A model generated the notes under the pieces. That model searched no databases, was not told where the DNA came from, and saw only the letters and a list, made by a program, of their open reading frames with translations. A stretch of 64,000 bases of DNA from contig NZ_BOOY01000029.1 in the NCBI RefSeq assembly GCF_016863475.1, positions 62,001-126,000 of the forward strand. Reading direction: 5' to 3'. The DNA is from Spirilliplanes yamanashiensis. GTDB lineage: Bacteria > Actinomycetota > Actinomycetes > Mycobacteriales > Micromonosporaceae. A program made the position numbers and the translations under genes. Numbering within the stretch: the stretch's first letter is position 1; each line of letters begins with the position of its first letter. Below are positions 1 to 64,000 of this stretch, one piece after another.

Positions 1-423
1 TGCGCGCGGCTGGCCGGCACCGTCGACGGCAACCTGACGCACGCCGGCCGCCAGCTGCTCGTCACCCGCATCAGCACGGTCCTGGACGCCTATCTGCACC
101 GCCGCCAGCAGGAGGCCCTCACGCTGATCGACCAGCGCGCCTCCGCGGGCCGGGTCGCGTCCGGCATGCCCGCCGCCTGGCTCGCCGCCCGCACCGCCCG
201 GCCGGAGGTCCTCGCCGTCGACGAGTCGCTGTACTACCCGGCCCGGCTGTCCGACGACGGCGACACCCTGATCCCGGCCCACGACGTCGACCACCCCGAC
301 GTGATCGACGACGCGGTCGACGAGCTCATCGAACTGGTCCTCACCCGCGGCGGCTGGATCGCCTTCACGAATCCCGGCGCCCTCGACCACCACCACGGCG
401 TCGCCCTGGCCACCCGGTACTGA
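1..423 (+). CDS. C-terminal part of a baeRF (release-factor-like) family protein, truncated by the window edge
   Basis: The reading frame is open from base 1 to the TGA at 421-423, giving the last 140 residues of a longer protein. The tail contains a stretch around VIDDAVDELIELVLTRGG followed by an acidic/His segment (ALDHHHG) and ends LATRY. This resembles the C-terminal eRF1-domain-3-like region of the bacterial archaeo-eukaryotic release factor (baeRF) families, where a final I/LxxRY and an ELIExVLxxGG helix are typical. Those proteins are proposed to act on ribosomes or peptidyl-tRNA, and function is not proven for most. The N-terminus and any catalytic domain lie outside the window. The family call is from memory of the C-terminal pattern and is moderate only. 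Confidence 0.55.
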   Translation, partial: CARLAGTVDGNLTHAGRQLLVTRISTVLDAYLHRRQQEALTLIDQRASAGRVASGMPAAWLAARTARPEVLAVDESLYYPARLSDDGDTLIPAHDVDHPDVIDDAVDELIELVLTRGGWIAFTNPGALDHHHGVALATRY

Positions 424-440
424 CGGCCCCGGCGAGCGCC

Positions 441-629
441 TCAGGGGCGGGGGGAGTGGCGCCGCCGGCCCTTGTCGTCGCGGCGGTGGCCGGTGGCGGC
501 CAGGCAGCGCGGGCAGACGTGTCCGATGTGGTCGGCCGGGGTCGGCCGGTCGCTGCGCCGGGTGTCGAACGGCACGTGGGGGAAGCCGCTGAGCCGGGCC
601 CGGCTCAGCGGCAGCCGCGCGCCCCACAC
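441..629 (-). CDS. Possible small CxxC protein (62 aa)
   Basis: A short minus-strand frame starts at GTG 629 (or ATG 644 in the same frame) and ends 17 bp from the stop of the convergent baeRF-like gene. The product is basic and has one CPRC knuckle (HVCPRCLAATGHRRDD) near its C-terminus, preceded by an Asp/Arg-rich segment (DTRRSDRPTPADHIG). A TAGGAT hexamer at 643-648 on the minus strand lies 13 nt upstream of the GTG and could be its -10. I do not recognise a family. The CxxC-plus-basic composition suggests a lone zinc knuckle or redox pair, but two more ligands are not evident. It could equally be a chance frame in GC-rich DNA. Confidence 0.3.
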   Translation of the reverse strand: MWGARLPLSRARLSGFPHVPFDTRRSDRPTPADHIGHVCPRCLAATGHRRDDKGRRRHSPRP

Positions 630-641
630 CTCCCATCCCAA

Positions 642-685
642 CATCCTAGGATGCCCTACGCGATGTGCGCCGCGCCGCAGGTCAC
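642..685 (-). repeat. Short copy of the CCTAGGATG dispersed repeat (R1)
   Basis: On the minus strand this reads GTGACCTGCGG, then GCGCACATCGCGTAGGGC, then ATCCTAGGATG. It matches two longer copies at 49577-49634 and 56663-56720 in the same order, with an internal shortening. The core is the palindrome TCCTAGGA, and TAGGAT inside it fits a -10 hexamer. Confidence 0.55.
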
Positions 686-694
686 GGGGGAGTT

Positions 695-720
695 GTTTCA
701 ACAACGAGCCCTTCGGGCAC
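695..720 (+). promoter_or_regulatory. General-stress (sigma-B-like) promoter of the CsbD gene
   Basis: GTTTC at 695-699 and GGGCAC at 715-720 are separated by 15 nt, close to the actinobacterial general-stress consensus GTTT-N14-16-GGGTAT. CsbD-family genes are classic members of this regulon. The -35 lies in a perfect palindrome GTTGTT-TC-AACAAC (692-705), which could bind a regulator. The coding start is 55 nt downstream. Confidence 0.45.
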
Positions 721-774
721 CTTTTCATCGAAAGACGAAAACGCTTGTGAACGGTGACCAATCGGAGGTCGACG

Positions 775-966
775 ATGAGCTTCACCGACAAGGTCAAGAA
801 CAAGGCCGAAGAGCTGGTCGGCAAGGCCAAGCAGGGCGTCGGCGAGGCGACCGACAACGAGCGCCTCTACGCCGAGGGCCAGGCGGACGAGACGGCGGCG
901 CACACCAAGCAGGCCGGCGAGCACGTCAAGGACGCCGGCAAGAGCATCGGCGACGCCTTCAAGTAG
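775..966 (+). CDS. CsbD family general stress protein
   Basis: This 63-residue hydrophilic, Lys/Glu/Ala-rich protein begins MSFTDKVKNKAEELVGKAKQ and continues with the GEATDNERLYAEGQADE segment typical of CsbD/YjbJ-like proteins. These are small soluble proteins induced by general stress, with no known enzymatic role. The start at ATG 775 is chosen over an upstream in-frame ATG (754) because GGAGG at 764-768 is spaced 6 nt from it and family members begin at this point. A sigma-B-like promoter lies 55-80 nt upstream and a strong hairpin terminator follows within 25 nt, so it is a monocistronic stress gene. Confidence 0.88.
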   Translation: MSFTDKVKNKAEELVGKAKQGVGEATDNERLYAEGQADETAAHTKQAGEHVKDAGKSIGDAFK

Positions 967-986
967 GCCCGCCGCGCACGACGCGA

Positions 987-1018
987 CGGCCCCCGGGAGA
1001 TGCTCCCGGGGGCCGTTT
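987..1018. terminator. Bidirectional hairpin terminator between csbD and kamA
   Basis: CGGCCCCCGGGAG (987-999) and CTCCCGGGGGCCG (1003-1015) form a perfect 13-bp stem with an ATG loop, followed by TTT on the + strand. It lies between two convergent genes and can serve both. Confidence 0.85.
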
Positions 1019-1029
1019 CGCGCGTGTGG

Positions 1030-2388
1030 TCAGTCCTGGGCGGACTGCTTGCTCCACCAGTCCTGGCCGGACTGCGGCAGCGTGTCGATCGGGTCGTAGT
1101 AGGCGTAGGTGCGGGTCAGCGCGGCCGGGTCGTCGGCCTCGATGGACGTGCGGTAGTTCTTCGTCCAGTACGAGATGCCGCGCTCGCGGTCGTACTCGGT
1201 GACCATGTGGACCCAGCGCTTGCCGACGAACGGCACGTCGCAGACGATGCGCGGCGTGGCGTACCCGGGCAGGTAGCCCATGATGTCGTGCTGGAGCGCC
1301 TGGGCGTGCCAGACGGGCACCCGCCAGTGCTCGGCGTTGGGGATCATGTCGCACATGTAGAAGTAGTAGGGCAGGATGCCGGCCTCGCCCTGCAGCGCGA
1401 AGCACAGGTCGAGCAGGTCGCCGGAGGTGGCGTTGACGCCGCGCATGAGCACGCCCTGGTTGCGCACGTCGCGGATGCCGACCTCCAGCGCGGTCTGGGC
1501 GGCCTTGGCGACCAGCGGGGTGATCGACTGGGCGTGGTTGGCGTGGGTGTGGATGGCGACGTTGACGCCGCGCTCGGCGGCGGCCTTGGCGACGCGGGCG
1601 AGGCCGTCGACGACGTCGGGCTGCAGCCAGTGCTGGGGCAGGCCGATGAGGGCCTTGGTGGCGAGCCGGATGTCGCGGACGGTGTCGATGCTGAGCAGGC
1701 CCATGAGGTACTGCTCGAGCTGGCGCCAGGGCACGTTGGCGACGTCGCCGCCGGAGACCACGACGTCGCGGACGCCGGGCTGCGAGCGCAGGTAGTCGAG
1801 GTGCTGGTGGAACCGGTCGGCGGGCTTGAGGGTGAGGCGCAGCTTGTCGACGGTGGGGGTGCTGTTGCCGACGAGGTCCATGCGGGTGCAGTGGCCGCAG
1901 TACTGGGGGCAGGTGGCGACGAGTTCGGCGAGGACCTTGGTGGGGTAGCGGTGGGTGAGGCCTTCGGCGACCCACATGTCGTGCTCGTGGAGGCTGTCGC
2001 GGCTGGCGTTGGGGTGTGACGGCCAGTCGAGGTTGCGGTCGGTGGCGACGGGGATCATGTAGCGGCGCACGGGGTCGGCGTAGAACGACGCGGTGTCGGG
2101 TGCGCGGTCCGGCACCATGGTGTTGATCATCTGCGGCGGCACCAGCATGGACATGGTGGCGAGGCGCTGCTGGTCGGTGGCGAGGTCGTCGTAGAAGGTG
2201 TCGTCGACGAGGTCGCCGAGGACGGCCTTGAGCTGCGCGATGTTCTTGACGCAGTGGCTGCGCTGCCACTGGGCGGATTCCCACTGTTCGGTGGTGACGT
2301 CGGCCCAGCCGGGGAAGCGGGTCCAGTCGGGCTCGGTCAGGTGGGTGCGCCGGTAGGCGTACGGCTGGCCGGTGGTGTCGTGGGGCAC
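1030..2388 (-). CDS. kamA: Lysine 2,3-aminomutase (radical SAM, PLP)
   Basis: KamA converts L-lysine to L-beta-lysine using S-adenosylmethionine, a 4Fe-4S cluster and PLP. The 452-residue product has the radical-SAM cluster motif CPQYCGHC (Cys160, Cys164, Cys167), the family CxxxCxxC spacing. It is followed by a VVVSGGDVANV SAM-binding segment and the conserved VAIHTHANH and YLPGYATPRIVCDVP regions. The start is GTG 2388, with AGGGAGG five nt upstream; longer open frames upstream are non-homologous. It is divergent from kdd and the rest of the beta-lysine pathway, sharing a 141-bp intergenic region, which fits its role as the first enzyme. Clostridial enzymes carry CSMYCRHC at the cluster; the CPQYCGHC form here differs around the ligands but keeps all three Cys. 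Confidence 0.93.
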   Translation of the reverse strand: MPHDTTGQPYAYRRTHLTEPDWTRFPGWADVTTEQWESAQWQRSHCVKNIAQLKAVLGDLVDDTFYDDLATDQQRLATMSMLVPPQMINTMVPDRAPDTASFYADPVRRYMIPVATDRNLDWPSHPNASRDSLHEHDMWVAEGLTHRYPTKVLAELVATCPQYCGHCTRMDLVGNSTPTVDKLRLTLKPADRFHQHLDYLRSQPGVRDVVVSGGDVANVPWRQLEQYLMGLLSIDTVRDIRLATKALIGLPQHWLQPDVVDGLARVAKAAAERGVNVAIHTHANHAQSITPLVAKAAQTALEVGIRDVRNQGVLMRGVNATSGDLLDLCFALQGEAGILPYYFYMCDMIPNAEHWRVPVWHAQALQHDIMGYLPGYATPRIVCDVPFVGKRWVHMVTEYDRERGISYWTKNYRTSIEADDPAALTRTYAYYDPIDTLPQSGQDWWSKQSAQD

Positions 2389-2529
2389 GACGGCCTCCCT
2401 TCCTCGGTGTCCGCTCACGCTACCGGAATATCCTCCTGTCAGCGAACCCGTCGAACGGAGGATTTGCGGTTTCAGGGCGAAGCAACGAAAGTTCTCGCTG
2501 TTCCGGTTGTTTCCTGTGAGGATTGGGTC
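2389..2529. promoter_or_regulatory. Divergent kamA / kdd promoter region with an inverted repeat
   Basis: This is the only regulatory space of the lysine cluster. It contains an inverted repeat, ATCCTCC (2430-2436) and GGAGGAT (2457-2463), separated by 20 nt, and is less GC-rich than its surroundings near 2460-2520. An operator for a lysine- or nitrogen-responsive regulator is plausible, but no regulator gene is nearby. No clear -10/-35 pair was assigned. Confidence 0.4.
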
Positions 2530-3579
2530 ATGACGGCTGCGCGTTCCGTGGGTCTGCACCGGGTGATCGAGCCGGCCGGGGTGCTGCCCCAGGCCGCCCT
2601 GCGCCTGGACCCGTCGCCGGCGATCGGCCCCGACGAGGTGCGGGTGCGGGTGCGGCGGCTGAACCTGGACGCGGCGAGCTTCCGCCAGCTGGCGCAGCGG
2701 CACGGCGGCGACGGCGCGGCGGTGCGCGCCGAGGTGCTGGGCATCGTGGCGGCGCGCGGCAAGATGCAGAACCCGGTGACCGGGTCGGGCGGCATGCTGA
2801 TCGGCACGGTCGAGGAGGTGGGCCCGGAGTCGCCGCTGAAGGTGTTGCCGGGCGACCGGGTGGCGACGCTGGTCAGTCTGACGCTGACGCCGCTGGCGAT
2901 CGCGGACGGGCTGCGCGACTGGGACGGCCGCTCCGAGCAGGTGCCGTGCGACGGCCACGCGATCCTGTTCGCCCGGTCGATCGTGGCGGTGCTGCCGGAC
3001 GACCTGGACCCGGAGCTGGCCCTGGCGGTGTTCGACGTGTGCGGGGCGCCGGCGCTGACCGACCGGGTGGTGCGCGGCCAGGCGCCGGGGCCGGTGTCGG
3101 TGGCGGTGCTCGGCGGGGCCGGCAAGTCGGGGTCGCTGGCGCTGGCGGCGGCGCGCCGGGCGGGCGCCCGGACGGTCGGGGTGGTGCCGACGGAGGCGGA
3201 GCGCGACCGGCTGGCGGCGGCCGGGCTGGCCGACGCGGTGGCGCTGGCCGACGCCCGCGATCCGGTGGCGGTGGCGGCGGCGGTGACGGGCGCGCTGGGC
3301 GCTGCGGCGACGGTGACGGTGGTGTGCGTGGACGTGCCGGGCTGCGAGCACGGGGCGATCCTGGCGACCGCGGACGGCGGCACGGTGGTGTTCTTCTCGA
3401 TGGCGACGAGTTTCGCGGCGGCGGCGCTGGGCGCGGAGGGCCTGGCGGCGGACGTGACGATGCTGGTGGGCAACGGGTACGTGCCGGGGCACGCGGCGTT
3501 CGCGCTGGATCTGCTGCGCGCGGAGCCCGCGGTGCGGCGGCTGTTCGAGGCCCGGCTGGGTTCCCGGCTGGGACACTGA
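2530..3579 (+). CDS. kdd: L-erythro-3,5-diaminohexanoate dehydrogenase
   Basis: Kdd oxidises and deaminates 3,5-diaminohexanoate to 3-keto-5-aminohexanoate with NAD(P), the step after KamDE. The 349-residue protein has a GroES-like N-terminal half. It carries the family signature ARGKMQNPVTGSGGMLIGTV (about residues 77-96) and a Rossmann fold starting VAVLGGAGKSGSLALAAA near residue 195. No catalytic zinc Cys/His set of ordinary alcohol dehydrogenases is visible, as expected for Kdd. ATG 2530 follows GAGG at 2518-2521. It is the first gene of the rightward operon and is 5 nt from the next gene. Confidence 0.88.
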   Translation: MTAARSVGLHRVIEPAGVLPQAALRLDPSPAIGPDEVRVRVRRLNLDAASFRQLAQRHGGDGAAVRAEVLGIVAARGKMQNPVTGSGGMLIGTVEEVGPESPLKVLPGDRVATLVSLTLTPLAIADGLRDWDGRSEQVPCDGHAILFARSIVAVLPDDLDPELALAVFDVCGAPALTDRVVRGQAPGPVSVAVLGGAGKSGSLALAAARRAGARTVGVVPTEAERDRLAAAGLADAVALADARDPVAVAAAVTGALGAAATVTVVCVDVPGCEHGAILATADGGTVVFFSMATSFAAAALGAEGLAADVTMLVGNGYVPGHAAFALDLLRAEPAVRRLFEARLGSRLGH

Positions 3580-3584
3580 CGTCC

Positions 3585-5108
3585 ATGACTGAATCAGTGC
3601 TGTGGCGCGGTGGCCGGTTCTTCTGCCCGTCGGATCCGGCGGCGACGGCGATGCTGGTGCGGGACGGGTCGATCGCCTGGCTGGGGGCGGCGGCTGACGC
3701 GCCGCGGCCGGACCGGGTGGTGGACCTGGACGGGGACCTGGTGACGCCGGCGTTCGTGGACGCGCACGTGCACCTGACGGACACCGGCCTGGCGGTGGAC
3801 GGCCTGGACCTGTCGGCGGTGCGGTCGCCGGGTGAGCTGCTGGACGCGGTGGCGGCGTTCGCGGCGGGCCGGCCGGCGGGCGCGGTGGTGCACGGCCACG
3901 GCTGGGACGAGTCGACGTGGGCCGACCAGACCCCGCCGTCGGCGGCGGAGCTGGACCGGGCGGCGGGGGGCCGGCGGGTGTACCTGTCGCAGGCGTCGGT
4001 GCACTCGGCGCTGTGCTCCACGGCGATGCTGGCGGCGGCCCCGCAGATCAGCTCGGCGACGGGGTGGGTGCGGGAGGCGGAGCACCACGCGGTGCGGGCG
4101 GTGGCGTTGTCGTCGCTGACGGCGCAGCAGCGCACGGCGGCGCAGCGCACGGCGTTGCGGACGGCGGCGAGCCGCGGCATCGCGGCGGTGCACGAGTGCG
4201 CGGGCCCGGGCACGTCGTCGGAGACGGACTTCGCGTCGGTGCTGGCGCTGTCGGGCGGTGAGCTGCCGGGGGTGTACGGCTACTGGGGTGAGCTGGGCGG
4301 CGCCGCCAAGGCGAAGGAGCTGGGCGCGGTGGGCGCGGCGGGTGACCTGTACGCGGACGGGGCGCTGGGGTCGCGCACGGCGGCGCTGAGCCACGCCTAC
4401 GCCGACGGCGACACGTGCGGGGAGGCGTTCCTGACATCGGAGCAGGTGTCGCGGCACCTGCTGGACTGCCTGGCGGCCGGGGTGCAGGGCGGCTTCCACG
4501 CGATCGGTGACGCGGCGATCGGCACGGTGCTGGACGGGTTCGCGGCGGCCGCGGCGGCGGTGGGGGTGGACCGGGTGCGCTCGGGCCGGCACCGGATCGA
4601 GCACGTGGAGCTCATCGACCGGGCGATGATCGCCCGGATGGTGGAGTTCGGGGTGCTTGCCAGCGTGCAGCCGGCGTTCGACCGGCTGTGGGGCGGGGCG
4701 GGCCGCATGTACGAGCAGCGGCTGGGGTTGCCGCGGTCGCTGGCGTCGAACCCGCTGGGGCAGCTGCACGGGGTGGGGGTGGCGCTGGCGTTCGGGTCGG
4801 ACTCGCCGGTGACGCCGCTGGACCCGTGGGGGACGGTGGTGGCGGCGGTGCGGCACCGCAACGCGGCGTCGCGGATGAGCCCGCGGGCGGCGTTCGCGGC
4901 GCACACCCGCGGCGGGTGGCGGGCGGCGCTGCGCGACGGCGACGGGGTGCTGGCGGTGGGGGCGCCGGCCACGTTCGCGGTGTGGGAGACCCCGGCGGGT
5001 GTGCACAACGGGCTGCCGGTGGTGGTGGCGGCCGAGGACGCGCCGCCGCCGGAGCTGCCGCGGTGCCGCGCGACGGTGCTGCGCGGACGAACGATCTACG
5101 AGGGGTAG
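3585..5108 (+). CDS. YtcJ-like metal-dependent amidohydrolase (Amidohydro_3 family)
   Basis: This 507-residue amidohydrolase-superfamily protein has a beta-sandwich N-terminus and the metal motif DAHVHLTD near residue 63. It also has the DGALGSRTAAL signature of the Amidohydro_3 group (about 262), His in GFHAIGDAAI (about 307), His in RIEHVEL (about 338), and the C-terminal Asp in FGSDSPVTPLDP (about 405). YtcJ-like enzymes hydrolyse amide or cyclic amide bonds, and their substrates are mostly unknown. Its position between kdd and kamD, in the same direction and with 5- and 2-nt gaps, makes it part of the lysine operon. It is not one of the known clostridial pathway enzymes. A role in freeing beta-lysine or a lysine lactam from an amide is inference. 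Confidence 0.85.
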   Translation: MTESVLWRGGRFFCPSDPAATAMLVRDGSIAWLGAAADAPRPDRVVDLDGDLVTPAFVDAHVHLTDTGLAVDGLDLSAVRSPGELLDAVAAFAAGRPAGAVVHGHGWDESTWADQTPPSAAELDRAAGGRRVYLSQASVHSALCSTAMLAAAPQISSATGWVREAEHHAVRAVALSSLTAQQRTAAQRTALRTAASRGIAAVHECAGPGTSSETDFASVLALSGGELPGVYGYWGELGGAAKAKELGAVGAAGDLYADGALGSRTAALSHAYADGDTCGEAFLTSEQVSRHLLDCLAAGVQGGFHAIGDAAIGTVLDGFAAAAAAVGVDRVRSGRHRIEHVELIDRAMIARMVEFGVLASVQPAFDRLWGGAGRMYEQRLGLPRSLASNPLGQLHGVGVALAFGSDSPVTPLDPWGTVVAAVRHRNAASRMSPRAAFAAHTRGGWRAALRDGDGVLAVGAPATFAVWETPAGVHNGLPVVVAAEDAPPPELPRCRATVLRGRTIYEG

Positions 5109-5110
5109 CG

Positions 5111-6664
5111 ATGGGCAAGCTGGGCCTGGATCCGGCGGTGGTGGCGCGGGCGCGGGCGCTCGCGGCGCGCGCCGGGCAGCCGGTGGTGGATCTGGCGCGG
5201 TCGCACACGACGGTGTCGGTGGAGCGGGCGGTGCTGCGGTTCGCCGGGGTGTCCGGCGCCGACCCGGACGGCATCCCGTGGGTGAACCGGCTGGTCGACG
5301 CGGTGGTCGCGGACGTGGGGCTGGGTCACGGGGTGGCGCTGCCGGTGTTCGACGCGCTGGCCCGGGAGGGGCTGGGCGACGTGACGGTGCTGGCGCAGAA
5401 GGCGGCGGCGGGCTCGGTGCGGTTCCGCGTACCCACCGGTCGTGACGCCACCGCGGCGCGGCGGGCGGCGTCCCGGGCGACCGGCGCGGGCCTGAAGGTG
5501 GTGGACCGGCGCCGGGCCGAGCGGGACCGGCTGATCCGCCGGTACGGCGACCCGAAGCAGCGGCCGTGGATCTACCTGATCGTGGCGACCGGCGACATCA
5601 TGGAGGACATCCCGCAGGCGCAGGCGGCGGCGCGGGCCGGCGCGGACGTGATCGCGGTGATCCGGTCGACGGGGCAGTCGCTGCTGGACTACGTGCCGGA
5701 GGGCGCGACCCGGGAGGGCTTCGCCGGCACGTACGCCACGCAGGAGAACTTCCGGCTGATGCGCTCGGCGCTGGACGCCACGTCGCGGGAGCTGGGCCGC
5801 TACATCCGGCTGACGAACTACGCGTCGGGGCTGTGCATGCCGGAGATCGCCACCCTGGCCGGGCTGGAACGCCTCGACATGATGCTGAACGACTCGATGT
5901 ACGGGATCCTGTTCCGCGACATCAACCCGATCCGCACGTTCGTCGACCAGCGGTTCTCCCGGCAGGTGCACGCCCGCGCCGGGATCATCATCAACACCGG
6001 TGAGGACAACTACCTGACGACGGCGGACGCGGTGGAGGCGGCGCACACGGTGACGGTGTCGCAGCTGCTGAACGAGTTCTTCGCCCACGAGGCGGGCCTG
6101 GCGGACTGGCAGCTGGGGCTGGGCCACGCGTTCGAGATCAACCCGGACCTGCCGGACTCGTTCCGGCTGGAGCTGGCGCACGCGCTGCTGGCCCGGGAGC
6201 TGTTCCCGGACGCGCCGCTGAAGTGGATGCCGCCGACGAAGCACATGACCGGCGACGTGTTCCGCGGCAACCTGCTCGACGGGTTCTTCAACCTGGCGGG
6301 GGCGCTGACCGGGCAGGGCATCCTGCTGGTCGGCATGATGACCGAGGCGGTGGTGACGCCGTGGCTGAGCGACCGCGACATCGCCCTGCAGAACGTGCGG
6401 TACGTGCTGGGCGGGGCGGGCCGGCTGCACGAGGACTTCGTGCCGGCGCCGGGCGGGTTCATCCAGAACCGGGCGCACCTGGTGCTCGGCGAGGCGGTCG
6501 AACTGCTGGAACGCATCGTCGGCGACACCCTGCTGGCGGCGATCGCCGACGGCACGTTCGGGATCATGAAGCGGCCGGCGGACCGGGGCAAGGGCCTGTC
6601 CGGGGTGGCGGCGCACGAGAGCGGCTACTTCAACCCGGTGACCGCGGCCCTGGAGGCGTCGTGA
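5111..6664 (+). CDS. kamD: Beta-lysine 5,6-aminomutase alpha subunit
   Basis: KamD is the large, TIM-barrel, PLP- and adenosylcobalamin-binding subunit of lysine 5,6-aminomutase. The enzyme moves the terminal amino group of beta-lysine to make 3,5-diaminohexanoate. The 517-residue protein matches the family's usual length and contains recognisable blocks. These are KQRPWIYLIVATGDIMEDIP, RSTGQSLLDYVPEGAT, a TYATQENFRLMR segment, LNDSMYGILFRDIN and KWMPPTKHMTGD. ATG 5111 follows GAGGGGTAG, which overlaps the stop of the amidohydrolase gene. Its stop overlaps the GTG start of kamE by 4 nt, implying coupled synthesis of the two subunits. Confidence 0.95.
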   Translation: MGKLGLDPAVVARARALAARAGQPVVDLARSHTTVSVERAVLRFAGVSGADPDGIPWVNRLVDAVVADVGLGHGVALPVFDALAREGLGDVTVLAQKAAAGSVRFRVPTGRDATAARRAASRATGAGLKVVDRRRAERDRLIRRYGDPKQRPWIYLIVATGDIMEDIPQAQAAARAGADVIAVIRSTGQSLLDYVPEGATREGFAGTYATQENFRLMRSALDATSRELGRYIRLTNYASGLCMPEIATLAGLERLDMMLNDSMYGILFRDINPIRTFVDQRFSRQVHARAGIIINTGEDNYLTTADAVEAAHTVTVSQLLNEFFAHEAGLADWQLGLGHAFEINPDLPDSFRLELAHALLARELFPDAPLKWMPPTKHMTGDVFRGNLLDGFFNLAGALTGQGILLVGMMTEAVVTPWLSDRDIALQNVRYVLGGAGRLHEDFVPAPGGFIQNRAHLVLGEAVELLERIVGDTLLAAIADGTFGIMKRPADRGKGLSGVAAHESGYFNPVTAALEAS

Positions 6665-7392
6665 TCGTCCGCCCGTACGGCGACACCACCGGCGACGGCA
6701 TGGTGCAGCTGTCGTTCACCCTGCCGGTGCCGCACGACAAGCGCGCCGAGGGCGCCGCGCTGCAGCTGGCCGCGAAGATGGGCATGGACCCGGCGATGCT
6801 GGTGCACGCCAAGCCGATGGGCGGCGGGTTCACCTTCTTCGTCGTGTACGGCCGGGTCGGTCACCTGGTCGACACCGACACGGTGCAGGTGGTGGAGCGC
6901 GACTTCCCGCTGCTGAGCGCCAAGGAGGTCAACGCCGCCGTGAAGCGGGGGCTGCGGCGGCGGCTGAGTGTGGTGGGGGCGTGCATCGGCACCGACGCGC
7001 ACACCGTCGGCATCGACGCCATCCTCAACGTCAAGGGCATCGCCGGGCAGAAGGGCCTGGAGTACTACCGGGAGCTGGCGGTGACGAACCTGGGCGCGCA
7101 GGTGTCGGTGCCGGACCTGGTGGAGGCGGCCCGGGCGGCGAAGGCCGACGCGGTGCTGGTGTCGCAGGTCGTCACCCAGCGCGACGCGCACCTGCACAAC
7201 ACCCGGGAGATGGCGGCGGCGTTCCGGGAGGCGCTGCCGCGCGGCAAGCGTCCGCTGCTGATCGTCGGCGGGCCCCGCTTCGACGAGACGATGGCGGCGG
7301 AGCTGGGCGTCGACCGGATCTTCGGCCGCGGCACCACCCCCGCCGAGGTCGCCTCGTACCTCGTCCACGCCCTGATCGGGAGACAGCCATGA
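6661..7392 (+). CDS. kamE: Beta-lysine 5,6-aminomutase beta subunit (B12-binding)
   Basis: KamE is the small subunit carrying the cobalamin-binding Rossmann-like domain of the 5,6-aminomutase and partners KamD. The 243-residue protein has the base-off/His-on motif DAHTVG, with the cobalt ligand at about His114, followed by DAILNVKGIAGQKGLE. The family's PLP-binding lysine lies in this lid region. The C-terminal half ends with the usual GGPRFDETMAAELGVDRIFG nucleotide-binding pattern. The start is GTG 6661, overlapping the kamD stop. The gene ends in ATGA shared with kal. Confidence 0.95.
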   Translation: MIVRPYGDTTGDGMVQLSFTLPVPHDKRAEGAALQLAAKMGMDPAMLVHAKPMGGGFTFFVVYGRVGHLVDTDTVQVVERDFPLLSAKEVNAAVKRGLRRRLSVVGACIGTDAHTVGIDAILNVKGIAGQKGLEYYRELAVTNLGAQVSVPDLVEAARAAKADAVLVSQVVTQRDAHLHNTREMAAAFREALPRGKRPLLIVGGPRFDETMAAELGVDRIFGRGTTPAEVASYLVHALIGRQP

Positions 7393-7754
7393 TCACGGTT
7401 ACGCACCGCCGGTACGTGCCGTACGCGCACGCCCACTACGCCGGCAACCTGGTCGACGGCGCGTACGCCCTCGGCCTGTTCGGCGACGTCGCCACCGAGG
7501 TGTGCATCCGCCTCGACGGCGACGAGGGCCTGTTCGCGTCGTACTCCGACGTGCAGTTCCGCGCCCCGGTGCAGGCCGGCGACGTGCTGGAGGTGACGGC
7601 CACGGTGACCCGGATGGGCACCCGGTCGCGCACCGTCGACTTCACCGCCCAGGTGGTGTGCCGCGGCACCGGCGGGTCCGCCGCGCAGGTCCTCGACCCG
7701 CCGGTGGTGGCGGTCACCGCCACCGGCACCGTGGTCGTGCCCGCCCAGCCGTGA
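7389..7754 (+). CDS. kal: 3-aminobutyryl-CoA ammonia-lyase (hotdog fold)
   Basis: This 121-residue single hotdog-domain protein begins with the Kal-like RRYVPYAHAHYAGNLVDGAYALGLFGD and keeps the DVQFRAPVQAGDVLEV strand pair. Kal eliminates ammonia from L-3-aminobutyryl-CoA to give crotonyl-CoA, the last specific step of beta-lysine breakdown. The gene overlaps kamE (ATGA) and the next gene (GTGA) by 4 nt each, so it sits inside a tightly coupled operon. A generic thioesterase is the alternative, but the context strongly supports Kal. Confidence 0.82.
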   Translation: MITVTHRRYVPYAHAHYAGNLVDGAYALGLFGDVATEVCIRLDGDEGLFASYSDVQFRAPVQAGDVLEVTATVTRMGTRSRTVDFTAQVVCRGTGGSAAQVLDPPVVAVTATGTVVVPAQP

Positions 7755-9070
7755 CGTACGCGGTCTGCGCCGACGTCGGCTCCACCTACACCAAGGCGTG
7801 CCTGGTCGACCTGGACACCGCCACCCTGGTGGCCCGCGCCGAGCACCCCACCACGTCCGCCACCGACGTGCTGCACGGCCTGGACGCGGCGGTCGCGGCG
7901 TGCGCTGCGCCGCCGGGCAGTCCGTGGTACGTGTGCTCGTCGGCGGGCGGCGGGCTGCGCCTGGCGGTGGCCGGCTACGAGCAGCTCATCACCGCCGAGG
8001 CCGGCCACCGGGTCGGGTTGTCCGCGGGCGCCCGGGTGGTGCACGTCGCCGCCGGCCCACTGACCGGGGCGGGGGTGGCGGCGCTGCGCGCGGCCCGGCC
8101 CGACGTGGTGCTGCTGGTCGGCGGCACCGACGGCGGCGACGGTGAGGTGCTGCTGCACAACGCCCGCCGGCTGGCCGCGAACCGGCTGCGGGTGCCGGTG
8201 GTGGTGGCCGGCAACGCCGACGCCCGCCCGGACGCCGAAGCCGCCCTGACCGGCCGCGGGGTGCCGGTGACGGTGGCCGGCAACGTGCTGCCCCGCATCG
8301 GGGTGCTCGACCCCGGCCCGGCGCGGGCCGCCATCCGGGAGGTGTTCCTGCGCCACGTCATCGGCGGCAAACGGCTGTCGCGGGGGCGCCGGTTCGGCTC
8401 GCTGGTGCGCGCCGCCACCCCCGACGCCGTCCTGGCCGGCGTGGAGACCCTCGCCGACGCCACCGGCGCCGGGCTGCTCGTCGTCGACGTCGGCGGCGCC
8501 ACCACCGACGTGTACTCGGCGCTGATCCCCGACCCGGAACGGGAGGCCGGGCCGCGGCGGGACGCCGCCGGCACCCTGTGGCGGTCCCGCACCGTCGAGG
8601 GCGACCTCGGCGTCGGCGTCGGCGCCCCCGGGGTGGTCGCGGCCGCCCACGCCGAACGCCTGCTGACCGACAATGCCGATGCCCTCACCGCCGCGGTGAC
8701 CGCCGGGCCGCCCTTCGGACCGGACACCGACCGTCACCTCGCCGCCCTGGCCGCCACGATCGCGGTGCGCCGGCACGCCCGCGGCCACAGCCCCGGCGCC
8801 GGGCAGCCGCGCACGGGCGGGCGCGACCTGCGCGACGCCGCCCTGGTCGTCGGCTCCGGCGGGGTGCTGCGCCACGGCGGCGGCGACGCCGTGCTGGCCG
8901 CCGTGCTCGGCGACACCGGCGGCGGCTGGGCCCCGCCCACCGCGGCCACCACCGTCGTCGACGCCGCGTACGTGCTGGCCGCGGGCGGCCTGCTCGCCGC
9001 CGACCACCCGGCCGCCGCCGCCCGGCTCCTCACCACCCACCTCACCCCGGCGGGAAGCATCTCGCGGTGA
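7751..9070 (+). CDS. MutL/KamB-like ATPase, probable aminomutase reactivation factor
   Basis: This 439-residue protein of the glutamate-mutase MutL family has an ASKHA (actin-like) nucleotide fold. It shows a phosphate-1 loop in CADVGSTYTKACLVD (residues about 6-20), LLVGGTDGGDGEVLLHNA (about 118-135) and phosphate-2 VVDVGGATTDVYS (about 240-252). MutL-type proteins accompany B12-dependent carbon-skeleton and amino mutases and are thought to reactivate them by exchanging damaged cobalamin. In clostridial lysine loci the counterpart is often called KamB. It overlaps kal by 4 nt and ends the operon. + strand composition shifts from G-rich to C-rich within it (near 8.6 kb). Confidence 0.83.
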   Translation: MTYAVCADVGSTYTKACLVDLDTATLVARAEHPTTSATDVLHGLDAAVAACAAPPGSPWYVCSSAGGGLRLAVAGYEQLITAEAGHRVGLSAGARVVHVAAGPLTGAGVAALRAARPDVVLLVGGTDGGDGEVLLHNARRLAANRLRVPVVVAGNADARPDAEAALTGRGVPVTVAGNVLPRIGVLDPGPARAAIREVFLRHVIGGKRLSRGRRFGSLVRAATPDAVLAGVETLADATGAGLLVVDVGGATTDVYSALIPDPEREAGPRRDAAGTLWRSRTVEGDLGVGVGAPGVVAAAHAERLLTDNADALTAAVTAGPPFGPDTDRHLAALAATIAVRRHARGHSPGAGQPRTGGRDLRDAALVVGSGGVLRHGGGDAVLAAVLGDTGGGWAPPTAATTVVDAAYVLAAGGLLAADHPAAAARLLTTHLTPAGSISR

Positions 9071-9535
9071 CCGGTGAACGACACGCCGGTGCCGCCCGGG
9101 CGGCTGTTGACACACGCCGGGGGGTGCGCCGTACGGTCGGAGGGTCCGACCACCGGAAGCGGCCGCACCACAACGTCCCTCCGCCCGCTGGCCGCGCGCC
9201 GGCCCCACCACGGGGGCGGCCGCCCACGGGCTCTCCTGCCGGGGAGCGCCCGTGTCGACCAGGTCCATCGGGTGGGGGTCGGCGGGGCGCTGCGGGACGA
9301 CCGCGACGGTCCACGGCGAGAGGTTGACGGGGGCCAGTAGACAACGGCGAGGACGCGCGGCAGCCGGCCCGCGCCGCGCCGGTCCGAAGGTCACCGGGGG
9401 GATCGCCCGCCGCCCGGCCGGGAAGGACCTGGGAACACCGGGGTGCGGCCCGCAGCCGCACCCCGATCCCAGCCCAGGTACGGGTGCTCGCGCGCTGTTG
9501 CCGCGGCGTGACCGGCCCGGGGTAGCCTTCCGCGG
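9071..9535 (+). other. 465-bp non-coding stretch between the kam operon and lnt, rich in hairpins
   Basis: No convincing coding frame was found. Features seen are a TTGACA (9107-9112) with TACGGT (9132-9137) 19 nt away, a 7-bp hairpin GGTCGGA-GGG-TCCGACC (9135-9151), an arm pair CACGGGC/GCCCGTG (9225-9231 and 9248-9254), and a terminator-like hairpin at 9440-9464. The arrangement would fit a promoter followed by a structured RNA of about 300 nt, but no known RNA family was recognised. The downstream lnt gene has its own leaderless-type promoter. Confidence 0.4.
9440..9464. terminator. Hairpin terminator-like structure
   Basis: GGGGTGCGGC (9440-9449) and GCCGCACCCC (9455-9464) pair perfectly over 10 bp with a 5-nt loop. 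There is no U-tract, which is common for actinomycete terminators. Confidence 0.5.
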
Positions 9536-11188
9536 GTGGTGACAGTGACCAGCGCCCCGGCCGGCCCCGACGCGCAGCCGGCCCCGGCCGCCGCGCCGCG
9601 CCCCCTGCGACTGCCCGTCGCGTTCGCCCTGGCCGTCGCCGCCGGGCTCGCCCAGCTGGTCGCGTTCCCCCCGTACGACCTGTGGTTCCTCGCGCCGGTG
9701 GCGGTGGCCGCGCTGGCCGCCGCCGTGCACCGGCGCCGGCTGCGGGCCGGGTTCGGCCTCGGGTTCGTCGCCGGGGCGGTGCTGTTTTTGCCGCTGCTGT
9801 CCTGGACGAACCTGCACACCGGCTGGCTGCCGTGGGTGCTGCTGTCGTTGGCTGAGGCCGCGATCGTCGGGCTGCTGGGCGCCGCGTCGGCGTGGGTGTC
9901 GCCCCTGGTAGACCGGTGGCGGCCGCTGTGGCCGGCGCTGACCGGGGTGCTGTGGGTGGCGCAGGAGGCGCTGCGCGACCGGGCTCCGTTCGGCGGGTTC
10001 CCGTGGGGGCGACTCGCGTTCGCCCAGGGCGACGCGCCCGCCCTGCGGCTGGCCTCGCTCGGCGGCGCCCCGCTGGTCACGTTCGCCGTCGCCGTCGCCG
10101 GCGGCGCCCTGGTCGCCCTGGCCTGGCGCCGGTTCACCCCGCGGGCGGCGCCGCGCCCGGGGCTGCGCCCGGCCGCGCTGTACGCCGCCGCCGCGGCCGC
10201 CGCGATCGCCGGGCCCGCCCTGATCCCCGCCCCGGACACCGCCGGCCGGCCCACCGCCACCGTCGCCATCGTGCAGGGCAACGTGCCCCGCCTCGGGCTG
10301 GAGTTCAACGACCAGCGCCGCCGGGTGCTGGACAACCACGCCACCGCCACCGAACGGCTCGCCGCCGACGTCGCCGCCGGCCGCGCCACCCAGCCCGACC
10401 TGGTGGTGTGGCCGGAGAACGCCTCCGACATCGACCCGCTGCGCAACGCCGACGCCGCCGCCCGCATCAGCCAGGCCACCGACGCCATCGGCGCGCCCGT
10501 GCTGCTCGGCGCCGTGCTGCGCGGCCCCGGCCCCGGCCAGGTCCGCAACGCCGGCCTGCTGTGGCTGCCCGGCACCGGCGCCGACCTCACCCAGACCTAC
10601 ATCAAACGCCACCCCGTCCCGTTCGCCGAGTACGTGCCGATGCGCCGCATCGCCCGCATGGTGTCCACCCAGGTCGACCGGGTCACCGCCGACTTCGTCG
10701 CCGGCGACGCCCCCGGCATCGTGCGCACCGGCGGGCCGGTCGTCGGCGACGTCATCTGCTTCGAGGTCGCCTACGACGAGGTGGTCCGCGACACCGTCAC
10801 CGGCGGCGCCCAGCTGCTCGCCGTGCAGACCAACAACGCCACCTTCAACGACGCCGAGGCCCGCCAGCAGCTGGCCATGGTGCGGCTGCGCGCCGTCGAA
10901 CACGGCCGGCAGGCGCTGATGGCGTCCACCGTCGGGGTGTCCGCGTTCGTCGATGCGAACGGCGCCGTCCACCAGGCCACCACGTTCAACACCGCGGCCG
11001 TGGAGCTGCGTGACATGACCCTCGGCGGACCGACTACGCTAGCCACGCGCGTCGGCCCGTGGCCGGAAGTCGTGCTCGCCGTCCTGGCGCTGGCCGCCCT
11101 GGCCTGGGCGGGTGCGCGCCGCCGCGCCGGCCGCCGCGCGGGCACGGCAGCCGCACCCCCCACATCGGAGCACCCGGAGGCACGGTGA
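9536..11188 (+). CDS. lnt: Apolipoprotein N-acyltransferase
   Basis: Lnt N-acylates the N-terminal cysteine of lipoproteins at the membrane. The 550-residue protein has an N-terminal block of several membrane segments (about residues 25-230) and then a nitrilase domain. The catalytic triad is visible: Glu in LVVWPENAS (about 300), Lys in [12 protein letters not shown] (about 358) and Cys in [11 protein letters not shown] (about 407). A last transmembrane helix is near the C-terminus. The start is GTG 9536, 7 nt after TAGCCT (9523-9528), which suggests a leaderless transcript. It overlaps the polyprenol-phosphate mannosyltransferase gene by 4 nt; in mycobacteria the two activities are fused in one Ppm1 polypeptide. 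Confidence 0.93.
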
Positions 11189-11982
11189 ACGACGTCAACC
11201 CGTCGGACGGCTACCCTGGCGTCGGCCGCGTCGTCGTCATCATCCCCACATACAACGAGGCGGACAACATCCGGCTCATCACCGGCCGGCTGCGCGCCGC
11301 CGTGCCCGCCGTGGACGTGCTGATCGCCGACGACAACTCCCCGGACGGCACCGGCGCCATCGCCGACGAGCTCGCCGCCGCCGACCCGCGGATCCACGTG
11401 CTGCACCGCCCCGGCAAGCAGGGCCTCGGCGCCGCCTACCTGCACGGGTTCCGGTGGGCCAAGGAGCACGACTACGACGCCGTGGTGGAGATGGACGCCG
11501 ACGGCTCGCACGCCCCCGAGGAACTGCACCGGCTGCTCGACGCCGCCCGCGACGCCGACGTCGTCATCGGCTCACGCTGGGTGCCCGGCGGCAAGGTCGT
11601 CAACTGGCCGCTGCACCGCGAGATCCTGTCCAAGGGCGGGTCGCTGTACACCCGGCTGGCGCTCGGCGTGGACCTGCGCGACGCCACCGCCGGCTACCGC
11701 GTGTACCGGATGAACGTCCTCGACAAGATCGACGTGCAGTCCGTCGAGTCGCAGGGCTACTGCTTCCAGATCGACCTCGGGTGGCGGTCCATCAAGCACG
11801 GGTTCCGGGTCACCGAGGTGCCGGTGACGTTCGCCGAACGCGAGCACGGGGCCAGCAAGATGAGCTCGAACATCGTGCGGGAGGCGTTCCTGCGCGTCGG
11901 CGTGTGGGGCCTGCGGGCCCGCCGCGACGCGATCGCCGCGAAGCTGGGCCGCCGCCCCCAGCCCGGCCAGACCTGGCCCTGA
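11185..11982 (+). CDS. Polyprenol-monophosphomannose synthase (GT2 family, Ppm/DPM1-like)
   Basis: This 265-residue soluble GT-A glycosyltransferase has [11 protein letters not shown] near the N-terminus and DDNSPDGTG. It also has the metal-binding DAD in [13 protein letters not shown] (about residue 104) and the acceptor-loop [10 protein letters not shown]. It transfers mannose from GDP-mannose to polyprenyl phosphate to supply membrane mannosyltransferases (protein O-mannosylation, lipoglycans). GTG 11185 overlaps the lnt TGA. The lnt-ppm adjacency mirrors the two domains of mycobacterial Ppm1, supporting a working complex of the two products at the membrane. Confidence 0.92.
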
Positions 11983-12073
11983 CCGGCCTTGCCCCGGTGG
12001 CGCGGCGAGAACCGCCGGCCGGTTCGGGGTTCGCCCCGATGGCGGCCCTGACACGGCGTGCCATCCTGGAGGT

Positions 12074-12604
12074 ATGCGTTCCCGTCTCGCCTGGCTGCCG
12101 CCGGCCCTGCTGCTCACCGCCGTCGCCGAGGTCGCCGCGTTCATCGCCGTCGCGCAGGCCGTCGGGGCCGGCTGGGCGGTCCTGGCCGGCGCCGTGCTCA
12201 GCCTGCTCGGTGTGGTGCTGCTGCGCCGCGAGGGCATGCGCGCGTGGCGGCGGTTCCGGGCCGCCGCCGACAGTGGCCGCCCGCCCGGCGCGCAGGTGTC
12301 CGACGGGGTGATCGGCCTCGGCGGCGCCCTGCTGCTCGCGGTACCCGGGTTCGTCACCGCCCTGGCCGGGCTGCTGCTGCTCCTGCCGCCGCTGCGGGCC
12401 CTGGCCCGGCACCGGGTGCAGGCCCTCGCCGAGCGCCGCATGACCACCGTCGCCGCCGGCACCGTGTTCGGCCCGCGCAAGGTGCGGGTGCGCCGCGGCG
12501 ACCCCGTCGACGACCCGGCCCCCACCCCGCCCCCGAGCGGGCCCCCGGCGGCGCCGGGAGCGGCCATCGAGGGCGAGATCGTCGACACCGGCCCGCGCCC
12601 CTGA
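12074..12604 (+). CDS. fxsA: FxsA family membrane protein
   Basis: This 176-residue protein has two to three hydrophobic segments in the first 120 residues. It has the FxsA core, including a VLLRREGMRAWRRF loop and ALLLAVPGFVTALAGLLLLLP. The C-terminal tail is Pro-rich and charged. FxsA of E. coli suppresses F-exclusion of phage T7 when overproduced, and its normal role is unknown. A GGAGG lies only 1 nt before ATG, too close to act as a ribosome site, while CATCCT sits 8 nt upstream, so the message may be leaderless. It is convergent with rbpA, with a hairpin in between. Confidence 0.85.
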   Translation: MRSRLAWLPPALLLTAVAEVAAFIAVAQAVGAGWAVLAGAVLSLLGVVLLRREGMRAWRRFRAAADSGRPPGAQVSDGVIGLGGALLLAVPGFVTALAGLLLLLPPLRALARHRVQALAERRMTTVAAGTVFGPRKVRVRRGDPVDDPAPTPPPSGPPAAPGAAIEGEIVDTGPRP

Positions 12605-12624
12605 CCGGGCGGTGAACGCGGCGA

Positions 12625-12654
12625 CGCCCCGGCCGCGGTGTGCGGGACGGGGCG
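12625..12654. terminator. Hairpin between convergent fxsA and rbpA
   Basis: CGCCCCG (12625-12631) and CGGGGCG (12648-12654) can pair around a 16-nt loop. It lies in the 72-bp space between two stops. Confidence 0.45.
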
Positions 12655-12676
12655 CCGGTGACGGGCTTTCGGCAGG

Positions 12677-13015
12677 TCAGCGACCCCGGCGGGTGCGGAC
12701 CTCCTGCAGGCGCTCGTTGAGGATGTCCTCCAGCTCCGAGATGGAGCGGCGCTCGAGCAGCATGTCCCAGTGGGTGCGCGGCGGCTTGGCCTTCTTCTGC
12801 TCCGGCTCGTTGCCGTCGACCAGCCGGGCGACGCTGCCGTCGAACTTGCACTCCCAGGTCATCGGGACCTCGGCGTCGACGGCGAACGGCACCTCGAACT
12901 GGTGGCCCTTCACGCACAGGTACTCGCGGGTCTGCCGGGGAGCCAGCTCGGTGTTGCGGTCGGACTCGTAGCTGACGGCGCCCAGTCGGCTGCCGCGCAG
13001 CATGCGCTCGCCCAT
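12677..13015 (-). CDS. rbpA: RNA polymerase-binding protein RbpA
   Basis: RbpA binds RNA polymerase and the principal sigma factor and stabilises open complexes in actinobacteria. The 112-residue protein shows the expected order. The N-terminal tail has SRLGAVSYESDRNTELAPR. The zinc-ribbon-like core follows, from EYLCVKGHQFEVPF to PMTWECKFDG. The linker with the KKAKPPRTHWDM basic segment comes next, and then the sigma-interacting helix RRSISELEDILNERLQEVR. ATG 13015 fits the family start. A near-perfect sigma-R promoter lies 45-70 nt upstream. Confidence 0.96.
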   Translation of the reverse strand: MGERMLRGSRLGAVSYESDRNTELAPRQTREYLCVKGHQFEVPFAVDAEVPMTWECKFDGSVARLVDGNEPEQKKAKPPRTHWDMLLERRSISELEDILNERLQEVRTRRGR

Positions 13016-13058
13016 GATCGGCTTTCCCCTCGGTCGTGGTGCAGTCTCAAAACGGTGT

Positions 13059-13085
13059 AACGACAGGGCCCGCCAGGTGATTCCC
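13059..13085 (-). promoter_or_regulatory. Sigma-R (thiol-stress) promoter of rbpA
   Basis: On the minus strand, GGGAAT (13085-13080) is followed after exactly 18 nt by GTT (13061-13059). This is the GGGAAT-N18-GTT pattern of SigR in Streptomyces, where rbpA is an established SigR target. It implies induction of rbpA by disulfide stress. The -10 is 44 nt upstream of the ATG. Confidence 0.8.
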
Positions 13086-13249
13086 TGCCGTCGTCCGTGT
13101 GTCGGCGGTGTTAACCGTCTTCGAGCGTAGCTGGCCCGCGACGCAACCGGCCGGTCCCGGCGTCCCCGCAACGCCCGATGATCCTATTTGTGCGCGAATT
13201 TTCTCGCGGCCGTGGGTGCGAGATCGGTCACCCCGGGACCGATCGTGCG

Positions 13250-14392
13250 TTACGGGGCGGTGACGGCCTCACCGCGGGCGGCCGGCGCCGCCGGTGCCGC
13301 CGCCGGTGCTGGGGCCGGTGGGGCGAGCCTAGCCAGGGCGCCGGCCAGGTCACTCACCTGCGCCGACAGCTGCGCCACCCGGTCGGCGGCGTGGGCGGCG
13401 TCGGCGCGGGCGGCGTCCAGCCGGGCCTGCAGGTCGCCGGCGCGGGCGGCCGCGGCGTCGGCGTCGCGGCGGGCCCGGTCGGCGGCGGCCGCGTCCCGGC
13501 GGGCGTCCTGGGCGGCGGCGGCCGCGGCCGCCTCGGCGGCCTCCCGGGCGGTGTGCGCGGCGGCCAGCCGCTCGCGGGCGTCGGCGGTCTCGGCGGCGCG
13601 GGCGGCGGCCTGCTGCTCGGCGTGCTGCTGGGCGGCGCGGGCCTGGCCGGCCTCGCCGCGGAACCGGTCGGCCTGGGCGATGGCGTCGGCCGCGGACCGG
13701 GTGGCCCGTTCGGCGTCGGCGCGGGCGGCGGCCGCGGCGGCGGTGGCGTCGGCGAGCTGGCGCAGCGCGTCGTCGCGTTCCCGGCGCAGCCCGGCGGCGT
13801 CGCGGCGGGCGGCGTCGCGGTCGGCGTCGGCCTGCTCGCGCAGCGCCTGCGCGGCGGTGGCGGCCTGCTGGGCGGCGTCGCGTTCGGCGTCGGCGCGGGC
13901 CCGGGCGTCGGCGTCGCGGCGGGCGGCGGCCTGGGCGGCGTCGGCGCTCGCGCGGGCCTGCGCGGCCTGCGCGTCGGCCGCGGCGGCGGCCTCGCGGGCC
14001 TCGGCGGCGGCGAGGCGGGCGGTGTCGGCGTCGCGGCGGGCCTCGTCGCGTTCGGCGTGTGCGGCGGCGGCCTGCTGCGCGGCCTCGGCGCGGATCTCGG
14101 CGAGCTGGCGTTCCACCCCGGCCGGGGACAGCTCGTCGTGCAGCGACTCGGTCAGCGTCTGCACCAGCTGGTCGAGCCGGTCGACGACCTCCCAGGTGCG
14201 GGCCACCTGCCCGGCCAGGCCGGGGGCGGCGCGGTGGCGCATGCGGGTGTTGCGCGAGGCGCGCTGGCACTCGCCGTCGTTGTCGCGGCAGTACCGGAAC
14301 GGCCGGCCCGCCGAGGCGCGCTGCGGCACCGGCCGGCCGCAGTGGGCGCAGGGCCGCGATTCCAGCGTCGGTTCGGTGATCGCCTCGGTCAT
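13250..14392 (-). CDS. Zinc-knuckle plus long Ala-rich coiled-coil protein, function unknown
   Basis: This 380-residue protein has an N-terminal Cys cluster, PCAHCGRPVPQ followed by YCRDNDGECQRA, that could bind one zinc. A helical stretch follows (about residues 55-100). Then come about 240 residues dominated by Ala, Asp, Arg, Glu and Gln in heptad-like order without proline, which suggests a long coiled coil. The C-terminal tail is Ala/Pro-rich. No enzymatic motif is seen. ATG 14392 is 8 nt after TACAAT (14401-14406), a near-consensus -10, so it is probably leaderless. The look is of a DNA-associated or cytoskeletal scaffold (KfrA-like proteins share the style), but I do not recognise a specific family. 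Confidence 0.8.
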   Translation of the reverse strand: MTEAITEPTLESRPCAHCGRPVPQRASAGRPFRYCRDNDGECQRASRNTRMRHRAAPGLAGQVARTWEVVDRLDQLVQTLTESLHDELSPAGVERQLAEIRAEAAQQAAAAHAERDEARRDADTARLAAAEAREAAAAADAQAAQARASADAAQAAARRDADARARADAERDAAQQAATAAQALREQADADRDAARRDAAGLRRERDDALRQLADATAAAAAARADAERATRSAADAIAQADRFRGEAGQARAAQQHAEQQAAARAAETADARERLAAAHTAREAAEAAAAAAAQDARRDAAAADRARRDADAAAARAGDLQARLDAARADAAHAADRVAQLSAQVSDLAGALARLAPPAPAPAAAPAAPAARGEAVTAP

Positions 14393-14458
14393 CGTCGCGG
14401 ATTGTAGGGGCGGCGAAACCGGTGGCCGGGCCGCCGCGCCGCGGGCAGGATGCCCGGC

Positions 14459-14845
14459 ATGACCGTTCGCCTGGGCCACATCACGATCAACGCGCGGGAC
14501 CCGTACCGGCTGGCGCAGTTCTGGCAGCAGATGACCGGGTACGGCCCGCACCCGGACGGGCCCAACGAGCCCGGCGAGGACGAGGCGTACCTGGCGGGGC
14601 CGCCCGGCGCGCCGGCGCTGCTGTTCGTGCGGGTGCCGGACGCCAAGACCGCCCGCAACCGGGTGCACCTGGACGTGGTGCCGACCGGGCGCACCCGCGA
14701 CGAGGAGGTCGCCTGGCTGCTCGGTCTGGGCGCCACCGAGGTCGACGACCGGCGCCGCGGCGACGGCACCGGCTGGGTGGTGCTGGCCGACCCGGAGGGC
14801 AACGAGTTCTGCGTGGAACGCTCCGACGCCGAACGCGGCCGCTGA
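14459..14845 (+). CDS. VOC (glyoxalase/dioxygenase-like) family protein
   Basis: This 128-residue protein contains one duplicated beta-alpha-beta-beta-beta unit set. It begins VRLGHITINARDPYRLAQFWQQMTG and ends WVVLADPEGNEFCVE, the standard opening and closing of small actinobacterial VOC proteins. Such proteins bind metals or antibiotics or act as lyases; no substrate can be named. ATG 14459 is chosen over ATG 14450 because the homology begins there. CAGGAT 7 nt upstream could be a weak -10 of a leaderless message. Confidence 0.85.
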   Translation: MTVRLGHITINARDPYRLAQFWQQMTGYGPHPDGPNEPGEDEAYLAGPPGAPALLFVRVPDAKTARNRVHLDVVPTGRTRDEEVAWLLGLGATEVDDRRRGDGTGWVVLADPEGNEFCVERSDAERGR

Positions 14846-14859
14846 CCTCCTCCGCTGTC

Positions 14860-15918
14860 TCAGCCGCCGAGGTGCGCCACCAGGGCCCGCACCACCCCGG
14901 CGGTGTCGGCGGTGCCGCCCAGGTCGCGGGTGCGGGTGCCCGGGTCGGCCAGGCACGCCTCGATGGCCGCCTGCACGTCGGCGGCCGCCGCCGGGTGGCC
15001 CAGGTGGTCGAGCATCATTGCCGCCGACCACACCGCGCCGACCGGGTTGGCGACGCCCTGGCCGGCGATGTCCGGGGCGGAGCCGTGCACCGGTTCGAAC
15101 ATCGACGGGTGGGTGCGGGTCGGGTCCAGGTTGGCCGACGGGGCGATGCCGATGCTGCCGGCGACCGCGGCGGCCAGGTCGCTGAGGATGTCGCCGAACA
15201 GGTTCGACGCGACTATGACGTCGAAGCGCTGCGGCTGCAGCACCAGCTTGGCGGCCAGCGCGTCGATGTGCTCGGCGTCCCAGCGCACGTCCGGGGTCTG
15301 GGCGGCGCGCTCGGCCACCACCTCGTCCCAGAACACCAGCGTGTGCACGATGCCGTTGGACTTGGTCGCCGAGGTCAGGTAGCCGCGGCGGGCGCGGGCC
15401 AGCTCCAGCGCGTAGTCCACGATCCGGGTCACGCCGGTGCGGGTGAACACCGACTCCTGCACGGCGAACTCGTCCGGGAAGCCGCGGTTGAGCCGCCCGC
15501 CGATCTCGCTGTACTCGCCCTCCACGTTCTCCCGCACCACCACGAAGTCGACGGACGCGGCGTCGCGCAGCGGGCTGGCGACGCCGGCGAAGGTGCGGAT
15601 CGGCCGCAGGTTGACGTACTGGCGGAACGCCCGCCGGATCGGGATCAGCAGCCCCCACAGCGACACGTGGTCGGGCACGCCGGGCCAGCCGACGGCGCCG
15701 AGCAGGATCGCGTCGTACGGGCGCAGCCGGTCGACGCCGTCCGGCGGCATCATCGCCCCCTCGGTGGTGTACCGCTCGCACGACCAGTCGAACTCGTCGT
15801 AGGCCAGGTCGAGGCGGTGCCGGGCGGCGACGGCGTCGAGCACGGTGTGCGCCGCGGCGGTGACCTCCCGGCCGATGCCGTCGCCCGGGATGACCGCGAT
15901 GCGCTGCACGGCGCTCAC
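14860..15918 (-). CDS. Tartrate / D-malate dehydrogenase (isocitrate-isopropylmalate dehydrogenase family)
   Basis: This 352-residue beta-decarboxylating dehydrogenase begins IAVIPGDGIGREVTAAA. It has the TTUC-type segment DWSCERYTTEGAMMPPDG, then ILLGAVGWPGVPDHVSLWG, the YVNLRPIRT strand and RENVEGEYSEIGG. Later come the metal-binding NLFGDILSDLAAA and the nucleotide-binding EPVHGSAPDIAGQGVANP. Tartrate dehydrogenase oxidises tartrate and D-malate with NAD. GTG 15918 overlaps the stop of the upstream dicarboxylate symporter by 4 nt, so uptake and first oxidation are encoded together. 3-isopropylmalate dehydrogenase is the less likely alternative, given the partner. Confidence 0.85.
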   Translation of the reverse strand: MSAVQRIAVIPGDGIGREVTAAAHTVLDAVAARHRLDLAYDEFDWSCERYTTEGAMMPPDGVDRLRPYDAILLGAVGWPGVPDHVSLWGLLIPIRRAFRQYVNLRPIRTFAGVASPLRDAASVDFVVVRENVEGEYSEIGGRLNRGFPDEFAVQESVFTRTGVTRIVDYALELARARRGYLTSATKSNGIVHTLVFWDEVVAERAAQTPDVRWDAEHIDALAAKLVLQPQRFDVIVASNLFGDILSDLAAAVAGSIGIAPSANLDPTRTHPSMFEPVHGSAPDIAGQGVANPVGAVWSAAMMLDHLGHPAAAADVQAAIEACLADPGTRTRDLGGTADTAGVVRALVAHLGG

Positions 15919-17516
15919 CCCCCGATCCCGACGAGGGCGATCATCAGCGGCAGCAGCAGCAGGATCAGGATGGCGCCGAGCACGTCGAACGACACCCCGG
16001 ACCGGATCATGGTGGTGATCGGCACGACGCCGGAGCCGTACACGACGGCGTTCTGCGGGGTGGACACCGGCAGCATGAACCCGAACGACGCGGCGAACGT
16101 GGCCGCCAGGGCCGGCACCAGCGGGTCGATGCCGGCCGCCACCGCGATCGGGATGATGATCGGCACCACCACGGCGGCGGAGGCGGTGTTGCTGGTGGTC
16201 TCCGAGATGACGATGGCCAGCACCACCGCGAACGCGGTGATGGCGAACGTGCCGGCCAGGCCCAGCGCGCCGGCGCTGGAGGTGCCGATCGTCTCGGCCA
16301 GCCCGGTGTCGTCGAGCAGGGAGCCGAAGATGATGCCGGTGCCGAACAGCACGATGGTGCCCCAGTCGATGCGGGCGGCGTCGCTCCAGTTCAGGGTGAA
16401 CTCGCGCCGCCCCCAGTCGGTGGGCAGCAGGAACAGCAGCGACGCGCCGAACACCGCGACCACGCCCTCGTTGAGCCGGCCGCTGACCGTCTCGTAGACG
16501 GCGGAGTCGTTGCCGGCGACCAGCGCCACGATGCCCGGCACGATCCACAGGGTGACGGTGACGGCGAACGCCACCAGGGTGTTGCGCTCAGCCCGCGACA
16601 GCTTGCCCAGCCGGGCCCGTTCCGCCGCCACGTACTCCTCGACGCCCTCGATGCGCCGGATCTCCGGCTTGTTGAGCAGCAGCAGCACCAGCGCCAGGAT
16701 GACGAACATGCCGAGGCAGATGGGCGCGGCCACGGCCATCCACTGGGCGAACGAGATGCGGGTGCCGGTGGCCTCCTCGATCAGGCCGCGGCCGATCAGG
16801 TTGGGCGGGCTGCCCACCGGGGTGAGCAGGCCGCCGACGCTGGCGCCGTAGGCGAGCATCAGCATCAGCGCGGCGCCCACCCGCAGCCGGGTCGGGTCGA
16901 AGCCCTCGCCGGCCAGGCCGCGGTCCTGCATGAGCTTGGCGATGACGGCGAGGATGCCGAGCGCGGTGGGCAGCAGCATCGCGACGGTGGCGGTGTTCGA
17001 CACGAACGCCGACAGCAGGCAGGTGATGACGCCGAACGCGACGATGACCCGGGCGGTGGTGCGGCCCACCCCGGGCAGCGACAGCACCCGGAACGCGAAC
17101 CGGCGGGCCAGCCCGTGCCGCAGCATGGCCTGGGCCAGGATGAACGCCCCGATGAAGGTGAACACCGTCGAGGAGCCGAACGGGGCGAGCACGTCGGCGG
17201 CGGGCGCCACGCCCATGATGACGATGAGGCTGACCCCGATCAGCCCGCCGATGGGGATGGGCACCGGCTCGGTCACCCACAGGACGATGACGCCGAGCAG
17301 CAGCCCGCCGAGGGTCTGCTGGCTGGGCGGCAGGTCCAGCGGCAGGGCCAGGAAGATCAGCGTGACGATCGGGGCGAGGAACAGGCCGGTGGTGCGCCGG
17401 CCGCGTTCGAAGCGTTCCTCGGTGTCGGACAGCCGTTGCTCGCCGAGGCTGCGGTAGGTGCCGCCGCCGAGCAGTGCCTGGTCGACGTCCACCCGGCTCG
17501 AAGGTGCTTCTGTCAC
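15915..17516 (-). CDS. DASS (SLC13) family sodium:dicarboxylate symporter
   Basis: This 533-residue membrane protein has about 11-12 hydrophobic segments. It shows the DASS signatures: SNTATVAMLLPTALGI (about residues 170-185), GGLLTPVGSPPNLIGRG (about 225-241) and, near the C-terminus, ETTSNTASAAVVVPI with LPVSTPQNAVVYGSG. These twin SNT / SxPxN elements bind Na+ and carboxylate. Its dehydrogenase partner suggests tartrate or malate as substrate. The start is GTG 17516. A 26-bp palindrome 15-40 nt upstream probably controls the two-gene operon. Confidence 0.92.
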   Translation of the reverse strand: MTEAPSSRVDVDQALLGGGTYRSLGEQRLSDTEERFERGRRTTGLFLAPIVTLIFLALPLDLPPSQQTLGGLLLGVIVLWVTEPVPIPIGGLIGVSLIVIMGVAPAADVLAPFGSSTVFTFIGAFILAQAMLRHGLARRFAFRVLSLPGVGRTTARVIVAFGVITCLLSAFVSNTATVAMLLPTALGILAVIAKLMQDRGLAGEGFDPTRLRVGAALMLMLAYGASVGGLLTPVGSPPNLIGRGLIEEATGTRISFAQWMAVAAPICLGMFVILALVLLLLNKPEIRRIEGVEEYVAAERARLGKLSRAERNTLVAFAVTVTLWIVPGIVALVAGNDSAVYETVSGRLNEGVVAVFGASLLFLLPTDWGRREFTLNWSDAARIDWGTIVLFGTGIIFGSLLDDTGLAETIGTSSAGALGLAGTFAITAFAVVLAIVISETTSNTASAAVVVPIIIPIAVAAGIDPLVPALAATFAASFGFMLPVSTPQNAVVYGSGVVPITTMIRSGVSFDVLGAILILLLLPLMIALVGIGG

Positions 17517-17530
17517 GGCCCACCATCCCT

Positions 17531-17556
17531 CATCGAGTGACGTGCGTCACTTGATG
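17531..17556. promoter_or_regulatory. 26-bp palindromic operator upstream of the dicarboxylate operon
   Basis: CATCGAGTGACG and CGTCACTTGATG flank a central TG, with one mismatched pair out of twelve. It lies just upstream of the symporter start. The form is typical of GntR- or TetR-type operators. No regulator gene is adjacent. Confidence 0.65.
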
Positions 17557-17632
17557 ATAGGGCCGATCGGGCGCCGGCGGCCTACCCGGAACCACCGGTC
17601 TCCACGCGGTCGTTCCGCGCTCGGCAATTACT

Positions 17633-17740
17633 GGATTGCCATTAACGGTAATCCGATAAAGGGCTCGGAGGTGTCCGGGACGAGGCGCGAAAACGGCACA
17701 CCATAATGACAGTTATGTGGTGACAACACACAACTAGTAT
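17633..17740 (+). promoter_or_regulatory. AT-richer promoter region of the endonuclease VII gene with inverted repeats
   Basis: This stretch is visibly poorer in GC than the rest of the window. It holds overlapping inverted repeats (GGATTGCC at 17633-17640 with GGTAATCC at 17647-17654). An imperfect 9-bp repeat pair, AGTTATGTG (17711-17719) and CACACAACT (17727-17735), abuts a -10-like TAGTAT (17735-17740) that is 9 nt before the ATG. Confidence 0.45.
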
Positions 17741-17749
17741 GGTGCAACC

Positions 17750-18190
17750 ATGCCGGAAGAGCTGGTGCACTGCCACCGATGCGACGAGACGAAACCGCGC
17801 AGCGCGTTCTACGACCTGCGCCACACCACGGCGCCGCGGCGGCCGTGCAAGGCGTGCATCCTGGCGGACAAGCGCACCCGCTACGCCACCGCCGACGGCG
17901 ACCGCGTCTCCCACGCCCAGGTGCTGCGCGAGAAGTACCGGCTGACCACCGCCGAGTACGACGCGATGCTCGTCTCCCAGGACGGCCGCTGCGCGATCTG
18001 CGGCGAGCCGGAGACCGCCCGGGGCCGCGGCGGCCGGCCGCGCCGCCTGGCGGTCGACCACGACCGCCGGACCGGCGCGGTCCGGCAGTTGCTGTGCCAC
18101 CGCTGCAACCTGATCACCGGGGCCGTCGCGGAACACCCGGCGCTGCTCGACCGGGTGCGCGACTACCTGCGCGGGCACGGGCTGCGCTGA
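17750..18190 (+). CDS. Recombination endonuclease VII-like HNH protein
   Basis: The 146-residue protein has a leading Cys4-type ribbon (CHRCDETKPRSAF, then PCKACILAD). A central helix KYRLTTAEYDAMLVSQDGRC is followed by the endonuclease VII core ICGEPET...LAVDHDRRTGAVRQLLCHRCNLITG. It has VDHD with paired Cys and the final helix DYLRGHGLR. T4 endonuclease VII resolves branched DNA. Lone chromosomal copies are usually of phage or mobile origin. The AT-rich upstream region fits acquisition, but no other phage gene is present. A start at ATG 17750 gives the full N-terminal ribbon. Confidence 0.85.
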   Translation: MPEELVHCHRCDETKPRSAFYDLRHTTAPRRPCKACILADKRTRYATADGDRVSHAQVLREKYRLTTAEYDAMLVSQDGRCAICGEPETARGRGGRPRRLAVDHDRRTGAVRQLLCHRCNLITGAVAEHPALLDRVRDYLRGHGLR

Positions 18191-18270
18191 CCGGACCCCG
18201 GCCGCTCGTATAGTTGTTATCGCAACCACACTCCCTGAGGTGACCGCCGCGGCGGCCGACAGGACCATCC

Positions 18271-20895
18271 GTGCGTACGTGTGTTCGGCCGCCTCGGCGC
18301 GGAGGCCGCCCCTGCCGGGCGTTCCTGTGCCTGCTGGCGTGCCTGCTGGCGTGCCTCGTGGCGGTGCTGCCGACCGGCGTCGCCGACCGGGCCGCCGCCG
18401 CCGTGGCCGTGCCGGCGGTCACCGGGGTGGCCGCGCTGTCGCAGTCGCAGGGCCTGGCGGTCACGCTGACCTGGCACCCGGTCGCGGGGGCGGCGGGCTA
18501 CCGGGTGTACCGCGCGGCGAGCCCGGCGATGCGCGCCGACGCGGCGACCTACCTGGCGTCGGCGCCGGCTGCCACGCTCGTCGACGACTGGCAGACCCCG
18601 GGCCGGACGCTGTACTACCGGGTCCGGGCCGTGGGTGCCGACGGCGGCGTCGGCGCCGCGTCGCCGGCCGTCGGGGTCACGACCACCGATGACGCCGCCG
18701 CCAGCCGGGCCGACGCGCTGGCCTGGCTGGTCCGCCAGCAGGAGGCCGCGCAGGGCTTCCGCACCACGTTCGACCAGCAGTACCCGACGCCGTTCTCGGG
18801 GCGGGTGCAGGGCCGCGTCGCGGACGTGGACGAGCTGCCCGCCGCGGTCGGCGTCCCCGTCGTGGCGTTCGGCCAGGCGTACCCGGCCGGCCACACCGGC
18901 CCGGTCGACGGCACCTGGGCGGGCGTGGCGCCGGCGGGGGACTACCGGGTCGACGTCTACGCCCGGACCGACACCGACTACCTGCAGGGCTCCTACCCGC
19001 TGCGCCCCGACGGCACCTGGACCAGCGGGCCGGACAGCGTCAGCGCCGGCGTCAAGTCGGCGTACCTCGTGCGGGTCTCCGACGGCGAACGGGTCGCGCG
19101 CTCGGGCGGGCCGGCCGACGTCGTCGCCGGCGTCAGCGTCGAGATCTACACCCGGGCCGACGTGGACTACCTGCTGGCGACGGCGCCGCTCGCCGCGGAC
19201 GGCACGTTCGCCGTGGACGGCGTCAGCGCCGCCACCGGCACCCTGATCGCCCGCCTGGTGAACACCGCCACGGACCGGGTGCTGAACTCGACGGAGTGGG
19301 CGGACGTGCCGAGCTTCCACGGGCTCGTCCGGTCCTTCGGCATCCCGTTCGACGACCCGGCGTACGGCTACGAGGGCGGCGCCGAACGCCGCACCGGGTA
19401 CCGCCTGGAGCAGCGGTCCTGGATCTACGACGACGCCCTGGCGGTGCTCGCCTTCACCGCCGCCGGGCAGACCGACCGGGCCCGGCAGATCCTGGCGCAG
19501 CTCGCCGCGCTGCAGGAGCCGGACGGCACCCTCGCCTTCTCCTACGACGTCTACCGGGGGCAGCTGTTCGACCGCTACGTCCGGTCCGGGGCGCTCGCCT
19601 GGGTGGGCACGGCCGCCCTGGCGTACGAGGAGGTGACCGGCGACGCCCGGTTCCGGGCGTTCGCCGCCGGGCTCGGCGACTTCCTGCTCACCCAGCAGGT
19701 GAGCACCGCCAACGGTCACACCCCCGGGGACCGCCGGTACGGCAGCGTGCTCGGCGGCATCGGCAGCTACGACGGCAACTACGACTTCGTGCCCGGGCAG
19801 ATGCGGTGGGCCAGCACGGAGCACAACGTCGACGCGTACTTCTTCCTGCGCGACCTGGGGCACTTCACCGGCGACGACCGGTACACCGCGGCGTCGTCGC
19901 TGATCAAGCAGAGCCTGCTGACGAACCACTGGAACAGCGCCGAGGGCCGGTTCGGCCAGGGCGTCGCCGAGTCGGGGCCGGACGACTCGGACGCCCTGGA
20001 CGTCGGATCCTGGGGCGGGCTGTTCCTGCTGGCGATCGGGGAACGCGCCAAGGCGCAACAGTCGGCGCAGTACGTCGAGCGGTTCCGGGTCGACGCGACC
20101 ACGGTGGCGGGCCCGGCCGATGCCGGCGGGTCCACCCGCGCCTACGCCCACCCGGGCCCGATCGACGGCTACAAGCCCTACGACCGGGGCTACCCCAACC
20201 CGCCGGACCTGGTGTGGGCGGAGGGCACCCTCGGCGTCATCCTGCTCAAGATACGGCTGGGTCAGGACGTCACCGCCGACCTGCAGAGCATGCAGCGGCT
20301 GCAGGACGCCGACCCGCAGGGCGGGTTCGTCCAGGTGACCACGCCGACCCCGGCGCTGCCGTACGAGTTCAACGTCTGGCCGGCGGTCGGTGGCACCGCC
20401 TGGGCCGCCCTGCTGACCCAGAACGCCGGCCTGCTGTGGCACCGCGACGGCTGGTTCGACGACCACGACCGCCCCACCGGTGGCGGCCCTGCGCCGGCCC
20501 CCGCGGTGCCGCCGGTGGCGCCGCCGGTTGCGCCGCCGGTCGCGCCGAGCACGGCGCCGAGCACGGTGCCGCGCTCCGTGCCGCGCTCCGTGCCGTCCTC
20601 CGTGCCGTCCGCGTCGGCTACCGGGCCCGCGTCGTCTCCGGCCCGTGCCGGCGCCGCCGCACCGGCGGTCGAGTCCGCGACGGCCGCCGCCTCCGTACCG
20701 GGACGGTCACCGTCGTCGTCGTCGCCGTCCCCGCCGGCGCGTGCGGCGGCCGGCCCGCCGGGCGGGACCGGGCGGCACGCGGCCTGGCTCCTCGGTGCGG
20801 GCCTGCTCGTCGCCGCGGCCGCAGCGGCCCTGCTGGTCGTGCGCCGCCGCCGGGCGTCCGGGGGAGCGGCACACCGACGAACTTTCTTGTCTTGA
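18271..20895 (+). CDS. Large secreted, C-terminally membrane-anchored protein with FnIII-like and six-hairpin-like domains
   Basis: This 874-residue protein starts at GTG 18271 (AGGA at 18261-18264). It has a signal peptide with a hydrophobic core around residues 18-32. A fibronectin-III-like domain (about 48-112) follows. Next is a region with two copies of a repeat, VDVYARTDTDYLQGSYPL (about 227) and VEIYTRADVDYLLATAPL (about 289). Then comes a helical region (about 370-730) with STEHNVDAYFFLRDLGHFTG, LLTNHWNSAEGRFGQG and EGTLGVILLKIRLG, which recalls six-hairpin alpha/alpha-barrel glycosidases. A Pro/Ser-rich linker leads to a final transmembrane helix and an Arg-rich tail. It has no LPXTG. 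It may act on surface polysaccharide, but no catalytic pair can be fixed. Confidence 0.8.
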   Translation: MRTCVRPPRRGGRPCRAFLCLLACLLACLVAVLPTGVADRAAAAVAVPAVTGVAALSQSQGLAVTLTWHPVAGAAGYRVYRAASPAMRADAATYLASAPAATLVDDWQTPGRTLYYRVRAVGADGGVGAASPAVGVTTTDDAAASRADALAWLVRQQEAAQGFRTTFDQQYPTPFSGRVQGRVADVDELPAAVGVPVVAFGQAYPAGHTGPVDGTWAGVAPAGDYRVDVYARTDTDYLQGSYPLRPDGTWTSGPDSVSAGVKSAYLVRVSDGERVARSGGPADVVAGVSVEIYTRADVDYLLATAPLAADGTFAVDGVSAATGTLIARLVNTATDRVLNSTEWADVPSFHGLVRSFGIPFDDPAYGYEGGAERRTGYRLEQRSWIYDDALAVLAFTAAGQTDRARQILAQLAALQEPDGTLAFSYDVYRGQLFDRYVRSGALAWVGTAALAYEEVTGDARFRAFAAGLGDFLLTQQVSTANGHTPGDRRYGSVLGGIGSYDGNYDFVPGQMRWASTEHNVDAYFFLRDLGHFTGDDRYTAASSLIKQSLLTNHWNSAEGRFGQGVAESGPDDSDALDVGSWGGLFLLAIGERAKAQQSAQYVERFRVDATTVAGPADAGGSTRAYAHPGPIDGYKPYDRGYPNPPDLVWAEGTLGVILLKIRLGQDVTADLQSMQRLQDADPQGGFVQVTTPTPALPYEFNVWPAVGGTAWAALLTQNAGLLWHRDGWFDDHDRPTGGGPAPAPAVPPVAPPVAPPVAPSTAPSTVPRSVPRSVPSSVPSASATGPASSPARAGAAAPAVESATAAASVPGRSPSSSSPSPPARAAAGPPGGTGRHAAWLLGAGLLVAAAAAALLVVRRRRASGGAAHRRTFLS

Positions 20896-20907
20896 CGAAT
20901 TGTCTTG
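20887..20907 (+). promoter_or_regulatory. Direct repeats TTGTCTTG in the ArsR-type regulator promoter
   Basis: TTGTCTTG occurs at 20887-20894 and again at 20900-20907, a 13-nt period, ending 19 nt before the regulator ATG and overlapping the previous stop. This may be the regulator's own binding site or the -35 area. Confidence 0.4.
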
Positions 20908-20926
20908 TCGGTGAGACGCTGCCGGT

Positions 20927-21523
20927 ATGCAGGACGTCGCCGTGATCGAGGACCCGGCCGCCGCCGAGGTGTCCCTGGACCCCGTCCGGGCCCGGCTGCT
21001 CGCCGAGCTGGCCGAACCGGGCTCCGCCACCATGCTGGCCGCCCGCGTCGGCCTGGCCCGCCAGAAGGTCAACTACCACCTGAAGACGCTCGAGCAGCAC
21101 GGCCTCGTCGAGCTGGTCGAGGAGCGCCGCAAGGGCAACATGACCGAGCGGCTGCTGCGCGCCACCGCCGCCTCGTACGTGATCTCCCCGGCCGCCCTGG
21201 CCGCGGTCGCCCCCGACCCGGCGCGCGCCCCGGACCGGCTGTCGGCGCGCTGGCTGCTCGCCGTCGCCGCCCGGCTGGTCCGCGACGTCGGCGCCCTGCT
21301 CACCGGCGCCACCCAGGCCGGCAAGCGGGTCGCCACCTTCGCCGCCGACGCCGAGGTGCGGTTCGCCACCGCCGCCGACCGGGCCGCGTTCGCCGAGGAA
21401 CTCGCCACCGCGGTCGCGACGCTGGTCGGCAAGTACCACGACGACACCGCCGAGGGCGGCCGCGCCCACCGGGTCGTCGTCGCGGTCCACCCCGCCGTGC
21501 CCGCCCCCACGCGGGAGGGCTGA
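20927..21523 (+). CDS. ArsR-family winged-helix regulator
   Basis: The 198-residue protein has a winged helix at residues about 15-70 (LDPVRARLLAELAEPGSATMLAARVGLARQKVNYHLKTLEQHGLVELV), the layout of ArsR/HTH_20 regulators. A C-terminal region ends VATLVGKYHDDTAEGGRAHRVVVAVHPA and recalls actinobacterial ArsR proteins paired with SRPBCC genes. No metal-binding Cys pair is present. It heads a three-gene run with 3- and 2-nt gaps to an SRPBCC protein and a hydrolase, which it probably represses. Direct repeats just upstream are candidate autoregulatory sites. Confidence 0.85.
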   Translation: MQDVAVIEDPAAAEVSLDPVRARLLAELAEPGSATMLAARVGLARQKVNYHLKTLEQHGLVELVEERRKGNMTERLLRATAASYVISPAALAAVAPDPARAPDRLSARWLLAVAARLVRDVGALLTGATQAGKRVATFAADAEVRFATAADRAAFAEELATAVATLVGKYHDDTAEGGRAHRVVVAVHPAVPAPTREG

Positions 21524-21526
21524 GCC

Positions 21527-22273
21527 GTGGGCAAGGACTTCCAGGTCGCCCGCGAGGCCGCCGTCGACGCCACCCCCGAGCAGGTGTGGGACGCCATCGC
21601 CACCGGCGCCGGCATCGACAGCTGGTTCATGGGCAACACCCGCGTCGACGCCGAACGCACGATCACCACCGCGTTCGGCGGCTACCGCGCCGCCCACCCC
21701 GTGCTGGCGTGGGAGCCGGGGGAGCGGCTCGCCTACGAGGACCGCGACCCGGCGTCCGGGCGGTTCGTGGCGTACGAGTTCCTCATCGCCGGGCGCTCCG
21801 GCGGCGGCGCCGTGCTGCGCACCGTCACCTCCGGGTTCCTGCCCGGCGACGACTGGGCCGACGAGTACGAGGCCATGGGGTACGGCCTGGCGCTGTTCTT
21901 CGACACCCTGGTGGCGTACCTGACCCACTTCACCGGCCGCGCCGCCCGCCCCGTCACCGCGTTCGGGCCCGCCGTCACCGACTGGCCCGCCACCTGGGCC
22001 GCCCTGCACGACCGGCTCGGCCTGACCGCCCCCGTCGCCGCCGGCGACCGCGCCCACCTCACCGGCCCCGGCGGCGCGAGCACCGACGCGGTCGTCTACC
22101 ACGCCGACCCGCACACCCTCGGCCTGCGCACCGCCGGCGCCCTGCTGCGGTTCCTGCGCGGCGCCGACGGCCGGCTCGTCGCCGCCCACCACCTCTTCGA
22201 CCCCACCGACCACGCCGACACCACCGCCGACGCCGCCGCCTGGCAGGCGTGGCTCACCGCGACCAGGAGCTGA
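21527..22273 (+). CDS. SRPBCC (AHSA1-like) domain protein
   Basis: This 248-residue protein begins with the START-like fold pattern VAREAAVDATPEQVWDAIATGAGIDSWFMG and continues with the hydrophobic-cavity strands ending SGFLPGDDWADEYEAM. An extra C-terminal domain of about 100 residues follows. Members bind hydrophobic ligands or assist Hsp90, and here the partner regulator suggests ligand detoxification or signalling. The start is GTG 21527, 3 nt after the regulator stop. Confidence 0.82.
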   Translation: MGKDFQVAREAAVDATPEQVWDAIATGAGIDSWFMGNTRVDAERTITTAFGGYRAAHPVLAWEPGERLAYEDRDPASGRFVAYEFLIAGRSGGGAVLRTVTSGFLPGDDWADEYEAMGYGLALFFDTLVAYLTHFTGRAARPVTAFGPAVTDWPATWAALHDRLGLTAPVAAGDRAHLTGPGGASTDAVVYHADPHTLGLRTAGALLRFLRGADGRLVAAHHLFDPTDHADTTADAAAWQAWLTATRS

Positions 22274-22275
22274 CA

Positions 22276-23073
22276 ATGCCCACCGTCACCAGCAAGGACG
22301 GCACCACCATCGGCTACTCCGCCACCGGCACCGGGCCCGCCCTCGTGCTCGTCGACGGCGCCCTGTGCAGCCGCGCCATGGGACCCGCCGCCGACTTCAC
22401 CGCCCAGCTCGCCGACACGTTCACCGTGCACAGCTACGACCGGCGCGGCCGCGGGGAATCCGGCGACACCGCCCCCTACGCCGTCGACCGCGAGATCGAC
22501 GACCTGCGCGCCGTCATCGAGGCCGCCGGCGGCTCCGCGTACGTGTTCGCCCAGTCGTCCGGCGCCGCCCTCGCCCTGGCCGCCGCCCACGCCGGGGTGC
22601 CGATGCGCCGGCTGGTCACCTTCGAGGCCCCGTTCGTCGTCGACGACAGCCGCGACCCGTACCCCGCCGACATCGCCGCCCGGCTGCGCGCCGCCGTCGA
22701 CGCCGGCCGCCCGGGCGACGCCGTCGCCACGTTCATGCGCCTCGTCGGCGTGCCCCGCGTCGCCCTCGCCCTGATGCGGCTGACGCCGGTGTGGCGCAAA
22801 CTCACCGCCGCCGCACCCACCCTGCCGTACGACTTCACCGTGCTCGGCGACGCCGGCTCCGGCCGCCCCCTGCCGCTCGACGCGTACGCCGCCGTCACCG
22901 TCCCCACCCTGGTGCTGGCCGGCGCCAAGAGCCCCGTCACCATGCGCACCGCCAACCGGCAGATCGCCGACCGGGTCCCCGGCGCCCGGTACGCCGAGGT
23001 GCCCGGCGCCACCCACATGCTCAAGGCCCGCCAGGTCAAGGCCCAGCTCACCGAGTTCCTCGCCGAGCGATGA
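22276..23073 (+). CDS. Alpha/beta hydrolase
   Basis: The 265-residue alpha/beta-hydrolase-fold protein has the oxyanion-region pattern LVLVDGALCSRAMGP, the SYDRRGRGESGD strand-turn, and the nucleophile elbow FAQSSGAALAL (Ser at about 95). The C-terminal catalytic His is in VPGATHMLKA (about 246). The elbow reads Q-S-S-G-A rather than strict GxSxG. ATG 22276 follows AGGAG (22265-22269). It is the third gene of the ArsR operon, and its substrate is unknown. Confidence 0.85.
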   Translation: MPTVTSKDGTTIGYSATGTGPALVLVDGALCSRAMGPAADFTAQLADTFTVHSYDRRGRGESGDTAPYAVDREIDDLRAVIEAAGGSAYVFAQSSGAALALAAAHAGVPMRRLVTFEAPFVVDDSRDPYPADIAARLRAAVDAGRPGDAVATFMRLVGVPRVALALMRLTPVWRKLTAAAPTLPYDFTVLGDAGSGRPLPLDAYAAVTVPTLVLAGAKSPVTMRTANRQIADRVPGARYAEVPGATHMLKARQVKAQLTEFLAER

Positions 23074-23212
23074 GCGGACCGGTGAGCGGGGCTCCCGCCC
23101 CCACTTGAGGCTTTTTCGCAGTGCAACCGGTCGGCAACCGAGCGTGACCCCTTCCTGCACCCGCCGGTGACAAAAGTTCCCCCAGTCAGCAGGACGACAG
23201 GGGGGAACCGAA

Positions 23213-24091
23213 ATGACCATCACCGCCACCGCACCGGCCACCACCACCGCGACCACCACCGCGATCTCGGCCCGCGAGCAGGAGGACATGATCCGGGCGC
23301 ACATGCCGCTCGTCGGTCACATCGTGCGCGACATGCTGTCCCGGGTGCCCGGCCACGTGCACCGCGACGACCTCACCTCCGCCGGCCTGGCCGCCCTGGT
23401 CACCGCCGCCCGCGCCTTCGACCCCGAGCGCGGCATCCCGTTCGGCCGGTTCGCCGCCGTCCGCGTCCGCGGCGCCCTCCTCGACGAGCTGCGCCAGCTC
23501 GACTGGGCGTCGCGCACCGTCCGGTCCCGCGCCCGCAAGGCCGACGCCGCCCGCGAGGAACTCACCCGCACCCTCGGCCGCACCCCCACCCAGGAGGAGC
23601 TGGCCGCCCTGCTCGGCGTCGGCGTCGCCGACCTCAACACCGTCGACGACGACGTGCAGCGCGCCGCCGTGCTGTCCCTGCAGGGCTTCGCCGCCGCCGA
23701 CGACATGGTCACCGAGACCTCCGCCGGCCCCGAGGAGATGCTGCTGTTCCGCGAGCGCATCGGCTACCTGCACGACGCCATCCAGGCCCTGCCGGAGCGC
23801 CTCAACCGGGTCGTCACCGCCACCTTCCTGGAGGAGCGGCCCCTGTCCGAGGTCGCCGACGAGCTCGGCGTCAGCGAGTCCCGCGTCTCCCAGCTGCGCA
23901 CCGAGGCCCTCGGCCTGCTCCGCGAGGGCATGAACACCCACCTCAACCCGGAGCTCGTCGCCGACCGCACCGACGGCTGCGTCGCCCGCCGCCGCGCCGC
24001 CTACGCCGCCCAGGTCGCCGCCCGCGGCTCCCTGCACACCCGGCTCGCCGTCACCAACATCCACGGCGTCAAGGTGGCCGCCGCCGCCTGA
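23213..24091 (+). CDS. RNA polymerase sigma factor of the WhiG/FliA type
   Basis: The 292-residue protein has sigma-70 region 2 (DMIRAHMPLVGHIVRDML to FGRFAAVRVRGALLDELRQ). Region 3 follows (ARKADAAREELTRTLGRTPTQEELAALLGV) and then region 4 (LPERLNRVVTATFLEERPLSEVADELGVSESRVSQLRTEAL). The VRVRGALLDELR element is characteristic of the FliA/WhiG/SigB-related group. In actinomycetes this group controls motility or spore-septation genes. The C-terminus is about 50 residues longer than WhiG. ATG 23213 follows AGGGGGGAAC. Its regulon cannot be told from the window. Confidence 0.88.
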   Translation: MTITATAPATTTATTTAISAREQEDMIRAHMPLVGHIVRDMLSRVPGHVHRDDLTSAGLAALVTAARAFDPERGIPFGRFAAVRVRGALLDELRQLDWASRTVRSRARKADAAREELTRTLGRTPTQEELAALLGVGVADLNTVDDDVQRAAVLSLQGFAAADDMVTETSAGPEEMLLFRERIGYLHDAIQALPERLNRVVTATFLEERPLSEVADELGVSESRVSQLRTEALGLLREGMNTHLNPELVADRTDGCVARRRAAYAAQVAARGSLHTRLAVTNIHGVKVAAAA

Positions 24092-24112
24092 CCCACCCCG
24101 CACTGCTGACAC

Positions 24113-24142
24113 GGGCCCGGCCGCACCCCTGCGGCCGGGCCC
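24113..24142. terminator. Perfect 13-bp hairpin between the sigma gene and the UPF0303 gene
   Basis: GGGCCCGGCCGCA (24113-24125) and TGCGGCCGGGCCC (24130-24142) flank a CCCC loop, between two convergent stops. Confidence 0.85.
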
Positions 24143-24143
24143 T

Positions 24144-24626
24144 TCAGCTGTCCTCCGCCAGGTGCGCCTCGATCGCCTCCACCACCAGGGCATGGTCCTC
24201 GGCCTGCGGCAACCCCGACACCGTCACCGCCCCCACCACACCCACGTCGCGCACCCGCACCGGGAACGCCCCGCCGTGCGCCGCGAACAACGCCGGATCC
24301 ACCCCCATGCCGGCGTCCAGCGCCTGCCCCTTCGCCGCCAGCCGCCGCCCCACCAGGTACGACGACGCCCCGAACCGCTCCACCACCCGCACCTTCCGGG
24401 CGATCCACGCGTCGTTGTCCGCCGACGAGCCCGGCAGCGCCGCATGGAACAACTGCTGCGCCCCGCGCCGGATGTCCACCGCGATCGGCAGGTCCCGCTG
24501 CGTCGCCAGCTCCACCAGCAGGCACCCCAGCCGCCACGCGTCCGCGTTGTCGAACCGGGCGAACACCAGCCGCCGCTCCTGCTGCTCCACCCGGCCGATC
24601 AGATCGTTCAGCTCGCTGTCCGTCAT
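24144..24626 (-). CDS. UPF0303 / heme-degrading-domain family protein
   Basis: This 160-residue protein has the UPF0303 pattern. It runs through RLVFARFDNADAWRLGCLLVELA and LPIAVDIRRGAQQLFHAALPG, then DNDAWIARKVRVVERFGASSYLVG. It ends in a Gly-rich region with HGGAFPVRVRDVGVVGAVTVSGLPQAEDHALVVEAI. The C-terminal motif is shared with GlcG/HbpS-like heme-interacting proteins; biochemical function is not established for this branch. ATG 24626 has GAGGA 7 nt upstream. It is transcribed towards the hairpin shared with the sigma gene. Confidence 0.82.
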   Translation of the reverse strand: MTDSELNDLIGRVEQQERRLVFARFDNADAWRLGCLLVELATQRDLPIAVDIRRGAQQLFHAALPGSSADNDAWIARKVRVVERFGASSYLVGRRLAAKGQALDAGMGVDPALFAAHGGAFPVRVRDVGVVGAVTVSGLPQAEDHALVVEAIEAHLAEDS

Positions 24627-24645
24627 CGCACCATCCTCGCAAGCC

Positions 24646-25434
24646 TCACCCGGCCCACTGGTCGTAACCCAGCTTCCCGATCAACGCCAGCACCACCACC
24701 AGCAACACCACCCGCACGAAACCCGACCCCCGCCGCAACGCCGTGCGCGCCCCCAGCACCGCACCCGCCACGTTGCACACCGCGCACAGCCCGCCCAGCC
24801 ACCACAGCACATGCCCACCGGACGCGAACACCGCCAGCGCACCCAGGTTCGTGCCCGCGTTCACCAGCTTCGCCATCGCCGAACCGTGCACGAAGTCCGC
24901 GCCCACCAGCGTCGTGAACGTCAGCACCAAAAACGTGCCCGTGCCCGGCCCCACCAGGCCGTCGTAACAGGCGATCACCCCGCCCGCCACCGCCACCGCC
25001 GCCACGACCCGCGCCCGGGTCCGCCGCCGCGGATCCGGCGCCGCTCCCAGCGCCGGGCGCAACGTCACGAACACCGCCACCGCCACCAGCACACCCAGCA
25101 CCACCGGCCGGTACGCGTCCTGCGGCACCGCACCCGCCCACGCCGCACCCACCCCCGACGCCAGCACCGCGCACCCCGCCGCCGGACCCGCCACCCGCCA
25201 GTCCACCGACGTGCGCCGCGCATACGTCAGCGCCGCCGTCGACGTCCCCGCGATCGCCGCCGCCTTGTTCGTGCCCAGCATCGTCGCCACCGGCACCCCC
25301 AGCGACGGCGCCGCGATCAGCAACGCCGGCAACAACAACAGCCCGCCGCCGCCCACCACCGCGTCCACCCAGCCCGCCGCGGCCGCCGCCACCAGCAAAC
25401 CCGCCAGCACCGCCGGATCGACGTCGCCGATCAC
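24646..25434 (-). CDS. TSUP (TauE/SafE) family transporter
   Basis: The 262-residue membrane protein has about 8 hydrophobic segments and the TSUP half-repeat signatures GWVDAVVGGGGLLLLPALL, with MLGTNKAAAIAGTSTAAL, and CYDGLVGPGTGTFLVL, with AMAKLVNAGTNLGALAVF. TSUP proteins export or import sulfite, sulfonates or other small organic anions. GTG 25434 is preferred over an upstream start because it shares a GTGA overlap with the 28-aa frame upstream. The longer start would add a non-hydrophobic Gly-rich leader. Confidence 0.87.
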   Translation of the reverse strand: MIGDVDPAVLAGLLVAAAAAGWVDAVVGGGGLLLLPALLIAAPSLGVPVATMLGTNKAAAIAGTSTAALTYARRTSVDWRVAGPAAGCAVLASGVGAAWAGAVPQDAYRPVVLGVLVAVAVFVTLRPALGAAPDPRRRTRARVVAAVAVAGGVIACYDGLVGPGTGTFLVLTFTTLVGADFVHGSAMAKLVNAGTNLGALAVFASGGHVLWWLGGLCAVCNVAGAVLGARTALRRGSGFVRVVLLVVVLALIGKLGYDQWAG

Positions 25435-25517
25435 AAGCCGCGGCCCCGGCGCACCCACACCCCGGCCAGACCGGCCACCGCCAGCACCACCATCACGCAC
25501 ACCAGCGCCTTCAGCAT
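25431..25517 (-). CDS. 28-aa single-helix membrane protein coupled to the TSUP transporter
   Basis: A short frame starts ATG 25517, reads MLKALVCVMVVLAVAGLAG followed by VWVRRGRGL, and stops at a TGA that shares GTGA with the transporter start. It predicts one hydrophobic helix with a positively charged inner end. Exactly 7 nt before its ATG is TAGGGT (minus strand, 25530-25525), the leaderless promoter form seen at several genes here. The promoter, the 4-nt coupling and the helix together argue that it is real and either a transporter accessory or a translational leader. No family is recognised. Confidence 0.55.
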   Translation of the reverse strand: MLKALVCVMVVLAVAGLAGVWVRRGRGL

Positions 25518-25524
25518 GACCCGC

Positions 25525-25542
25525 ACCCTATGCCGCTAGGGT
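25525..25542. promoter_or_regulatory. Back-to-back bidirectional leaderless promoter
   Basis: ACCCTA (25525-25530) and TAGGGT (25537-25542) form a palindrome around TGCCGC. Each reads TAGGGT towards its own gene and sits 7 nt from a start codon: ATG 25517 on the minus strand and GTG 25550 on the plus strand. Confidence 0.65.
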
Positions 25543-25549
25543 CGGACAG

Positions 25550-26341
25550 GTGCGCCTGGCCACGTTCAACCTGCTCCACGGACGATCCCTCACCGACGGC
25601 CGCGTCGACGCCGACCGCGTCTCCGCCGCCGTCGCCGCCCTCGACGCCGACATCCTCGGCCTGCAGGAGGTCGACCACGGCCAACCCCGCTCCGGCCACC
25701 TCGACCTCACCGCCCTGGCCGCCGACGCCCTCGGCGCCCACAGCCACCGCTTCGCCCCCGCCGTCCTCGGCACCCCCGGCGAGACCTGGCGGCCCTGGAC
25801 CGCCGCCGACGAAGCCCGCGCCGACCCCACCTACGGCATCGCCCTCGTCAGCCGCTGGCCCGTCCTGCGCTGGCAGGCCACCCCACTGCCCGCCGCACCC
25901 GTCCGCTCACCCATCTGGGCACCCGGCCCCGGCGGCGGCCTCATCCTGCTGCGCGACGAACCCCGCGTCCTGCTCGCCGCCGTCATCGACGCCCCCACCG
26001 GGCCCCTGACCGTCGCCTGCACCCACCTGTCGTTCGTCCCCGGCTGGAACGTGCGCCAGCTGCGCACCGCCGTGCGCGCCCTCGCCCAGCTGCCCGCCCC
26101 GCGCATCCTGCTCGGCGACCTCAACCTGCCCGCCGCCCTCGCCCGCGCCGTGTCCCGCTGGCGCATCCTCGCCCGCCGCCCCACCTACCCGGCCGTGCAG
26201 CCCCGCACCCAGCTCGACCACATCCTCGCCGACCCCCGCGGCGCCCACCGGCTCGGCCACGTCACCGCCGTCGACACCCCCGCCAGCACCATCAGCGACC
26301 ACCGGCCCCTGCTCGTCCAGCTCGAACCCCGGCCGCAATAG
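25550..26341 (+). CDS. Endonuclease/exonuclease/phosphatase (EEP) family hydrolase
   Basis: This 263-residue protein opens RLATFNLLHGRSLTDG, with the EEP metal-site Asn and an LGLQEVD Glu. It continues with YGIALVSRWPV, TVACTHLSFVPGWNVRQ (catalytic His), ILLGDLNLPA (GDxN) and finally STISDHRPLLVQLE (SDHxP). These motifs are complete, so it is probably an active Mg-dependent phosphodiesterase. The substrate is unknown. The start GTG 25550 is set by the TAGGGT at 25537-25542, giving a leaderless message. Confidence 0.9.
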   Translation: MRLATFNLLHGRSLTDGRVDADRVSAAVAALDADILGLQEVDHGQPRSGHLDLTALAADALGAHSHRFAPAVLGTPGETWRPWTAADEARADPTYGIALVSRWPVLRWQATPLPAAPVRSPIWAPGPGGGLILLRDEPRVLLAAVIDAPTGPLTVACTHLSFVPGWNVRQLRTAVRALAQLPAPRILLGDLNLPAALARAVSRWRILARRPTYPAVQPRTQLDHILADPRGAHRLGHVTAVDTPASTISDHRPLLVQLEPRPQ

Positions 26342-26344
26342 CGC

Positions 26345-27325
26345 TCACCCCTGATGGAGGTCCCGCAACGCGCGGTTCGTCCGCAACGAGCGCACCGCCG
26401 CCCGCTGCTGCGCCCCCGTCACCTCGATGTAACCCTGCGACGTCGTCAAACTCGCATGCCCCAGCAGGCGCATGATCTCCGACGCGTTCGCCCCGTCCTC
26501 CGCCAACCGCGTCGCGAACGTGTGCCGCAACGCATGCAGCTGCGCCCCCCGCGGCACCCGATCCGTCACCCCCGCCCGCCGGAAACACGACTCCACCAGG
26601 TACTGCAACCCGCCTCGCCGCAACGGCGACCCCTGCCGGTCCACGAAGAACACCCCGCCCGGCGCCACCGACCGCGCCCCGAACCGCCGCCGCCGGCTCT
26701 CCAGGAACCCCTCCAGCACCGCGTCCAGCTCGTCCTCCACCGGCACCGACCGCGGCCGCCCACCCTTGCCGCCCACCTCCACCCGCCGCTCACCCGGGCG
26801 CCCCGCCACGTCACCCACCCGCAACCCCAGCAGCTCCGACAGCCGCAACCCCGCACACAACGCCAACGCCAGCACCGCCACGTCCCGCTCCGGCCACGGA
26901 TCCCGCTGCCGCATCTCCTCACCGCGCGCCACCGCCGCCAGCAACCGCTCCGGGGTGTCCTCACCCCGCAACGGCTTCGGCGCCGGCGGCGCCAGCCGCG
27001 GCCGGTCCACCGCCGGCATCGGGTTGCCGTCCGTGCGCCCGTCGGCCACCAGGAACGTGAAGAACCCGTTCCACGTCGACCAGGCCCGCTGCACCGACGC
27101 AGGGGAGCGGTCCGCGGCGAACCGGGCGAAAGCCGCCCGCAGGACCCGCGGTGTCAGGGCGCGCAGGGGAGTGGGGGCGTCATCGCCGCCGGCGACCAGG
27201 GCCAGCACGGCGTCCAGGTCGCGCCGGTACGCCGCCAGGGTGTGCGGGGACGGTTTGCGGGTGGCGCGGGCGGCGAGGAACTCCGCAAACAGCTGCTGTA
27301 CCGGAACGTCCCGTTCGTCCTGCAT
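26345..27325 (-). CDS. Xer-type tyrosine recombinase (integrase)
   Basis: This 326-residue protein has an N-terminal SAM-like DNA-binding domain (FAEFLAARATRKPSPHTLAAYRRDLDAVLAL). Its catalytic domain includes the first Arg in LALCAGLRLSELLGLRVGDV, HALRHTFATRLAEDG (HxxR), LLGHAS and the nucleophile Tyr in TTSQGYIEV. Size and motif set resemble XerC/XerD and lone chromosomal integrases. ATG 27325 is chosen over ATG 27334 because CATAAT (27338-27333, minus strand) lies 7 nt upstream, a leaderless arrangement. Both starts fall inside a 9-bp-arm palindrome. A dif-like site lies 250 bp further away. Composition of the gene changes abruptly near 27.05-27.1 kb. Confidence 0.9.
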   Translation of the reverse strand: MQDERDVPVQQLFAEFLAARATRKPSPHTLAAYRRDLDAVLALVAGGDDAPTPLRALTPRVLRAAFARFAADRSPASVQRAWSTWNGFFTFLVADGRTDGNPMPAVDRPRLAPPAPKPLRGEDTPERLLAAVARGEEMRQRDPWPERDVAVLALALCAGLRLSELLGLRVGDVAGRPGERRVEVGGKGGRPRSVPVEDELDAVLEGFLESRRRRFGARSVAPGGVFFVDRQGSPLRRGGLQYLVESCFRRAGVTDRVPRGAQLHALRHTFATRLAEDGANASEIMRLLGHASLTTSQGYIEVTGAQQRAAVRSLRTNRALRDLHQG

Positions 27326-27342
27326 AAGGAACATTATGCAGG
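27319..27342. promoter_or_regulatory. Palindrome covering the recombinase -10 and start codon (Xer-site-like)
   Basis: CCTGCATAA (27319-27327) and TTATGCAGG (27334-27342) are perfect 9-bp inverted arms around GGAACA. The 6-bp centre and the CATAA/TTATG inner ends follow the architecture of Xer recombination sites. It also contains the gene's -10, so an autoregulatory operator is the alternative. Confidence 0.55.
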
Positions 27343-27593
27343 TTTCCCGGAAGTGGGGCCAGGGGCGACCGACTGGCGTGACGGCTGGTCGCCGCGGTCA
27401 TGCGCACGGGTACGTGCGCGCGCCGAGCTGCCACCCGCGTCGGGCTTCCACATGCGTCGACTCACGCCGGCGCCGCGGGCTCGATGGGCGTCCGGGCCGA
27501 GGGGGCTCGGCATCGGAGCCTGCCTGTGCCACGGGCGACCACCTGATGGATGTGGCCCCGAGCCCCTTCCCGCGACCCGCCCTGACCCGGGTC

Positions 27594-27621
27594 GGTTGAC
27601 ATAATGTCAATTATCGACCCG
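27594..27621 (-). other. Candidate chromosomal dif site (XerC/XerD recombination site)
   Basis: The 28 bp divide as 11+6+11. On the minus strand the left arm is CGGGTCGATAA, the centre TTGACA and the right arm TTATGTCAACC. From memory, the actinobacterial dif consensus has a left arm ending CGATAA, a centre of form TxxACA and a right arm TTATGTCAAGT. The right arm here matches 9 of 11 and the inner part of the left arm is identical. An outer 7-bp inverted repeat (CGGGTCG/CGACCCG) brackets it. It lies in a non-coding region next to a Xer-type recombinase and a strand-composition switch. The inner palindrome TTGACAT-A-ATGTCAA means a repressor operator is the alternative reading. Confidence 0.65.
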
Positions 27622-27637
27622 CCAAGACGGTCGATGT

Positions 27638-27668
27638 GGTGCCCGACGGATCGGCTCCGCCGGGCACC
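27638..27668 (-). terminator. Terminator of the small secreted protein gene
   Basis: GGTGCCCGACGGA (27638-27650) pairs with TCCGCCGGGCACC (27656-27668), 12 of 13 positions, with a 5-nt loop, just after the minus-strand stop. Confidence 0.6.
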
Positions 27669-27683
27669 GCATCGCCGTGTTGT

Positions 27684-28082
27684 CTAGGCCTTCGCGCAGG
27701 TTCCCGGGGCCACCCAGTCGCCGGTGCTCTTCCAGCTCTGCGTGGGCCACTGGGCGTACCAGACGGCGATGAACTCCAGGTGCGCGCCCGCGCTCGTCCC
27801 GTCGACGCTCTGCGTGACCTCCACCGCGCCGGCGGCCGGCAGCGACGGCAGCGTGCCGAGGCCCTCGGGTGTGGAGGCGAGCAGGATGGTCAGCGCCGGG
27901 CCGCCGAGGTTGTTGCGGATCGTCCAGGTGACGTCCCAGGTGCCCGCCTCGGTGTTGCAGGTGGCGGTGGCGCCGGTCTGGACGGGCGCCGGGGGTGCGG
28001 CGGCCTGGGCGGGCGCCGCCGGGACGGCGGCGACGGCTGCGGCGGCGGCGAGCGCGGCCGCGGCGATGATGCGGATTCTCAT
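27684..28082 (-). CDS. Small secreted protein (132 aa), function unknown
   Basis: ATG 28082 follows GAAGGGA. The product starts MRIRIIAAAALAAAAAVAAV and has a standard signal peptide ending near PAQA-AAP (about residue 27). The mature part of about 105 residues has two cysteines, ATCNTEAG near its start and the C-terminal GTCAKA, likely joined. Predicted strands include WDVTWTIRNNLGGPALTILLAS and LEFIAVWYAQWPTQSW, suggesting a small immunoglobulin-like beta sandwich. No family was recognised. It lies downstream of the collagen-like gene on the same strand, behind a strong terminator, so it is separately transcribed. Confidence 0.75.
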   Translation of the reverse strand: MRIRIIAAAALAAAAAVAAVPAAPAQAAAPPAPVQTGATATCNTEAGTWDVTWTIRNNLGGPALTILLASTPEGLGTLPSLPAAGAVEVTQSVDGTSAGAHLEFIAVWYAQWPTQSWKSTGDWVAPGTCAKA

Positions 28083-28214
28083 GGTGTCCCTTCGGAGGGG
28101 AATGGACGTACGCCGCAATGTGAGCGGCGCTCGCAATTTAGACCATTCGGCCGGACGGGACGACGGGAGGGTGATCCCGGCACCGTCCGTTCGGCCCATC
28201 TCCTCGGGGCGACG

Positions 28215-28251
28215 ACAGTGCGGCACCGGCGGGTGGCCGGTGCCGCACTGT
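28215..28251 (-). terminator. Strong hairpin terminator of the collagen-like gene
   Basis: ACAGTGCGGCACCGG (28215-28229) and CCGGTGCCGCACTGT (28237-28251) form a perfect 15-bp stem with a 7-nt loop, beginning 16 nt past the minus-strand stop. Confidence 0.85.
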
Positions 28252-28267
28252 GGGTGATCGTTGTGGG

Positions 28268-29824
28268 TCAGTTGACGGTGGCGCAAATGGCGTACGCGGT
28301 CACGGTGTTGGAGTTCGTGCCGCCGGCCTTGGTCGCGGTCCACGCGGTGGACGAGGACGGGTAGCTGGCGCTGACGGTCGCGGTGCCGGTGGCGTCGCCG
28401 CCGCCGCCGATGACCTTCTTGCCGCTGGGGCAGGTCGCGACGGCCGTGTTGGTGCCGGAGGCGGTGACGATGACGTGGCCGCTGACCCCGTTGGCGCCGG
28501 CCGCGCCGGTGTCGCCCTTCGGGCCGGTGTCACCCTTGGCGCCGGTCTCGCCCTTGGCGCCCGTGTCGCCCTTCTCGCCGGTGTCGCCCTTGGCCCCGGT
28601 GTCGCCCTTCTCGCCCTGCTCCCCCTGCGGACCAGCCGGGCCCGCCGGGCCGGCCGGACCAACCGGACCCTCGGGGCCGGCCGCGCCGGTCTCACCCTTC
28701 TCGCCGGCCGGGCCCGCCGGGCCCATGGCGCCGGTCTCGCCGGTGTCACCCTTGGCGCCGTCGGCGCCGGCCTGACCGGACTGGCCGGCGTCGCCCTTCT
28801 CGCCCTTGTCGCCGGGCAGACCCTGCTGACCCTGCGGCCCGACCGGACCCTGCGGGCCGACGGCGCCCTGCGCGCCGACCAGGCTGGCGAGGAACTCGGT
28901 CACGGTGCCGCTGGCGTTGCCGTCCAGCGACCGCCACACCTCGAACGCCGACGCGCCGGCCGCACCCGTCTCCCCCGTGTCGCCCTTGGCGCCGTCCTTG
29001 CCGTCGAGGCCGTTCAGGCCGTCCTTGCCGGCCGCGCCGGTCTCGCCCTGGGCGCCCTGGGCGCCCTGGGCGCCCTGGGCGCCGACCAGCGACAGCAGGA
29101 AGTCGTCGACGGTGCCGGTGTGGGTCTGCGCCCACAGCTCGTAGGCGCTCTTGCCGTCGAAGCCGGCCGCACCCGTCGCCCCGGTCTCGCCGGTGGCGCC
29201 CGTGGCACCGGTGGCGCCGGTCTCGCCCTGGGGGCCGACCAGCGAGTTGAGGAAGTCCTCGACCGAGCCGGTGTGGCCGTTGGCGAGCCACAGCTGGTAG
29301 GCGGAGAGGCCGTCGGCGCCGCGCTCGCCGATCAGGGAGGTGAGGAACTCGCCGACGGTGCCCTCGTTGCCCTCCTGCAGCCAGAGCGCGAAGGCGGAGA
29401 GCCCGTCGACGCCGGCGACCCCCTGCGGCCCGGTGGCGCCCGTCGCCCCGGTGGCCCCGGTGGCGCCGGTCCCGCCGGCGATGCCCTGCGGACCGGCAAG
29501 ACCCTGGGGGCCGGCGATGCCCTGCAGGCCCTGGGTGCCGGGGACGCCCTGGAGTCCCTGCAGGCCTTGGAGGCCGCGCGGGCCGGTGGCGCCCTGCGGG
29601 CCGACGCGGTTCCAGGAGAAGAGGTTCTCCTTGGAGGTGCAGCGCTTGCCGCCGGCGTAGTCGATGACGCGGACCTCGCCGGTCTTGTAGGCGGCGCAGG
29701 CGTAGATGATGCCCGAGGTGGTGCCCGCGGTGCGGGTGACGGCGGCGACGGCGGTGCCGCCGCCGAGCAGGACCAGGGACGCCGAGGCGGCGGCGAGGAC
29801 GGTGCGCTTCTTGGGACGGTTCAT
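28268..29824 (-). CDS. Secreted collagen-like protein with interleaved SAxxxW modules
   Basis: The 518-residue protein has an N-terminal hydrophobic segment (about residues 9-29) and a short Cys-containing head (IIYACAAYKTGEVRVIDYAGGKRCTSKENLFSW is split by two Cys). Then come about 360 residues of Gly-X-Y triplets, rich in GAT, GPQ, GET and GDK. The triplets are interrupted four times by a 24-28-residue module. These are LSAFALWLQEG...EFLTSLIG, LSAYQLWLANG...DFLNSLVG, KSAYELWAQTH...DFLLSLVG and SAFEVWRSLDG...EFLASLVG. A C-terminal non-collagen domain of about 85 residues has VATCPSGKKVIGGGGDA and AYAICATVN. It probably forms a surface triple-helical fibre. ATG 29824 is the only start that keeps the signal peptide. 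DNA of the triplet region is repetitive. Confidence 0.9.
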   Translation of the reverse strand: MNRPKKRTVLAAASASLVLLGGGTAVAAVTRTAGTTSGIIYACAAYKTGEVRVIDYAGGKRCTSKENLFSWNRVGPQGATGPRGLQGLQGLQGVPGTQGLQGIAGPQGLAGPQGIAGGTGATGATGATGATGPQGVAGVDGLSAFALWLQEGNEGTVGEFLTSLIGERGADGLSAYQLWLANGHTGSVEDFLNSLVGPQGETGATGATGATGETGATGAAGFDGKSAYELWAQTHTGTVDDFLLSLVGAQGAQGAQGAQGETGAAGKDGLNGLDGKDGAKGDTGETGAAGASAFEVWRSLDGNASGTVTEFLASLVGAQGAVGPQGPVGPQGQQGLPGDKGEKGDAGQSGQAGADGAKGDTGETGAMGPAGPAGEKGETGAAGPEGPVGPAGPAGPAGPQGEQGEKGDTGAKGDTGEKGDTGAKGETGAKGDTGPKGDTGAAGANGVSGHVIVTASGTNTAVATCPSGKKVIGGGGDATGTATVSASYPSSSTAWTATKAGGTNSNTVTAYAICATVN

Positions 29825-30201
29825 CAGCCAGGCCTTCCGGTGGGAGGGAGCGGCTACGGGCGGCGGGGGTGACGCCCGTAGCGGAGGGGGCTCAGCGGCT
29901 GCTCGGAGGTTCTCAGCCGACGACTCGTTCCGACAGGAAGTAACGCTACGTAATGATTGGCCCGGATTGGAAGCCATAAGTCCCGGTTCCGGCCGGCCGG
30001 TTCGCGGCATTCAGCCGTTTTATTCGGGCGTTTGGGCGGCAACGTCGCAGCTGACCACCGCTCGTCACGCCGACGAGTCGCGACCGTCACGGTGGGTAGT
30101 AATGGCGTCAATTCGCAGCGTCACCGTCATGGCGGCGGGGCCGTGTCGGTGGGGTCTGGTAGAACGCTTGGCACAGACGTTCGAAGGTGGGTGGGGCTGG
30201 C
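29825..30201. other. 377-bp divergent intergenic region
   Basis: No gene was found here. It holds the leader of the collagen-like gene with a hairpin at 29854-29881, and an AT-richer stretch at about 29940-30110. That stretch includes TACGTA at 29945-29952, and promoters for both directions must lie there. No defined -10/-35 pair could be assigned with confidence. Confidence 0.5.
29854..29881 (-). promoter_or_regulatory. 5'-UTR hairpin of the collagen-like gene
   Basis: CTACGGGCG (29854-29862) and CGCCCGTAG (29873-29881) are perfect 9-bp arms with a 10-nt loop, 30 nt upstream of the ATG in the probable leader. It could control translation or mRNA stability. Confidence 0.5.
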
Positions 30202-30855
30202 ATGTTGTCGGCGGGTGAGCTGGACGGTTTCCGGGGTGCGCTGGCGCAGGGCCGCAAGCCCAAGGTGGTGTTCACGGACGCGGCGGGCCAGGTGGCGGGC
30301 CAGGTCGGCCAGGTGGTCGGGCTGACGGATCCGGCGGAGTCGGACGACTTCGTGGTGGTGCGCTTCGGGCGCGACGAGCTGCCCTTCTCCCCCGGTGAGC
30401 TGGCGGTGGCGCCGAAGGGCGCGCCGCCGCGCAAGGCCGCCGAGCCGCCGCCGGAGCCGCCGCGGCCCGAGCCGGAGTTCGTGATCGACAAGCCGGTGCC
30501 GGCGCCGCGTCCCGCTCCCCCGCCGGCCACGCCGGCTCCCGCGCCGGCGGCGCGGGCGAAGAAGGCCGCGCCGAAGCCGAAGGGCCCGTCGGGGCTCACG
30601 GTCACTTTGGCGTACGCCGAGGGCGAGTGGACGGTGGCCGCGCAGCAGGGCGCGAAGGTGCTGGCGAAGCCGTACGTGGTGCGTCCGGCGGAGGCGTTGC
30701 GGATGGTGGGCCTGGTGGACGTGCCGGGTGTGCAGGAGGCGGTGGAGGCGATCCTGGCGGCGGAGCGGGCGGAGGCGGAGGAGCAGGCGCGCCGCCTGCG
30801 GGCGGAGCTGGCGGAGATCGAGGCCCGGCTGGCGGAGCTGCGGGAGGCCGGCTGA
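30202..30855 (+). CDS. Conserved-looking actinobacterial protein with Pro-rich linker and C-terminal coiled coil
   Basis: The 217-residue protein starts at ATG 30202. It has an N-terminal beta-rich domain (about residues 1-75: GRKPKVVFTDAAGQVAGQVGQVVGL, then DDFVVVRFGRDELPFSPGEL). A Pro/Ala/Lys linker (about 76-130) follows. A second small domain (LTVTLAYAEGEWTVAAQQGAKVLAKPYVV) leads to a charged helical tail with a heptad pattern (EAILAAERAEAEEQARRLRAELAEIEARLAEL). The architecture suggests a nucleic-acid or envelope adaptor, but no function can be assigned. Confidence 0.75.
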   Translation: MLSAGELDGFRGALAQGRKPKVVFTDAAGQVAGQVGQVVGLTDPAESDDFVVVRFGRDELPFSPGELAVAPKGAPPRKAAEPPPEPPRPEPEFVIDKPVPAPRPAPPPATPAPAPAARAKKAAPKPKGPSGLTVTLAYAEGEWTVAAQQGAKVLAKPYVVRPAEALRMVGLVDVPGVQEAVEAILAAERAEAEEQARRLRAELAEIEARLAELREAG

Positions 30856-30919
30856 CGGCGGTTCGTGCCCGCGGGGCGGGCCCGTGCGGGTGCGGCGGCG
30901 TGCCATCATCGACGGCCTG

Positions 30920-31738
30920 ATGAGGACGACTTCTGTGCGGATGCGGGTGCGGGTGCGGGGGCGCGCCGGGCGGTCCGGGTGGCCGGCGCCGTGGCTGTGG
31001 CGGTTCCTGTTGTGGCTGGCGCGGCCGGTGGCCGGGGTGGTGGCGCGGCTGCGCGTGGTGGGTGACGTGCCGGAGCAGTTGCGGGGCGGGCCGCTGATCC
31101 TGGCGGCAAACCACGTCAGCCCCGTCGACCCGGTGATCATGACGGCGGTGTGCGGGCGGCGGCGGGTGCCGGCCCGGTTCATGGCGACGGGCGGGTTGTT
31201 CCGGGCGCCGGTGGTGGGCTGGGTGATGCGCACGGCCGGGCACATCCGGGTGGACCGGCGGTCGGCGGAGGTGGCGAACGCGCTGCCGGCGGCGGCGCAG
31301 GCGCTGCGGGAGTCGTCGGTGGTGCTGGTGTACCCGGAGGGCCGCATCGGCCTGGACCCGTGGATGTGGCCGGAGCGCGGCAAGACGGGCACGGCGCGGC
31401 TGGCGTTGACCACGGGTGCCCCGGTGGTGCCGGTGGCGCAGTGGGGCGCGCACGAGGTGCTGCCGTACACGGCGCCGCGCGGGCTGGCGAGTGCGCTGGC
31501 ACGGGCGGTGTGGCGCCGTCCCGTGGTGCGGGTGCGGTTCGGTGCGCCGGTGGACCTGTCCGGTCTGGACCCGGCGGTGCCGGGTGACGCGGTGCGGGCG
31601 ACGGAGCGGATCATGGCGGCGATCGCGGAGACGCTGGCGCCGTTGCGCCCGGACGAGCCGGAGCTGCCCCGGTACGTGGACGTGACGCGCCCGCCGGACG
31701 AGTCGCGGGTCCGGCGCCCGGCTCCCCCGGTCGCCTGA
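30920..31738 (+). CDS. 1-acyl-sn-glycerol-3-phosphate acyltransferase (PlsC family)
   Basis: The 272-residue membrane-associated acyltransferase contains the catalytic block NHVSPVDPVIM (NHxxxxD, about residues 63-73). It continues with RFMATGGLFRAPVVGWVM, HIRVDRRS and YPEGRIGLDPWMWP (EGxxS-like block III). ALTTGAPVVPVAQWGAHEVLP (block IV) completes the set. It probably acylates lysophosphatidate or a related lipid. The N-terminal 30 residues are Arg-rich, so a start at ATG 30941 is also possible. Confidence 0.88.
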   Translation: MRTTSVRMRVRVRGRAGRSGWPAPWLWRFLLWLARPVAGVVARLRVVGDVPEQLRGGPLILAANHVSPVDPVIMTAVCGRRRVPARFMATGGLFRAPVVGWVMRTAGHIRVDRRSAEVANALPAAAQALRESSVVLVYPEGRIGLDPWMWPERGKTGTARLALTTGAPVVPVAQWGAHEVLPYTAPRGLASALARAVWRRPVVRVRFGAPVDLSGLDPAVPGDAVRATERIMAAIAETLAPLRPDEPELPRYVDVTRPPDESRVRRPAPPVA

Positions 31739-31759
31739 CGCGCGCCTGACCGGGCCGGG

Positions 31760-32686
31760 TCAGGCCGGCAGGTACGTGGTCCGGATCAGGTGCAGCAGTT
31801 CCGGCAGGTGCTCGGGCGGGTCGTCGCGCCACCAGGCGAGCAGGACCGGGATGGGCGGGGTGTCGCGGACGGTGCGGTAGGCGACGCCGGGGCGCGGGTT
31901 CTGGTTGGCGGTGGCCTCGGCGGTGAGGCCGACGGCCTGGCCGGCGGCGATGAGGGTGAGCCACTCGTCGAGGCCGCGGGTGTGCCGGGTGGTCGGGGCG
32001 GCGTCGGCGGGCCACAGGCCGGGGGTGGTGGTGCCGGTGCGGAAGTCGATGGCGACGGTGTAGCGGGCCAGGTCGGCGAGGGTCACGCTGCGGCGGCGGG
32101 CGAGCGGGTTGTCGGTGGCGACGGCGGCGCGGCGGGCCTCGTGCCCGACGACGGCGGTGGCCAGCCGCGGGTCGAGCCCCGGCTGCCGCCAAGAGTCGGT
32201 GCGAGTGCCGGTGCGAGGGTCGGGGCGGGGGTCCGGGTCGGGGGTGTCCAGCGGGCGGCGCAGCACGGCGACGTCGGCGCTGCCGTCGGCCAGGCCCGCG
32301 GTCGGGGTGGCGGACTGGACGAAGACCAGCGGGACGCCCGGGTGGGCGGCCGCCCAGCGGCGCTGCACCGGGCGGGTGTGCTTGCCCAGGGCCGCCCAGT
32401 GGTAGCCGACGCGCAGTTCGGGGCGGGGTGCGGCGGTGAGCCGGTGCAGGTGGGCGACGTCGTCGAGGATGCGCCGGGCGGTGGTGACGGCCCGGTGGCC
32501 GAGGGCGGTCAGGGCGACGTGGCGGGTGGTGCGGTCGACGAGGCGGGCGCCGAGGGTGGTCTCCAGGGCGGCGACGGTGCGGGACACGGCGGCCTGGCTC
32601 ACACCGAGCACGGCGGCGGCCTCGGTGAAGGTGCCGGTGTCGGCGACCGCGACGAGGGTGCGGAGCTGGCGCAGCTGCACATCCAT
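31760..32686 (-). CDS. LysR-family transcriptional regulator
   Basis: The 308-residue protein has the LysR winged helix at residues 1-60 (MDVQLRQLRTLVAVADTGTF, then VSQAAVSRTVAALETTLGARLVDR) and a periplasmic-binding-like effector domain. ATG 32686 is 6 nt after TACGCT (32698-32693, minus strand), suggesting a leaderless message. It is divergent from an EamA exporter gene with a 69-bp intergenic region, the usual pairing of a LysR activator with its target. Two GCGTAT repeats 20 nt apart in that region are candidate binding sites. Confidence 0.9.
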   Translation of the reverse strand: MDVQLRQLRTLVAVADTGTFTEAAAVLGVSQAAVSRTVAALETTLGARLVDRTTRHVALTALGHRAVTTARRILDDVAHLHRLTAAPRPELRVGYHWAALGKHTRPVQRRWAAAHPGVPLVFVQSATPTAGLADGSADVAVLRRPLDTPDPDPRPDPRTGTRTDSWRQPGLDPRLATAVVGHEARRAAVATDNPLARRRSVTLADLARYTVAIDFRTGTTTPGLWPADAAPTTRHTRGLDEWLTLIAAGQAVGLTAEATANQNPRPGVAYRTVRDTPPIPVLLAWWRDDPPEHLPELLHLIRTTYLPA

Positions 32687-32693
32687 GCGTGCA

Positions 32694-32719
32694 GCGTATA
32701 AGTGGGGCGGGCCGCGTAT
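32694..32719. promoter_or_regulatory. GCGTAT direct repeats between lysR and the EamA gene
   Basis: GCGTAT occurs at 32694-32699 and 32714-32719, 20 nt apart (two helical turns), within the divergent promoter. They are possible LysR contact sites. Confidence 0.35.
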
Positions 32720-32755
32720 TTCCGTGCCGGGGTGGCGGGGCCGAACACTGGCGGC

Positions 32756-33640
32756 ATGAGGGAGCGGTCCCTGCTCGGCGGGGTGGCGACGATGCTGGCC
32801 AGCGGCGCCAGCAACCAGGTGGGTGCGGCGGTGGGCGCGCACGCGTTCGCGGCGATCGGCCCGGCCGGGGTGGTGGCGGTGCGGCAGTTCGTGGCCGCCG
32901 CGGTGCTGCTGCCGGTGGCGCGGCCGGACCTGCGCCGGTTCACGTGGGCGCAGTGGTGGCCGACGCTGCTGCTCGGGGTGGTGTTCGCGACGATGAACCT
33001 GAGCCTGTACTGGGCGGTGGACCGCATCGGGCTGGCGCTGGCGGTGACGCTGGAGTTCCTGGGCCCCCTGGCGGTGGCGCTGGCGGCGTCGCGGTCGCGG
33101 CTCGACCTGCTGTGCGCGGCGGGGGCGTGCGCCGGGGTGTACGTGCTGGTGCTGCCGGGCCCGTCGAGCGACTGGGCGGGGGTGGCGTCGGGGGTGCTGG
33201 CGGGCGGCTGCTGGGCGGCGTACATCGTGCTGAACCGGCTGGTCGGGGCGCGGCTGCCGGGGTTGCAGGCGCCGGCGGCGGCGACGGCGGTGTCGGCGCT
33301 GCTGTACACGCCGGTGGCGGTGGTGCTGCTGGCGCAGGGCCGGCTGGGCGGGGCGGCGCTGGGCTACGCGGTGGCGGCCGGGGTGCTCAGCTCGGTGGTG
33401 CCGTACGCGGCGGACCTGGTGGCGTTGCGGTGGGTGCCGCCGCGGCTGTTCGGGGTGTTCATGAGCGTGCACCCGGTGCTGGCGGCGGTGGCGGGCCTGG
33501 TGGTGCTGGGTCAGGTGCTGGCCGCCCACGAGTGGGCGGGCATCGCGATCGTGGTGACGGTGAACGCGGTGACGGTGGCGGCGGCGTCCCGCCCGGCGAA
33601 GGCCGCACCCGCGCCGGCACCGGCCCCGGTCAACGCCTGA
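32756..33640 (+). CDS. EamA/DMT-family exporter (RhtA-like)
   Basis: The 294-residue protein has ten hydrophobic segments and the DMT repeat signatures, including TMNLSLYWAVDRIGLALAVTLEFLGPLAVAL and PYAADLVALRWVPPRLFGVFMSVHPVLAAVAGLVVLGQ. RhtA-type members export threonine, homoserine or other amino acids. ATG 32756 removes a non-hydrophobic upstream extension. It is divergent from its presumed LysR regulator. Confidence 0.88.
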   Translation: MRERSLLGGVATMLASGASNQVGAAVGAHAFAAIGPAGVVAVRQFVAAAVLLPVARPDLRRFTWAQWWPTLLLGVVFATMNLSLYWAVDRIGLALAVTLEFLGPLAVALAASRSRLDLLCAAGACAGVYVLVLPGPSSDWAGVASGVLAGGCWAAYIVLNRLVGARLPGLQAPAAATAVSALLYTPVAVVLLAQGRLGGAALGYAVAAGVLSSVVPYAADLVALRWVPPRLFGVFMSVHPVLAAVAGLVVLGQVLAAHEWAGIAIVVTVNAVTVAAASRPAKAAPAPAPAPVNA

Positions 33641-33646
33641 ACCACC

Positions 33647-33775
33647 CGTCGGCGAACGCCTGAGCCCGCCGCAAGCGGGCACGCCATCCGCCGGCGAACG
33701 CCTGAGCCGCCCGCGAGCGGGTGCCGCCATCCGCCGGCGAAACGCCTGAGCCGCCCGCAGGCGAACTCCGTCACC
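33647..33775 (+). repeat. Three tandem copies of a 42-44-bp hairpin-containing unit
   Basis: Units start at about 33647, 33689 and 33732. Each begins CGCCGGCGAACGCCTGAGCC (one base different in copies 1 and 3), followed by CCGCNNGCGGG, which can fold. The third copy decays after about 30 bp. They follow the EamA stop, and the first unit echoes the last codons of that gene. Confidence 0.7.
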
Positions 33776-33781
33776 CGCCGG

Positions 33782-34077
33782 TCAGGCGGTGGGCAGCACA
33801 GTCGTGGCGGCCTGGGCGACGATCTGCTGCAGCGCGGCGACGTGCCGGTGGAACGCCTCGTAGCGGGCCCGGCTGAGCCGCACGGTGGTGCGGGGGCGTT
33901 TGCCGACGAAGCCCTTGCGGATGTCGACGTAGCCGGCCTCGTCGAGGGTGGTGAGCCCCGGCCGGTGACCACGCAGGCGGCGATCCCGGCGACGAAGACG
34001 GCGGTGAACCCGACGACGAGGTCGCGGACCTGGGCGAGGGCGTGGGCGGCGTCCTGCGGGGAGACGGGGGTGGTCAT
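33782..34077 (-). pseudogene. Broken fusion: start of a membrane protein joined out of frame to the end of a winged-helix regulator
   Basis: From ATG 34077 the frame reads MTTPVSPQDAAHALAQVRD and a hydrophobic segment ending CVVTGR (about 40 residues). At about 33958 a different frame takes over: GLTTLDEAGYVDIRKGFVGK and RPRTTVRLSRARYEAFHRHV, to a TGA at 33782. The second part is the wing and C-terminal helix typical of HTH_27/ArsR-like regulators. Its recognition helix is missing. The first part looks like the N-terminus of the membrane protein often encoded beside such regulators. A deletion that fused the two genes is the simplest explanation. Confidence 0.6.
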
Positions 34078-34103
34078 CGGCGGGCTGTCCTCCCGGAGGT
34101 TGC

Positions 34104-34634
34104 TCAGGGGGACGGGCGGCGTTGCCGCAGGTACGCCAGCACCGCCTCGCGGGTGGTGCGCACCCCGAGCAGGGCGCGGGCCTCGGCGATGCGCCGGTTC
34201 GCGGTGCGCAGCGACAGGAATTCCGCCGCGGCCGCCGCCGCGATGGTGTCGCCGGCGGCGAGGCGTTCGAGCAGGGCCCGCTGCTCCGGCACCAGCCGGG
34301 CCACCGGGTCGTCGGCGGTGTCGCCGCCGCCGGTCTCCACCGGGCCCAGCCTGCGCAGGTCGTCGAGCAGGGCCCGGCCGACCACGCCGTCCAGGTCGGC
34401 CACCGCCACCACCCCGGCGCCGCGGGCCGCGGCCAGCACCGCCAGCTGGACGGTGTCCAGGTCGGCCACCCGCCCGTACAGGACCAGCTTGGCGCCGGTG
34501 ACGTCCCACGCCGGGTCGGGCAGCGCGAAGCCCTCCCGGGTGTGCCAGCCGTCGCGCACCAGCGCCCGCAGCACCGCCGACGCCTCGGCGGTGCCGGGCA
34601 CCACGTGCCGGGGGGCGTCCGGCAGCCGGGTCAC
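34104..34634 (-). CDS. Small LuxR-type HTH protein
   Basis: The 176-residue protein overlaps the LAL regulator gene by GTGA. Its N-terminal half (DLDTVQLAVLAAARGAGVVAV, then LDGVVGRALLDDL) looks like a degenerate receiver-like domain without the phospho-Asp pattern. The C-terminus has a LuxR-like HTH (LVPEQRALLERLAAGDTIAAAAAAEFLSLRTANRRIAEARALLGV) followed by TTREAVLAYLRQR. It probably works with the LAL protein encoded just upstream, on the dynamin locus or another target. Confidence 0.75.
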   Translation of the reverse strand: MTRLPDAPRHVVPGTAEASAVLRALVRDGWHTREGFALPDPAWDVTGAKLVLYGRVADLDTVQLAVLAAARGAGVVAVADLDGVVGRALLDDLRRLGPVETGGGDTADDPVARLVPEQRALLERLAAGDTIAAAAAAEFLSLRTANRRIAEARALLGVRTTREAVLAYLRQRRPSP

Positions 34635-37099
34635 GGCCGCACCACCAGAGGAAGCGCCGCGCGGGCGGCGGCCTCGGTGCGGGTGCGGGCGCCCAGCTTG
34701 CGCATGCCCGCCCGGATGTGGGTCTCGACGGTCTCGGTGGACACCCCGAGCTGCCCGGCGATGCGCCGGGTCGGGTTGCCCTGCGCCACCAGCGCCAGGA
34801 CCTCGTGTTCCCGGTCGGTCAGCGACATCCCGTCGGTGCGGGCGCCGCGCACGTCGCGGTGCACCCGGTGCCGGCGCAGCGCCCGCCGGGCCCGGCCGGC
34901 GAGCACGACCAGCCCGGCGGTCTCGGCGAGCGACTCGGCGGCGGTCAGGGCGGCGACGGCGGCCGCCGGGTCGGCCTGGTGGTCGCCCTCGGCGAGCAGG
35001 CAGCGCACCTGTTCGCGGCGGGCGGTGCCCGGCCAGGCGTGCGCGGCGGCGGCGAACCCGGAACCTGTGCGCCAGGCGTGCAGGGTGAGCCGCACCGGTT
35101 CCGGGCCGTCCGGCGCGGTGACCGGGTGGGCGGGGGCGGGGGCGCCGTCGTGCTGGGCCCACCGGGCGGTGATGTGCAGCAGCCCGGCCAGCAGACCGGA
35201 TGCGGTGGATGTGGCGGTGGGTGGGGTGCCGGCCTGGGCGGGTTGGCCGTCGAGCCAGGCGGCCTCGCGGGCCACCCACGCCACGGCGGGCGCGGCCGGG
35301 TCCGCGGCAGCGAGCCGGGCCCGGGCGGCGGTGAGCTGGCCGGTGTCGGCCTCGACCAGGGCGGCCGCGGCGGCGGTGTGGGCGCGGGCGTCGCCCGGCA
35401 GGGACCGGTCGGCCAGGTCGGCGGCGCGGCGCAGCACCTCGTCGAGCGGGGCGCCGGCGTGCAGGGCGTCGCAGAACAGCGCCGCCGCCGCGAACCGGGT
35501 CTGCCACGCGTACGCCAGGTCGGCGGCGCACGCCGCGGCGGCCGCGCGGGCGGCGCCGGCGGCGTCGGTGAGCCGGCCGTCGGTGATCAGGTGGGTGACC
35601 AGCAGCCACGCCGACCAGCGCACCGCCAGGGCGTCGCCGGCAACGGCTTGCAGGTCGTGTTCCCAGCCGGGGGCGCGGCGGGCGGCGCGCACCGCGGCCA
35701 GGGCGGCGGCCAGCCCGGGCGGCACGTCGGCGCGGTGCCGGGCCTCGACAGCGGCGGCGCGGGCGGTCGCGGCGGGCGGGTCGGTGTGCAGGTCGCACAG
35801 CAGCAGCACCCGGTCGCGGGCGGCCACCACCGCGGGCGGGGCGGCGTCCGGGACGGGCTGGACGGCGGCGCGGGCCCCGGCCACGTCGCCGGCCTGCAGC
35901 AGCGCCTCCCCGCGCACGGTGTCGGCCTCGACGCCGAGCACCCCGAGGGTGCCGGGGGCGGTGACCGCGCGGGCGGCGGCGCCGGGCCGGCCGGCGGCCA
36001 GGGCGGCGGCGGCCGCGGCGAGCCGCACCTCGACGGTGGCGGGGGTGCCGGGCAGGTCGCAGGCCAGCAGCAGCGCGTCGGCGCGTTCCCCGCCGGTGGC
36101 GGCGGCCGCGGCGGCGGTCATGGCCGCGGCGTACGCGGCGGCGGTGTCGCCGGCGGCGGCGTGGTGCCGGGCGGCCTCGGCCGGCGGCAGCAGCGGGGCG
36201 AGGCGCGCGTGCAGGGCGCGGCGGGCGTCGGAGTCGAGGATGCGGGCGGCCACCTCGGCGATGTACCCGGAGGTGGGGGTGAGCAGTCCGGCCGCGTCGA
36301 TCGCGGCCAGGCCGGCGTCGACGAGCGACGCGCCGCCGCCCAGCGCGGCCGCCGGGGCGGGGCGGCCGAGCAGGCCGAGCGCGGCCAGGGCGGTGCGGGC
36401 GGGCCGGTCCAGATCGGCCAGGGACACCGCGACGGCCCGGGCCACGTCGTCGCCGTCACCGGTGTCACCGGTGTCACCGGTTCCCGCGAAGCCGTCGAGG
36501 GTGGTGGCCGGGCCGTGGGTGGCGGCGTGCCGGGCCAGGGCCAGCACGGCGGCGGGCAGCCCGCCGGCGCGGGCCACCACGGCGGCGACCGCGGCGTCGG
36601 GCAGCCGCGGGGCGGTGGCGCGGACCAGGTCGGCGGCGGCCGCGCCGGACAGCGGCGGCACCGCCGCCCACAGCGCGGCGGCCGGGCGCAGCGCGTCGAC
36701 CAGCGGTTGCCGGTGCGGGGTGCGCACCGCGGCCAGGATCCGGCAGTGCGCGGCCAGCAGCGGCAGCGCCGCCAGGGTGTCGGCGTCGGCCAGGTGCAGG
36801 TCGTCGACGACGAGCAGGCCGCCGCGCACCCGGGACCGCACCGCCTCGGCCAGCAGCGGCGGGTCACCGGCGGGCAGCCGGGCCCGCACCGCCCGCGCCA
36901 GCGCCACCGCCGGCACCCCGCGCAGCGCGGCCAGGCCACCACCGGCGAACACCGGCCCCGGGAACGCTCCCGCGGTGTCGCGCAGCAGGGTGCTGCGCCC
37001 GCAGCCGGGCGGCCCGGCGACCACCACCAGGCCGGGGCCGCGCAGCAACGGCAGCAGGGCCGGCGCCGTCGCCGGCGGACCGTACGGGCCGGTCGGCAC
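34631..37099 (-). CDS. LAL-type (large ATP-binding LuxR) transcriptional regulator
   Basis: The 822-residue protein starts GTG 37099, with GGAGG six nt upstream. It has a Walker A in VAGPPGCGRSTLL (about residues 27-39) and Walker B in LLVVDDLHLAD (about 101-111). A long Ala-rich TPR-like middle follows. The C-terminal LuxR HTH is LTDREHEVLALVAQGNPTRRIAGQLGVSTETVETHIRAGMRKLG. This is the MalT/LAL architecture, although the 822 residues are near the short end for the class. It is divergent from the dynamin operon across 195 bp. The GDTGDTGD stretch near residue 210 comes from a tandem ACCGGTGTC repeat. Confidence 0.87.
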   Translation of the reverse strand: MPTGPYGPPATAPALLPLLRGPGLVVVAGPPGCGRSTLLRDTAGAFPGPVFAGGGLAALRGVPAVALARAVRARLPAGDPPLLAEAVRSRVRGGLLVVDDLHLADADTLAALPLLAAHCRILAAVRTPHRQPLVDALRPAAALWAAVPPLSGAAAADLVRATAPRLPDAAVAAVVARAGGLPAAVLALARHAATHGPATTLDGFAGTGDTGDTGDGDDVARAVAVSLADLDRPARTALAALGLLGRPAPAAALGGGASLVDAGLAAIDAAGLLTPTSGYIAEVAARILDSDARRALHARLAPLLPPAEAARHHAAAGDTAAAYAAAMTAAAAAATGGERADALLLACDLPGTPATVEVRLAAAAAALAAGRPGAAARAVTAPGTLGVLGVEADTVRGEALLQAGDVAGARAAVQPVPDAAPPAVVAARDRVLLLCDLHTDPPAATARAAAVEARHRADVPPGLAAALAAVRAARRAPGWEHDLQAVAGDALAVRWSAWLLVTHLITDGRLTDAAGAARAAAAACAADLAYAWQTRFAAAALFCDALHAGAPLDEVLRRAADLADRSLPGDARAHTAAAAALVEADTGQLTAARARLAAADPAAPAVAWVAREAAWLDGQPAQAGTPPTATSTASGLLAGLLHITARWAQHDGAPAPAHPVTAPDGPEPVRLTLHAWRTGSGFAAAAHAWPGTARREQVRCLLAEGDHQADPAAAVAALTAAESLAETAGLVVLAGRARRALRRHRVHRDVRGARTDGMSLTDREHEVLALVAQGNPTRRIAGQLGVSTETVETHIRAGMRKLGARTRTEAAARAALPLVVRP

Positions 37100-37294
37100 C
37101 GCGGACCTCCTCCCCCGTCGCCTGTCACGGTGCCGCCCGCCGGGTGCGGTGGCACGAACCTGGGATCCTGCGCCGACGAGTTGTTCGTAGGGTGGGTGGC
37201 ACGGCAGGCGGCCCCGCCCTGCCCGTGGGGACCGGGAGAGGACGTCCGTCGTGGTCATGCCATTGTCGCCGACAGCACGCGTGGCAGGCGAGTC

Positions 37295-38830
37295 GTGACG
37301 GCGGGACCCCTGTCCGCGCAGGTCGCCCAGCTGTGTGACGCGGCCGCCGCCGCGGCCGGCCCGCAGGCCGCCGAGCAGGTACGACACGTGCGGCGCCGCC
37401 TCGACGAACCGCTGCGGGTGGCCATCGCCGGTCGCCTGAAAGCCGGAAAGTCGACACTGGTGAACGCGGTCGTCGGCCGGCGCATCGCCCCCACCGAGGC
37501 CGGCGAGTGCACCCGGGTGGTGACCGTGTTCCGGTACGGCACCGCCGACCGGGTCGACGTGGTGCGCCGCGACGGCACCCGCACCAGCCTGCCGCTGGAC
37601 GCCGACGGGATGGTGCCGCAGCGCCTCGGGGTCCCGCCGGCGCAGGTCGCGCACGTCGACGTGCACGTCACCAGCGACCGGCTGCGCGACCTCACCGTGG
37701 TCGACACCCCCGGGCTGTCGTCCACCAGCACCGCCGTCAGCGACCGCGCCCGCGCCGTGCTGGGCGCCGCCACAGCTCAGGCGACCGGCCAGGCCACCGG
37801 GGCGCCGTTCGACGACGGCATCGACGACGACTCCGCCGCCGCGGTCAGCGGCGCCGAGGCCGTCGTGTACGTGTTCAGCCAGGGGGTGCGCGCCGACGAC
37901 GTGCAGGCCCTGGAGGCGTTCCGGGCGGCGTCGGCGCGGCTGGCCAGCAACCCGCTCAACGCCCTCGGCGTGCTCAGCAAGGTCGACACCCTGGTGCCGG
38001 GCGCCGCCGACCCGTGGCCGGTGGCCGGGCCGCTCGCCGCCGACCAGGCGCAGGTGCTGCGCCGCAGCGTCTCCGACGTGGTGCCGGTCGTGGGGCTGCT
38101 CGCCGAGACCGCCGAGGCGGGCCGGCTCACCGCCGCCGACGTGGAGGCGCTGCGCGCCATCGCCGAGCTGCCCGCCGCGCAGCAGCTGCTGATGCTCAGC
38201 TCCGTCGACCTGTTCACCGGCCGCGCCGCCCCCGTCGCCACCGACCGCCGGCGCCGGCTGGTGGAACTGCTCGGCCTGTACGGGGCCGGGTTCGCCCTCG
38301 CCCAGCTTGCCGCGCAGCCCCGCCTGGCCAGCGGCGACCTGGTGCGGCTGCTGTGCCAGGTGTCCGGGCTGCCCCGGCTGCGCCAGACCCTCGACGAGCA
38401 GGTCCGGTGGCGGTCCGACGCCATCAAGGCCGGGTGGGCGCTGTCGGCGCTGGAACGCCTCGCCGGGCACGCCGCCGACCCCGCCGACCGGGAACTGCTG
38501 CGCGACGCCATCGAACGGCTGCTGCGCGAACCCGCCTACCACCGGCTGCGGGTGCTGGAGGCGGCGCAGCAGGTCGCCACCGGGGCGGTGCCGCTGCCCG
38601 AGCCGATGCGCCACGAACTGACCCGGCTGGCCACCCTGCAGGACCCTGCGGCGATCCTGCAGCTGCCGCAGGCCCCGCCGTGGGCGCTCGCCGACGCCGC
38701 CGTGCAGGCCGCCACCCGGTGGCGGGTGTACGCCGTCGGCGGCGCCAGCCCCGCCCAGGCCCGCGTCGCGCACGTCGTGCACCGCGGGTTCCACCTGCTG
38801 TCGCAGAACCTGCGGGCGGCGGTGTCATGA
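37295..38830 (+). CDS. Dynamin-like GTPase (first of tandem pair)
   Basis: The 511-residue protein has a P-loop in AGRLKAGKSTLVNAVVG (about residues 44-60), the switch Thr region ECTRVVTVFRYG, DTPGLSS (about 136-142) and SKVDTL (about 228, the N/TKxD guanine motif with Ser in first position). A helical stalk region without clear membrane helices follows. The start GTG 37295 is the best available in frame. It overlaps the second GTPase gene by ATGA. In Streptomyces a comparable pair (DynA/DynB) stabilises sporulation septa and in mycobacteria IniA/IniC is related, so a membrane-remodelling role is likely. Confidence 0.87.
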   Translation: MTAGPLSAQVAQLCDAAAAAAGPQAAEQVRHVRRRLDEPLRVAIAGRLKAGKSTLVNAVVGRRIAPTEAGECTRVVTVFRYGTADRVDVVRRDGTRTSLPLDADGMVPQRLGVPPAQVAHVDVHVTSDRLRDLTVVDTPGLSSTSTAVSDRARAVLGAATAQATGQATGAPFDDGIDDDSAAAVSGAEAVVYVFSQGVRADDVQALEAFRAASARLASNPLNALGVLSKVDTLVPGAADPWPVAGPLAADQAQVLRRSVSDVVPVVGLLAETAEAGRLTAADVEALRAIAELPAAQQLLMLSSVDLFTGRAAPVATDRRRRLVELLGLYGAGFALAQLAAQPRLASGDLVRLLCQVSGLPRLRQTLDEQVRWRSDAIKAGWALSALERLAGHAADPADRELLRDAIERLLREPAYHRLRVLEAAQQVATGAVPLPEPMRHELTRLATLQDPAAILQLPQAPPWALADAAVQAATRWRVYAVGGASPAQARVAHVVHRGFHLLSQNLRAAVS

Positions 38831-40587
38831 CCGACGCTCTGGCCCAGCGGCTCACCACCGGCATGCAGCAGGTGCTGGCGTACCTGCGCACCGTCGACGC
38901 CGACGCCGCCGCCGAGGTGGAGGCGGCCCGCCGGCAGCGGCTGGTGCGCCCGTCGGTGGTGGTGGTCGGCGAGACCAACCGCGGCAAGAGCAGCCTGGTC
39001 AACGCGCTGCTCGGGGTGCCCGGCCTGTCCCCGGTGGGGGTGGGGGTGACCACCGACCGCTACGTCGAGTTCCGCACCGGCGACACCCTCGCCGTGCACG
39101 ACGAGCCGCGGCAGCGCACCGTCACCCACCCGGCGCCGCTGCTGCAGTACCTGACCCTCGTCGACACCCCCGGGGTGGGCGGGCTCGACCCGGCGCACGC
39201 CGAGGTCGCCGCCGACGCCGCCGCGCACGCCACCGCCCTGCTGTTCGTCGCCGACGCGTCCGCCCCGCTCAGCCGCCCCGAGCTGGACTTCCTGGCGCTG
39301 GCCGGGCGGCGCGTCAACACCGTCGTGTTCGCCCTCACCAAGGTCGACGCGTACCCGGGGTGGCGCACCATCGCCGAGGACAACCGGGGCCTGCTGCGCG
39401 CCCACGCCCCCCGCTTCGCCGCCGCACCCTGGTACCCGGTGTCGTCGACGCTGGCCGAGGCCGCCGTCACCACCGGCGGGGAGGTCGGCGCCGAACTGGC
39501 CGAGGCGGCCCGGATCGCGCCGCTGCAGCACGCCCTGGTGCAGCTCGCCGGGCACGGCCACCTGCTGCAGGTCGCCAACGTGCTGCGCGCCGCCCGCACC
39601 GAGCTGGTCCGCCTCGACGCGGCGCTGGGCGAGCGGCTACGCGCCACCGAACCCGACCCGGCCGCCGCCGAGGCCGCCAAGCACCGCCGCGCCGAACTGG
39701 CCGGGCGCAAACGCACCCAGTCGCGGCAGTGGTCGCTGACCCTGACCGCGGAGACCCAGCGGGCCCGGGTCGCCGCCGTCGCCGGGCTGCGCGCCGAACT
39801 GAACACCGTGCAGGAGGACACCCTCGCCGTCATCGACTCCGCCCGCGGCGACGAGCTGGCCGCGCTGCCCGCCACCGTCGACACCGCCCTGCAGGCCGTC
39901 GCGGTGCGCCTGTCGCAGGACCTGCGCGGCCGGTTCGCCGCCGTCGCCGAGAACGCCCTGGCCGGGGTGTTCGACGACCCGGCCGAGCTGCGCCACGTCA
40001 TGTCCGGCCTGAACGCCACCCTGCGGCACGCCCTCACCGGGCAGCCGCGCACCGGCGGCGGCAGCGGCGCCGACAACGTGATGGTCGCGATGAGCGCCGG
40101 CGGCATGGCGTTCATGGCCGGCCGCGGCGCCGCCGCCGGGCTCGGCGCGCTCGGCGCGGGCGGCCTGGTCGGCGGGGGGCTGCTCATCCCGTTCGCCGGG
40201 CTCGGCCTGGGCCTGGCCGCCGGCGCGTTCGTGCTGTACCGGCGGCGGGTCCAGAACGACCGCCAGCAGGCCCGGGTGTGGCTGCGCGAGGTCCTCGCCG
40301 AGGCCCGCGCCGCCCTGTCCGACGAGCTCACCCAGCGCTTCACCGACCTGCAGTACGCCCTGACCGTCGCCCTGGACGAGGCCATCGAGAAACGCCTCGC
40401 CCAGCTCGACGCCCACATCGCCGACATCGACCGGGCCGCCGCCACCGACGCCGCCGCCCGCACCCGCCTGCGCGCCGAGCTGCAGACCCGCCGCGACGCG
40501 CTGCGCGCCCAGGTGAAGAAGGTCGACGAGACCCTCGCCGCCGCCCGCGCCCTCGCCCCCGCCGCACCCCAGGAGGCCACCCCGTGA
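38827..40587 (+). CDS. Dynamin-like GTPase (second of tandem pair) with membrane segment
   Basis: The 586-residue partner GTPase has the P-loop VVGETNRGKSSLVNALLG (about residues 48-65) and TLVDTPGVGGLD (about 110-121). ALTKVDAYPG (about 168-177) carries a complete TKxD. A long helical region follows. A Gly/Ala-rich hydrophobic hairpin (about 418-473, GLGALGAGGLVGGGLLIPFAGL) is the likely membrane paddle. Helical segments close the stalk. It is translationally coupled to the first GTPase (ATGA) and to the acidic protein (GTGA), so a stoichiometric complex is likely. Confidence 0.88.
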   Translation: MTDALAQRLTTGMQQVLAYLRTVDADAAAEVEAARRQRLVRPSVVVVGETNRGKSSLVNALLGVPGLSPVGVGVTTDRYVEFRTGDTLAVHDEPRQRTVTHPAPLLQYLTLVDTPGVGGLDPAHAEVAADAAAHATALLFVADASAPLSRPELDFLALAGRRVNTVVFALTKVDAYPGWRTIAEDNRGLLRAHAPRFAAAPWYPVSSTLAEAAVTTGGEVGAELAEAARIAPLQHALVQLAGHGHLLQVANVLRAARTELVRLDAALGERLRATEPDPAAAEAAKHRRAELAGRKRTQSRQWSLTLTAETQRARVAAVAGLRAELNTVQEDTLAVIDSARGDELAALPATVDTALQAVAVRLSQDLRGRFAAVAENALAGVFDDPAELRHVMSGLNATLRHALTGQPRTGGGSGADNVMVAMSAGGMAFMAGRGAAAGLGALGAGGLVGGGLLIPFAGLGLGLAAGAFVLYRRRVQNDRQQARVWLREVLAEARAALSDELTQRFTDLQYALTVALDEAIEKRLAQLDAHIADIDRAAATDAAARTRLRAELQTRRDALRAQVKKVDETLAAARALAPAAPQEATP

Positions 40588-41249
40588 CCGACCACCACGA
40601 CGACCCGTGGGACCCGTGGGAGTCCGGCGACGCCGGCGACGCCGGCGACCTGCCCGCCGAGCCGTTCGACCTGCCCGGCGACCCGCTGGGGTTCGACCTG
40701 CCGGCCGACCCGGCCGACCCGGCCGACCCGGCCGGCTGGGACACCGGCGACCTGGGCGCCGACCTGGGTTCGGAGGGCCCGGACGGGCCGGGGTACGCGG
40801 AGGCCGACCTGGCGGAGCTGGGCGACCTGGCCGGCGACACCGGCGACACCGGCGCCGGCTGGCAGGGCCCCGGCGAGCCGGCCGGTGGGCTGCTGCTGCA
40901 GGACTGGCCCGTCGGCGCCGACCCGGACCCGGTCGCCGAGGCCGCCCCGTTCGACCCGGCGGACCTGATCGGCGACCCGCTCGGCGGGCCGCTGCCCGAA
41001 CCGGTCGACGGGTTCCCGTGGACCGACCCCGACCTGCTCGGCGGCGCCGCCATCGGGGCCCTGCCGGACCCGGCGGAGCTGCCCGACCCGGCCGGGCTGG
41101 CCGCCGACCTGGCCGCCTACGCCGGCGTCGACCTGCCCGGCGACGCCGACCCGTGGGCGGTGCTCGCCGCCTCCGACGACCCGGCCACCCACGCCCTGGC
41201 CCGCTGGTGGGCCCCCGACCCGCTGCCCGACCCGCCGGTGTCGTCCTGA
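40584..41249 (+). CDS. Acidic Asp/Pro-rich protein of the dynamin operon
   Basis: This 221-residue, strongly acidic protein is dominated by Asp, Pro, Gly, Ala and Leu. It has low-complexity repeats (GDAGDAGD, DPADPADPAD, GDTGDTG) and no basic stretch, transmembrane segment or enzymatic motif. It is probably mostly disordered. The more ordered C-terminus (LAADLAAYAGVDLPGDADPWAVLAAS, then THALARWWAPDPL) may be the binding part. GTG 40584 overlaps the second dynamin gene stop. As the third coupled gene it may be an adaptor or regulator of the GTPase pair. Confidence 0.78.
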   Translation: MTDHHDDPWDPWESGDAGDAGDLPAEPFDLPGDPLGFDLPADPADPADPAGWDTGDLGADLGSEGPDGPGYAEADLAELGDLAGDTGDTGAGWQGPGEPAGGLLLQDWPVGADPDPVAEAAPFDPADLIGDPLGGPLPEPVDGFPWTDPDLLGGAAIGALPDPAELPDPAGLAADLAAYAGVDLPGDADPWAVLAASDDPATHALARWWAPDPLPDPPVSS

Positions 41250-41345
41250 CCGGCGGGGTGCGCCACCGGCGCGCTTGATCCGCCCGCGGCGCGCAGGTGG
41301 CATAGTGACGGCCGCCACCACTGGACGCCACCGCGAGGACGCCGC

Positions 41346-42725
41346 ATGACCACCGCCTCCCCCGCACCTGCACAGCCCGCGTCGGGGCGCCGCGAACGGA
41401 CCGGCTGGTACGCCTACGACTGGGCGATGTCGGCGTTCTCCACCACCGTCATCACCGTGTTCCTCGGCCCGTTCCTGACCAGCGTCGCCGAGCTGGCCGC
41501 TGGCTGCGAGCTGGGCGCCGACACCTGCGACGGCACGGTGCGGCCGCTGGGCATCACCGTCGCCGCCGGGTCGTACTTCCCGTACCTGGTGTCGCTGTCG
41601 GTGTTCCTCACCGTGTTCGCGCTGCCCGTCACCGGGGCCATCGCCGACCGGGCCGCGCGGCGCAAACCGCTGCTGGCGGCCACCGCGTTCACCGGCGCCG
41701 GCGCCACCGTGGCGATGGCGTTCGTCACCGGCGACCGGTACCTGCTGGGCGGGCTGCTGTTCATCGTCGCCAACGTGGCGTTCGGCGCCGCCGTCGTGGT
41801 GTACAACTCGTTCCTGCCGCAGCTCGGCGGCCCCGACGACCGCGACCGCATCTCCAGCCGCGGCTGGGCCCTCGGCTACCTGGGCGGCGGCCTGCTGCTG
41901 CTGCTCAACCTGGTGGTGGTGCAGCTGTTCAGCGAGGACGGCAACCCGCAGCGCACCCTCGACCTGGCCCGCTGGATGATCGTGTCGGCGGGCGTGTGGT
42001 GGGCCGGGTTCACTCTGCTGCCGCTGCGCTGGCTGCGCGAGTACCCACGCCCCGAACAGGCCGCCCCCGGCGGCAACCTGCTGCTCGACGGGTTCCGCCA
42101 GCTGGGCCGCACCGTGCGCGACCTCAAGGCGTACCCGCTGACGTTGTTCTTCCTGCTGGCGTTCCTGGTCTACAACGACGGCATCCAGACCGTCATCGCC
42201 CTGGCCAGCCAGTACGGCACCGAGGAGCTGGGGCTCGGGCAGTCCACGTTGATCGTGACGATCCTGCTGGTGCAGTTCCTGGCGTTCGGCGGGGCGCTGC
42301 TGCTCGGCGCCCTGGCCGGGCGCATCGGCGCGTGGAAGACGGTGCTGCTCAGCCTGGTGCTGTGGACCGGCGTCATCATCGCCGCGTTCCGGCTGCCCGA
42401 GGGCGCCCCCGTCCCGTTCATGATCCTCGGCGCGGCCATCGGGCTCGTCCTCGGCGGGTCGCAGGCGCTGAGCCGGTCGCTGTTCAGCCAGATGATCCCC
42501 GAGGGCCGGGAGGGCGAGTACTACGGCTTCTACGAGATCAGCGACAAGGGCACCAGCTGGCTCGGCCCGCTCGCGTTCGGCCTGGTGTTCCAGCTGACCA
42601 ACAGCTACCGCGTCGGCCTGGTCTCGCTGCTGATCTTCTTCGTCGTGGGCGGGCTGCTGCTGCTCGCCGTCCCGGTGCGCCGCGCCATCGTCGCCGCCGG
42701 CAACACCCCGCCCCGGGTGTTGTGA
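41346..42725 (+). CDS. UMF1 (Atg22-like) family MFS transporter
   Basis: The 459-residue protein has 12 hydrophobic segments. It opens GWYAYDWAMSAFSTTVITVFLGPFL, the UMF1 hallmark YDWAxSAFxTxV. It later has FFLLAFLVYNDGIQTVIALASQYG and GGSQALSRSLFSQMIPEGREGEYYGFYEISDKGTSWLGP, both typical of the family. Bacterial members are uncharacterised; Atg22 of yeast exports amino acids from the vacuole. ATG 41346 follows GAGGACGCC. It shares one base with the start of a GntR regulator. Confidence 0.92.
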   Translation: MTTASPAPAQPASGRRERTGWYAYDWAMSAFSTTVITVFLGPFLTSVAELAAGCELGADTCDGTVRPLGITVAAGSYFPYLVSLSVFLTVFALPVTGAIADRAARRKPLLAATAFTGAGATVAMAFVTGDRYLLGGLLFIVANVAFGAAVVVYNSFLPQLGGPDDRDRISSRGWALGYLGGGLLLLLNLVVVQLFSEDGNPQRTLDLARWMIVSAGVWWAGFTLLPLRWLREYPRPEQAAPGGNLLLDGFRQLGRTVRDLKAYPLTLFFLLAFLVYNDGIQTVIALASQYGTEELGLGQSTLIVTILLVQFLAFGGALLLGALAGRIGAWKTVLLSLVLWTGVIIAAFRLPEGAPVPFMILGAAIGLVLGGSQALSRSLFSQMIPEGREGEYYGFYEISDKGTSWLGPLAFGLVFQLTNSYRVGLVSLLIFFVVGGLLLLAVPVRRAIVAAGNTPPRVL

Positions 42726-43090
42726 TGCTGCGCCTGCACATCGACCCGGCCGCCGCCGCACCCCCGTACGAGCAGGTCCGGGCGCAGATCGCCGACCAGG
42801 CCGGCGACGGCCGGCTGCCCGCCGGCGCGAAACTGCCACCGGTGCGGGCCCTGGCCGCGGAGCTGGGGCTCGCCGCCAACACGGTGGCCCGCGCCTACCG
42901 CGAACTGGAACAGGCCGGGCTGGTCGAGACCCGCGGCCGCGGCGGCACCGTCGTCACCGCCCGCGCCGCCGGGGTGCCCGCCGAGGCGCGCCGGCTCGCC
43001 GAGCAGTACGCCCAGCGGGTCACCGCCCTCGGGGTGGCGCCGGCGACCGCGCTGGAACTGGCCCGCGGCGCCCTCGGCCTGCCCGCCTAG
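42725..43090 (+). CDS. GntR-family regulator (YtrA type)
   Basis: The 121-residue protein has a GntR winged helix (PPYEQVRAQIADQ, then LPPVRALAAELGLAANTVARAYRELEQAGLVETRGRGGTVV) and only a short C-terminal dimerisation tail, the YtrA subfamily layout. Its ATG overlaps the UMF1 stop (TGATG), so it is coupled and probably autoregulates that operon. Its stop overlaps the stop of the convergent DUF3626 gene. Confidence 0.9.
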   Translation: MLRLHIDPAAAAPPYEQVRAQIADQAGDGRLPAGAKLPPVRALAAELGLAANTVARAYRELEQAGLVETRGRGGTVVTARAAGVPAEARRLAEQYAQRVTALGVAPATALELARGALGLPA

Positions 43091-44061
43091 CCCGGGTACG
43101 GGTGGCCGAACGCCACCAGCACGTGCCACAGGTACTTCAGCTGCTGCAACACCTCCGCGGGCGGCCCCCACGCCGCCCAGCCGCCCGGGTCGCGCACCGC
43201 CGACGCGGCCGCCGCCCCGATCACCGCCGCGGTCAGCAGCCCGCTGCCCGCCCGGTCGCAGACGTGCGCCGCCAGCCGCGGCGACCGCGGGTCCCGGAAC
43301 CCGGCCGGGACGTCCGCCGGGGGCAGCGCGAAACCCGGGTGGCAGCGCAGCGGCACCCCGTACCGGCGGGCCAGGCCGGCCAGGGCGGCGCCGGCGGCGG
43401 TGCCGCGCAGCGACGGGTCGGCCACCACCGCCGCCACGTCGCGGCCCAGGTCCAGCCCGCCGTGCACGTGCGCCTCCACGTAGTCGTCCAGGCAGCGCCC
43501 CGCGTCCGGGCGCGGGCCGGGGGCACGCAGCGCGGCCGCCAGGTCCGCCACCCCGCACGCCCGCGGCCGGGCCAGCAGCGCCGCCAGGACCGGCGCGAAC
43601 GCGTCGATCGTGCCCAGCTCGGCCGGTTCGGTGACGCTGTCGGCGGCGGCGAACGTGCACCGGTGAAGGGCGGCCGCGGTCAGCCGCAGGTGGCAGGACC
43701 CGAACCGGGGGGCCGCCCCGTCGGGGTGCCCGGCCAGGTCGAGCGCCCCGTACACGGGCCGGTCCGCGGCGGGCCCGCCGGTGTAGGCCCCGCCGAACAG
43801 GCGGTGCTCCCACCGGTCCCGGTCCCCGCCCGGATACGCCGTCAGGCCGCCGTTGGAGATGCCGGTCTCGAACTGCGACCGGTACCGGCCGTCCCGGGCC
43901 AGCCCCTCGGCGACGGTGCCGCCGTCGGCGGCGACCCGGTCGGGGTGGAAGTGCACGGTGACCCGGGCGTGGGCGCGCACCGCCGCGAGCAGGTCGGCTG
44001 GGGCGGTGGCGCCGGCCGACCGGGCGGCGGCCCGCACGTGCGCGACCGCCGGCGGGATCAC
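43087..44061 (-). CDS. DUF3626-like protein
   Basis: The 324-residue protein contains VTVHFHPDRVAADGGTVAEGLARDGRYRSQFETGISNGGLTAYPGGDRDRWE, the recognisable opening of DUF3626, and later FGSCHLRL, LDDYVEAHVHGGLDL and PLRCHPGFAL. Several conserved His, Arg and Asp residues suggest an unrecognised enzyme. Some relatives are predicted to be toxin or effector domains, but nothing here proves activity. GTG 44061 overlaps the uppP stop by 4 nt. Confidence 0.6.
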   Translation of the reverse strand: MIPPAVAHVRAAARSAGATAPADLLAAVRAHARVTVHFHPDRVAADGGTVAEGLARDGRYRSQFETGISNGGLTAYPGGDRDRWEHRLFGGAYTGGPAADRPVYGALDLAGHPDGAAPRFGSCHLRLTAAALHRCTFAAADSVTEPAELGTIDAFAPVLAALLARPRACGVADLAAALRAPGPRPDAGRCLDDYVEAHVHGGLDLGRDVAAVVADPSLRGTAAGAALAGLARRYGVPLRCHPGFALPPADVPAGFRDPRSPRLAAHVCDRAGSGLLTAAVIGAAAASAVRDPGGWAAWGPPAEVLQQLKYLWHVLVAFGHPYPG

Positions 44062-44894
44062 GTCGCCGAGATGGTGTTCGTGCCGACCAGCACCAGCACG
44101 ATCGTGCCCAGGATGACCCGGTACACGATGAACACCGTGTAGGAGTGCCGGGCGATGAACTTCAGCAGCCACGCCACCGCCGCGTACCCGACGACGAAAC
44201 TCACCACGGTCGCGGTGATCGTGGCGGGCCAGCCGACCCCGGCCGAGATGTTGTCGTACTCGGTGGCGGTCTGCAGCACGCTGGCGCCCAGCAGCGCCGG
44301 GATGGACAGGAAGAACGACAGCTTCGTCACCGTCACCCGGTCCAGGTCACGCAGCAGCCCCGCCGACATCGTCGCCCCCGACCGGGAGATGCCCGGGATC
44401 AGCGCCAGGCACTGCGTCACCCCGATGATCAGGGTGTCCTTCCAGGTGACGTCGGCCTCGTGGCGCACCTGGGTGGCGGCCCGGTCGGCGAACCACATCA
44501 CCCCGCTGAACAGGATCAGCGACGACCCCACGAACCACAGGGTGCGCAGCGTCGTCTCGATCGCGTCCTGGAACAGCAACCCGACGATGCCGATCGGGAT
44601 CGACCCCAGCACCACCGCCCAGCCGAACCGCCAGTCCGGGTTCGCCCGCTCGTCCCGGTGCACCAGCCCCCGCAGCACCGCCGTCACGATCCGGATCAGG
44701 TCCTTGCGCAGGAAGATCACCGTGGCCAGCACCGCACCCGACTGGATGATCGCCGTGAACGCGGTGATGTCCGGGTCGTCGATCTTGTGGCCGAGCAGCT
44801 TCTCCAGGATCGTCAGGTGCCCCGTCGACGACACGGGAAGGAACTCGGTGAAGCCCTCGACAGCGCCCAGCAGGATCGCCTCAAAGATGTTCAA
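44058..44894 (-). CDS. uppP: Undecaprenyl-diphosphatase
   Basis: UppP dephosphorylates undecaprenyl pyrophosphate to recycle the cell-wall lipid carrier. The 278-residue membrane protein carries both active-site motifs: EGFTEFLPVSSTGHL (about residues 13-27) and PGISRSGATMSAGLL (about 166-180). It has eight hydrophobic segments, the normal family length. The start is TTG 44894 (reading MNIFEAILLGAVEG). A TACTAT hexamer at 44943-44938 (minus strand) is a candidate -10 about 45 nt upstream. Confidence 0.95.
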   Translation of the reverse strand: MNIFEAILLGAVEGFTEFLPVSSTGHLTILEKLLGHKIDDPDITAFTAIIQSGAVLATVIFLRKDLIRIVTAVLRGLVHRDERANPDWRFGWAVVLGSIPIGIVGLLFQDAIETTLRTLWFVGSSLILFSGVMWFADRAATQVRHEADVTWKDTLIIGVTQCLALIPGISRSGATMSAGLLRDLDRVTVTKLSFFLSIPALLGASVLQTATEYDNISAGVGWPATITATVVSFVVGYAAVAWLLKFIARHSYTVFIVYRVILGTIVLVLVGTNTISAT

Positions 44895-44956
44895 GCCCTA
44901 CTACCCCGTTTCGTGATCGGCCGGGCGCACCGGACGAATAGTAGGGGGCGCCCGCC

Positions 44957-45901
44957 TCAACCCCGGGCGCGGGCCGCCGCGATCGTGTACGCCGGGTCCC
45001 GGTCCAGGTTGTGCCGGTCCCGGTCGTACCGGCGGGTCGTGCGCGGATCCGCGTGCCCCATCGCGTCCTGCACGTCCTCCAGCGCCACCCCCGCGTCCCG
45101 GGCCGCCGTCGCGAACGCGTGCCGCAGCGAGTGCGGCGACAACCGCGCCCACCCCGCGATGCCCGCGTCCCGCGCCAACCGGCGCACCAGCCGGAACACC
45201 GCGTGCCGGTCCAGGCGCCCACCACCCGACGTCACCAGCAGCGGCCCCGCCGCCCGGCCGGCCAGCACCGCGTCCACCGCCGCCGCCGCACCCGGCGTCA
45301 GCACCCGCCGGCGGGCCCGGCCACCCTTGCCGGTGAACCGCACCACCCGGTGCCCCCGCTCCACCCCCAGGTCCGTCACGTCCAGCGAGCACAGCTCACC
45401 CACCCGCAACCCCAGGTCCGCCAGCAGCGTCACCGCCGCCAGGTCCCGCGCCGCCGTCGGGCCCGTGCGCACGGCCGCCGCCGCCAGCAACGCCGCCACC
45501 TCCGGGCCGGTCAGCCCCACCGTCGCCGAATGGTCCCGCGACACCTGCGGCCGGTCCGCGCCACCCACCGGGTTCGCGTCCACCGCCCGCAGCTTCGCCA
45601 GGAACGCGTACCACGACGACACCCCCGACAGCTTGCGCGCCACCGTCGCCGCCGTCAGCGTCCGCTCCAGACCCCGGGCGTACGCGTTCACGTCCAGAAA
45701 CGACGCCCGCAACGGATCCAGGTCCCGCTCCGCGCACCACGCCAGCCAGCCCGCCACATCCCGCCGGTACGCCGCCCGGGTGTGCTCCGACAACCGCCGG
45801 TTCGCCAGCCACGCCTCCGTGACCTGCTCCGCGGCGCCCACCGCGGCCACCTCACCCGCCTGCCGCGGCACCAGCGCCGTGATCGTCTCCACGGCGTTCA
45901 T
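44957..45901 (-). CDS. Second tyrosine recombinase (integrase)
   Basis: The 314-residue protein has an N-terminal core-binding domain (TEAWLANRRLSEHTRAAYRRDVAGWLAW) and a full catalytic domain. The first Arg is in LADLGLRVGELCSLDV, followed by SPHSLRHAFATAARDAG, AMGHADPRTTRRYDRD with the Tyr nucleophile, and a short C-terminal tail YTIAAARARG. It differs clearly from the recombinase at 26.3-27.3 kb. ATG 45901 avoids overlap with the upstream peptidase gene; GTG 45931 is possible. No att site or cargo is visible nearby. Confidence 0.87.
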   Translation of the reverse strand: MNAVETITALVPRQAGEVAAVGAAEQVTEAWLANRRLSEHTRAAYRRDVAGWLAWCAERDLDPLRASFLDVNAYARGLERTLTAATVARKLSGVSSWYAFLAKLRAVDANPVGGADRPQVSRDHSATVGLTGPEVAALLAAAAVRTGPTAARDLAAVTLLADLGLRVGELCSLDVTDLGVERGHRVVRFTGKGGRARRRVLTPGAAAAVDAVLAGRAAGPLLVTSGGGRLDRHAVFRLVRRLARDAGIAGWARLSPHSLRHAFATAARDAGVALEDVQDAMGHADPRTTRRYDRDRHNLDRDPAYTIAAARARG

Positions 45902-45911
45902 CGTGCCCCGC

Positions 45912-46949
45912 TCACCAGTGCGCGGTGACACGCCGCGCCGGGCCGTCCACCGTGACCAGCCCCCCGTACGGCAGCACCCACTGCGGGTCGGTGTGCCCCA
46001 CGTCCACGTCGAACACGATCATCGCGTCCGGGGCGTACTCACCGAACGCGCGCAGCACCGCCGCCCGCTGATCCGCCCGGTACGCCGCCCGCTCCTGCGC
46101 CGGCGGGCGGGCGAACAGCCGGCACGCCCGCGCCAGCCCCACCAGCACCGCCGGGAACCGCCCCAGCAACCCCCGCTCCCCGGCGTTGCGCAACATCCGG
46201 TACACCTCCGCCGCCGACGGCGTCTCCTCGGACGTCTCCAGCAGCAGCACACACCCCGCGTAGTCGGCGGCCGGGCGGATCCACCGGCCCGCCGCCAGAT
46301 TCCAGTGCAGGATCTCCAGGTTGCCGCCCCACACCGGCCCCGTCACCACCCGCGACGGCTGATGCCAGCTCCACCCCGGGTGCGCCACCACCGGCGCCGG
46401 CCGCGGGTCCGCCGCCGCCCAGTCCGTGTCCTCCTCGGCGAACACCGCCGCCGGGCGCAGCACCACGTCACCGGTGCGGAACAACGCCGCCCGCAACGAC
46501 GCCAGCGAATCCGGGTGCGGGCCACCCGCCCGGCCCAGGTGCACCATCGTGGACCCGCCGTGCAGCGCCGGCACCCCCAGATTCCACAACCAGTTCAGCA
46601 GGTTCGTGTTGTCGCTGTACCCGGCGAACGGCTTCGGCCTGATCACCGCCGGGTCCAGGTGCGGCAGCACCGTCAACTGGTCGTCACCGCCGATCGTGGC
46701 CAGCACCGCCCGCACCGAGTCGTCCGCGAACGCCGCCATCAGATCCGCCGCCCGCTGCGCCGGGCCGCTGTGCCGGCGCGTCGTCGGATACTCCACCGGC
46801 ACCAGGCCCAGCCCCCGCAGCACCGCCAGCCCCCGCTCGTGCACCGCCGGGAAATCCGCCGGCGCCGCGTACGACGGCGACACCACCGCCACCCGGTCGC
46901 CGGGACGCACCGGCGGCAACTCCGCGAACACAGGACGCATGCCGCTCAT
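45912..46949 (-). CDS. S66 family (LD-carboxypeptidase / MccF-like) serine peptidase
   Basis: The 345-residue protein begins with the S66 opening VRPGDRVAVVSPSYAAPADF. It has ATIGGDDQLTVLPHLD, where MccF proteins have TIGGxD/NS, then FAGYSDNTNLLNWLW, with the nucleophile Ser in GYSDNT. The Glu of LLLETSEETPSAAEV and the His near VFDVDVGHTDPQWVLPYG follow. The group includes LD-carboxypeptidases of peptidoglycan recycling and MccF enzymes that cleave peptidyl-nucleotide antibiotics; GGDD and GYSDNT favour the MccF branch. ATG 46949 overlaps the ABC-F stop, so the two resistance-like genes are co-expressed. Confidence 0.85.
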   Translation of the reverse strand: MSGMRPVFAELPPVRPGDRVAVVSPSYAAPADFPAVHERGLAVLRGLGLVPVEYPTTRRHSGPAQRAADLMAAFADDSVRAVLATIGGDDQLTVLPHLDPAVIRPKPFAGYSDNTNLLNWLWNLGVPALHGGSTMVHLGRAGGPHPDSLASLRAALFRTGDVVLRPAAVFAEEDTDWAAADPRPAPVVAHPGWSWHQPSRVVTGPVWGGNLEILHWNLAAGRWIRPAADYAGCVLLLETSEETPSAAEVYRMLRNAGERGLLGRFPAVLVGLARACRLFARPPAQERAAYRADQRAAVLRAFGEYAPDAMIVFDVDVGHTDPQWVLPYGGLVTVDGPARRVTAHW

Positions 46950-48586
46950 TTCACCGCACCGGCCGCCTCCCGCACGACCCCGTTCTCCACCCGCCACCGC
47001 CGCGTGTGCCCCACCGCCGCCGCGAAATACGCGTCGTGGGTCACCGTCACCAGCGTCCCCGGGAACGCCCGCAACGCCTCCTCCACCACGTCCAGCGCGT
47101 CGGTGTCCAGGTGGTTCGTCGGCTCGTCCAGCAGCAGCACCGACGCCGGCAGGTTCACCAGCACCGCCAGCAGCAACCGGCGCAACTCACCCGCCGACAA
47201 CGTCCGCACCGGCGCACCCCAGAACTCCGGGCCGAACAGGTGCGCGTCCAGCAACCGCTCCGCGTCCTCCGCGAACACCGCCACCCGCGACCGGAAGAAC
47301 TCCAGCACCGGCACGCCCGTGCGCAACCCGTCCGACGTCTGCGGCAGCAACTCCACCGGCGCACCCACCCGCAGCACCCCCGCGTCCGGCGCCAACCGGC
47401 CCGCCAGCACGTGCAGCAACGTCGACTTGCCCGCCCCGTTGCGGCCCGTCACCAGGATCCGGTCACCCGCCTCGACCCGCACGTCCGCGCCGTCCAGCAG
47501 CACCCGCCCGCCCCGGCGCACCGTCAGCCCGTCACCCGCCAGTAGGGTGCCCTCCGCCGCGGCGGCGTCCGCCGGGAACGCCAGCGTCAACGCCGGCCGC
47601 GACCGCGGCTCCGCGATCCACCGCAACGACCGGATCTGCCGCTCCAGCCGCCGCTCCCGCACCTTCGCCTTCTTCGCCACCTTCTTCGCGATCCGCCGCA
47701 GGTGCGGCGCCTCCACCCCCGAACGCACCGTCGTCTCCACGTGCAGCGCCTGACCCTTCGTCCGCTCGATGTCGGACCGCCACCGCGCCAGAGCCTTCTG
47801 CTGCGCCTCGTAGTCCAGCAGCAACCGCTGCGTGCGCCGCGCCTTCTCCGCCCGGTAATGGGTCCAGCCGCCGCCCGGGTAGTCGTGCACCCGCGGCACG
47901 ATCCCGTCCAGCTCCACCACCCGGGTCACCGCCGCGTCCAGGAACGCCCGGTCGTGGCTCACCGTCAGCACCGCCCCGCCGAACCCCGCCAGCCACCGCC
48001 CCAGCCACGCCGCCCCGTCCGCGTCCAGGTGATTCGTCGGCTCGTCCAGCAGCAACACGTCCGGCCGGTCCAGCAACACCCGCGCCAGCATCAGCCGCGC
48101 CTGCTCCCCGCCCGACACCCGGTGCAGCGGCGCCGCCGGATCCAGGTGCGCCACGTCCAGGCGGTCGCGCACCTCGTCCAGCCGGGCCTGCGCCGTCCAG
48201 CCCTCCAGCTGCGCCCACCGGTCCTGCACCCGCCCGTAGTCGGCCAGCACCCCGGCGCCGCCACCATCGGCCAGCTCGCGTTCCAGCTGCCGCATCCGGG
48301 CCGTCACCACGCCCACCTCACCCAGCCCGCCGGCCAGGAACGCCCCCACCGTGCTCGACGGGTCCGGCACCTGCTGCGCCACGTACCCCACCCGGGTGCC
48401 CGGGCCCCGCGCAACGTGCCCCGCCGCCGGCGCGGCCAGCCCCGCCAGCACCCGCAACAGGCTCGTCTTGCCCGCCCCGTTCGGGCCGACCAGGCCGATC
48501 CGGTCACCGCGGCCCAGCAGCAGATCCAGGCCCTCGACCAGCGGGTCACCGTCGTGGGTGACGGACAGGGAGACGGCTTTCAACAC
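46946..48586 (-). CDS. ABC-F family ATPase (ribosome-protection/translation type)
   Basis: The 546-residue protein has two ABC domains and no membrane segments. Domain 1 has GLVGPNGAGKTSLLRVLAG, signature VSGGEQARLMLARVLL and LLLDEPTNHLDADG. Domain 2 has LVTGRNGAGKSTLLHVLAG, LSAGELRRLLLAVL and LLLDEPTNHLDTDA. The interdomain linker is basic and helical (about residues 205-285, including RRIAKKVAKKAKVRERRLERQIRS). ABC-F proteins act on ribosomes, and several confer antibiotic protection. GTG 48586 has GGAGG 5 nt upstream. The long open frame upstream of it overlaps a structured leader and is unlikely to be coding. The partner MccF-like gene supports a resistance role. Confidence 0.9.
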   Translation of the reverse strand: MLKAVSLSVTHDGDPLVEGLDLLLGRGDRIGLVGPNGAGKTSLLRVLAGLAAPAAGHVARGPGTRVGYVAQQVPDPSSTVGAFLAGGLGEVGVVTARMRQLERELADGGGAGVLADYGRVQDRWAQLEGWTAQARLDEVRDRLDVAHLDPAAPLHRVSGGEQARLMLARVLLDRPDVLLLDEPTNHLDADGAAWLGRWLAGFGGAVLTVSHDRAFLDAAVTRVVELDGIVPRVHDYPGGGWTHYRAEKARRTQRLLLDYEAQQKALARWRSDIERTKGQALHVETTVRSGVEAPHLRRIAKKVAKKAKVRERRLERQIRSLRWIAEPRSRPALTLAFPADAAAAEGTLLAGDGLTVRRGGRVLLDGADVRVEAGDRILVTGRNGAGKSTLLHVLAGRLAPDAGVLRVGAPVELLPQTSDGLRTGVPVLEFFRSRVAVFAEDAERLLDAHLFGPEFWGAPVRTLSAGELRRLLLAVLVNLPASVLLLDEPTNHLDTDALDVVEEALRAFPGTLVTVTHDAYFAAAVGHTRRWRVENGVVREAAGAVK

Positions 48587-48594
48587 GGGAACCT

Positions 48595-48676
48595 CCGCAG
48601 GCAGGACAGACACCGGACCACGACACGACGCCGGCGGCCCCGGTGCACACCGGTCCGCTCGCGGCGTTGCCTGCGG
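48595..48676 (-). promoter_or_regulatory. Structured leader of the ABC-F gene (possible attenuator)
   Basis: CCGCAGGCA (48676-48668, minus strand) and TGCCTGCGG (48603-48595) can pair over 9 bp. The second arm runs into the GGAGG ribosome site, so pairing would mask it. Between them are alternative pairings (CCGGTG/CACCGG and CGGACC/GGTCCG). Such leaders often control ABC-F and other ribosome-resistance genes. Confidence 0.5.
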
Positions 48677-48843
48677 CATCACATGCTGCGCGATCACTCC
48701 CTGCGGTGGACGACGGATCCCACCCTGCCCCCGCCCCGGCCGGCCCCGCAACCCGATTACCGGGCCCGCCCGGACCTTCAGCCGACCAAGCCAAGATCGG
48801 CCCGGTGCTGTACTGGTCCCATGACCACGAAACGGCACCCCCG

Positions 48844-49545
48844 GTGAGGGCCGAAGGCGCCGTCGACCTGCTCATCCCCGCCGGCGCGCTGCCCGGCCTG
48901 ACCGTGCCCGCCCTCGCCGTCACCGACGGCACCGCCGACCCCGAATGGGTCGACACCCCCTGCGCCGGGCCCTACATCTACAGCCGCGAAGCCACCCTGC
49001 GGCTGCCCTACGACGCCGCCACCGCCGCCGTCGTGCGCCGCCGCCTGCGCCACGACCGGCGGGTGCGGCTGCTGTGGTTCCCGCTCAGCACGGCGCCGCC
49101 GCTCGCCGCGTCCGTCCTGATGGTCACCACCGACGGACACCACCTGCTGCGCCTCCTGCTCGTCCTCGCCGCCGCGGGGGTGTCGCTGTGGATGAGCCGG
49201 CGCAGCGAGCGGCTCACCGTCACCCAGCAACCCGAACGCGTCGGCCGGCTCGGCGTCCACCTGCCCGCCGTCGCCGCGCCCGCCGCCCGGGAATGGCTCG
49301 CCCGCAACCCCGCCGTCCGGGTCGTGACCGAACGCCCGGTATGGCGGCGGTACTCGCCGCCGGTCTACCGGTGGTCCGCCGCCGCCTGCGCCGCCACCGG
49401 CCTGGGCGTCTGGTGGGCGGGCCTGCGCGGCGACGAGTTCAGCCTGCTCACCGTCGCCGCCTTCGTGGCGCTGCTGGCCGGCGCGGTCGTGCTCGCGGTC
49501 AAGTCCCTGCCGCCCGGCACCGTCCGGTTCGACGACCCCGCCTGA
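48844..49545 (+). CDS. Membrane protein of unknown function
   Basis: The 233-residue protein has a soluble N-terminal part (AVDLLIPAGALPGLTVPALAV, then CAGPYIYSREATLRLPYDA). Four hydrophobic helices follow: LAASVLMVT, LLRLLLVLAAAGVSLW, AACAATGLGVWWAGL and LLTVAAFVALLAGAVVLAV. GTG 48844 is chosen because a 9-codon mini-frame (ATG 48821, reading MTTKRHPR then TGA) overlaps it as GTGA, a translational-coupling arrangement. GTG 48805 is the in-frame alternative. No family was recognised. It is divergent from the ABC-F gene. Confidence 0.65.
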   Translation: MRAEGAVDLLIPAGALPGLTVPALAVTDGTADPEWVDTPCAGPYIYSREATLRLPYDAATAAVVRRRLRHDRRVRLLWFPLSTAPPLAASVLMVTTDGHHLLRLLLVLAAAGVSLWMSRRSERLTVTQQPERVGRLGVHLPAVAAPAAREWLARNPAVRVVTERPVWRRYSPPVYRWSAAACAATGLGVWWAGLRGDEFSLLTVAAFVALLAGAVVLAVKSLPPGTVRFDDPA

Positions 49546-49576
49546 CCCGGAACCGAACCCCGTCCCTTCCACCGTC

Positions 49577-49634
49577 GGTGACCTGCGGTTGCGTCCTGTG
49601 GGCCCACGCACACCCGCTAAGCCGTCCTAGGATG
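49577..49634 (+). repeat. 58-bp repeat copy R2 (CCTAGGATG family)
   Basis: It runs from GGTGACCTGCGGT through CGCACACCCGCTAAG to TCCTAGGATG and matches R3 (56663-56720) at about 46 of 58 positions with no gap, in the same orientation. The stop codon of the PIP gene lies within its last bases. Confidence 0.75.
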
Positions 49635-50592
49635 ATAGTTCGGTGCCGAACCGGGACAGGGCCGACCGCAGGATGTCGCCCATGCCGCCGCTGCCGTGCG
49701 CCGCGCCGTCCACGATGTGCAGCCGCACCGCCGGACCCCAGGCGCGGGCCACCTCCCAGGCGATCACCGGCGGGCTGCTGACGTCCGCGCGGCCCGTCAC
49801 CAGCACCCCCGGCACGCCCGCCAGCCGGGCCGCGCCGTCGCGCAGCTCCCCCGGGGCCCGCCACGCCGCGTGCCGCCAGTAGTGCGTCACCAGCCGGGCG
49901 AACGCCAGCCGGAAGTCCGGGTCCGCGTACCGCTCGTCCGGCTCCACCGGGCCCAGGATCGACACGTGGGTGTCCTCCCACGCGCACCACGCCCGCGCCG
50001 CCGCGTCGCGCACCGCCGGGTCCGCGTCGGCCAGCAGGCGGGCGTACGCGTCCACCAGGCTGCCGTCGCGCTCGGCGGGCGGCACCGCGTCGCGGAACTG
50101 CTCCCACGCCTCCGGGAACACCCGGCCCATCTCCCGGGTGATCCAGTGCACCTCGCCGGCGGTCGTCGTGGTCACGCTGAACAGCACCACCGCCGACACC
50201 GCCGCCGCGTGCTGCTGCGCGTACGCCAGCCCCAGCGTGGCGCCCCACGAGCCGCCGAACAGCAGCCACCGCTCGACGCCCAGGTGCGCGCGCAGCCGCT
50301 CGATGTCGGCCAGCAGGTGCGGCAGCGTGTTGACCGACAGGTCCGCGTCCGGCTCGGCCGCCGACGGGGTGGACCGGCCGCAGCCGCGCTGGTCGAACAG
50401 CACCGCCCGGTACACCGCCGGGTCGAACCAGCGCCGCCACCCCGGCGCCGCCCCCGAGCCGGGGCCGCCGTGCAGCACCAGCGCCGGCACGCCGCGCGGG
50501 TTGCCGACCTGCTCGTAGTACACCGCGTGGCCGTCACCCACGGCCAGCATGCCGCTGTCGTACGGCTCGGTCTCGTCGAACAGCTCCGTCAC
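49627..50592 (-). CDS. pip: Proline iminopeptidase (S33)
   Basis: The 321-residue alpha/beta-hydrolase peptidase removes N-terminal proline. It shows ALVLHGGPGSGAAPGWRRWFDP with the HGGPG oxyanion loop, DQRGCGRSTPSAA and the nucleophile elbow FGGSWGATLGLAYAQQH (GGSWG). The Asp in LVTGRADVSSPP and His in DGAAHGSGG complete the triad. GTG 50592 is preceded at 8 nt by TAGGGT (50606-50601, minus strand), suggesting a leaderless message from inside the end of the upstream gene. Its stop lies in repeat R2. Confidence 0.93.
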   Translation of the reverse strand: MTELFDETEPYDSGMLAVGDGHAVYYEQVGNPRGVPALVLHGGPGSGAAPGWRRWFDPAVYRAVLFDQRGCGRSTPSAAEPDADLSVNTLPHLLADIERLRAHLGVERWLLFGGSWGATLGLAYAQQHAAAVSAVVLFSVTTTTAGEVHWITREMGRVFPEAWEQFRDAVPPAERDGSLVDAYARLLADADPAVRDAAARAWCAWEDTHVSILGPVEPDERYADPDFRLAFARLVTHYWRHAAWRAPGELRDGAARLAGVPGVLVTGRADVSSPPVIAWEVARAWGPAVRLHIVDGAAHGSGGMGDILRSALSRFGTELSS

Positions 50593-50603
50593 GACGCAGC
50601 ACC

Positions 50604-51074
50604 CTACGGCCCGTCGGGGGCCAGCGCGCGCACCAGCGCCTCGATGCGGCGCCGCCGCGTCGCGTCGGTGGCGGCGTCCTCCACCGGGTGCAGCAGCCGC
50701 CGGCGCTCGGCCGGGCGGCGGCGGGCGAAGGCGCCGGACCGGTCGGCGGCGTCGAGGGCGGCGCGCACGTCGGCGGGCACCGGCACGTGGGCGGGGTCCG
50801 CCGGGCGCAGCCGGGCCGCCACGACGTCGCCGGCCCGGGCGCCGAGCCGGCGCTGCAGCGCGGCGCCGACGTACAGGAACGGGCGCGGCACGACGTCGGC
50901 CCGGTTGACCCCGAGGTTGACCGCCACGGCGTCGAGGCGGCCCTCGACGCGCCGGGTGCCCGCCGCGGCGACGGCGTCCCGGAGCGGGTCGTCGAGGTAC
51001 AGGACGGTGTAGGTGTTGCGGCCCCACGCGAGCAGCTCGAGCGGGGCGTCGATCGCGATCCACCCGTCGGCCAT
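50604..51074 (-). CDS. DUF1905/YdeI-like protein
   Basis: The 156-residue protein opens with a beta-barrel-like DUF1905 domain (LELLAWGRNTYTVLYLDDPLRDAVAAAG, then RVEGRLDAVAVNLGVNRADVVPRPFLYVGAALQRRLGARAGDVVAARLRP). The C-terminal helical part ends RRRIEALVRALAPDGP and resembles the YdeI/OmpD-associated tail. Function is unknown. ATG 51074 is the only good start. It ends 12 nt before the PIP start on the same strand. Confidence 0.65.
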   Translation of the reverse strand: MADGWIAIDAPLELLAWGRNTYTVLYLDDPLRDAVAAAGTRRVEGRLDAVAVNLGVNRADVVPRPFLYVGAALQRRLGARAGDVVAARLRPADPAHVPVPADVRAALDAADRSGAFARRRPAERRRLLHPVEDAATDATRRRRIEALVRALAPDGP

Positions 51075-51096
51075 GCGATCACCGGCTTTCCGTGGG

Positions 51097-51762
51097 TCAG
51101 GCCAGGACGGCGACGGTGAGGACGGCGCCGGCCGCGGCGAGGTAGCCGGCGGCGAGGGGGACGCTGCGCGGCTGCTTCTTCTCGGCGCCGAGCCGCTCGT
51201 ACAGCCGGCCCAGCCGCCGGCGGACCCGGTCACCGCGGGCGGCGCCGGCGACGAGCAGCAGCAGGCACGGCAGGCAGTAGACCAGCGCGTACCCGGCGAT
51301 CACGGCCAGGGAGCGGCCGGTGCCGATGTCGGCGCCGACGATGCGTTCGATGGCGATGACGTACGGGAAGGCGTTGGGCAGGTCCGCCCCGGTCATGACC
51401 AGCCCGAGCAGGCCGGCGGTGAGCGGGGTGACCCAGCGCGGGACGGTGACCGCCGGGCGGATCCGGTCGCGCAGCCGGCGCAGCCCGGCCACGGCCAGCG
51501 CCACCGCCGCGATCGTGAACGCGATCCGGCGCACCCAGACCAGGCCGTTGCCGGCGGCCTCGGCAGCGGTGTCGGCGCCGGCGTAGACCACGGCGCCGAG
51601 GGCGAGCACCGTCAGGTAGGCGCCCGTGACGAACCCGGCCGCCGCCCGCACCGGGTGGGCCATCGGGGCGAGCAGCAGCAGCGCCACCCCGGCGATCGTG
51701 GCGGGGTTCAGAGCGTCGAGCAGGGCCAGGCCGGCGACCGTGGCCAGCAGCGCGGCGCTCAC
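51097..51762 (-). CDS. LysE/Sap (GAP)-type membrane protein, possible exporter
   Basis: The 221-residue membrane protein has six hydrophobic segments. It begins LLATVAGLALLDALNPATIAGVALLLL, with the D-x-x-NP element found in LysE-superfamily and mycobacterial Sap/GAP proteins, and later has LGLVMTGADLPNAFPYVIAIERI. Sap/GAP proteins are linked to export of glycolipids. GTG 51762 overlaps the TetR stop by 4 nt, so it is co-expressed with the regulator that controls the siderophore-type operon. Export of that product is a reasonable inference. Confidence 0.65.
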   Translation of the reverse strand: MSAALLATVAGLALLDALNPATIAGVALLLLAPMAHPVRAAAGFVTGAYLTVLALGAVVYAGADTAAEAAGNGLVWVRRIAFTIAAVALAVAGLRRLRDRIRPAVTVPRWVTPLTAGLLGLVMTGADLPNAFPYVIAIERIVGADIGTGRSLAVIAGYALVYCLPCLLLLVAGAARGDRVRRRLGRLYERLGAEKKQPRSVPLAAGYLAAAGAVLTVAVLA

Positions 51763-52289
51763 GCGTCGCCGTCCCCGGCGGCGGTGCGCACGCCCAGGCG
51801 GTGCAGCAGCCCGTCGACCTCGGCCGCCGCCGGGGGCCGGCCGGTCAGCGCGGCCAGGAACAGCCCGTCGCCGACCAGCTGGACCAGGCGGGCCTGGACC
51901 GGGTCGCCCAGCTCGGCGGCGAGCATCCGCTCCCAGCGCCGCTCGGCGTCGCCCACCTCCGGCGGCAGGTCGAGCTCGCCGGTGGCGGTCAGCCGCATCA
52001 TCGACAGCATCGCCCGGTACACCGTGCGCTCGCCCGGCTCGGGGACCGACAGCCGCAGCCAGGCCGCCGCCATGACGCCGCGTTCCGCGGCCGCGGCCAG
52101 CCGCTCGTCGAACCGGTGCACGGCGCGGGTCACCAGCGCCCGCAGCAGCGCCTGCTTGTCGAAGTGGTAGAGCAGGCCGCCCTTGCTGACGCCGGCCGCC
52201 GCCGCGACCGCGTCCAGCGCCGGCGGCACGTGGCCTGCGGTGATCAGGTCCTCGGCGGCATCCAGGATGCGCTCGCGTGCGGTCGCCAT
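51759..52289 (-). CDS. TetR-family regulator of the NIS locus
   Basis: The 176-residue protein has a TetR HTH at residues about 5-50 (RERILDAAEDLITAGHVPPALDAVAAAAGVSKGGLLYHFDKQALLRALV) and an all-helical ligand domain. TACAGT (52301-52296, minus strand) is 6 nt from ATG 52289, so the message is probably leaderless. That hexamer is one end of a perfect palindrome shared with the promoter of the divergent NIS genes, so autorepression and control of the synthetase operon are both expected. Confidence 0.92.
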   Translation of the reverse strand: MATARERILDAAEDLITAGHVPPALDAVAAAAGVSKGGLLYHFDKQALLRALVTRAVHRFDERLAAAAERGVMAAAWLRLSVPEPGERTVYRAMLSMMRLTATGELDLPPEVGDAERRWERMLAAELGDPVQARLVQLVGDGLFLAALTGRPPAAAEVDGLLHRLGVRTAAGDGDA

Positions 52290-52294
52290 GACGT

Positions 52295-52320
52295 CACTGT
52301 ACCGTCTGGACGGTACAGTG
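52295..52320. promoter_or_regulatory. Perfect 26-bp TetR operator with two divergent -10 elements
   Basis: CACTGTACCGTC (52295-52306) and GACGGTACAGTG (52309-52320) are exact inverted arms around TG. Each end supplies TACAGT as a -10, one towards tetR and one towards the NIS synthetases. Confidence 0.88.
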
Positions 52321-52394
52321 ACCAGCGGGTGGCGCGCCCGACACTGCACGGCCCCCCGCGCGGGCGCCGCCCGGCCGCCGCGAACAATGGGCGC

Positions 52395-53915
52395 GTGCCG
52401 ACGACGGGCGCCGCGGCGCTGACCCCCCAGCCGCCGCCCGGCGCCGCCGCGCCGCACCCCGCCGCCGCACCCGACGCCGCCGCGACCCGCGCGCACCTCG
52501 CCCGGCACCGCCCCGACCTGCTCGGCCGCTACGACGCCGCCCTGCCCGGCGCCCGCGCCGCCGTCCTGACCCGGCTGTGGGGGGCGCTGGGGCGCGAACC
52601 CGTGCCCGGCCTGACCGGGCGGCGCACCCGCGACGGGCGGCTCACCGTCGAGCTCGGCGGGCACACCGTGGCCGGACCCGCGGCGGCCGCCCGGCCGCAC
52701 GCCGCACCCGTCACCGCCGTCGAGACGGACCGGCGGCAGCAGGACGACCCGGCCGCGCTGGCCCGCACGCTCGGGCTCGGCGCCGCCTTCGCCGCCGAAC
52801 TCGCCAACAGCGTCGCCAACCTCGCCCTCGCCCGGGCCGGCGCCGCCGCCCCGCCCACCCTCGCCGAGCTGCACGCCCTCGGCCCCGTCGCCGCGCTCGC
52901 CCGCGCCGAACAGGCCGTCGTCGACGGCCACCCCCTGCACCCCTGCTGCCGCACCCGCCTCGGGCTCACCACCGCCGACGTCCTCGCCCACGCCCCCGAG
53001 CACGGCGCCGTCGTCACCCCCGAGCTGCTGCGCGTGCCCGGCGCGCACTGGCGGGGCCCCGGACCACCCGAGTTCCCGGCCCACCCGTGGCAGGCCGGCC
53101 GCCTGCGGCAGGCGTACCCCTGGGTGGAGACCGTCACCACCCTCGGCCCGGCGCGGGCCCTCATGAGCCTGCGCACCCTCGCGCCCCTCGACGGCGGACC
53201 TCACCTCAAGACCGCCGTCGACGTGCAGATGACCTCCGCCGTCCGGACCGTCTCCCCCGCCGCCGTCGCCAACGGGCCCCGCCTGTCCGCCCTGCTCGGG
53301 CGCCTCACCCGCGACCTGCCCGTCACCGTGCTCGCCGAGACCGGCGGCGCCGGCGTGCCCGACCGGCGGTTCGGGTTCGTCCGCCGCGCCGCCCCCGCCC
53401 TCGGCCCCGGCGAGATCGCCGTGCCGCTCGCCGTGTTCGCCGCCGCCCCGCCGCTGCTGCGCGACGTCGCCGGCGCCGACCCGCGCGCCTGGGTACGGGC
53501 CCTCACCGGCCTGCTCGGCGCCTTCGGCACCCTGCTCGACCGCGGCGTCGCCTGCGAGGGCCACGGCCAGAACGTCCTCGTCGTGCTGCGCGGCGCCCGG
53601 CCCGTCCGGCTGCTGTACCGGGACCTCGGCGGTGTGCGCGTCAGCCCCGCCCGGCTGCGCGCCCACGGCGAGGACCCGCCCCCGCTGGACGGCGACCTCA
53701 CCAGCGACGACCCCGGCGAGCTGCGCACCACCCTCGCCGCCGCCCTCGGCGGCAACGCCCTCGGTGAACACCTCGCCGCCCTCGCCCGGCACACCGACCC
53801 GGCCCCGCTGCACGCCGAGACCGACCGCCTCGGCCTGCCCCCGGTCGTCAAGGCCACCACCGCCATGCGGCTCGCCGCCGACCCCCTCACCCCGCAGTGG
53901 GCGCCCGCCGCATGA
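52395..53915 (+). CDS. IucA/IucC-family NIS siderophore synthetase 1
   Basis: NIS synthetases adenylate a carboxylic acid (often citrate) and condense it with an amine or alcohol. The 506-residue protein has the family core: HPLHPCCRTRLGLTTADVLAHAPEH (HPxHPxxKxRxG-type), VDVQMTSAVRTVSPAAVANGPRLSALL, and CEGHGQNVLVVL in the catalytic/ATP region with LLYRDLGGVR. It is about 80-100 residues shorter than typical IucA. GTG 52395 gives the best start, in a promoter governed by the TetR palindrome. It overlaps the second synthetase by ATGA. Confidence 0.88.
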   Translation: MPTTGAAALTPQPPPGAAAPHPAAAPDAAATRAHLARHRPDLLGRYDAALPGARAAVLTRLWGALGREPVPGLTGRRTRDGRLTVELGGHTVAGPAAAARPHAAPVTAVETDRRQQDDPAALARTLGLGAAFAAELANSVANLALARAGAAAPPTLAELHALGPVAALARAEQAVVDGHPLHPCCRTRLGLTTADVLAHAPEHGAVVTPELLRVPGAHWRGPGPPEFPAHPWQAGRLRQAYPWVETVTTLGPARALMSLRTLAPLDGGPHLKTAVDVQMTSAVRTVSPAAVANGPRLSALLGRLTRDLPVTVLAETGGAGVPDRRFGFVRRAAPALGPGEIAVPLAVFAAAPPLLRDVAGADPRAWVRALTGLLGAFGTLLDRGVACEGHGQNVLVVLRGARPVRLLYRDLGGVRVSPARLRAHGEDPPPLDGDLTSDDPGELRTTLAAALGGNALGEHLAALARHTDPAPLHAETDRLGLPPVVKATTAMRLAADPLTPQWAPAA

Positions 53916-55492
53916 CCGTCACCGCCGCCCACGGCCCCGCCGCCCACGCCCGCGCCGGCCTCGCCCGGCTGCGGCCCGACCTCGTCGACGCCTACACCGA
54001 CGCCCTGCCCGAGGCCGCCCGCATCGTCGGCGCCCGCCTCGCCGGGGCGCTCGCCCGCGAAGGCGTCGCCCAGGCCCGCGGCACCCGGCACGCCTTCGGC
54101 CGCGTCGAGGTCACCGACCCCGGCACCGGCGACCCCGCCACCCTGCTGCCCGCCGCGTTCGCCGCCCTGCGCCCCGAACTCGACGACGCCGTCGTCAACC
54201 TCGCCGTCGCCCTCGCCCGCGGACCCGCCCCCACCACCGGCGACGACCCCGACGACACCGCCCTGCGCGCCGAACGCCTCGCCCTCACCGGCCACAACCT
54301 GCACCCCTGCGGGCGCACCCGGCTCGGCTGGGACCTCGCCGACGTCCTCGCCCACGACGTCGAGGCCGGGCACACCCGCATCGGGTTCGTCGCCGTGCGC
54401 GCCGCCGCCGCCACCGGCGACGACCTCGGCGCCCAGCTCGCCGCCGCCGGCCACCCGGTGCCCGCCGCCCCGCCCGGCTACCGCGCCCAGCCCGTCCACG
54501 CCTGGCAACGCGACCACGTGCTGCCCCGCCGGCACGCCGCCCTGTTCGCCGACGGCACCCTGCGGCCCCTCGACGGCCACCTCACCGCCGCCCCCACCGC
54601 CGCCCTGCGCACCCTGCTGCTGCCCGCCACCGGAGCCGGCCGGCACTACCTCAAGGTGTCCCTCGACATCCAGGTCACCTCCACCCGCCGCGGCATCTCC
54701 GTCGCCAGCACCCGCAACGGGCCCGCCGTCACCGCCCTGCTGCACGAGCTGCTCGCCGCCGAACCCGGCGTCCTGCTGCTCGACGAGACCGGCGGCGCCG
54801 CCGTCGACGCCGGCACCGGACGCGACGTCTCCGCCCTGCTGCGCGTCGGGCTCACCGGCCGCGTCCCCGCCGGCGAGACCGCCGTGCCCGGCGGCGCTCT
54901 GCCCGCCACCGACCCCGCCACCGGCCGGCCCCTCGTCGCCGGGCTCGTCGACGCGTACGGCCGCGGCCCGCTCGCCTGGCTCGACGCGTACGCCCGGATG
55001 CTGCTGCCGCCCCTGCTGCGCCTCGCCGCCCGCGGCGTCGCGTTCGAGGCGCACCTGCAGAACTGCGTGCCCACCTTCACCGGCGGCGCCCCCCGCCGGC
55101 TCGCCCTGCGCGACTTCGCCGGCCTGCGCCTGCACCTGCCCCGGCTGGCCGCCGCCGGCCACCCCATCCGGCTGTGGCCCGGCTCCGTCGTCGGCACCGA
55201 CCGCCACGACGTGCTCATCGCCAAGCTCGGCTACACCGCCCTGCAGGCCCACCTCGGCGAGCTCGTCGTGCGCCTGGCCGAGAGCTGCGGCCTCGACGAG
55301 CACGCCGCCTGGCGGGCCGTGCGCGCCGTCGTCGACGAGACCTGCGACGACACCCGCGCCGCCCTGCCCGGCGCCGCCGCCGACCACGCCGCGCTCACCG
55401 CCCCCACCGTCGCCCACAAGGCCCTGGTCACCATGCGCGTCACCGGCGTCGGCGACCGGTACGTGCCCGTCGCCAACCCGCTGCATGGCTGA
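53912..55492 (+). CDS. IucA/IucC-family NIS siderophore synthetase 2
   Basis: The 526-residue second synthetase has TGHNLHPCGRTRLGWDLADVLAHD, then YLKVSLDIQVTSTRRGISVASTRNGPAVTALL, FEAHLQNCVPTF and LRDFAGLRLHLPRL, the expected IucA/IucC blocks. Two different NIS enzymes imply two successive condensations, as in staphyloferrin or aerobactin assembly. It is coupled to synthetase 1 by ATGA and to the decarboxylase by an 8-nt overlap. Confidence 0.88.
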   Translation: MTVTAAHGPAAHARAGLARLRPDLVDAYTDALPEAARIVGARLAGALAREGVAQARGTRHAFGRVEVTDPGTGDPATLLPAAFAALRPELDDAVVNLAVALARGPAPTTGDDPDDTALRAERLALTGHNLHPCGRTRLGWDLADVLAHDVEAGHTRIGFVAVRAAAATGDDLGAQLAAAGHPVPAAPPGYRAQPVHAWQRDHVLPRRHAALFADGTLRPLDGHLTAAPTAALRTLLLPATGAGRHYLKVSLDIQVTSTRRGISVASTRNGPAVTALLHELLAAEPGVLLLDETGGAAVDAGTGRDVSALLRVGLTGRVPAGETAVPGGALPATDPATGRPLVAGLVDAYGRGPLAWLDAYARMLLPPLLRLAARGVAFEAHLQNCVPTFTGGAPRRLALRDFAGLRLHLPRLAAAGHPIRLWPGSVVGTDRHDVLIAKLGYTALQAHLGELVVRLAESCGLDEHAAWRAVRAVVDETCDDTRAALPGAAADHAALTAPTVAHKALVTMRVTGVGDRYVPVANPLHG

Positions 55493-56642
55493 GCTGCCCG
55501 CCGCCGTCACCGCGGCCCTCGCCGGCGCCGCCCGGCCCGTCTGCGCCTACGTCTACTCCCGCGCCGCCCTGCGCGAGCGCGCCGCCGCCGTCCGGGCCGC
55601 GCTGCCCGCCGGGTGGACCCTGCTGTACGCCGTCAAGGCCAACGGCCACCCCGATGTCGTGCGCACCCTCGCCCGGGAGTGCGACGGACTGGAGGTCGCC
55701 TCCGGCGGCGAACTCGCCCTCGCCCGCGCCGCCGGCGCCCGCCGGATCGTCTTCGGCGGGCCCGCCAAGACCGACGCCGAGCTGCGCGCCGCCGTCGACG
55801 CCGGGGCCCTGGTCAACGTGGAGAGCGCGCACGAGCTGCGCCGCCTCGCCTGGGCCGCCGCCGGCCGGGGCGTCACCGCCGGGGTCCGGGTCAACCGCGC
55901 CGCCGCCGGGCCGTCCGGCAGCCACACCATGACCGGTACGCCCACCCCGTTCGGCGTCGACGAGGCCCAGCTGCCCGCCGTGCTCGCCGAGGCCCGCGGG
56001 CTCGGCGTCGACGTCAGCGGCTTCCACCTGCACGCGGTCAGCAACAACCTGTCCGGCGCCGCGCACGCCGCGTTCGTGGCCGGCGCCGTCGCCTGGTCGG
56101 TCGCCACCGCCGCCGCGCACGGCGTGCGCCTGCGCTACGTCAACGCCGGCGGCGGCCTCGGCGTGGACCACCGCAGCACCGCCACGATCGACCTGGGCGA
56201 GCTGCGCGCCGGCCTGGCCCGCGTCGCCGTCCCGCCCGGTGTCGACGTGGTGCTCGAACCCGGCCGGCTGCTCGCCGCCGACGCCGGCTGGTACGCCGCC
56301 GAGGTGCTGGACCTCAAGCGGACCCACGGCCGCTGGTTCGCCGTGCTGCGCGGCGGCACCCACCACTTCCGGCTGCCCGCCGCCTGGGGGTACGACCACC
56401 CGTTCACCGTGGTGCCCGTCGACGACTGGCCGCACCCGTACCCGCGCCCCGAGGTGACCGGCGTGGAGGTGGACGCCGTCGGCGAGCTGTGCACCCCGCG
56501 CGACGTGCTGTGCCGCGCCGCCCGCGTCGACCGGCTGCGCGCGGGCGACGTGCTGGTGTTCGCCCGCACCGGCGCGTACGGCTACGACATCTCCCACCAC
56601 CGGTTCCTGCGCCACCCGGAGCCGGAGTTCCTCGTCGTCTGA
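55485..56642 (+). CDS. Type III PLP-dependent decarboxylase/racemase of the siderophore locus
   Basis: The 385-residue alanine-racemase-fold enzyme has the PLP lysine in LLYAVKANGHPDVVRTLA (Lys about 47). It also has GLEVASGGELALARAAGA, FHLHAVSNN, VNAGGGLGVDH (phosphate binding) and the partner-subunit cysteine motif VGELCTPRDVLCR. This set defines the ornithine/diaminopimelate decarboxylase group. In staphyloferrin B SbnH decarboxylates a citryl-diaminopropionate intermediate, and in staphyloferrin A SfaC is a racemase of the same fold. The gene order suggests one of these roles here. ATG 55485 lies 8 nt inside the end of synthetase 2. Confidence 0.88.
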   Translation: MAELPAAVTAALAGAARPVCAYVYSRAALRERAAAVRAALPAGWTLLYAVKANGHPDVVRTLARECDGLEVASGGELALARAAGARRIVFGGPAKTDAELRAAVDAGALVNVESAHELRRLAWAAAGRGVTAGVRVNRAAAGPSGSHTMTGTPTPFGVDEAQLPAVLAEARGLGVDVSGFHLHAVSNNLSGAAHAAFVAGAVAWSVATAAAHGVRLRYVNAGGGLGVDHRSTATIDLGELRAGLARVAVPPGVDVVLEPGRLLAADAGWYAAEVLDLKRTHGRWFAVLRGGTHHFRLPAAWGYDHPFTVVPVDDWPHPYPRPEVTGVEVDAVGELCTPRDVLCRAARVDRLRAGDVLVFARTGAYGYDISHHRFLRHPEPEFLVV

Positions 56643-56662
56643 ACCGGGTCCCGTCCCCGGCC

Positions 56663-56720
56663 GGTGCGTTGCGGTCGTGCGCTGTGGACCGGCGCACACC
56701 CGCTAGGGCGTCCTAGGATG
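56663..56720 (+). repeat. 58-bp repeat copy R3 (CCTAGGATG family)
   Basis: It is collinear with R2, starting GGTGCGTTGCGGT, then CGCACACCCGCTAGGGCG and TCCTAGGATG. It follows the decarboxylase stop by 20 nt and overlaps the end of the convergent gene. R2 and R3 are direct repeats 7.1 kb apart. Confidence 0.75.
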
Positions 56721-57254
56721 TTGCGGGGCCTTGGTGGCCGTGAGCAGGCGGGCGGGCAGCACCGCGGCCGCCCACACGGCCGCCATCCGGATCCCCAGGG
56801 CGCGGTGCGGGTGCGGGTGGCCCTGGCGCACCAGCCGGGCCAGCCACCGCTTCTCGACCTGCTTGCCGCCGAGCGCCGCCCCCACCGACACGGCACCGGC
56901 CACCGCCACGACGGCCGCCACCTTCGCGACCTGGCGCGGCGTCGGCCGCTGCGGGACGGTCACCGCGTCGGGCAGCACGATCCGGTCCCCCACCACGCCG
57001 GTGGCGTCCAGCAGCGGGCCGGGCGCGGGGGTGGGTGGCTCGCCGGCCGCCTCGGCGCGGGCCGCCGCGGAGCGGAACGCCGGGATCGCCGTCGCCGCCG
57101 TCGCCGCGACCAAGCCCGCCCGGGCCAGCCGGCGGCGCGCCGGGCTCAGCCCGCCCGCGGCGATCCAGGCGCCCGCCGAGGCGGCGTCGACGGCGGTGTC
57201 ACCGAGGACCCGCAGGTAGGCGCGCCACGGGGCGCCGTTCGGGAAGCTGTCCAT
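56703..57254 (-). CDS. Hypothetical membrane-associated protein
   Basis: The 183-residue protein starts ATG 57254, 7 nt after TACCGT (57267-57262, minus strand), probably leaderless. It has a helical Ala-rich N-terminus and a Pro-rich middle. There is one clear hydrophobic segment (VAKVAAVVAVAGAVSVGAALGG) and a second near the C-terminus (MAAVWAAAVLPARLL), separated by a basic/His loop (QGHPHPHRALGIR). No family was recognised. Its last codons are encoded by repeat R3. Confidence 0.6.
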   Translation of the reverse strand: MDSFPNGAPWRAYLRVLGDTAVDAASAGAWIAAGGLSPARRRLARAGLVAATAATAIPAFRSAAARAEAAGEPPTPAPGPLLDATGVVGDRIVLPDAVTVPQRPTPRQVAKVAAVVAVAGAVSVGAALGGKQVEKRWLARLVRQGHPHPHRALGIRMAAVWAAAVLPARLLTATKAPQHPRTP

Positions 57255-57316
57255 GCCTGGCACGGTAGGCGGGGCCGTCCACCCACCGGGCGCGATCAGG
57301 CCGCGGGGCGGGCCGG

Positions 57317-58258
57317 TCAGGCCCGGCCGAGGGCCTGCGCCAGCAGCGTGGCCGTGCGGGCGATGACCGCCTCGTCGGGGGTGGCGTCCGGGGCCCGGCG
57401 GTGCGTGTAGACGGCCAGCACCAGCGGGGCGCCCGCCGGCGGGTGGGCGACGGCGATGTCGTTCGCGGCCGCGAACCCCGGCGCGGTGCCGGTCTTGTCG
57501 CCCACCGTCCACGTCGCGGGCAGGCCGGCGCGGATGCGGGCCGCGCCCGTCGAGGCGGCGCGCAGCCAGCCGAGCAGCCGGCCGCGGTCGTCGGGGTGCA
57601 GGGCGTCGCCGGTGGTCAGGGCGGCCAGGGAGCGGCCCGCGGCGGCCGGGGTGGTGGTGTCGCGGCGCTCGGCGGTCGTCCACGCGTTCAGGTCGGTCTC
57701 CCAGCGGTCGAGGCGGGAGGTCCGGTCGCCGATGGTGCGCAGGTAGCGGGTCAGGCCGGCCGGGCCGCCGAGCAGGCGCAGCACCAGGTTGCCGGCGGTG
57801 TTGTCGCTGACGCCGACGGTGGCCGCGCACAGCTCGGCCACGGTCAGGCCGTCGGCGACGTGCGCGCCGGTGACCGGCGAGTGGGTGACCAGGTCGGCCT
57901 CGGTCCAGCGCAGCCGCCGGTCGAGCAGGCCCGGTTCGGCGGTGCGGGCCCGGTGCAGGACCGCGCCGGCGGCCAGCGCCTTGAACGTCGACAGCAGCGG
58001 GAACCGCTCGTCCGCCCGGTGCCCGGCGGTGCGGCCGGTGCCGGTGTCGAGCGCCCACGCCCCGATCCGCCCCGCGTAGGGGCCTTCCAGCGCCGACAGG
58101 TCGAGCGCGACGGGGGCCGGGGGCGGCGGGGCGGAGGACGCGGCCGGGGCGCCCGGGGCGGCCGGCGGGGCCGCCGCCGACGGTGGGGCGGCGGGCGTGC
58201 AGGCCGGGAGGAGCAGGGCGCTGAGCAGCAGGCCGCGCCGGGTGACGGTACCGGTCAT
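57317..58258 (-). CDS. Class A beta-lactamase, lipoprotein-type signal
   Basis: The 313-residue protein begins MTGTVTRRGLLLSALLLPAC. It has a lipobox ending at Cys20 and a twin-Arg that could also suit Tat export. A Pro/Ala-rich linker follows, then a complete class A site: Ser90-TF-Lys93, S151-D-N153, Glu187 in RWETDLN, and K255-T-G. It should hydrolyse beta-lactams at the outer face of the membrane. TATCGT (58270-58265, minus strand) lies 6 nt before ATG 58258, so the message is probably leaderless. No BlaR/BlaI regulator is nearby. Confidence 0.94.
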   Translation of the reverse strand: MTGTVTRRGLLLSALLLPACTPAAPPSAAAPPAAPGAPAASSAPPPPAPVALDLSALEGPYAGRIGAWALDTGTGRTAGHRADERFPLLSTFKALAAGAVLHRARTAEPGLLDRRLRWTEADLVTHSPVTGAHVADGLTVAELCAATVGVSDNTAGNLVLRLLGGPAGLTRYLRTIGDRTSRLDRWETDLNAWTTAERRDTTTPAAAGRSLAALTTGDALHPDDRGRLLGWLRAASTGAARIRAGLPATWTVGDKTGTAPGFAAANDIAVAHPPAGAPLVLAVYTHRRAPDATPDEAVIARTATLLAQALGRA

Positions 58259-58287
58259 ACCGGCACGATACGGCCGGCCGGCAACGG

Positions 58288-58785
58288 TCAGCCGCGGGCC
58301 GGGCGCACCTTGCGGATCTCCCGCAGCGCCTGCTTGCGGGCGTCGCCGCGCAGCGTGTCCACGTACAGCCGGCCGTCGAGGTGGTCCGTCTCGTGCTGCA
58401 TCGCCCGGGCCAGGAACCCCTCCGCGTCGATGCGCAGCGGCTCGCCGTGCTGGTCGGCGCCGGTCACGGTGACCCGCATCGCGCGCGGCGTCGGGAACGC
58501 CAGGCCGGGCAGCGACAGGCAGCCCTCCTCGTCGTCCTGCTCGCCGTCGTGGCCGGACAGCACCGGGTTGACGACGTGGCCGCGCGCGCCGTCGGCGTCG
58601 TACACGAACACCCGGGCGGACACGCCGATCTGCGGGGCGGCCACCCCGGCCCGGCCGGGCGCGCCGGTGAGGGTGTCCATCAGGTCCGTGACCAGCGCCC
58701 GCAGCTCCGCGTCGAACACGGTGACCGGCTCGGTCGGGGTGCGCAGCACCGCGTCGCCGAACAGCCGGATCGCTCGCATCGTCAT
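58288..58785 (-). CDS. def: Peptide deformylase
   Basis: The 165-residue metalloenzyme removes the formyl group from nascent proteins. All three motifs are present: GVAAPQIG (about residues 47-54), EGCLSLP with the metal Cys89, and QHETDHLDG with His131, Glu132 and His135. ATG 58785 is 7 nt downstream of TATTTT (58798-58793, minus strand), indicating a leaderless transcript; ATG 58779 is also in frame. Confidence 0.95.
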   Translation of the reverse strand: MTMRAIRLFGDAVLRTPTEPVTVFDAELRALVTDLMDTLTGAPGRAGVAAPQIGVSARVFVYDADGARGHVVNPVLSGHDGEQDDEEGCLSLPGLAFPTPRAMRVTVTGADQHGEPLRIDAEGFLARAMQHETDHLDGRLYVDTLRGDARKQALREIRKVRPARG

Positions 58786-58932
58786 GCGAGCGAAAATACC
58801 CCACCGGGTGACGGCCGGAGCGCCCCGCCGCTCCTTACCGGACGGCCGCCGGCAGTGGGGGGTTCACCCGGCGCCCGGCACCCGCTACGGTGGCCGCGAC
58901 GACCCACCGACGACGCCCTGGAAGAGGACGCC

Positions 58933-59880
58933 GTGCGCGACATCGCCATCTTCGCCGGCAGCGCCCACCCGCAGCTGGCCGCCGACATCTGCGAGCACCT
59001 GTCCGTCCCGCTGCACCCGGTGCGGGTGCAGCGGTTCGCCAACGACTGCCTGGAGGTGCAGCTGCAGGCGAACTGCCGGGAGCGCGACGTCTACCTGGTG
59101 CAGCCGCTGGTGCCGCCCGTGCAGGAGAACCTCGTCGAGCTGCTGCTCATGCTGGACGCGGCTCGCGGGGCGTCCGCCGCCCGCACCACCGTGGTGATGC
59201 CGCACTTCGCGTACGCCCGCTCGGACAAGAAGGACGCGCCGCGCATCTCGATCGGGGCGCGGCTGGTGGCGGACCTGCTCGCCACGTCGGGCGCGGACCG
59301 GGTGCTGGCGGTGACGCTGCACTCGCCGCAGGTGCACGGGTTCTTCAGCGTGCCGGTCGACCACCTGAACGCGTTGCAGGTGCTCGCGGGCCACTTCCGG
59401 GCGGTGGCGGACCTGTCGAACGCGGTCGTGGTGTCGCCGGACCTGGGCAACGCCAAGGAGGCGGCGGCGCTGGCCCGGCTGCTCGGGGTGGAGGTGGCGG
59501 CCGGGGCGAAGCAGCGGTTCAGCGACGACAAGGTGGTCATCAACTCGGTCATCGGCGACGTCGCCGGGCGCGACGCCATCGTGCTCGACGACGAGATCGC
59601 CAAGGGCAGCACCGTGTTCGAGCTGATCGACCGGCTGCGCGAGCGCGGCGTGGCGAGCATCCGGGTGGCGTGCACGCACGGGTTGTTCGCCGGCGACGCC
59701 ACCCGGCGGCTGCAGGAGCAGCCGGATGTGCTGGAGGTCGTCACCACCAACACGGTGCCGATCGGCGCGGACAAGTTCGTGCCGAAGCTGACGGTGCTGT
59801 CGATCGCGCCGGCGCTGGCCGAGACGATCCGGCGCATCCACAACGGCGAGAGCGTCAGCCGGCTGTTCCACGACCACTGA
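58933..59880 (+). CDS. prs: Ribose-phosphate pyrophosphokinase with atypical PRPP loop
   Basis: The 315-residue protein has the PRPP synthetase layout. It opens DIAIFAGSAHPQLAADICEHL with VQRFANDCLEVQL, then HFAYARSDKKDAPRISIGARLVADLLA, LHSPQVHGFF and VSPDLGNAKEAAALARLLG. The PRPP-binding loop reads AIVLDDEIAKGSTVFEL, where housekeeping enzymes usually have VDDxxDTGGT. It may therefore be a divergent paralogue rather than the main PrsA. GTG 58933 has GAGGA 5 nt upstream, and TACGGT near 58888 may be its -10. Confidence 0.88.
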   Translation: MRDIAIFAGSAHPQLAADICEHLSVPLHPVRVQRFANDCLEVQLQANCRERDVYLVQPLVPPVQENLVELLLMLDAARGASAARTTVVMPHFAYARSDKKDAPRISIGARLVADLLATSGADRVLAVTLHSPQVHGFFSVPVDHLNALQVLAGHFRAVADLSNAVVVSPDLGNAKEAAALARLLGVEVAAGAKQRFSDDKVVINSVIGDVAGRDAIVLDDEIAKGSTVFELIDRLRERGVASIRVACTHGLFAGDATRRLQEQPDVLEVVTTNTVPIGADKFVPKLTVLSIAPALAETIRRIHNGESVSRLFHDH

Positions 59881-59916
59881 GGCGCCGGGGTTGCGCGGGC
59901 CGGGCAGGATCAGGCG

Positions 59917-61131
59917 ATGATCCGGCCCGGCTGGGCCGCCGGTGCGGCGGCCGTCCTTGTCCTCCCGCTGCTGTGGCAGCGCGCCACCGGCCACGACGGC
60001 GCCGACGTCGACGCCGGCGACATGATCGGCGCCGTCGTCTGGGTGACGGCCGTGGCCGGGTTCCTCGGCGGCGCGGCCGCGGGGCTGCGCCGCCCGCGCC
60101 GGCGCACGCTGCTCACCGCGCCGGTCGCCGCCGCGCTGGGCGCGGCGCTGCTGCTGGGCGCGGACGTGCTGCTGTACACGGTGCTGGTGCCGCTGGAGAA
60201 CTCCCCCGCGGACCGCTGGCTGGCCGCCCGCGGCGTCGCCCTGGCGGGCTGGGCGGCGCTGCTGGGGGCGGGCCTGGCGGTGGCGGGCACCCGCCGCGGC
60301 GGCCTGGGGGCGGGGGTGGCCGCGGTGGCCGCCGGGCCCGCAGTGCTGGGCGCGTGGCAGGGGGTGGCCGCCCTGGCGGACGCGCCGCACCGCCCGCTGA
60401 GCTCGGTCACCGACTGGGTGTACGGGGCGGCGCACCGCGACGACTCCCTCGGCTGCGCCGGCGGCGTGTGCTACCGCTTCGACTACGCCCCGGCGGCGGC
60501 GGTGCTGGCGCTGATCGGCGTGGCGGTGGCGCTGGCGGCCTGGTGGGCGGCCCGCGGCCCGGCGCCGGCGGCCCCGGCGGCCTCGGCGGCGTCGGCGGAC
60601 GACCGGCCGCGGGACCGGCCGCACGACCAGCCGTGGGAGCGCTTCGTGTGGCCGGTCGCGGCCGCCGTGGCCGGGGCGATGGTGTTCCCGTGGTGGCTGA
60701 CCGCCGCCGCCGAGCAGGTCACGACCGGCCTCGGCGCGGGGTCCGGCGTCACCGTCGGCCGCACCGGCGGGCCGGTGCCGGTCGGCGCCGGGACGTGGGC
60801 GGTGTTCGAGACGGGCGCGGCCGACCCGTCGGACTGCACCGTCGACGGCGCCGGCGTGGACGAGCCCGCGGTGGACCTGAGCGACCACGGGGACGCGGCC
60901 GCGTACTCGTGGCGGGGCAGCTTCACGGTCGAGCGGCCCGGCACGGTGGTCGTCGAGTGCCCGGGCGCCGCCGAGATCGTGGTGGCGGCCCCGCCGCGGC
61001 CGGCCGGGCCGGTGGCCGGGCTCGTGCACCTGCCCGGTGCGCTCGTACCGGTGCTCGGGGCCCTGCCCGGGCTGGCCTGGGCGGCGGCGGTGGCGGTGGC
61101 CGCCCGCCGCCGCGACCCGGCGCACGTCTGA
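59917..61131 (+). CDS. Polytopic membrane protein of unknown function
   Basis: The 404-residue protein has about seven hydrophobic segments. A Cys-containing loop (DDSLGCAGGVCYRFD) lies between the fourth and fifth. An extracytoplasmic beta-rich domain follows (about residues 280-375, VGAGTWAVFETGAADPSDCTVDGAG, then WRGSFTVERPGTVVVECPG) with two Cys, and a final helix. No family was recognised. ATG 59917 has CAGGAT 6 nt upstream, a weak -10 for a leaderless message. Confidence 0.7.
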   Translation: MIRPGWAAGAAAVLVLPLLWQRATGHDGADVDAGDMIGAVVWVTAVAGFLGGAAAGLRRPRRRTLLTAPVAAALGAALLLGADVLLYTVLVPLENSPADRWLAARGVALAGWAALLGAGLAVAGTRRGGLGAGVAAVAAGPAVLGAWQGVAALADAPHRPLSSVTDWVYGAAHRDDSLGCAGGVCYRFDYAPAAAVLALIGVAVALAAWWAARGPAPAAPAASAASADDRPRDRPHDQPWERFVWPVAAAVAGAMVFPWWLTAAAEQVTTGLGAGSGVTVGRTGGPVPVGAGTWAVFETGAADPSDCTVDGAGVDEPAVDLSDHGDAAAYSWRGSFTVERPGTVVVECPGAAEIVVAAPPRPAGPVAGLVHLPGALVPVLGALPGLAWAAAVAVAARRRDPAHV

Positions 61132-61173
61132 GCCCGCGGCCCGGTGATCGGACTCCGCGGGCGATAATGGCGC

Positions 61174-61788
61174 ATGCGTTTCGTGCTGACCAACGCCCAC
61201 GGTGTGTTCGTCGACGTGGTGGTCGAGCCGGGCGCCACGCTGCAGGGGCTGCCCGCGGGCGCGTCGATGGGCGTGGAGTGGTCCGGCGGCGGCCCGGCCG
61301 GCATCGTCTGCGGCGACCGGCGGCTGACGCTGGTCACCCCGGACGGCGGGCACGTGCGGCTGTGGCGCGGCGACGGCACGCCGGTGCCGGCGGGGCTGTG
61401 GCCGGCGGGCCTGAACGCCTACCCGGCGTCGCCGCGGATGCGGCTGCGGATCGCCAACGCCACCGGCCGGGCGCTGACCACCGGGTGGGAGCCGACCGGC
61501 ATGGGCCACGAGATCGAGTCGGGCGCCAAGCCGCTGTGGGCGGAGTGGCTGGGCGTGGAGGCCGACGCCGGCACCGAGATCGTGTACGGGCCGGGGCGGC
61601 TGGCGCTGTGCGACGGCACCCGGACGGCGTTCCGGGGCTGGCGGCCGGACGGCTCGGAGATCGAGACGCTGGCCTGGATGATCGGGGCGGAATCTGAGGT
61701 GGCCCGCCACTCGGACATGCCGTGGCCGGCCCGCGACTTCCGCGCCGAGGCGGAGCTGCGCGGCCGGACCACGGTGAGCCTGCGCTAG
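61174..61788 (+). CDS. Hypothetical beta-rich protein
   Basis: The 204-residue soluble protein is rich in short strands and Gly/Pro turns (LTNAHGVFVDVVVEPGATLQGL, VEWSGGGPAGIVCGDRRLTLV) and has a Trp-rich segment TGWEPTGMGHEIESGAKPLWAEWLGVE. No signal peptide, membrane segment or catalytic motif was seen. GATAAT (61163-61168) lies 5 nt before ATG 61174. It is convergent with, and 1 nt from, the Clp-N/HTH gene. Confidence 0.65.
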   Translation: MRFVLTNAHGVFVDVVVEPGATLQGLPAGASMGVEWSGGGPAGIVCGDRRLTLVTPDGGHVRLWRGDGTPVPAGLWPAGLNAYPASPRMRLRIANATGRALTTGWEPTGMGHEIESGAKPLWAEWLGVEADAGTEIVYGPGRLALCDGTRTAFRGWRPDGSEIETLAWMIGAESEVARHSDMPWPARDFRAEAELRGRTTVSLR

Positions 61789-61789
61789 G

Positions 61790-62479
61790 TCAGCTGTGCG
61801 CGGCGACCACCCGCGGCTCGACGTCGGCCTTGGTGACGCCGAGGCCGGTCAGCAGCCCGGCGCCGTTCTCGGCCTCCAGCAGGGCCAGCAGCACGTGGCC
61901 GGTGCCGATGCGGTCGTGGCCGAGCCGCAGCGCCTCCCGGAACGTCAGCTCCAGGGCCTTCTTGGCGGCGCCGTCGAACGGCACGAGCGCGGGCGGTTCG
62001 GCGGCGGCCGGGGGCAGGGCGGCGGTGGCGGCGGCGCGCACGGCGTCGGCGGTGCGGCCGCCGGCGAGCAGGGCGGCCGCGCCCGGGTCGGCGGCCTCGG
62101 CGAGCAGGCCGAGCACGAGGTGCGCCGGGGTGATCTGGGCGCTGCCGGCGGCGCGGGCCTCGTTCTGGGCGGTGACGATGACGCTGCGGGCCGGGTCGGT
62201 GTAGCGGGCGAAGCCCTCGCGGGCGTCGGGCGGCGAGGCGGTGAACCGCTTCTGGGCGGCCTGCTTGGTGACGCCCATGCTGTGGCCGATGTCGGTCCAC
62301 GAGGCGCCGGAGCGGCGGGCCTGGTCGACGAAGTGGCCGATGAGGTGGTCGGCGACGTCGCCGAGGGCCTCGGCGGTGATCACGGCGGTGGAGAGCCGGT
62401 CGAGGGCGCCGGTGTGGGTCTTCGTGATGGCCTCGATGAGGTCGCCGAGGCGGACGGGCGGGTCCAGCGGAACGGTCAT
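61790..62479 (-). CDS. Clp N-domain protein fused to a helix-turn-helix
   Basis: The 229-residue protein has an N-terminal helical region carrying an HTH (SWTDIGHSMGVTKQAAQKRF, about residues 56-75). A doubled Clp-N repeat follows: YTDPARSVIVTAQNEARAAGSAQITPAHLVLGLL (about 92-125) and FDGAAKKALELTFREALRLGHDRIGTGHVLLALL (about 168-201). There is no AAA+ domain. Similar actinobacterial proteins are thought to be regulators whose Clp-N part senses protein quality. ATG 62479 has TAGGGT exactly 7 nt upstream. The promoter is overlaid by two near-identical palindromes, so autoregulation is very likely. Confidence 0.88.
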   Translation of the reverse strand: MTVPLDPPVRLGDLIEAITKTHTGALDRLSTAVITAEALGDVADHLIGHFVDQARRSGASWTDIGHSMGVTKQAAQKRFTASPPDAREGFARYTDPARSVIVTAQNEARAAGSAQITPAHLVLGLLAEAADPGAAALLAGGRTADAVRAAATAALPPAAAEPPALVPFDGAAKKALELTFREALRLGHDRIGTGHVLLALLEAENGAGLLTGLGVTKADVEPRVVAAHS

Positions 62480-62481
62480 GG

Positions 62482-62529
62482 CGTCAACCCTAGGTTGACG
62501 ATGTGAGGAGCGTCAACCCCGGGTTGACG
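62482..62529 (-). promoter_or_regulatory. Twin palindromic operators and promoter of the Clp-N/HTH gene
   Basis: CGTCAACC-CTA-GGTTGACG (62482-62500) and CGTCAACC-CCG-GGTTGACG (62511-62529) have identical perfect 8-bp arms, with centres 29 bp apart. On the minus strand TTGACG (62516-62511), an 18-nt spacer and TAGGGT (62492-62487) form a promoter whose two elements fall one in each palindrome. Confidence 0.85.
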
Positions 62530-63733
62530 AACCGAGGGCGGCCCAGATCGGGGCGGCCTTCGCGGCGGCCTCGGCCACCTCGGCCCACGGGTCGCTGCTC
62601 CAGGTGATGCCGCCGCCGGCCCACACGTGCACCGCGGTGGCGTCCACCGCGACGGTGCGGATGCTCAGGCCCAGGTCGAGGTGGCCGGTGCCGACCCAGC
62701 CCAGGGCGCCCATGCTGACCCCGCGGCCGACCGGCTCCAGCCGGGCGATGTGCTCGACGGCGGACCGCTTCGGCGCGCCGGTGACCGAGCCGCCGGGCGC
62801 GACGGCGCGCAGCAGGTCGGCCAGCGACACCTTGTCGACGAGCGGCGCGGAGACGGTCGACTCGGCCTGCCACAGGTCGCACCAGCGGCGCACCGCGTAC
62901 AGCTCCTCCACCGTCACCGGGCCGGTGCCGGGCAGCATCGCCAGGTCGTTGCGCTCCAGGTCGACGATCATGACGTGTTCGGCGCGCTCCTTGGCCGAGC
63001 CCAGCAGCTCGGCGCGGCCCGCCGCCGTCGCCGGCCGGGTGCCCTTGATGGGCCGGGTCAGCACGCGGCCGTCGCGGACCTCCACGAGCGTCTCCGGCGA
63101 GGCGGTCGCCAGCGCCCACCCGGGGCCGGTGAGGATGCCGCCGTAGCGGGCGCCGCGCAGGGTGGCGACGCGGCGCAGCGCCGGGCGCGGGTCGCCGGAG
63201 TACGCCGCCCGCTCGTGGCCGACGAGGTTGACCTGGTAGACGTCGCCGCGGGCGATCGCCGCCCGGGCCTCGCCCACCGCCAGGGCGTGCCGGGCGGGCG
63301 TCCAGCTCGGCCGCCGGTCGGTCAGGTGCAGGCCGCCGCGGCGCGGGCGCGGCACCGGCGGCTCGGCGTGCCGGGGGCCGTGGGTGTAGACGACGGCGAC
63401 GACGTCGGGCACCGCCGGCACCGGGCTGGGCGGGCCGGGCGGCGCCCCGAGCAGGTGCGCGCCGGCCGCCGCCGACACGTAGAGTGCGGCCCCGCACACC
63501 CTCAGCTGACCGTACGGATGAGGCTGGTCAGCGGTTCGGCGGAGGTCTCGCACGGGTAGTCCGTTGTCCGACAGGAACTCGGTAACAAGCTCGGCACAGT
63601 CGCCGCCGTCGCGGACGGACCATGTGAAGCGACGGTGTTCCCGCAGGCGGTCGGCACACGCCGGCGGGGCCCCCGGCGGCGCGTCGGTCGCGCACCGCGA
63701 CGACGGAACGACACGGTGATGTCCGTGGATCAT
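62513..63733 (-). CDS. pabB: Aminodeoxychorismate synthase component I (PabB)
   Basis: The chorismate-utilising enzyme (about 406 residues from ATG 63733; ATG 63808 is a longer option) makes 4-amino-4-deoxychorismate for folate. It shows IARGDVYQVNL and LTRPIKGTRPAT, whose PIKGT lysine marks PabB rather than TrpE (PIAGT). MIVDLERNDLAMLPG and GGSVTGAPKRSAVEHIARLEP follow, and the C-terminus has VHVWAGGGITWSSDP. The N-terminal 120 residues match the usual RFTW opening of actinobacterial PabB. The glutaminase partner is not in the window. Its stop lies within the second Clp-N operator. Confidence 0.88.
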   Translation of the reverse strand: MIHGHHRVVPSSRCATDAPPGAPPACADRLREHRRFTWSVRDGGDCAELVTEFLSDNGLPVRDLRRTADQPHPYGQLRVCGAALYVSAAAGAHLLGAPPGPPSPVPAVPDVVAVVYTHGPRHAEPPVPRPRRGGLHLTDRRPSWTPARHALAVGEARAAIARGDVYQVNLVGHERAAYSGDPRPALRRVATLRGARYGGILTGPGWALATASPETLVEVRDGRVLTRPIKGTRPATAAGRAELLGSAKERAEHVMIVDLERNDLAMLPGTGPVTVEELYAVRRWCDLWQAESTVSAPLVDKVSLADLLRAVAPGGSVTGAPKRSAVEHIARLEPVGRGVSMGALGWVGTGHLDLGLSIRTVAVDATAVHVWAGGGITWSSDPWAEVAEAAAKAAPIWAALGSSTRG

Positions 63734-63858
63734 CTGAACAGAGGATTTCTCATCATGGCCGCCGTTACCGGCTCGAAAACGTGTCGTTCGAGTTGTAGCG
63801 TGCACCACTGGTCATGTGAACCATGACACAGAAACCCCCCATCGCCCGGAGACCCCTG

Positions 63859-64000
63859 ATGTGTCAGCACCAGACCCCCTGCCCCACAGCCGATGCCGTC
63901 GACCGCGAGGCCGCCCGCATTCTCGCGACCTTCCCCGAGCAAGGCTGGAGCCTGCTCTGCAACGGCGTCATCGTGTTCGAGGACACCGGTGAGCTGCTGC
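63859..64000 (+). CDS. DUF5999-type small protein, truncated by the window end
   Basis: The first 47 residues are visible, MCQHQTPCPTADAVDREAAR followed by ILATFPEQGWSLLCNGVIVFEDTGELL. This is the conserved start of a short actinobacterial protein (typically about 60-70 residues) with an N-terminal CxHxxxC group and a later Cys. Function is unknown. ATG 63859 has GGAG 7 nt upstream; ATG 63823 is in frame but adds a non-conserved extension. An inverted repeat GTCATG-TGAAC-CATGAC (63811-63827) lies upstream. Confidence 0.8.
   Translation, partial: MCQHQTPCPTADAVDREAARILATFPEQGWSLLCNGVIVFEDTGELL

Follow-up and report, generated by a model that had tools for sequence, protein, structure and literature searches.

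The 64,000-bp window analysed here (positions 62001-126000 of contig 29 in the 6.50-Mb, 59-contig assembly of Spirilliplanes yamanashiensis) carries a 28-bp candidate dif site beside a gene for a Xer-type recombinase. We asked whether this site is the dimer-resolution site of the chromosome and what the neighbouring recombinase, designated Xer3, might act on. Comparison with relatives pointed to a terminus with two side-by-side Xer systems, XerCD/dif and an adjacent single-recombinase pair made up of Xer3 and a second site, designated sym. We consider this arrangement, in which Xer3/sym would be a second dimer resolver, to be probable. The features are listed in Table 1.

Table 1. Positions of the features discussed, numbered from the first letter of the window
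Feature	Position	Strand	Remarks
dif, canonical actinobacterial XerC/XerD site (predicted)	27594-27621	-	11+6+11; consensus match, single copy
sym-dif interval, 249 bp	27345-27593		without assigned gene
sym, near-palindromic 11+6+11 Xer-type site	27317-27344		overlaps xer3 start; conserved type in relatives
xer3, third Xer-type tyrosine recombinase	26345-27334	-	catalytic residues intact
Fourth Xer-like recombinase	44957-45871	-	~18 kb from dif
Palindrome with CACCATAATGACAGTTATGTG	17696-17723		
Open frame with collagen-like Gly-X-Y repeats	28268-30010	-	a bit past dif
Open frame with dynamin-type GTPase domain	34502-38827	+	

The dif site and its chromosomal position

On the minus strand the site reads CGGGTCGATAA / TTGACA / TTATGTCAACC, letter for letter the 28-mer of 11+6+11 architecture that an earlier note on this DNA had singled out. 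It matched the actinobacterial consensus CGATAATNNACATTATGTCAA with 0 mismatches, the left arm ending in CGATAA and the right arm beginning with TTATGTCAA, as in actinobacterial dif sites. The consensus matched the window only here at ≤3 mismatches, and 100 dinucleotide-preserving shuffles of the window gave 0 matches. A search of the whole assembly at ≤3 mismatches recovered one copy, as the earlier note had anticipated for a chromosomal dif, and no second copy flanking an element (as in IMEX). An excerpt of Kono 2011 (PMC3025954) suggests CACGCCGATAATGCACATTATGTCAAGT as the dif of Frankia alni and describes actinobacterial dif as then without any experimental confirmation; compared by eye with that suggested site, the site in the window was identical at 21 of 28 positions (left arm 8/11, spacer 4/6, right arm 9/11).

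We next turned to relatives. The site was present at ≤2 mismatches in 243 of 300 genomes of the family, compared with 2/300 for a backward-pattern control, and in 236 of 295 genomes of the class; among the family matches listed, only G045 had two. No dif was found at ≤2 mismatches in 32 rows of family f17, genus g64, of the class survey (count by eye). In family genomes whose dif lay beyond two mismatches, a looser pattern (2 or 3 mismatches) located dif-like sequences by eye ~0.4-0.6 kb 5' of Xer3 in G151, G199, G213, G227 and G231 and found no dif-like sequence 5' of Xer3 in G163. In all 47 relatives sampled (46 single-contig genomes and G100, with three contigs; sizes rounded to 0.1 Mb), the distance from dif to dnaA was 0.419-0.499 of the genome length, with a median of 0.485, which places the site opposite dnaA in these relatives. 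The consensus match, single copy, conservation and position in relatives support the proposal that the site is an ordinary XerC/XerD chromosome dimer-resolution site, on which a heterotetramer of XerC and XerD, with genes at other places in the genome, would act. In sequence, 11+6+11 architecture, copy number and position opposite dnaA in relatives it is no different from the XerC/XerD-dif of Actinobacteria; the difference is the Xer3/sym pair alongside.

The 7-bp inverted repeat CGGGTCG/CGACCCG that had been described as bracketing the site is present at 27588-27594 and 27615-27621, but all seven pairs occur in only 1 of 85 distinct dif loci, the other 84 having 0 to 4 of 7, and it was rejected as a conserved dif feature. 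In genera g12, g17 and g39 of the family, the sampled genomes contained neither dif (≤2 mismatches) nor Xer3, and the looser dif pattern gave scattered 3-mismatch matches only, among the matches listed; these genera may have linear chromosomes or a dif that has diverged strongly.

The recombinase beside dif

The listed open reading frame of xer3 starts 260 bp from dif, close to the 250 bp given in the earlier note; comparison with relatives by eye suggests that translation may really begin at the ATG at 27325. The gene is of the Xer type, as had been recognized, but the tree placed its product outside XerC and XerD. Xer3 scored 168.9 of 335 bits against NCBIfam TIGR02224 (XerC) and 149.4 of 330 bits against TIGR02225 (XerD), both below the equivalog cut-off. 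Since the XerC-like gene of the same genome, which also encodes a XerD-like fragment truncated where a contig ends, itself fell under the cut-off (307 of 335), the tree weighs more than the model scores for the identity of Xer3. The tree, a quick one with 77 proteins, had SH-aLRT as its only support measure and was rooted with the XerC/XerD rows. Xer3 and its plasmid relatives formed one branch of 62 rows there (SH-aLRT 98), to which neither XerC/XerD nor the fourth Xer-like gene of the window belonged; L101, labelled canonical beforehand, was grouped with that fourth gene. By sequence, the neighbouring recombinase is thus a third Xer.

Residues R164, K190, H267, R270, H293 and Y302 of Xer3 were invariant in alignments of 22 and 44 sequences; they make up the tyrosine-recombinase catalytic set R-K-H-R-H-Y. 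An AlphaFold2 model (mean pLDDT 89, pTM 0.72) had Brujita integrase, XerA, XerD and XerH among its top structure matches, and the closest solved relative by sequence was E. coli XerD. Archaeal XerA and the Brujita phage integrase have the two-domain 'simple' tyrosine recombinase fold in common with Xer3, but they share 20-25% identity with it in structure alignments and belong to other hosts and other sites.

Distribution of Xer3 and its linkage to dif

Xer3 was detected at E ≤1e-40 in 217 of the 300 family genomes, representing 20 of 44 genera, and by profile at E ≤1e-60 in 27 of 295 class genomes. Two of the latter, G302 and G477 (f2), carried a Xer3 of the plasmid-type branch (loci L296 and L297), far from dif, on other contigs or 3 Mb away. 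The loci named below are those of the best 80 of 476 relatives, which came from Micromonosporaceae, Pseudonocardiaceae, Nocardiopsidaceae, Kribbella, Kineococcus, Stackebrandtia, Acidimicrobiia and others; the nearest named relatives among them were from Couchioplanes, Paractinoplanes and Actinoplanes, which points to Micromonosporaceae as the family of the genome.

A dif site (≤4 mismatches) was found in 60 of these best 80 loci (of 476), one in each and all 5' of Xer3: 22/22 in Micromonosporaceae, 13/13 in Nocardiopsidaceae, 19/24 in the Pseudonocardiaceae group, 3/3 in Kribbella, 2/2 in Stackebrandtia and Actinorhabdospora, 1/1 in Kineococcus and 0/15 in the remaining taxa, with which L177, cut at the gene, was counted rather than with the Micromonosporaceae. 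The strand of dif was that of Xer3 in Micromonosporaceae and mostly the opposite one elsewhere. Linkage inside Micromonosporaceae is weak evidence, because the terminus is generally syntenic there (four other genes of the window were neighbours of dif in 10 to 13 of the 13 genomes compared); it was set aside as proof of function, and comparison between families was therefore used. An open reading frame other than Xer3 (E ≤1e-25, ≥100 bits, mostly within 10 kb) was shared by 4 of 312 locus pairs between Nocardiopsidaceae and the Pseudonocardiaceae group, 39 of 286 between Micromonosporaceae and Nocardiopsidaceae, and 86 of 528 between Micromonosporaceae and the Pseudonocardiaceae group.

In the four Xer3 loci of Saccharopolyspora and Actinopolyspora and in 8 of 10 Acidimicrobiia loci, neither dif nor sym was found within at most 10 kb on each side, and the other two Acidimicrobiia loci had palindromes 3.2 and 7.7 kb from Xer3 and no dif. 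No convincing AT-rich palindrome with a 6-bp centre was found near the Xer3 start in these three groups (1.5 kb before to 0.15 kb after; L173 contains a run of N).

A second, near-palindromic site between dif and xer3

The sym site, absent from the earlier note, reads GTCCTGCATAA GGAACA TTATGCAGGTT on the plus strand, lies at an offset of 277 bp from dif and is the more symmetric of the two, with 9 of 11 arm positions paired. The palindrome was first noticed in Xer3 loci without a normal dif, and its form in relatives is TTCATGCATAA-N6-TTATGCATGAA. Sites of this type in which 7 or more of the 11 arm positions are paired were present in 62 of 79 named loci (best 80 of 476, leaving out L177). 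In a symmetry-blind scan every TAA-N6-TTA was taken, so that sites were not chosen by dyad. Among the 60 dif-bearing loci of the best 80 of 476, exactly one such core lay between dif and Xer3 in 57 and none in 3 (89 kb in total); the order was dif-sym-Xer3 in 57/57 loci with both sites, at a dif-sym offset of 256-1340 bp, and complementarity of the outer arm positions was at least 4 of 8 in all 57 cores and complete (8/8) in 11. Outside the interval only two cores were found in 1.09 Mb, with 1 and 3 of 8 outer pairs. Two of the three core-less loci, L105 and L122, contained a degenerate sym by eye.

A class survey yielded 24 Xer3 genomes outside the family, and wider stretches were taken for 20 of them. 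Fourteen of the 20 had dif (≤4 mismatches), and all 14 had sym (5 to 8 of 8 outer pairs) 283-951 bp from dif and between dif and Xer3. Both sites were also present in the 4-kb loci of G353 and G590 (L283 and L287); the other two of the 24 were the plasmid-type G302 and G477.

Sym lies near the gene and has inverted arms suited to one protein. Its position is also one that an operator could take, through which Xer3 or another dimeric regulator would control xer3, with Xer3 acting at dif or elsewhere. Of the 20 Micromonosporaceae loci that had the site, 19 had it starting 10 bp before the match start, where it overlaps the start codon. The distance was 59-370 bp in 16 of 20 loci from the Pseudonocardiaceae group, and 69-377 bp in 8 of 12 plasmid loci, with the site again preceding the match start. 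However, sym was 3.5-6.9 kb from Xer3 in eight named loci and yet 0.28-0.70 kb from dif (in L148, 6.9 and 0.7 kb, respectively), and in L358 and L360 dif and sym lay together past the opposite, 3' end of Xer3. The position of sym follows dif, not merely the xer3 start. The 11+6+11 form with inner ATAA/TTAT, moreover, is that of a Xer recombination site, and we regard a role as operator only as unlikely.

Co-occurrence and arm covariation of sym and Xer3

To examine co-occurrence, the 300 family genomes were searched for TGCATAA-N6-TTATGCA with ≤1 mismatch. Xer3 and sym occurred together in 195 genomes, Xer3 only in 22, sym only in 7 and neither in 76; for the 243 dif-bearing genomes the counts were 191, 16, 6 and 30, and with one genome per genus they were 15, 5, 2 and 22 (Fisher p 7e-6, genera not being independent). 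Neither Xer3 nor sym was present in those 30 of 243 dif-bearing genomes, and the second system would therefore be dispensable.

Several of the 'Xer3 only' genera had diverged, still symmetric sites, such as TTTCCACATAA-CTACCC-TTATGTGGAAA in L090. No sym-type site was found in the loci L086, L089 and L091; a wider stretch from G069, of the genus of L086, contained one core with 5 of 8 outer pairs. Three 'sym only' genomes (G115, G174 and G198) belong to genus g4, where Xer3 is usual, and we suspect that contig breaks account for its absence. Around dif of the Xer3-less loci L014 and L015 (3 kb) and genome G063 (55 kb) no further core was found, and the 55 kb around dif of the Xer3-less G087 contained two, one of which, 449 bp from dif, had only 2 of 8 outer pairs.

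Arm covariation was assessed in 44 distinct sites from the symmetry-blind scan. The arms were paired in 84.3% of cells, compared with 20.2-39.4% in slid registers; the covariation score was reached by 13 of 500 shuffles and the percentage paired by 53 of 500. Covariation is thus moderate in sites chosen without a dyad criterion. In 26 diverse sites, selected partly by dyad score, 88.5% of cells were paired (29.6-44.8% when slid), and neither measure was reached in any of 500 shuffles. Such covariation fits the binding of both arms by one protein.

Plasmid and provirus relatives

Relatives of Xer3 with <60% identity were found on 60 plasmid records, mostly from Mycobacterium, Rhodococcus and Mycolicibacterium, with 36-45% identity among the matches listed (40 of 60). 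The palindrome in the eight plasmid loci mentioned above was similar to sym (8 to 11 of 11 positions paired), and no similar palindrome was found in the other 4 of 12. A phage collection gave one weak Xer3 match, and PADLOC gave no match. The viral contig L411 contained an exact CATGCATAA-N6-TTATGCATG and, in the stretch taken, no dif at ≤3 mismatches. Three predicted proviruses from IMG/VR (L412, L413 and L414; 57-82 kb) carried dif-sym-Xer3 at one end, with one exact dif each, which suggests phage-like DNA adjoining the terminus module.

Relatives on large plasmids of the three genera, often with a similar adjoining palindrome, and three predicted provirus contigs ending in the module speak for an origin from a mobile element or plasmid, with the module (a plasmid dimer-resolution cassette, or an element integrated at dif) surviving as a domesticated remnant that has no chromosomal role. 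Such a remnant is nevertheless improbable: the 217 family genomes with Xer3 have one match each, the catalytic residues are invariant, the Xer3 tree mostly tracks taxonomy, and the single dif of the S. yamanashiensis genome has no flanking copies.

Genomes without dif

Six f15 genomes (G342, G417, G478, G520, G563 and G577) had Xer3 and no dif at ≤2 mismatches genome-wide or at ≤4 mismatches in a 16-20 kb stretch. Five of the six kept sym (5 to 8 of 8 outer pairs), and in the sixth a degraded site (3 of 8) lay at a similar place. The GC skew of the long contigs of G417 and G478, sampled in 20-kb pieces, was positive on average before the module and negative after it, with means of 0.013 and -0.025 in one (16 and 4 samples, p 0.007) and 0.016 and -0.020 in the other (6 and 14 samples, p 0.005). 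The best skew split fell at the module in G478 and at 765 kb in G417, about 70 kb off the module at ~692-697 kb. The small skews of these two contigs suggest that the module is at the terminus in these two genomes. In G549, a seventh candidate, dif was present at 3 mismatches, and the six genomes may therefore have a more diverged dif elsewhere.

These genomes also bear on whether Xer3 acts at dif, as a third partner or as a substitute for XerC/XerD, with sym being secondary. Xer3 is close to dif in several families, and the inner ATAA-N6-TTAT core is common to sym and dif. Against this, Xer3 and sym are kept in genomes without dif at ≤2 mismatches, 36 of the 243 family genomes with dif have no Xer3, and the arms of sym and of the plasmid sites are unlike those of dif; we consider action at dif quite improbable. 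Plain terminus synteny without a functional tie could account for conserved neighbours of dif such as the four other genes in Micromonosporaceae, but we give it very little weight, since other genes are seldom common between families, whereas the dif-sym-Xer3 order held in all 57 loci (best 80 of 476), whichever way dif was oriented.

Two proposed Xer systems side by side

Returning to the reading in which Xer3 has its own site, we think it very likely from the sequence comparisons that Xer3 acts at sym, ~0.25 kb from dif. Because the sym arms are nearly identical, one protein could bind both. Xer3 would then form a homotetramer on the site and recombine it, much as XerH, XerS, XerL or Cre do, and the polarity of the site would come from its unequal 6-bp centre. 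Xer3/sym may provide a second dimer-resolution route at the terminus, alongside XerCD/dif or replacing it, possibly under FtsK control; that dimer resolution is its purpose we favour slightly. A wider proposal, in which many actinobacteria have two independent terminus dimer-resolution systems a few hundred bp apart, and Xer3/sym took over after dif loss in at least one f15 lineage, the handover being part-way, is put forward only tentatively.

Known systems offer partial parallels. In the excerpts consulted of PMC9765430 and PMC5357621, which cover XerS/difSL, XerH/difH and the XerL/dif of Legionellales, the first two have the site near the gene, and long inverted arms are reported for XerL sites. 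Xer3/sym resembles these systems as excerpted in pairing a single Xer-type recombinase with a site close by and, like XerL, in its long inverted arms. Each is described there as the only Xer system of its host, whereas Xer3/sym is not the sole chromosomal Xer system but accompanies a normal dif and XerC-like and XerD-like genes in the same genome. Plasmid R27, with a self-encoded Y-Rec and a XerCD site, is presented in an excerpt of PMC11724359 as having two redundant systems. As far as that excerpt goes, the likeness lies in two parallel dimer-resolution systems on one replicon, and plasmid relatives of Xer3 often have a similar site; unlike those of R27, Xer3/sym and dif lie on chromosomes at a distance of a few hundred bp, and their conservation extends across families. 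A broad classification of tyrosine recombinases (PMC8138268) mentions no Xer3-like subgroup in the part available. Among the open PMC papers listed, preprints not included, we came across neither a third dif-linked Xer nor a second palindromic site beside dif in Actinobacteria, which is not proof of absence.

In the literature as excerpted, chromosome dimers are resolved by the XerCD pair or by a single Xer; with a conserved Xer3/sym next to dif, one chromosome would have two systems. If this is true, how XerCD comes to be replaced by single-recombinase systems and whether both are under FtsK control could be studied in a natural setting, for which filamentous, sporulating antibiotic producers would serve as the test bed. 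The arrangement would also tie a chromosomal system to a probable dimer-resolution family of large actinobacterial plasmids.

Other features of the window

Of 61 family genomes searched, 60 had a relative of the fourth Xer-like gene, mostly at 2-66 kb from dif as judged by eye (176 kb in G256). The gene was rejected as a second dif-linked recombinase, the surrounding genes being about equally conserved, and no TAA-N6-TTA core was found in 30 loci of this gene (L242-L271). The palindrome with CACCATAATGACAGTTATGTG had close copies in the terminus stretches of G122, G003 and G087 (L302, L336 and L333, respectively) and is possibly an operator before a small gene. The collagen-like open frame lies a bit past dif, and the frame with the dynamin-type GTPase domain was near dif in 10 of 13 family genomes.
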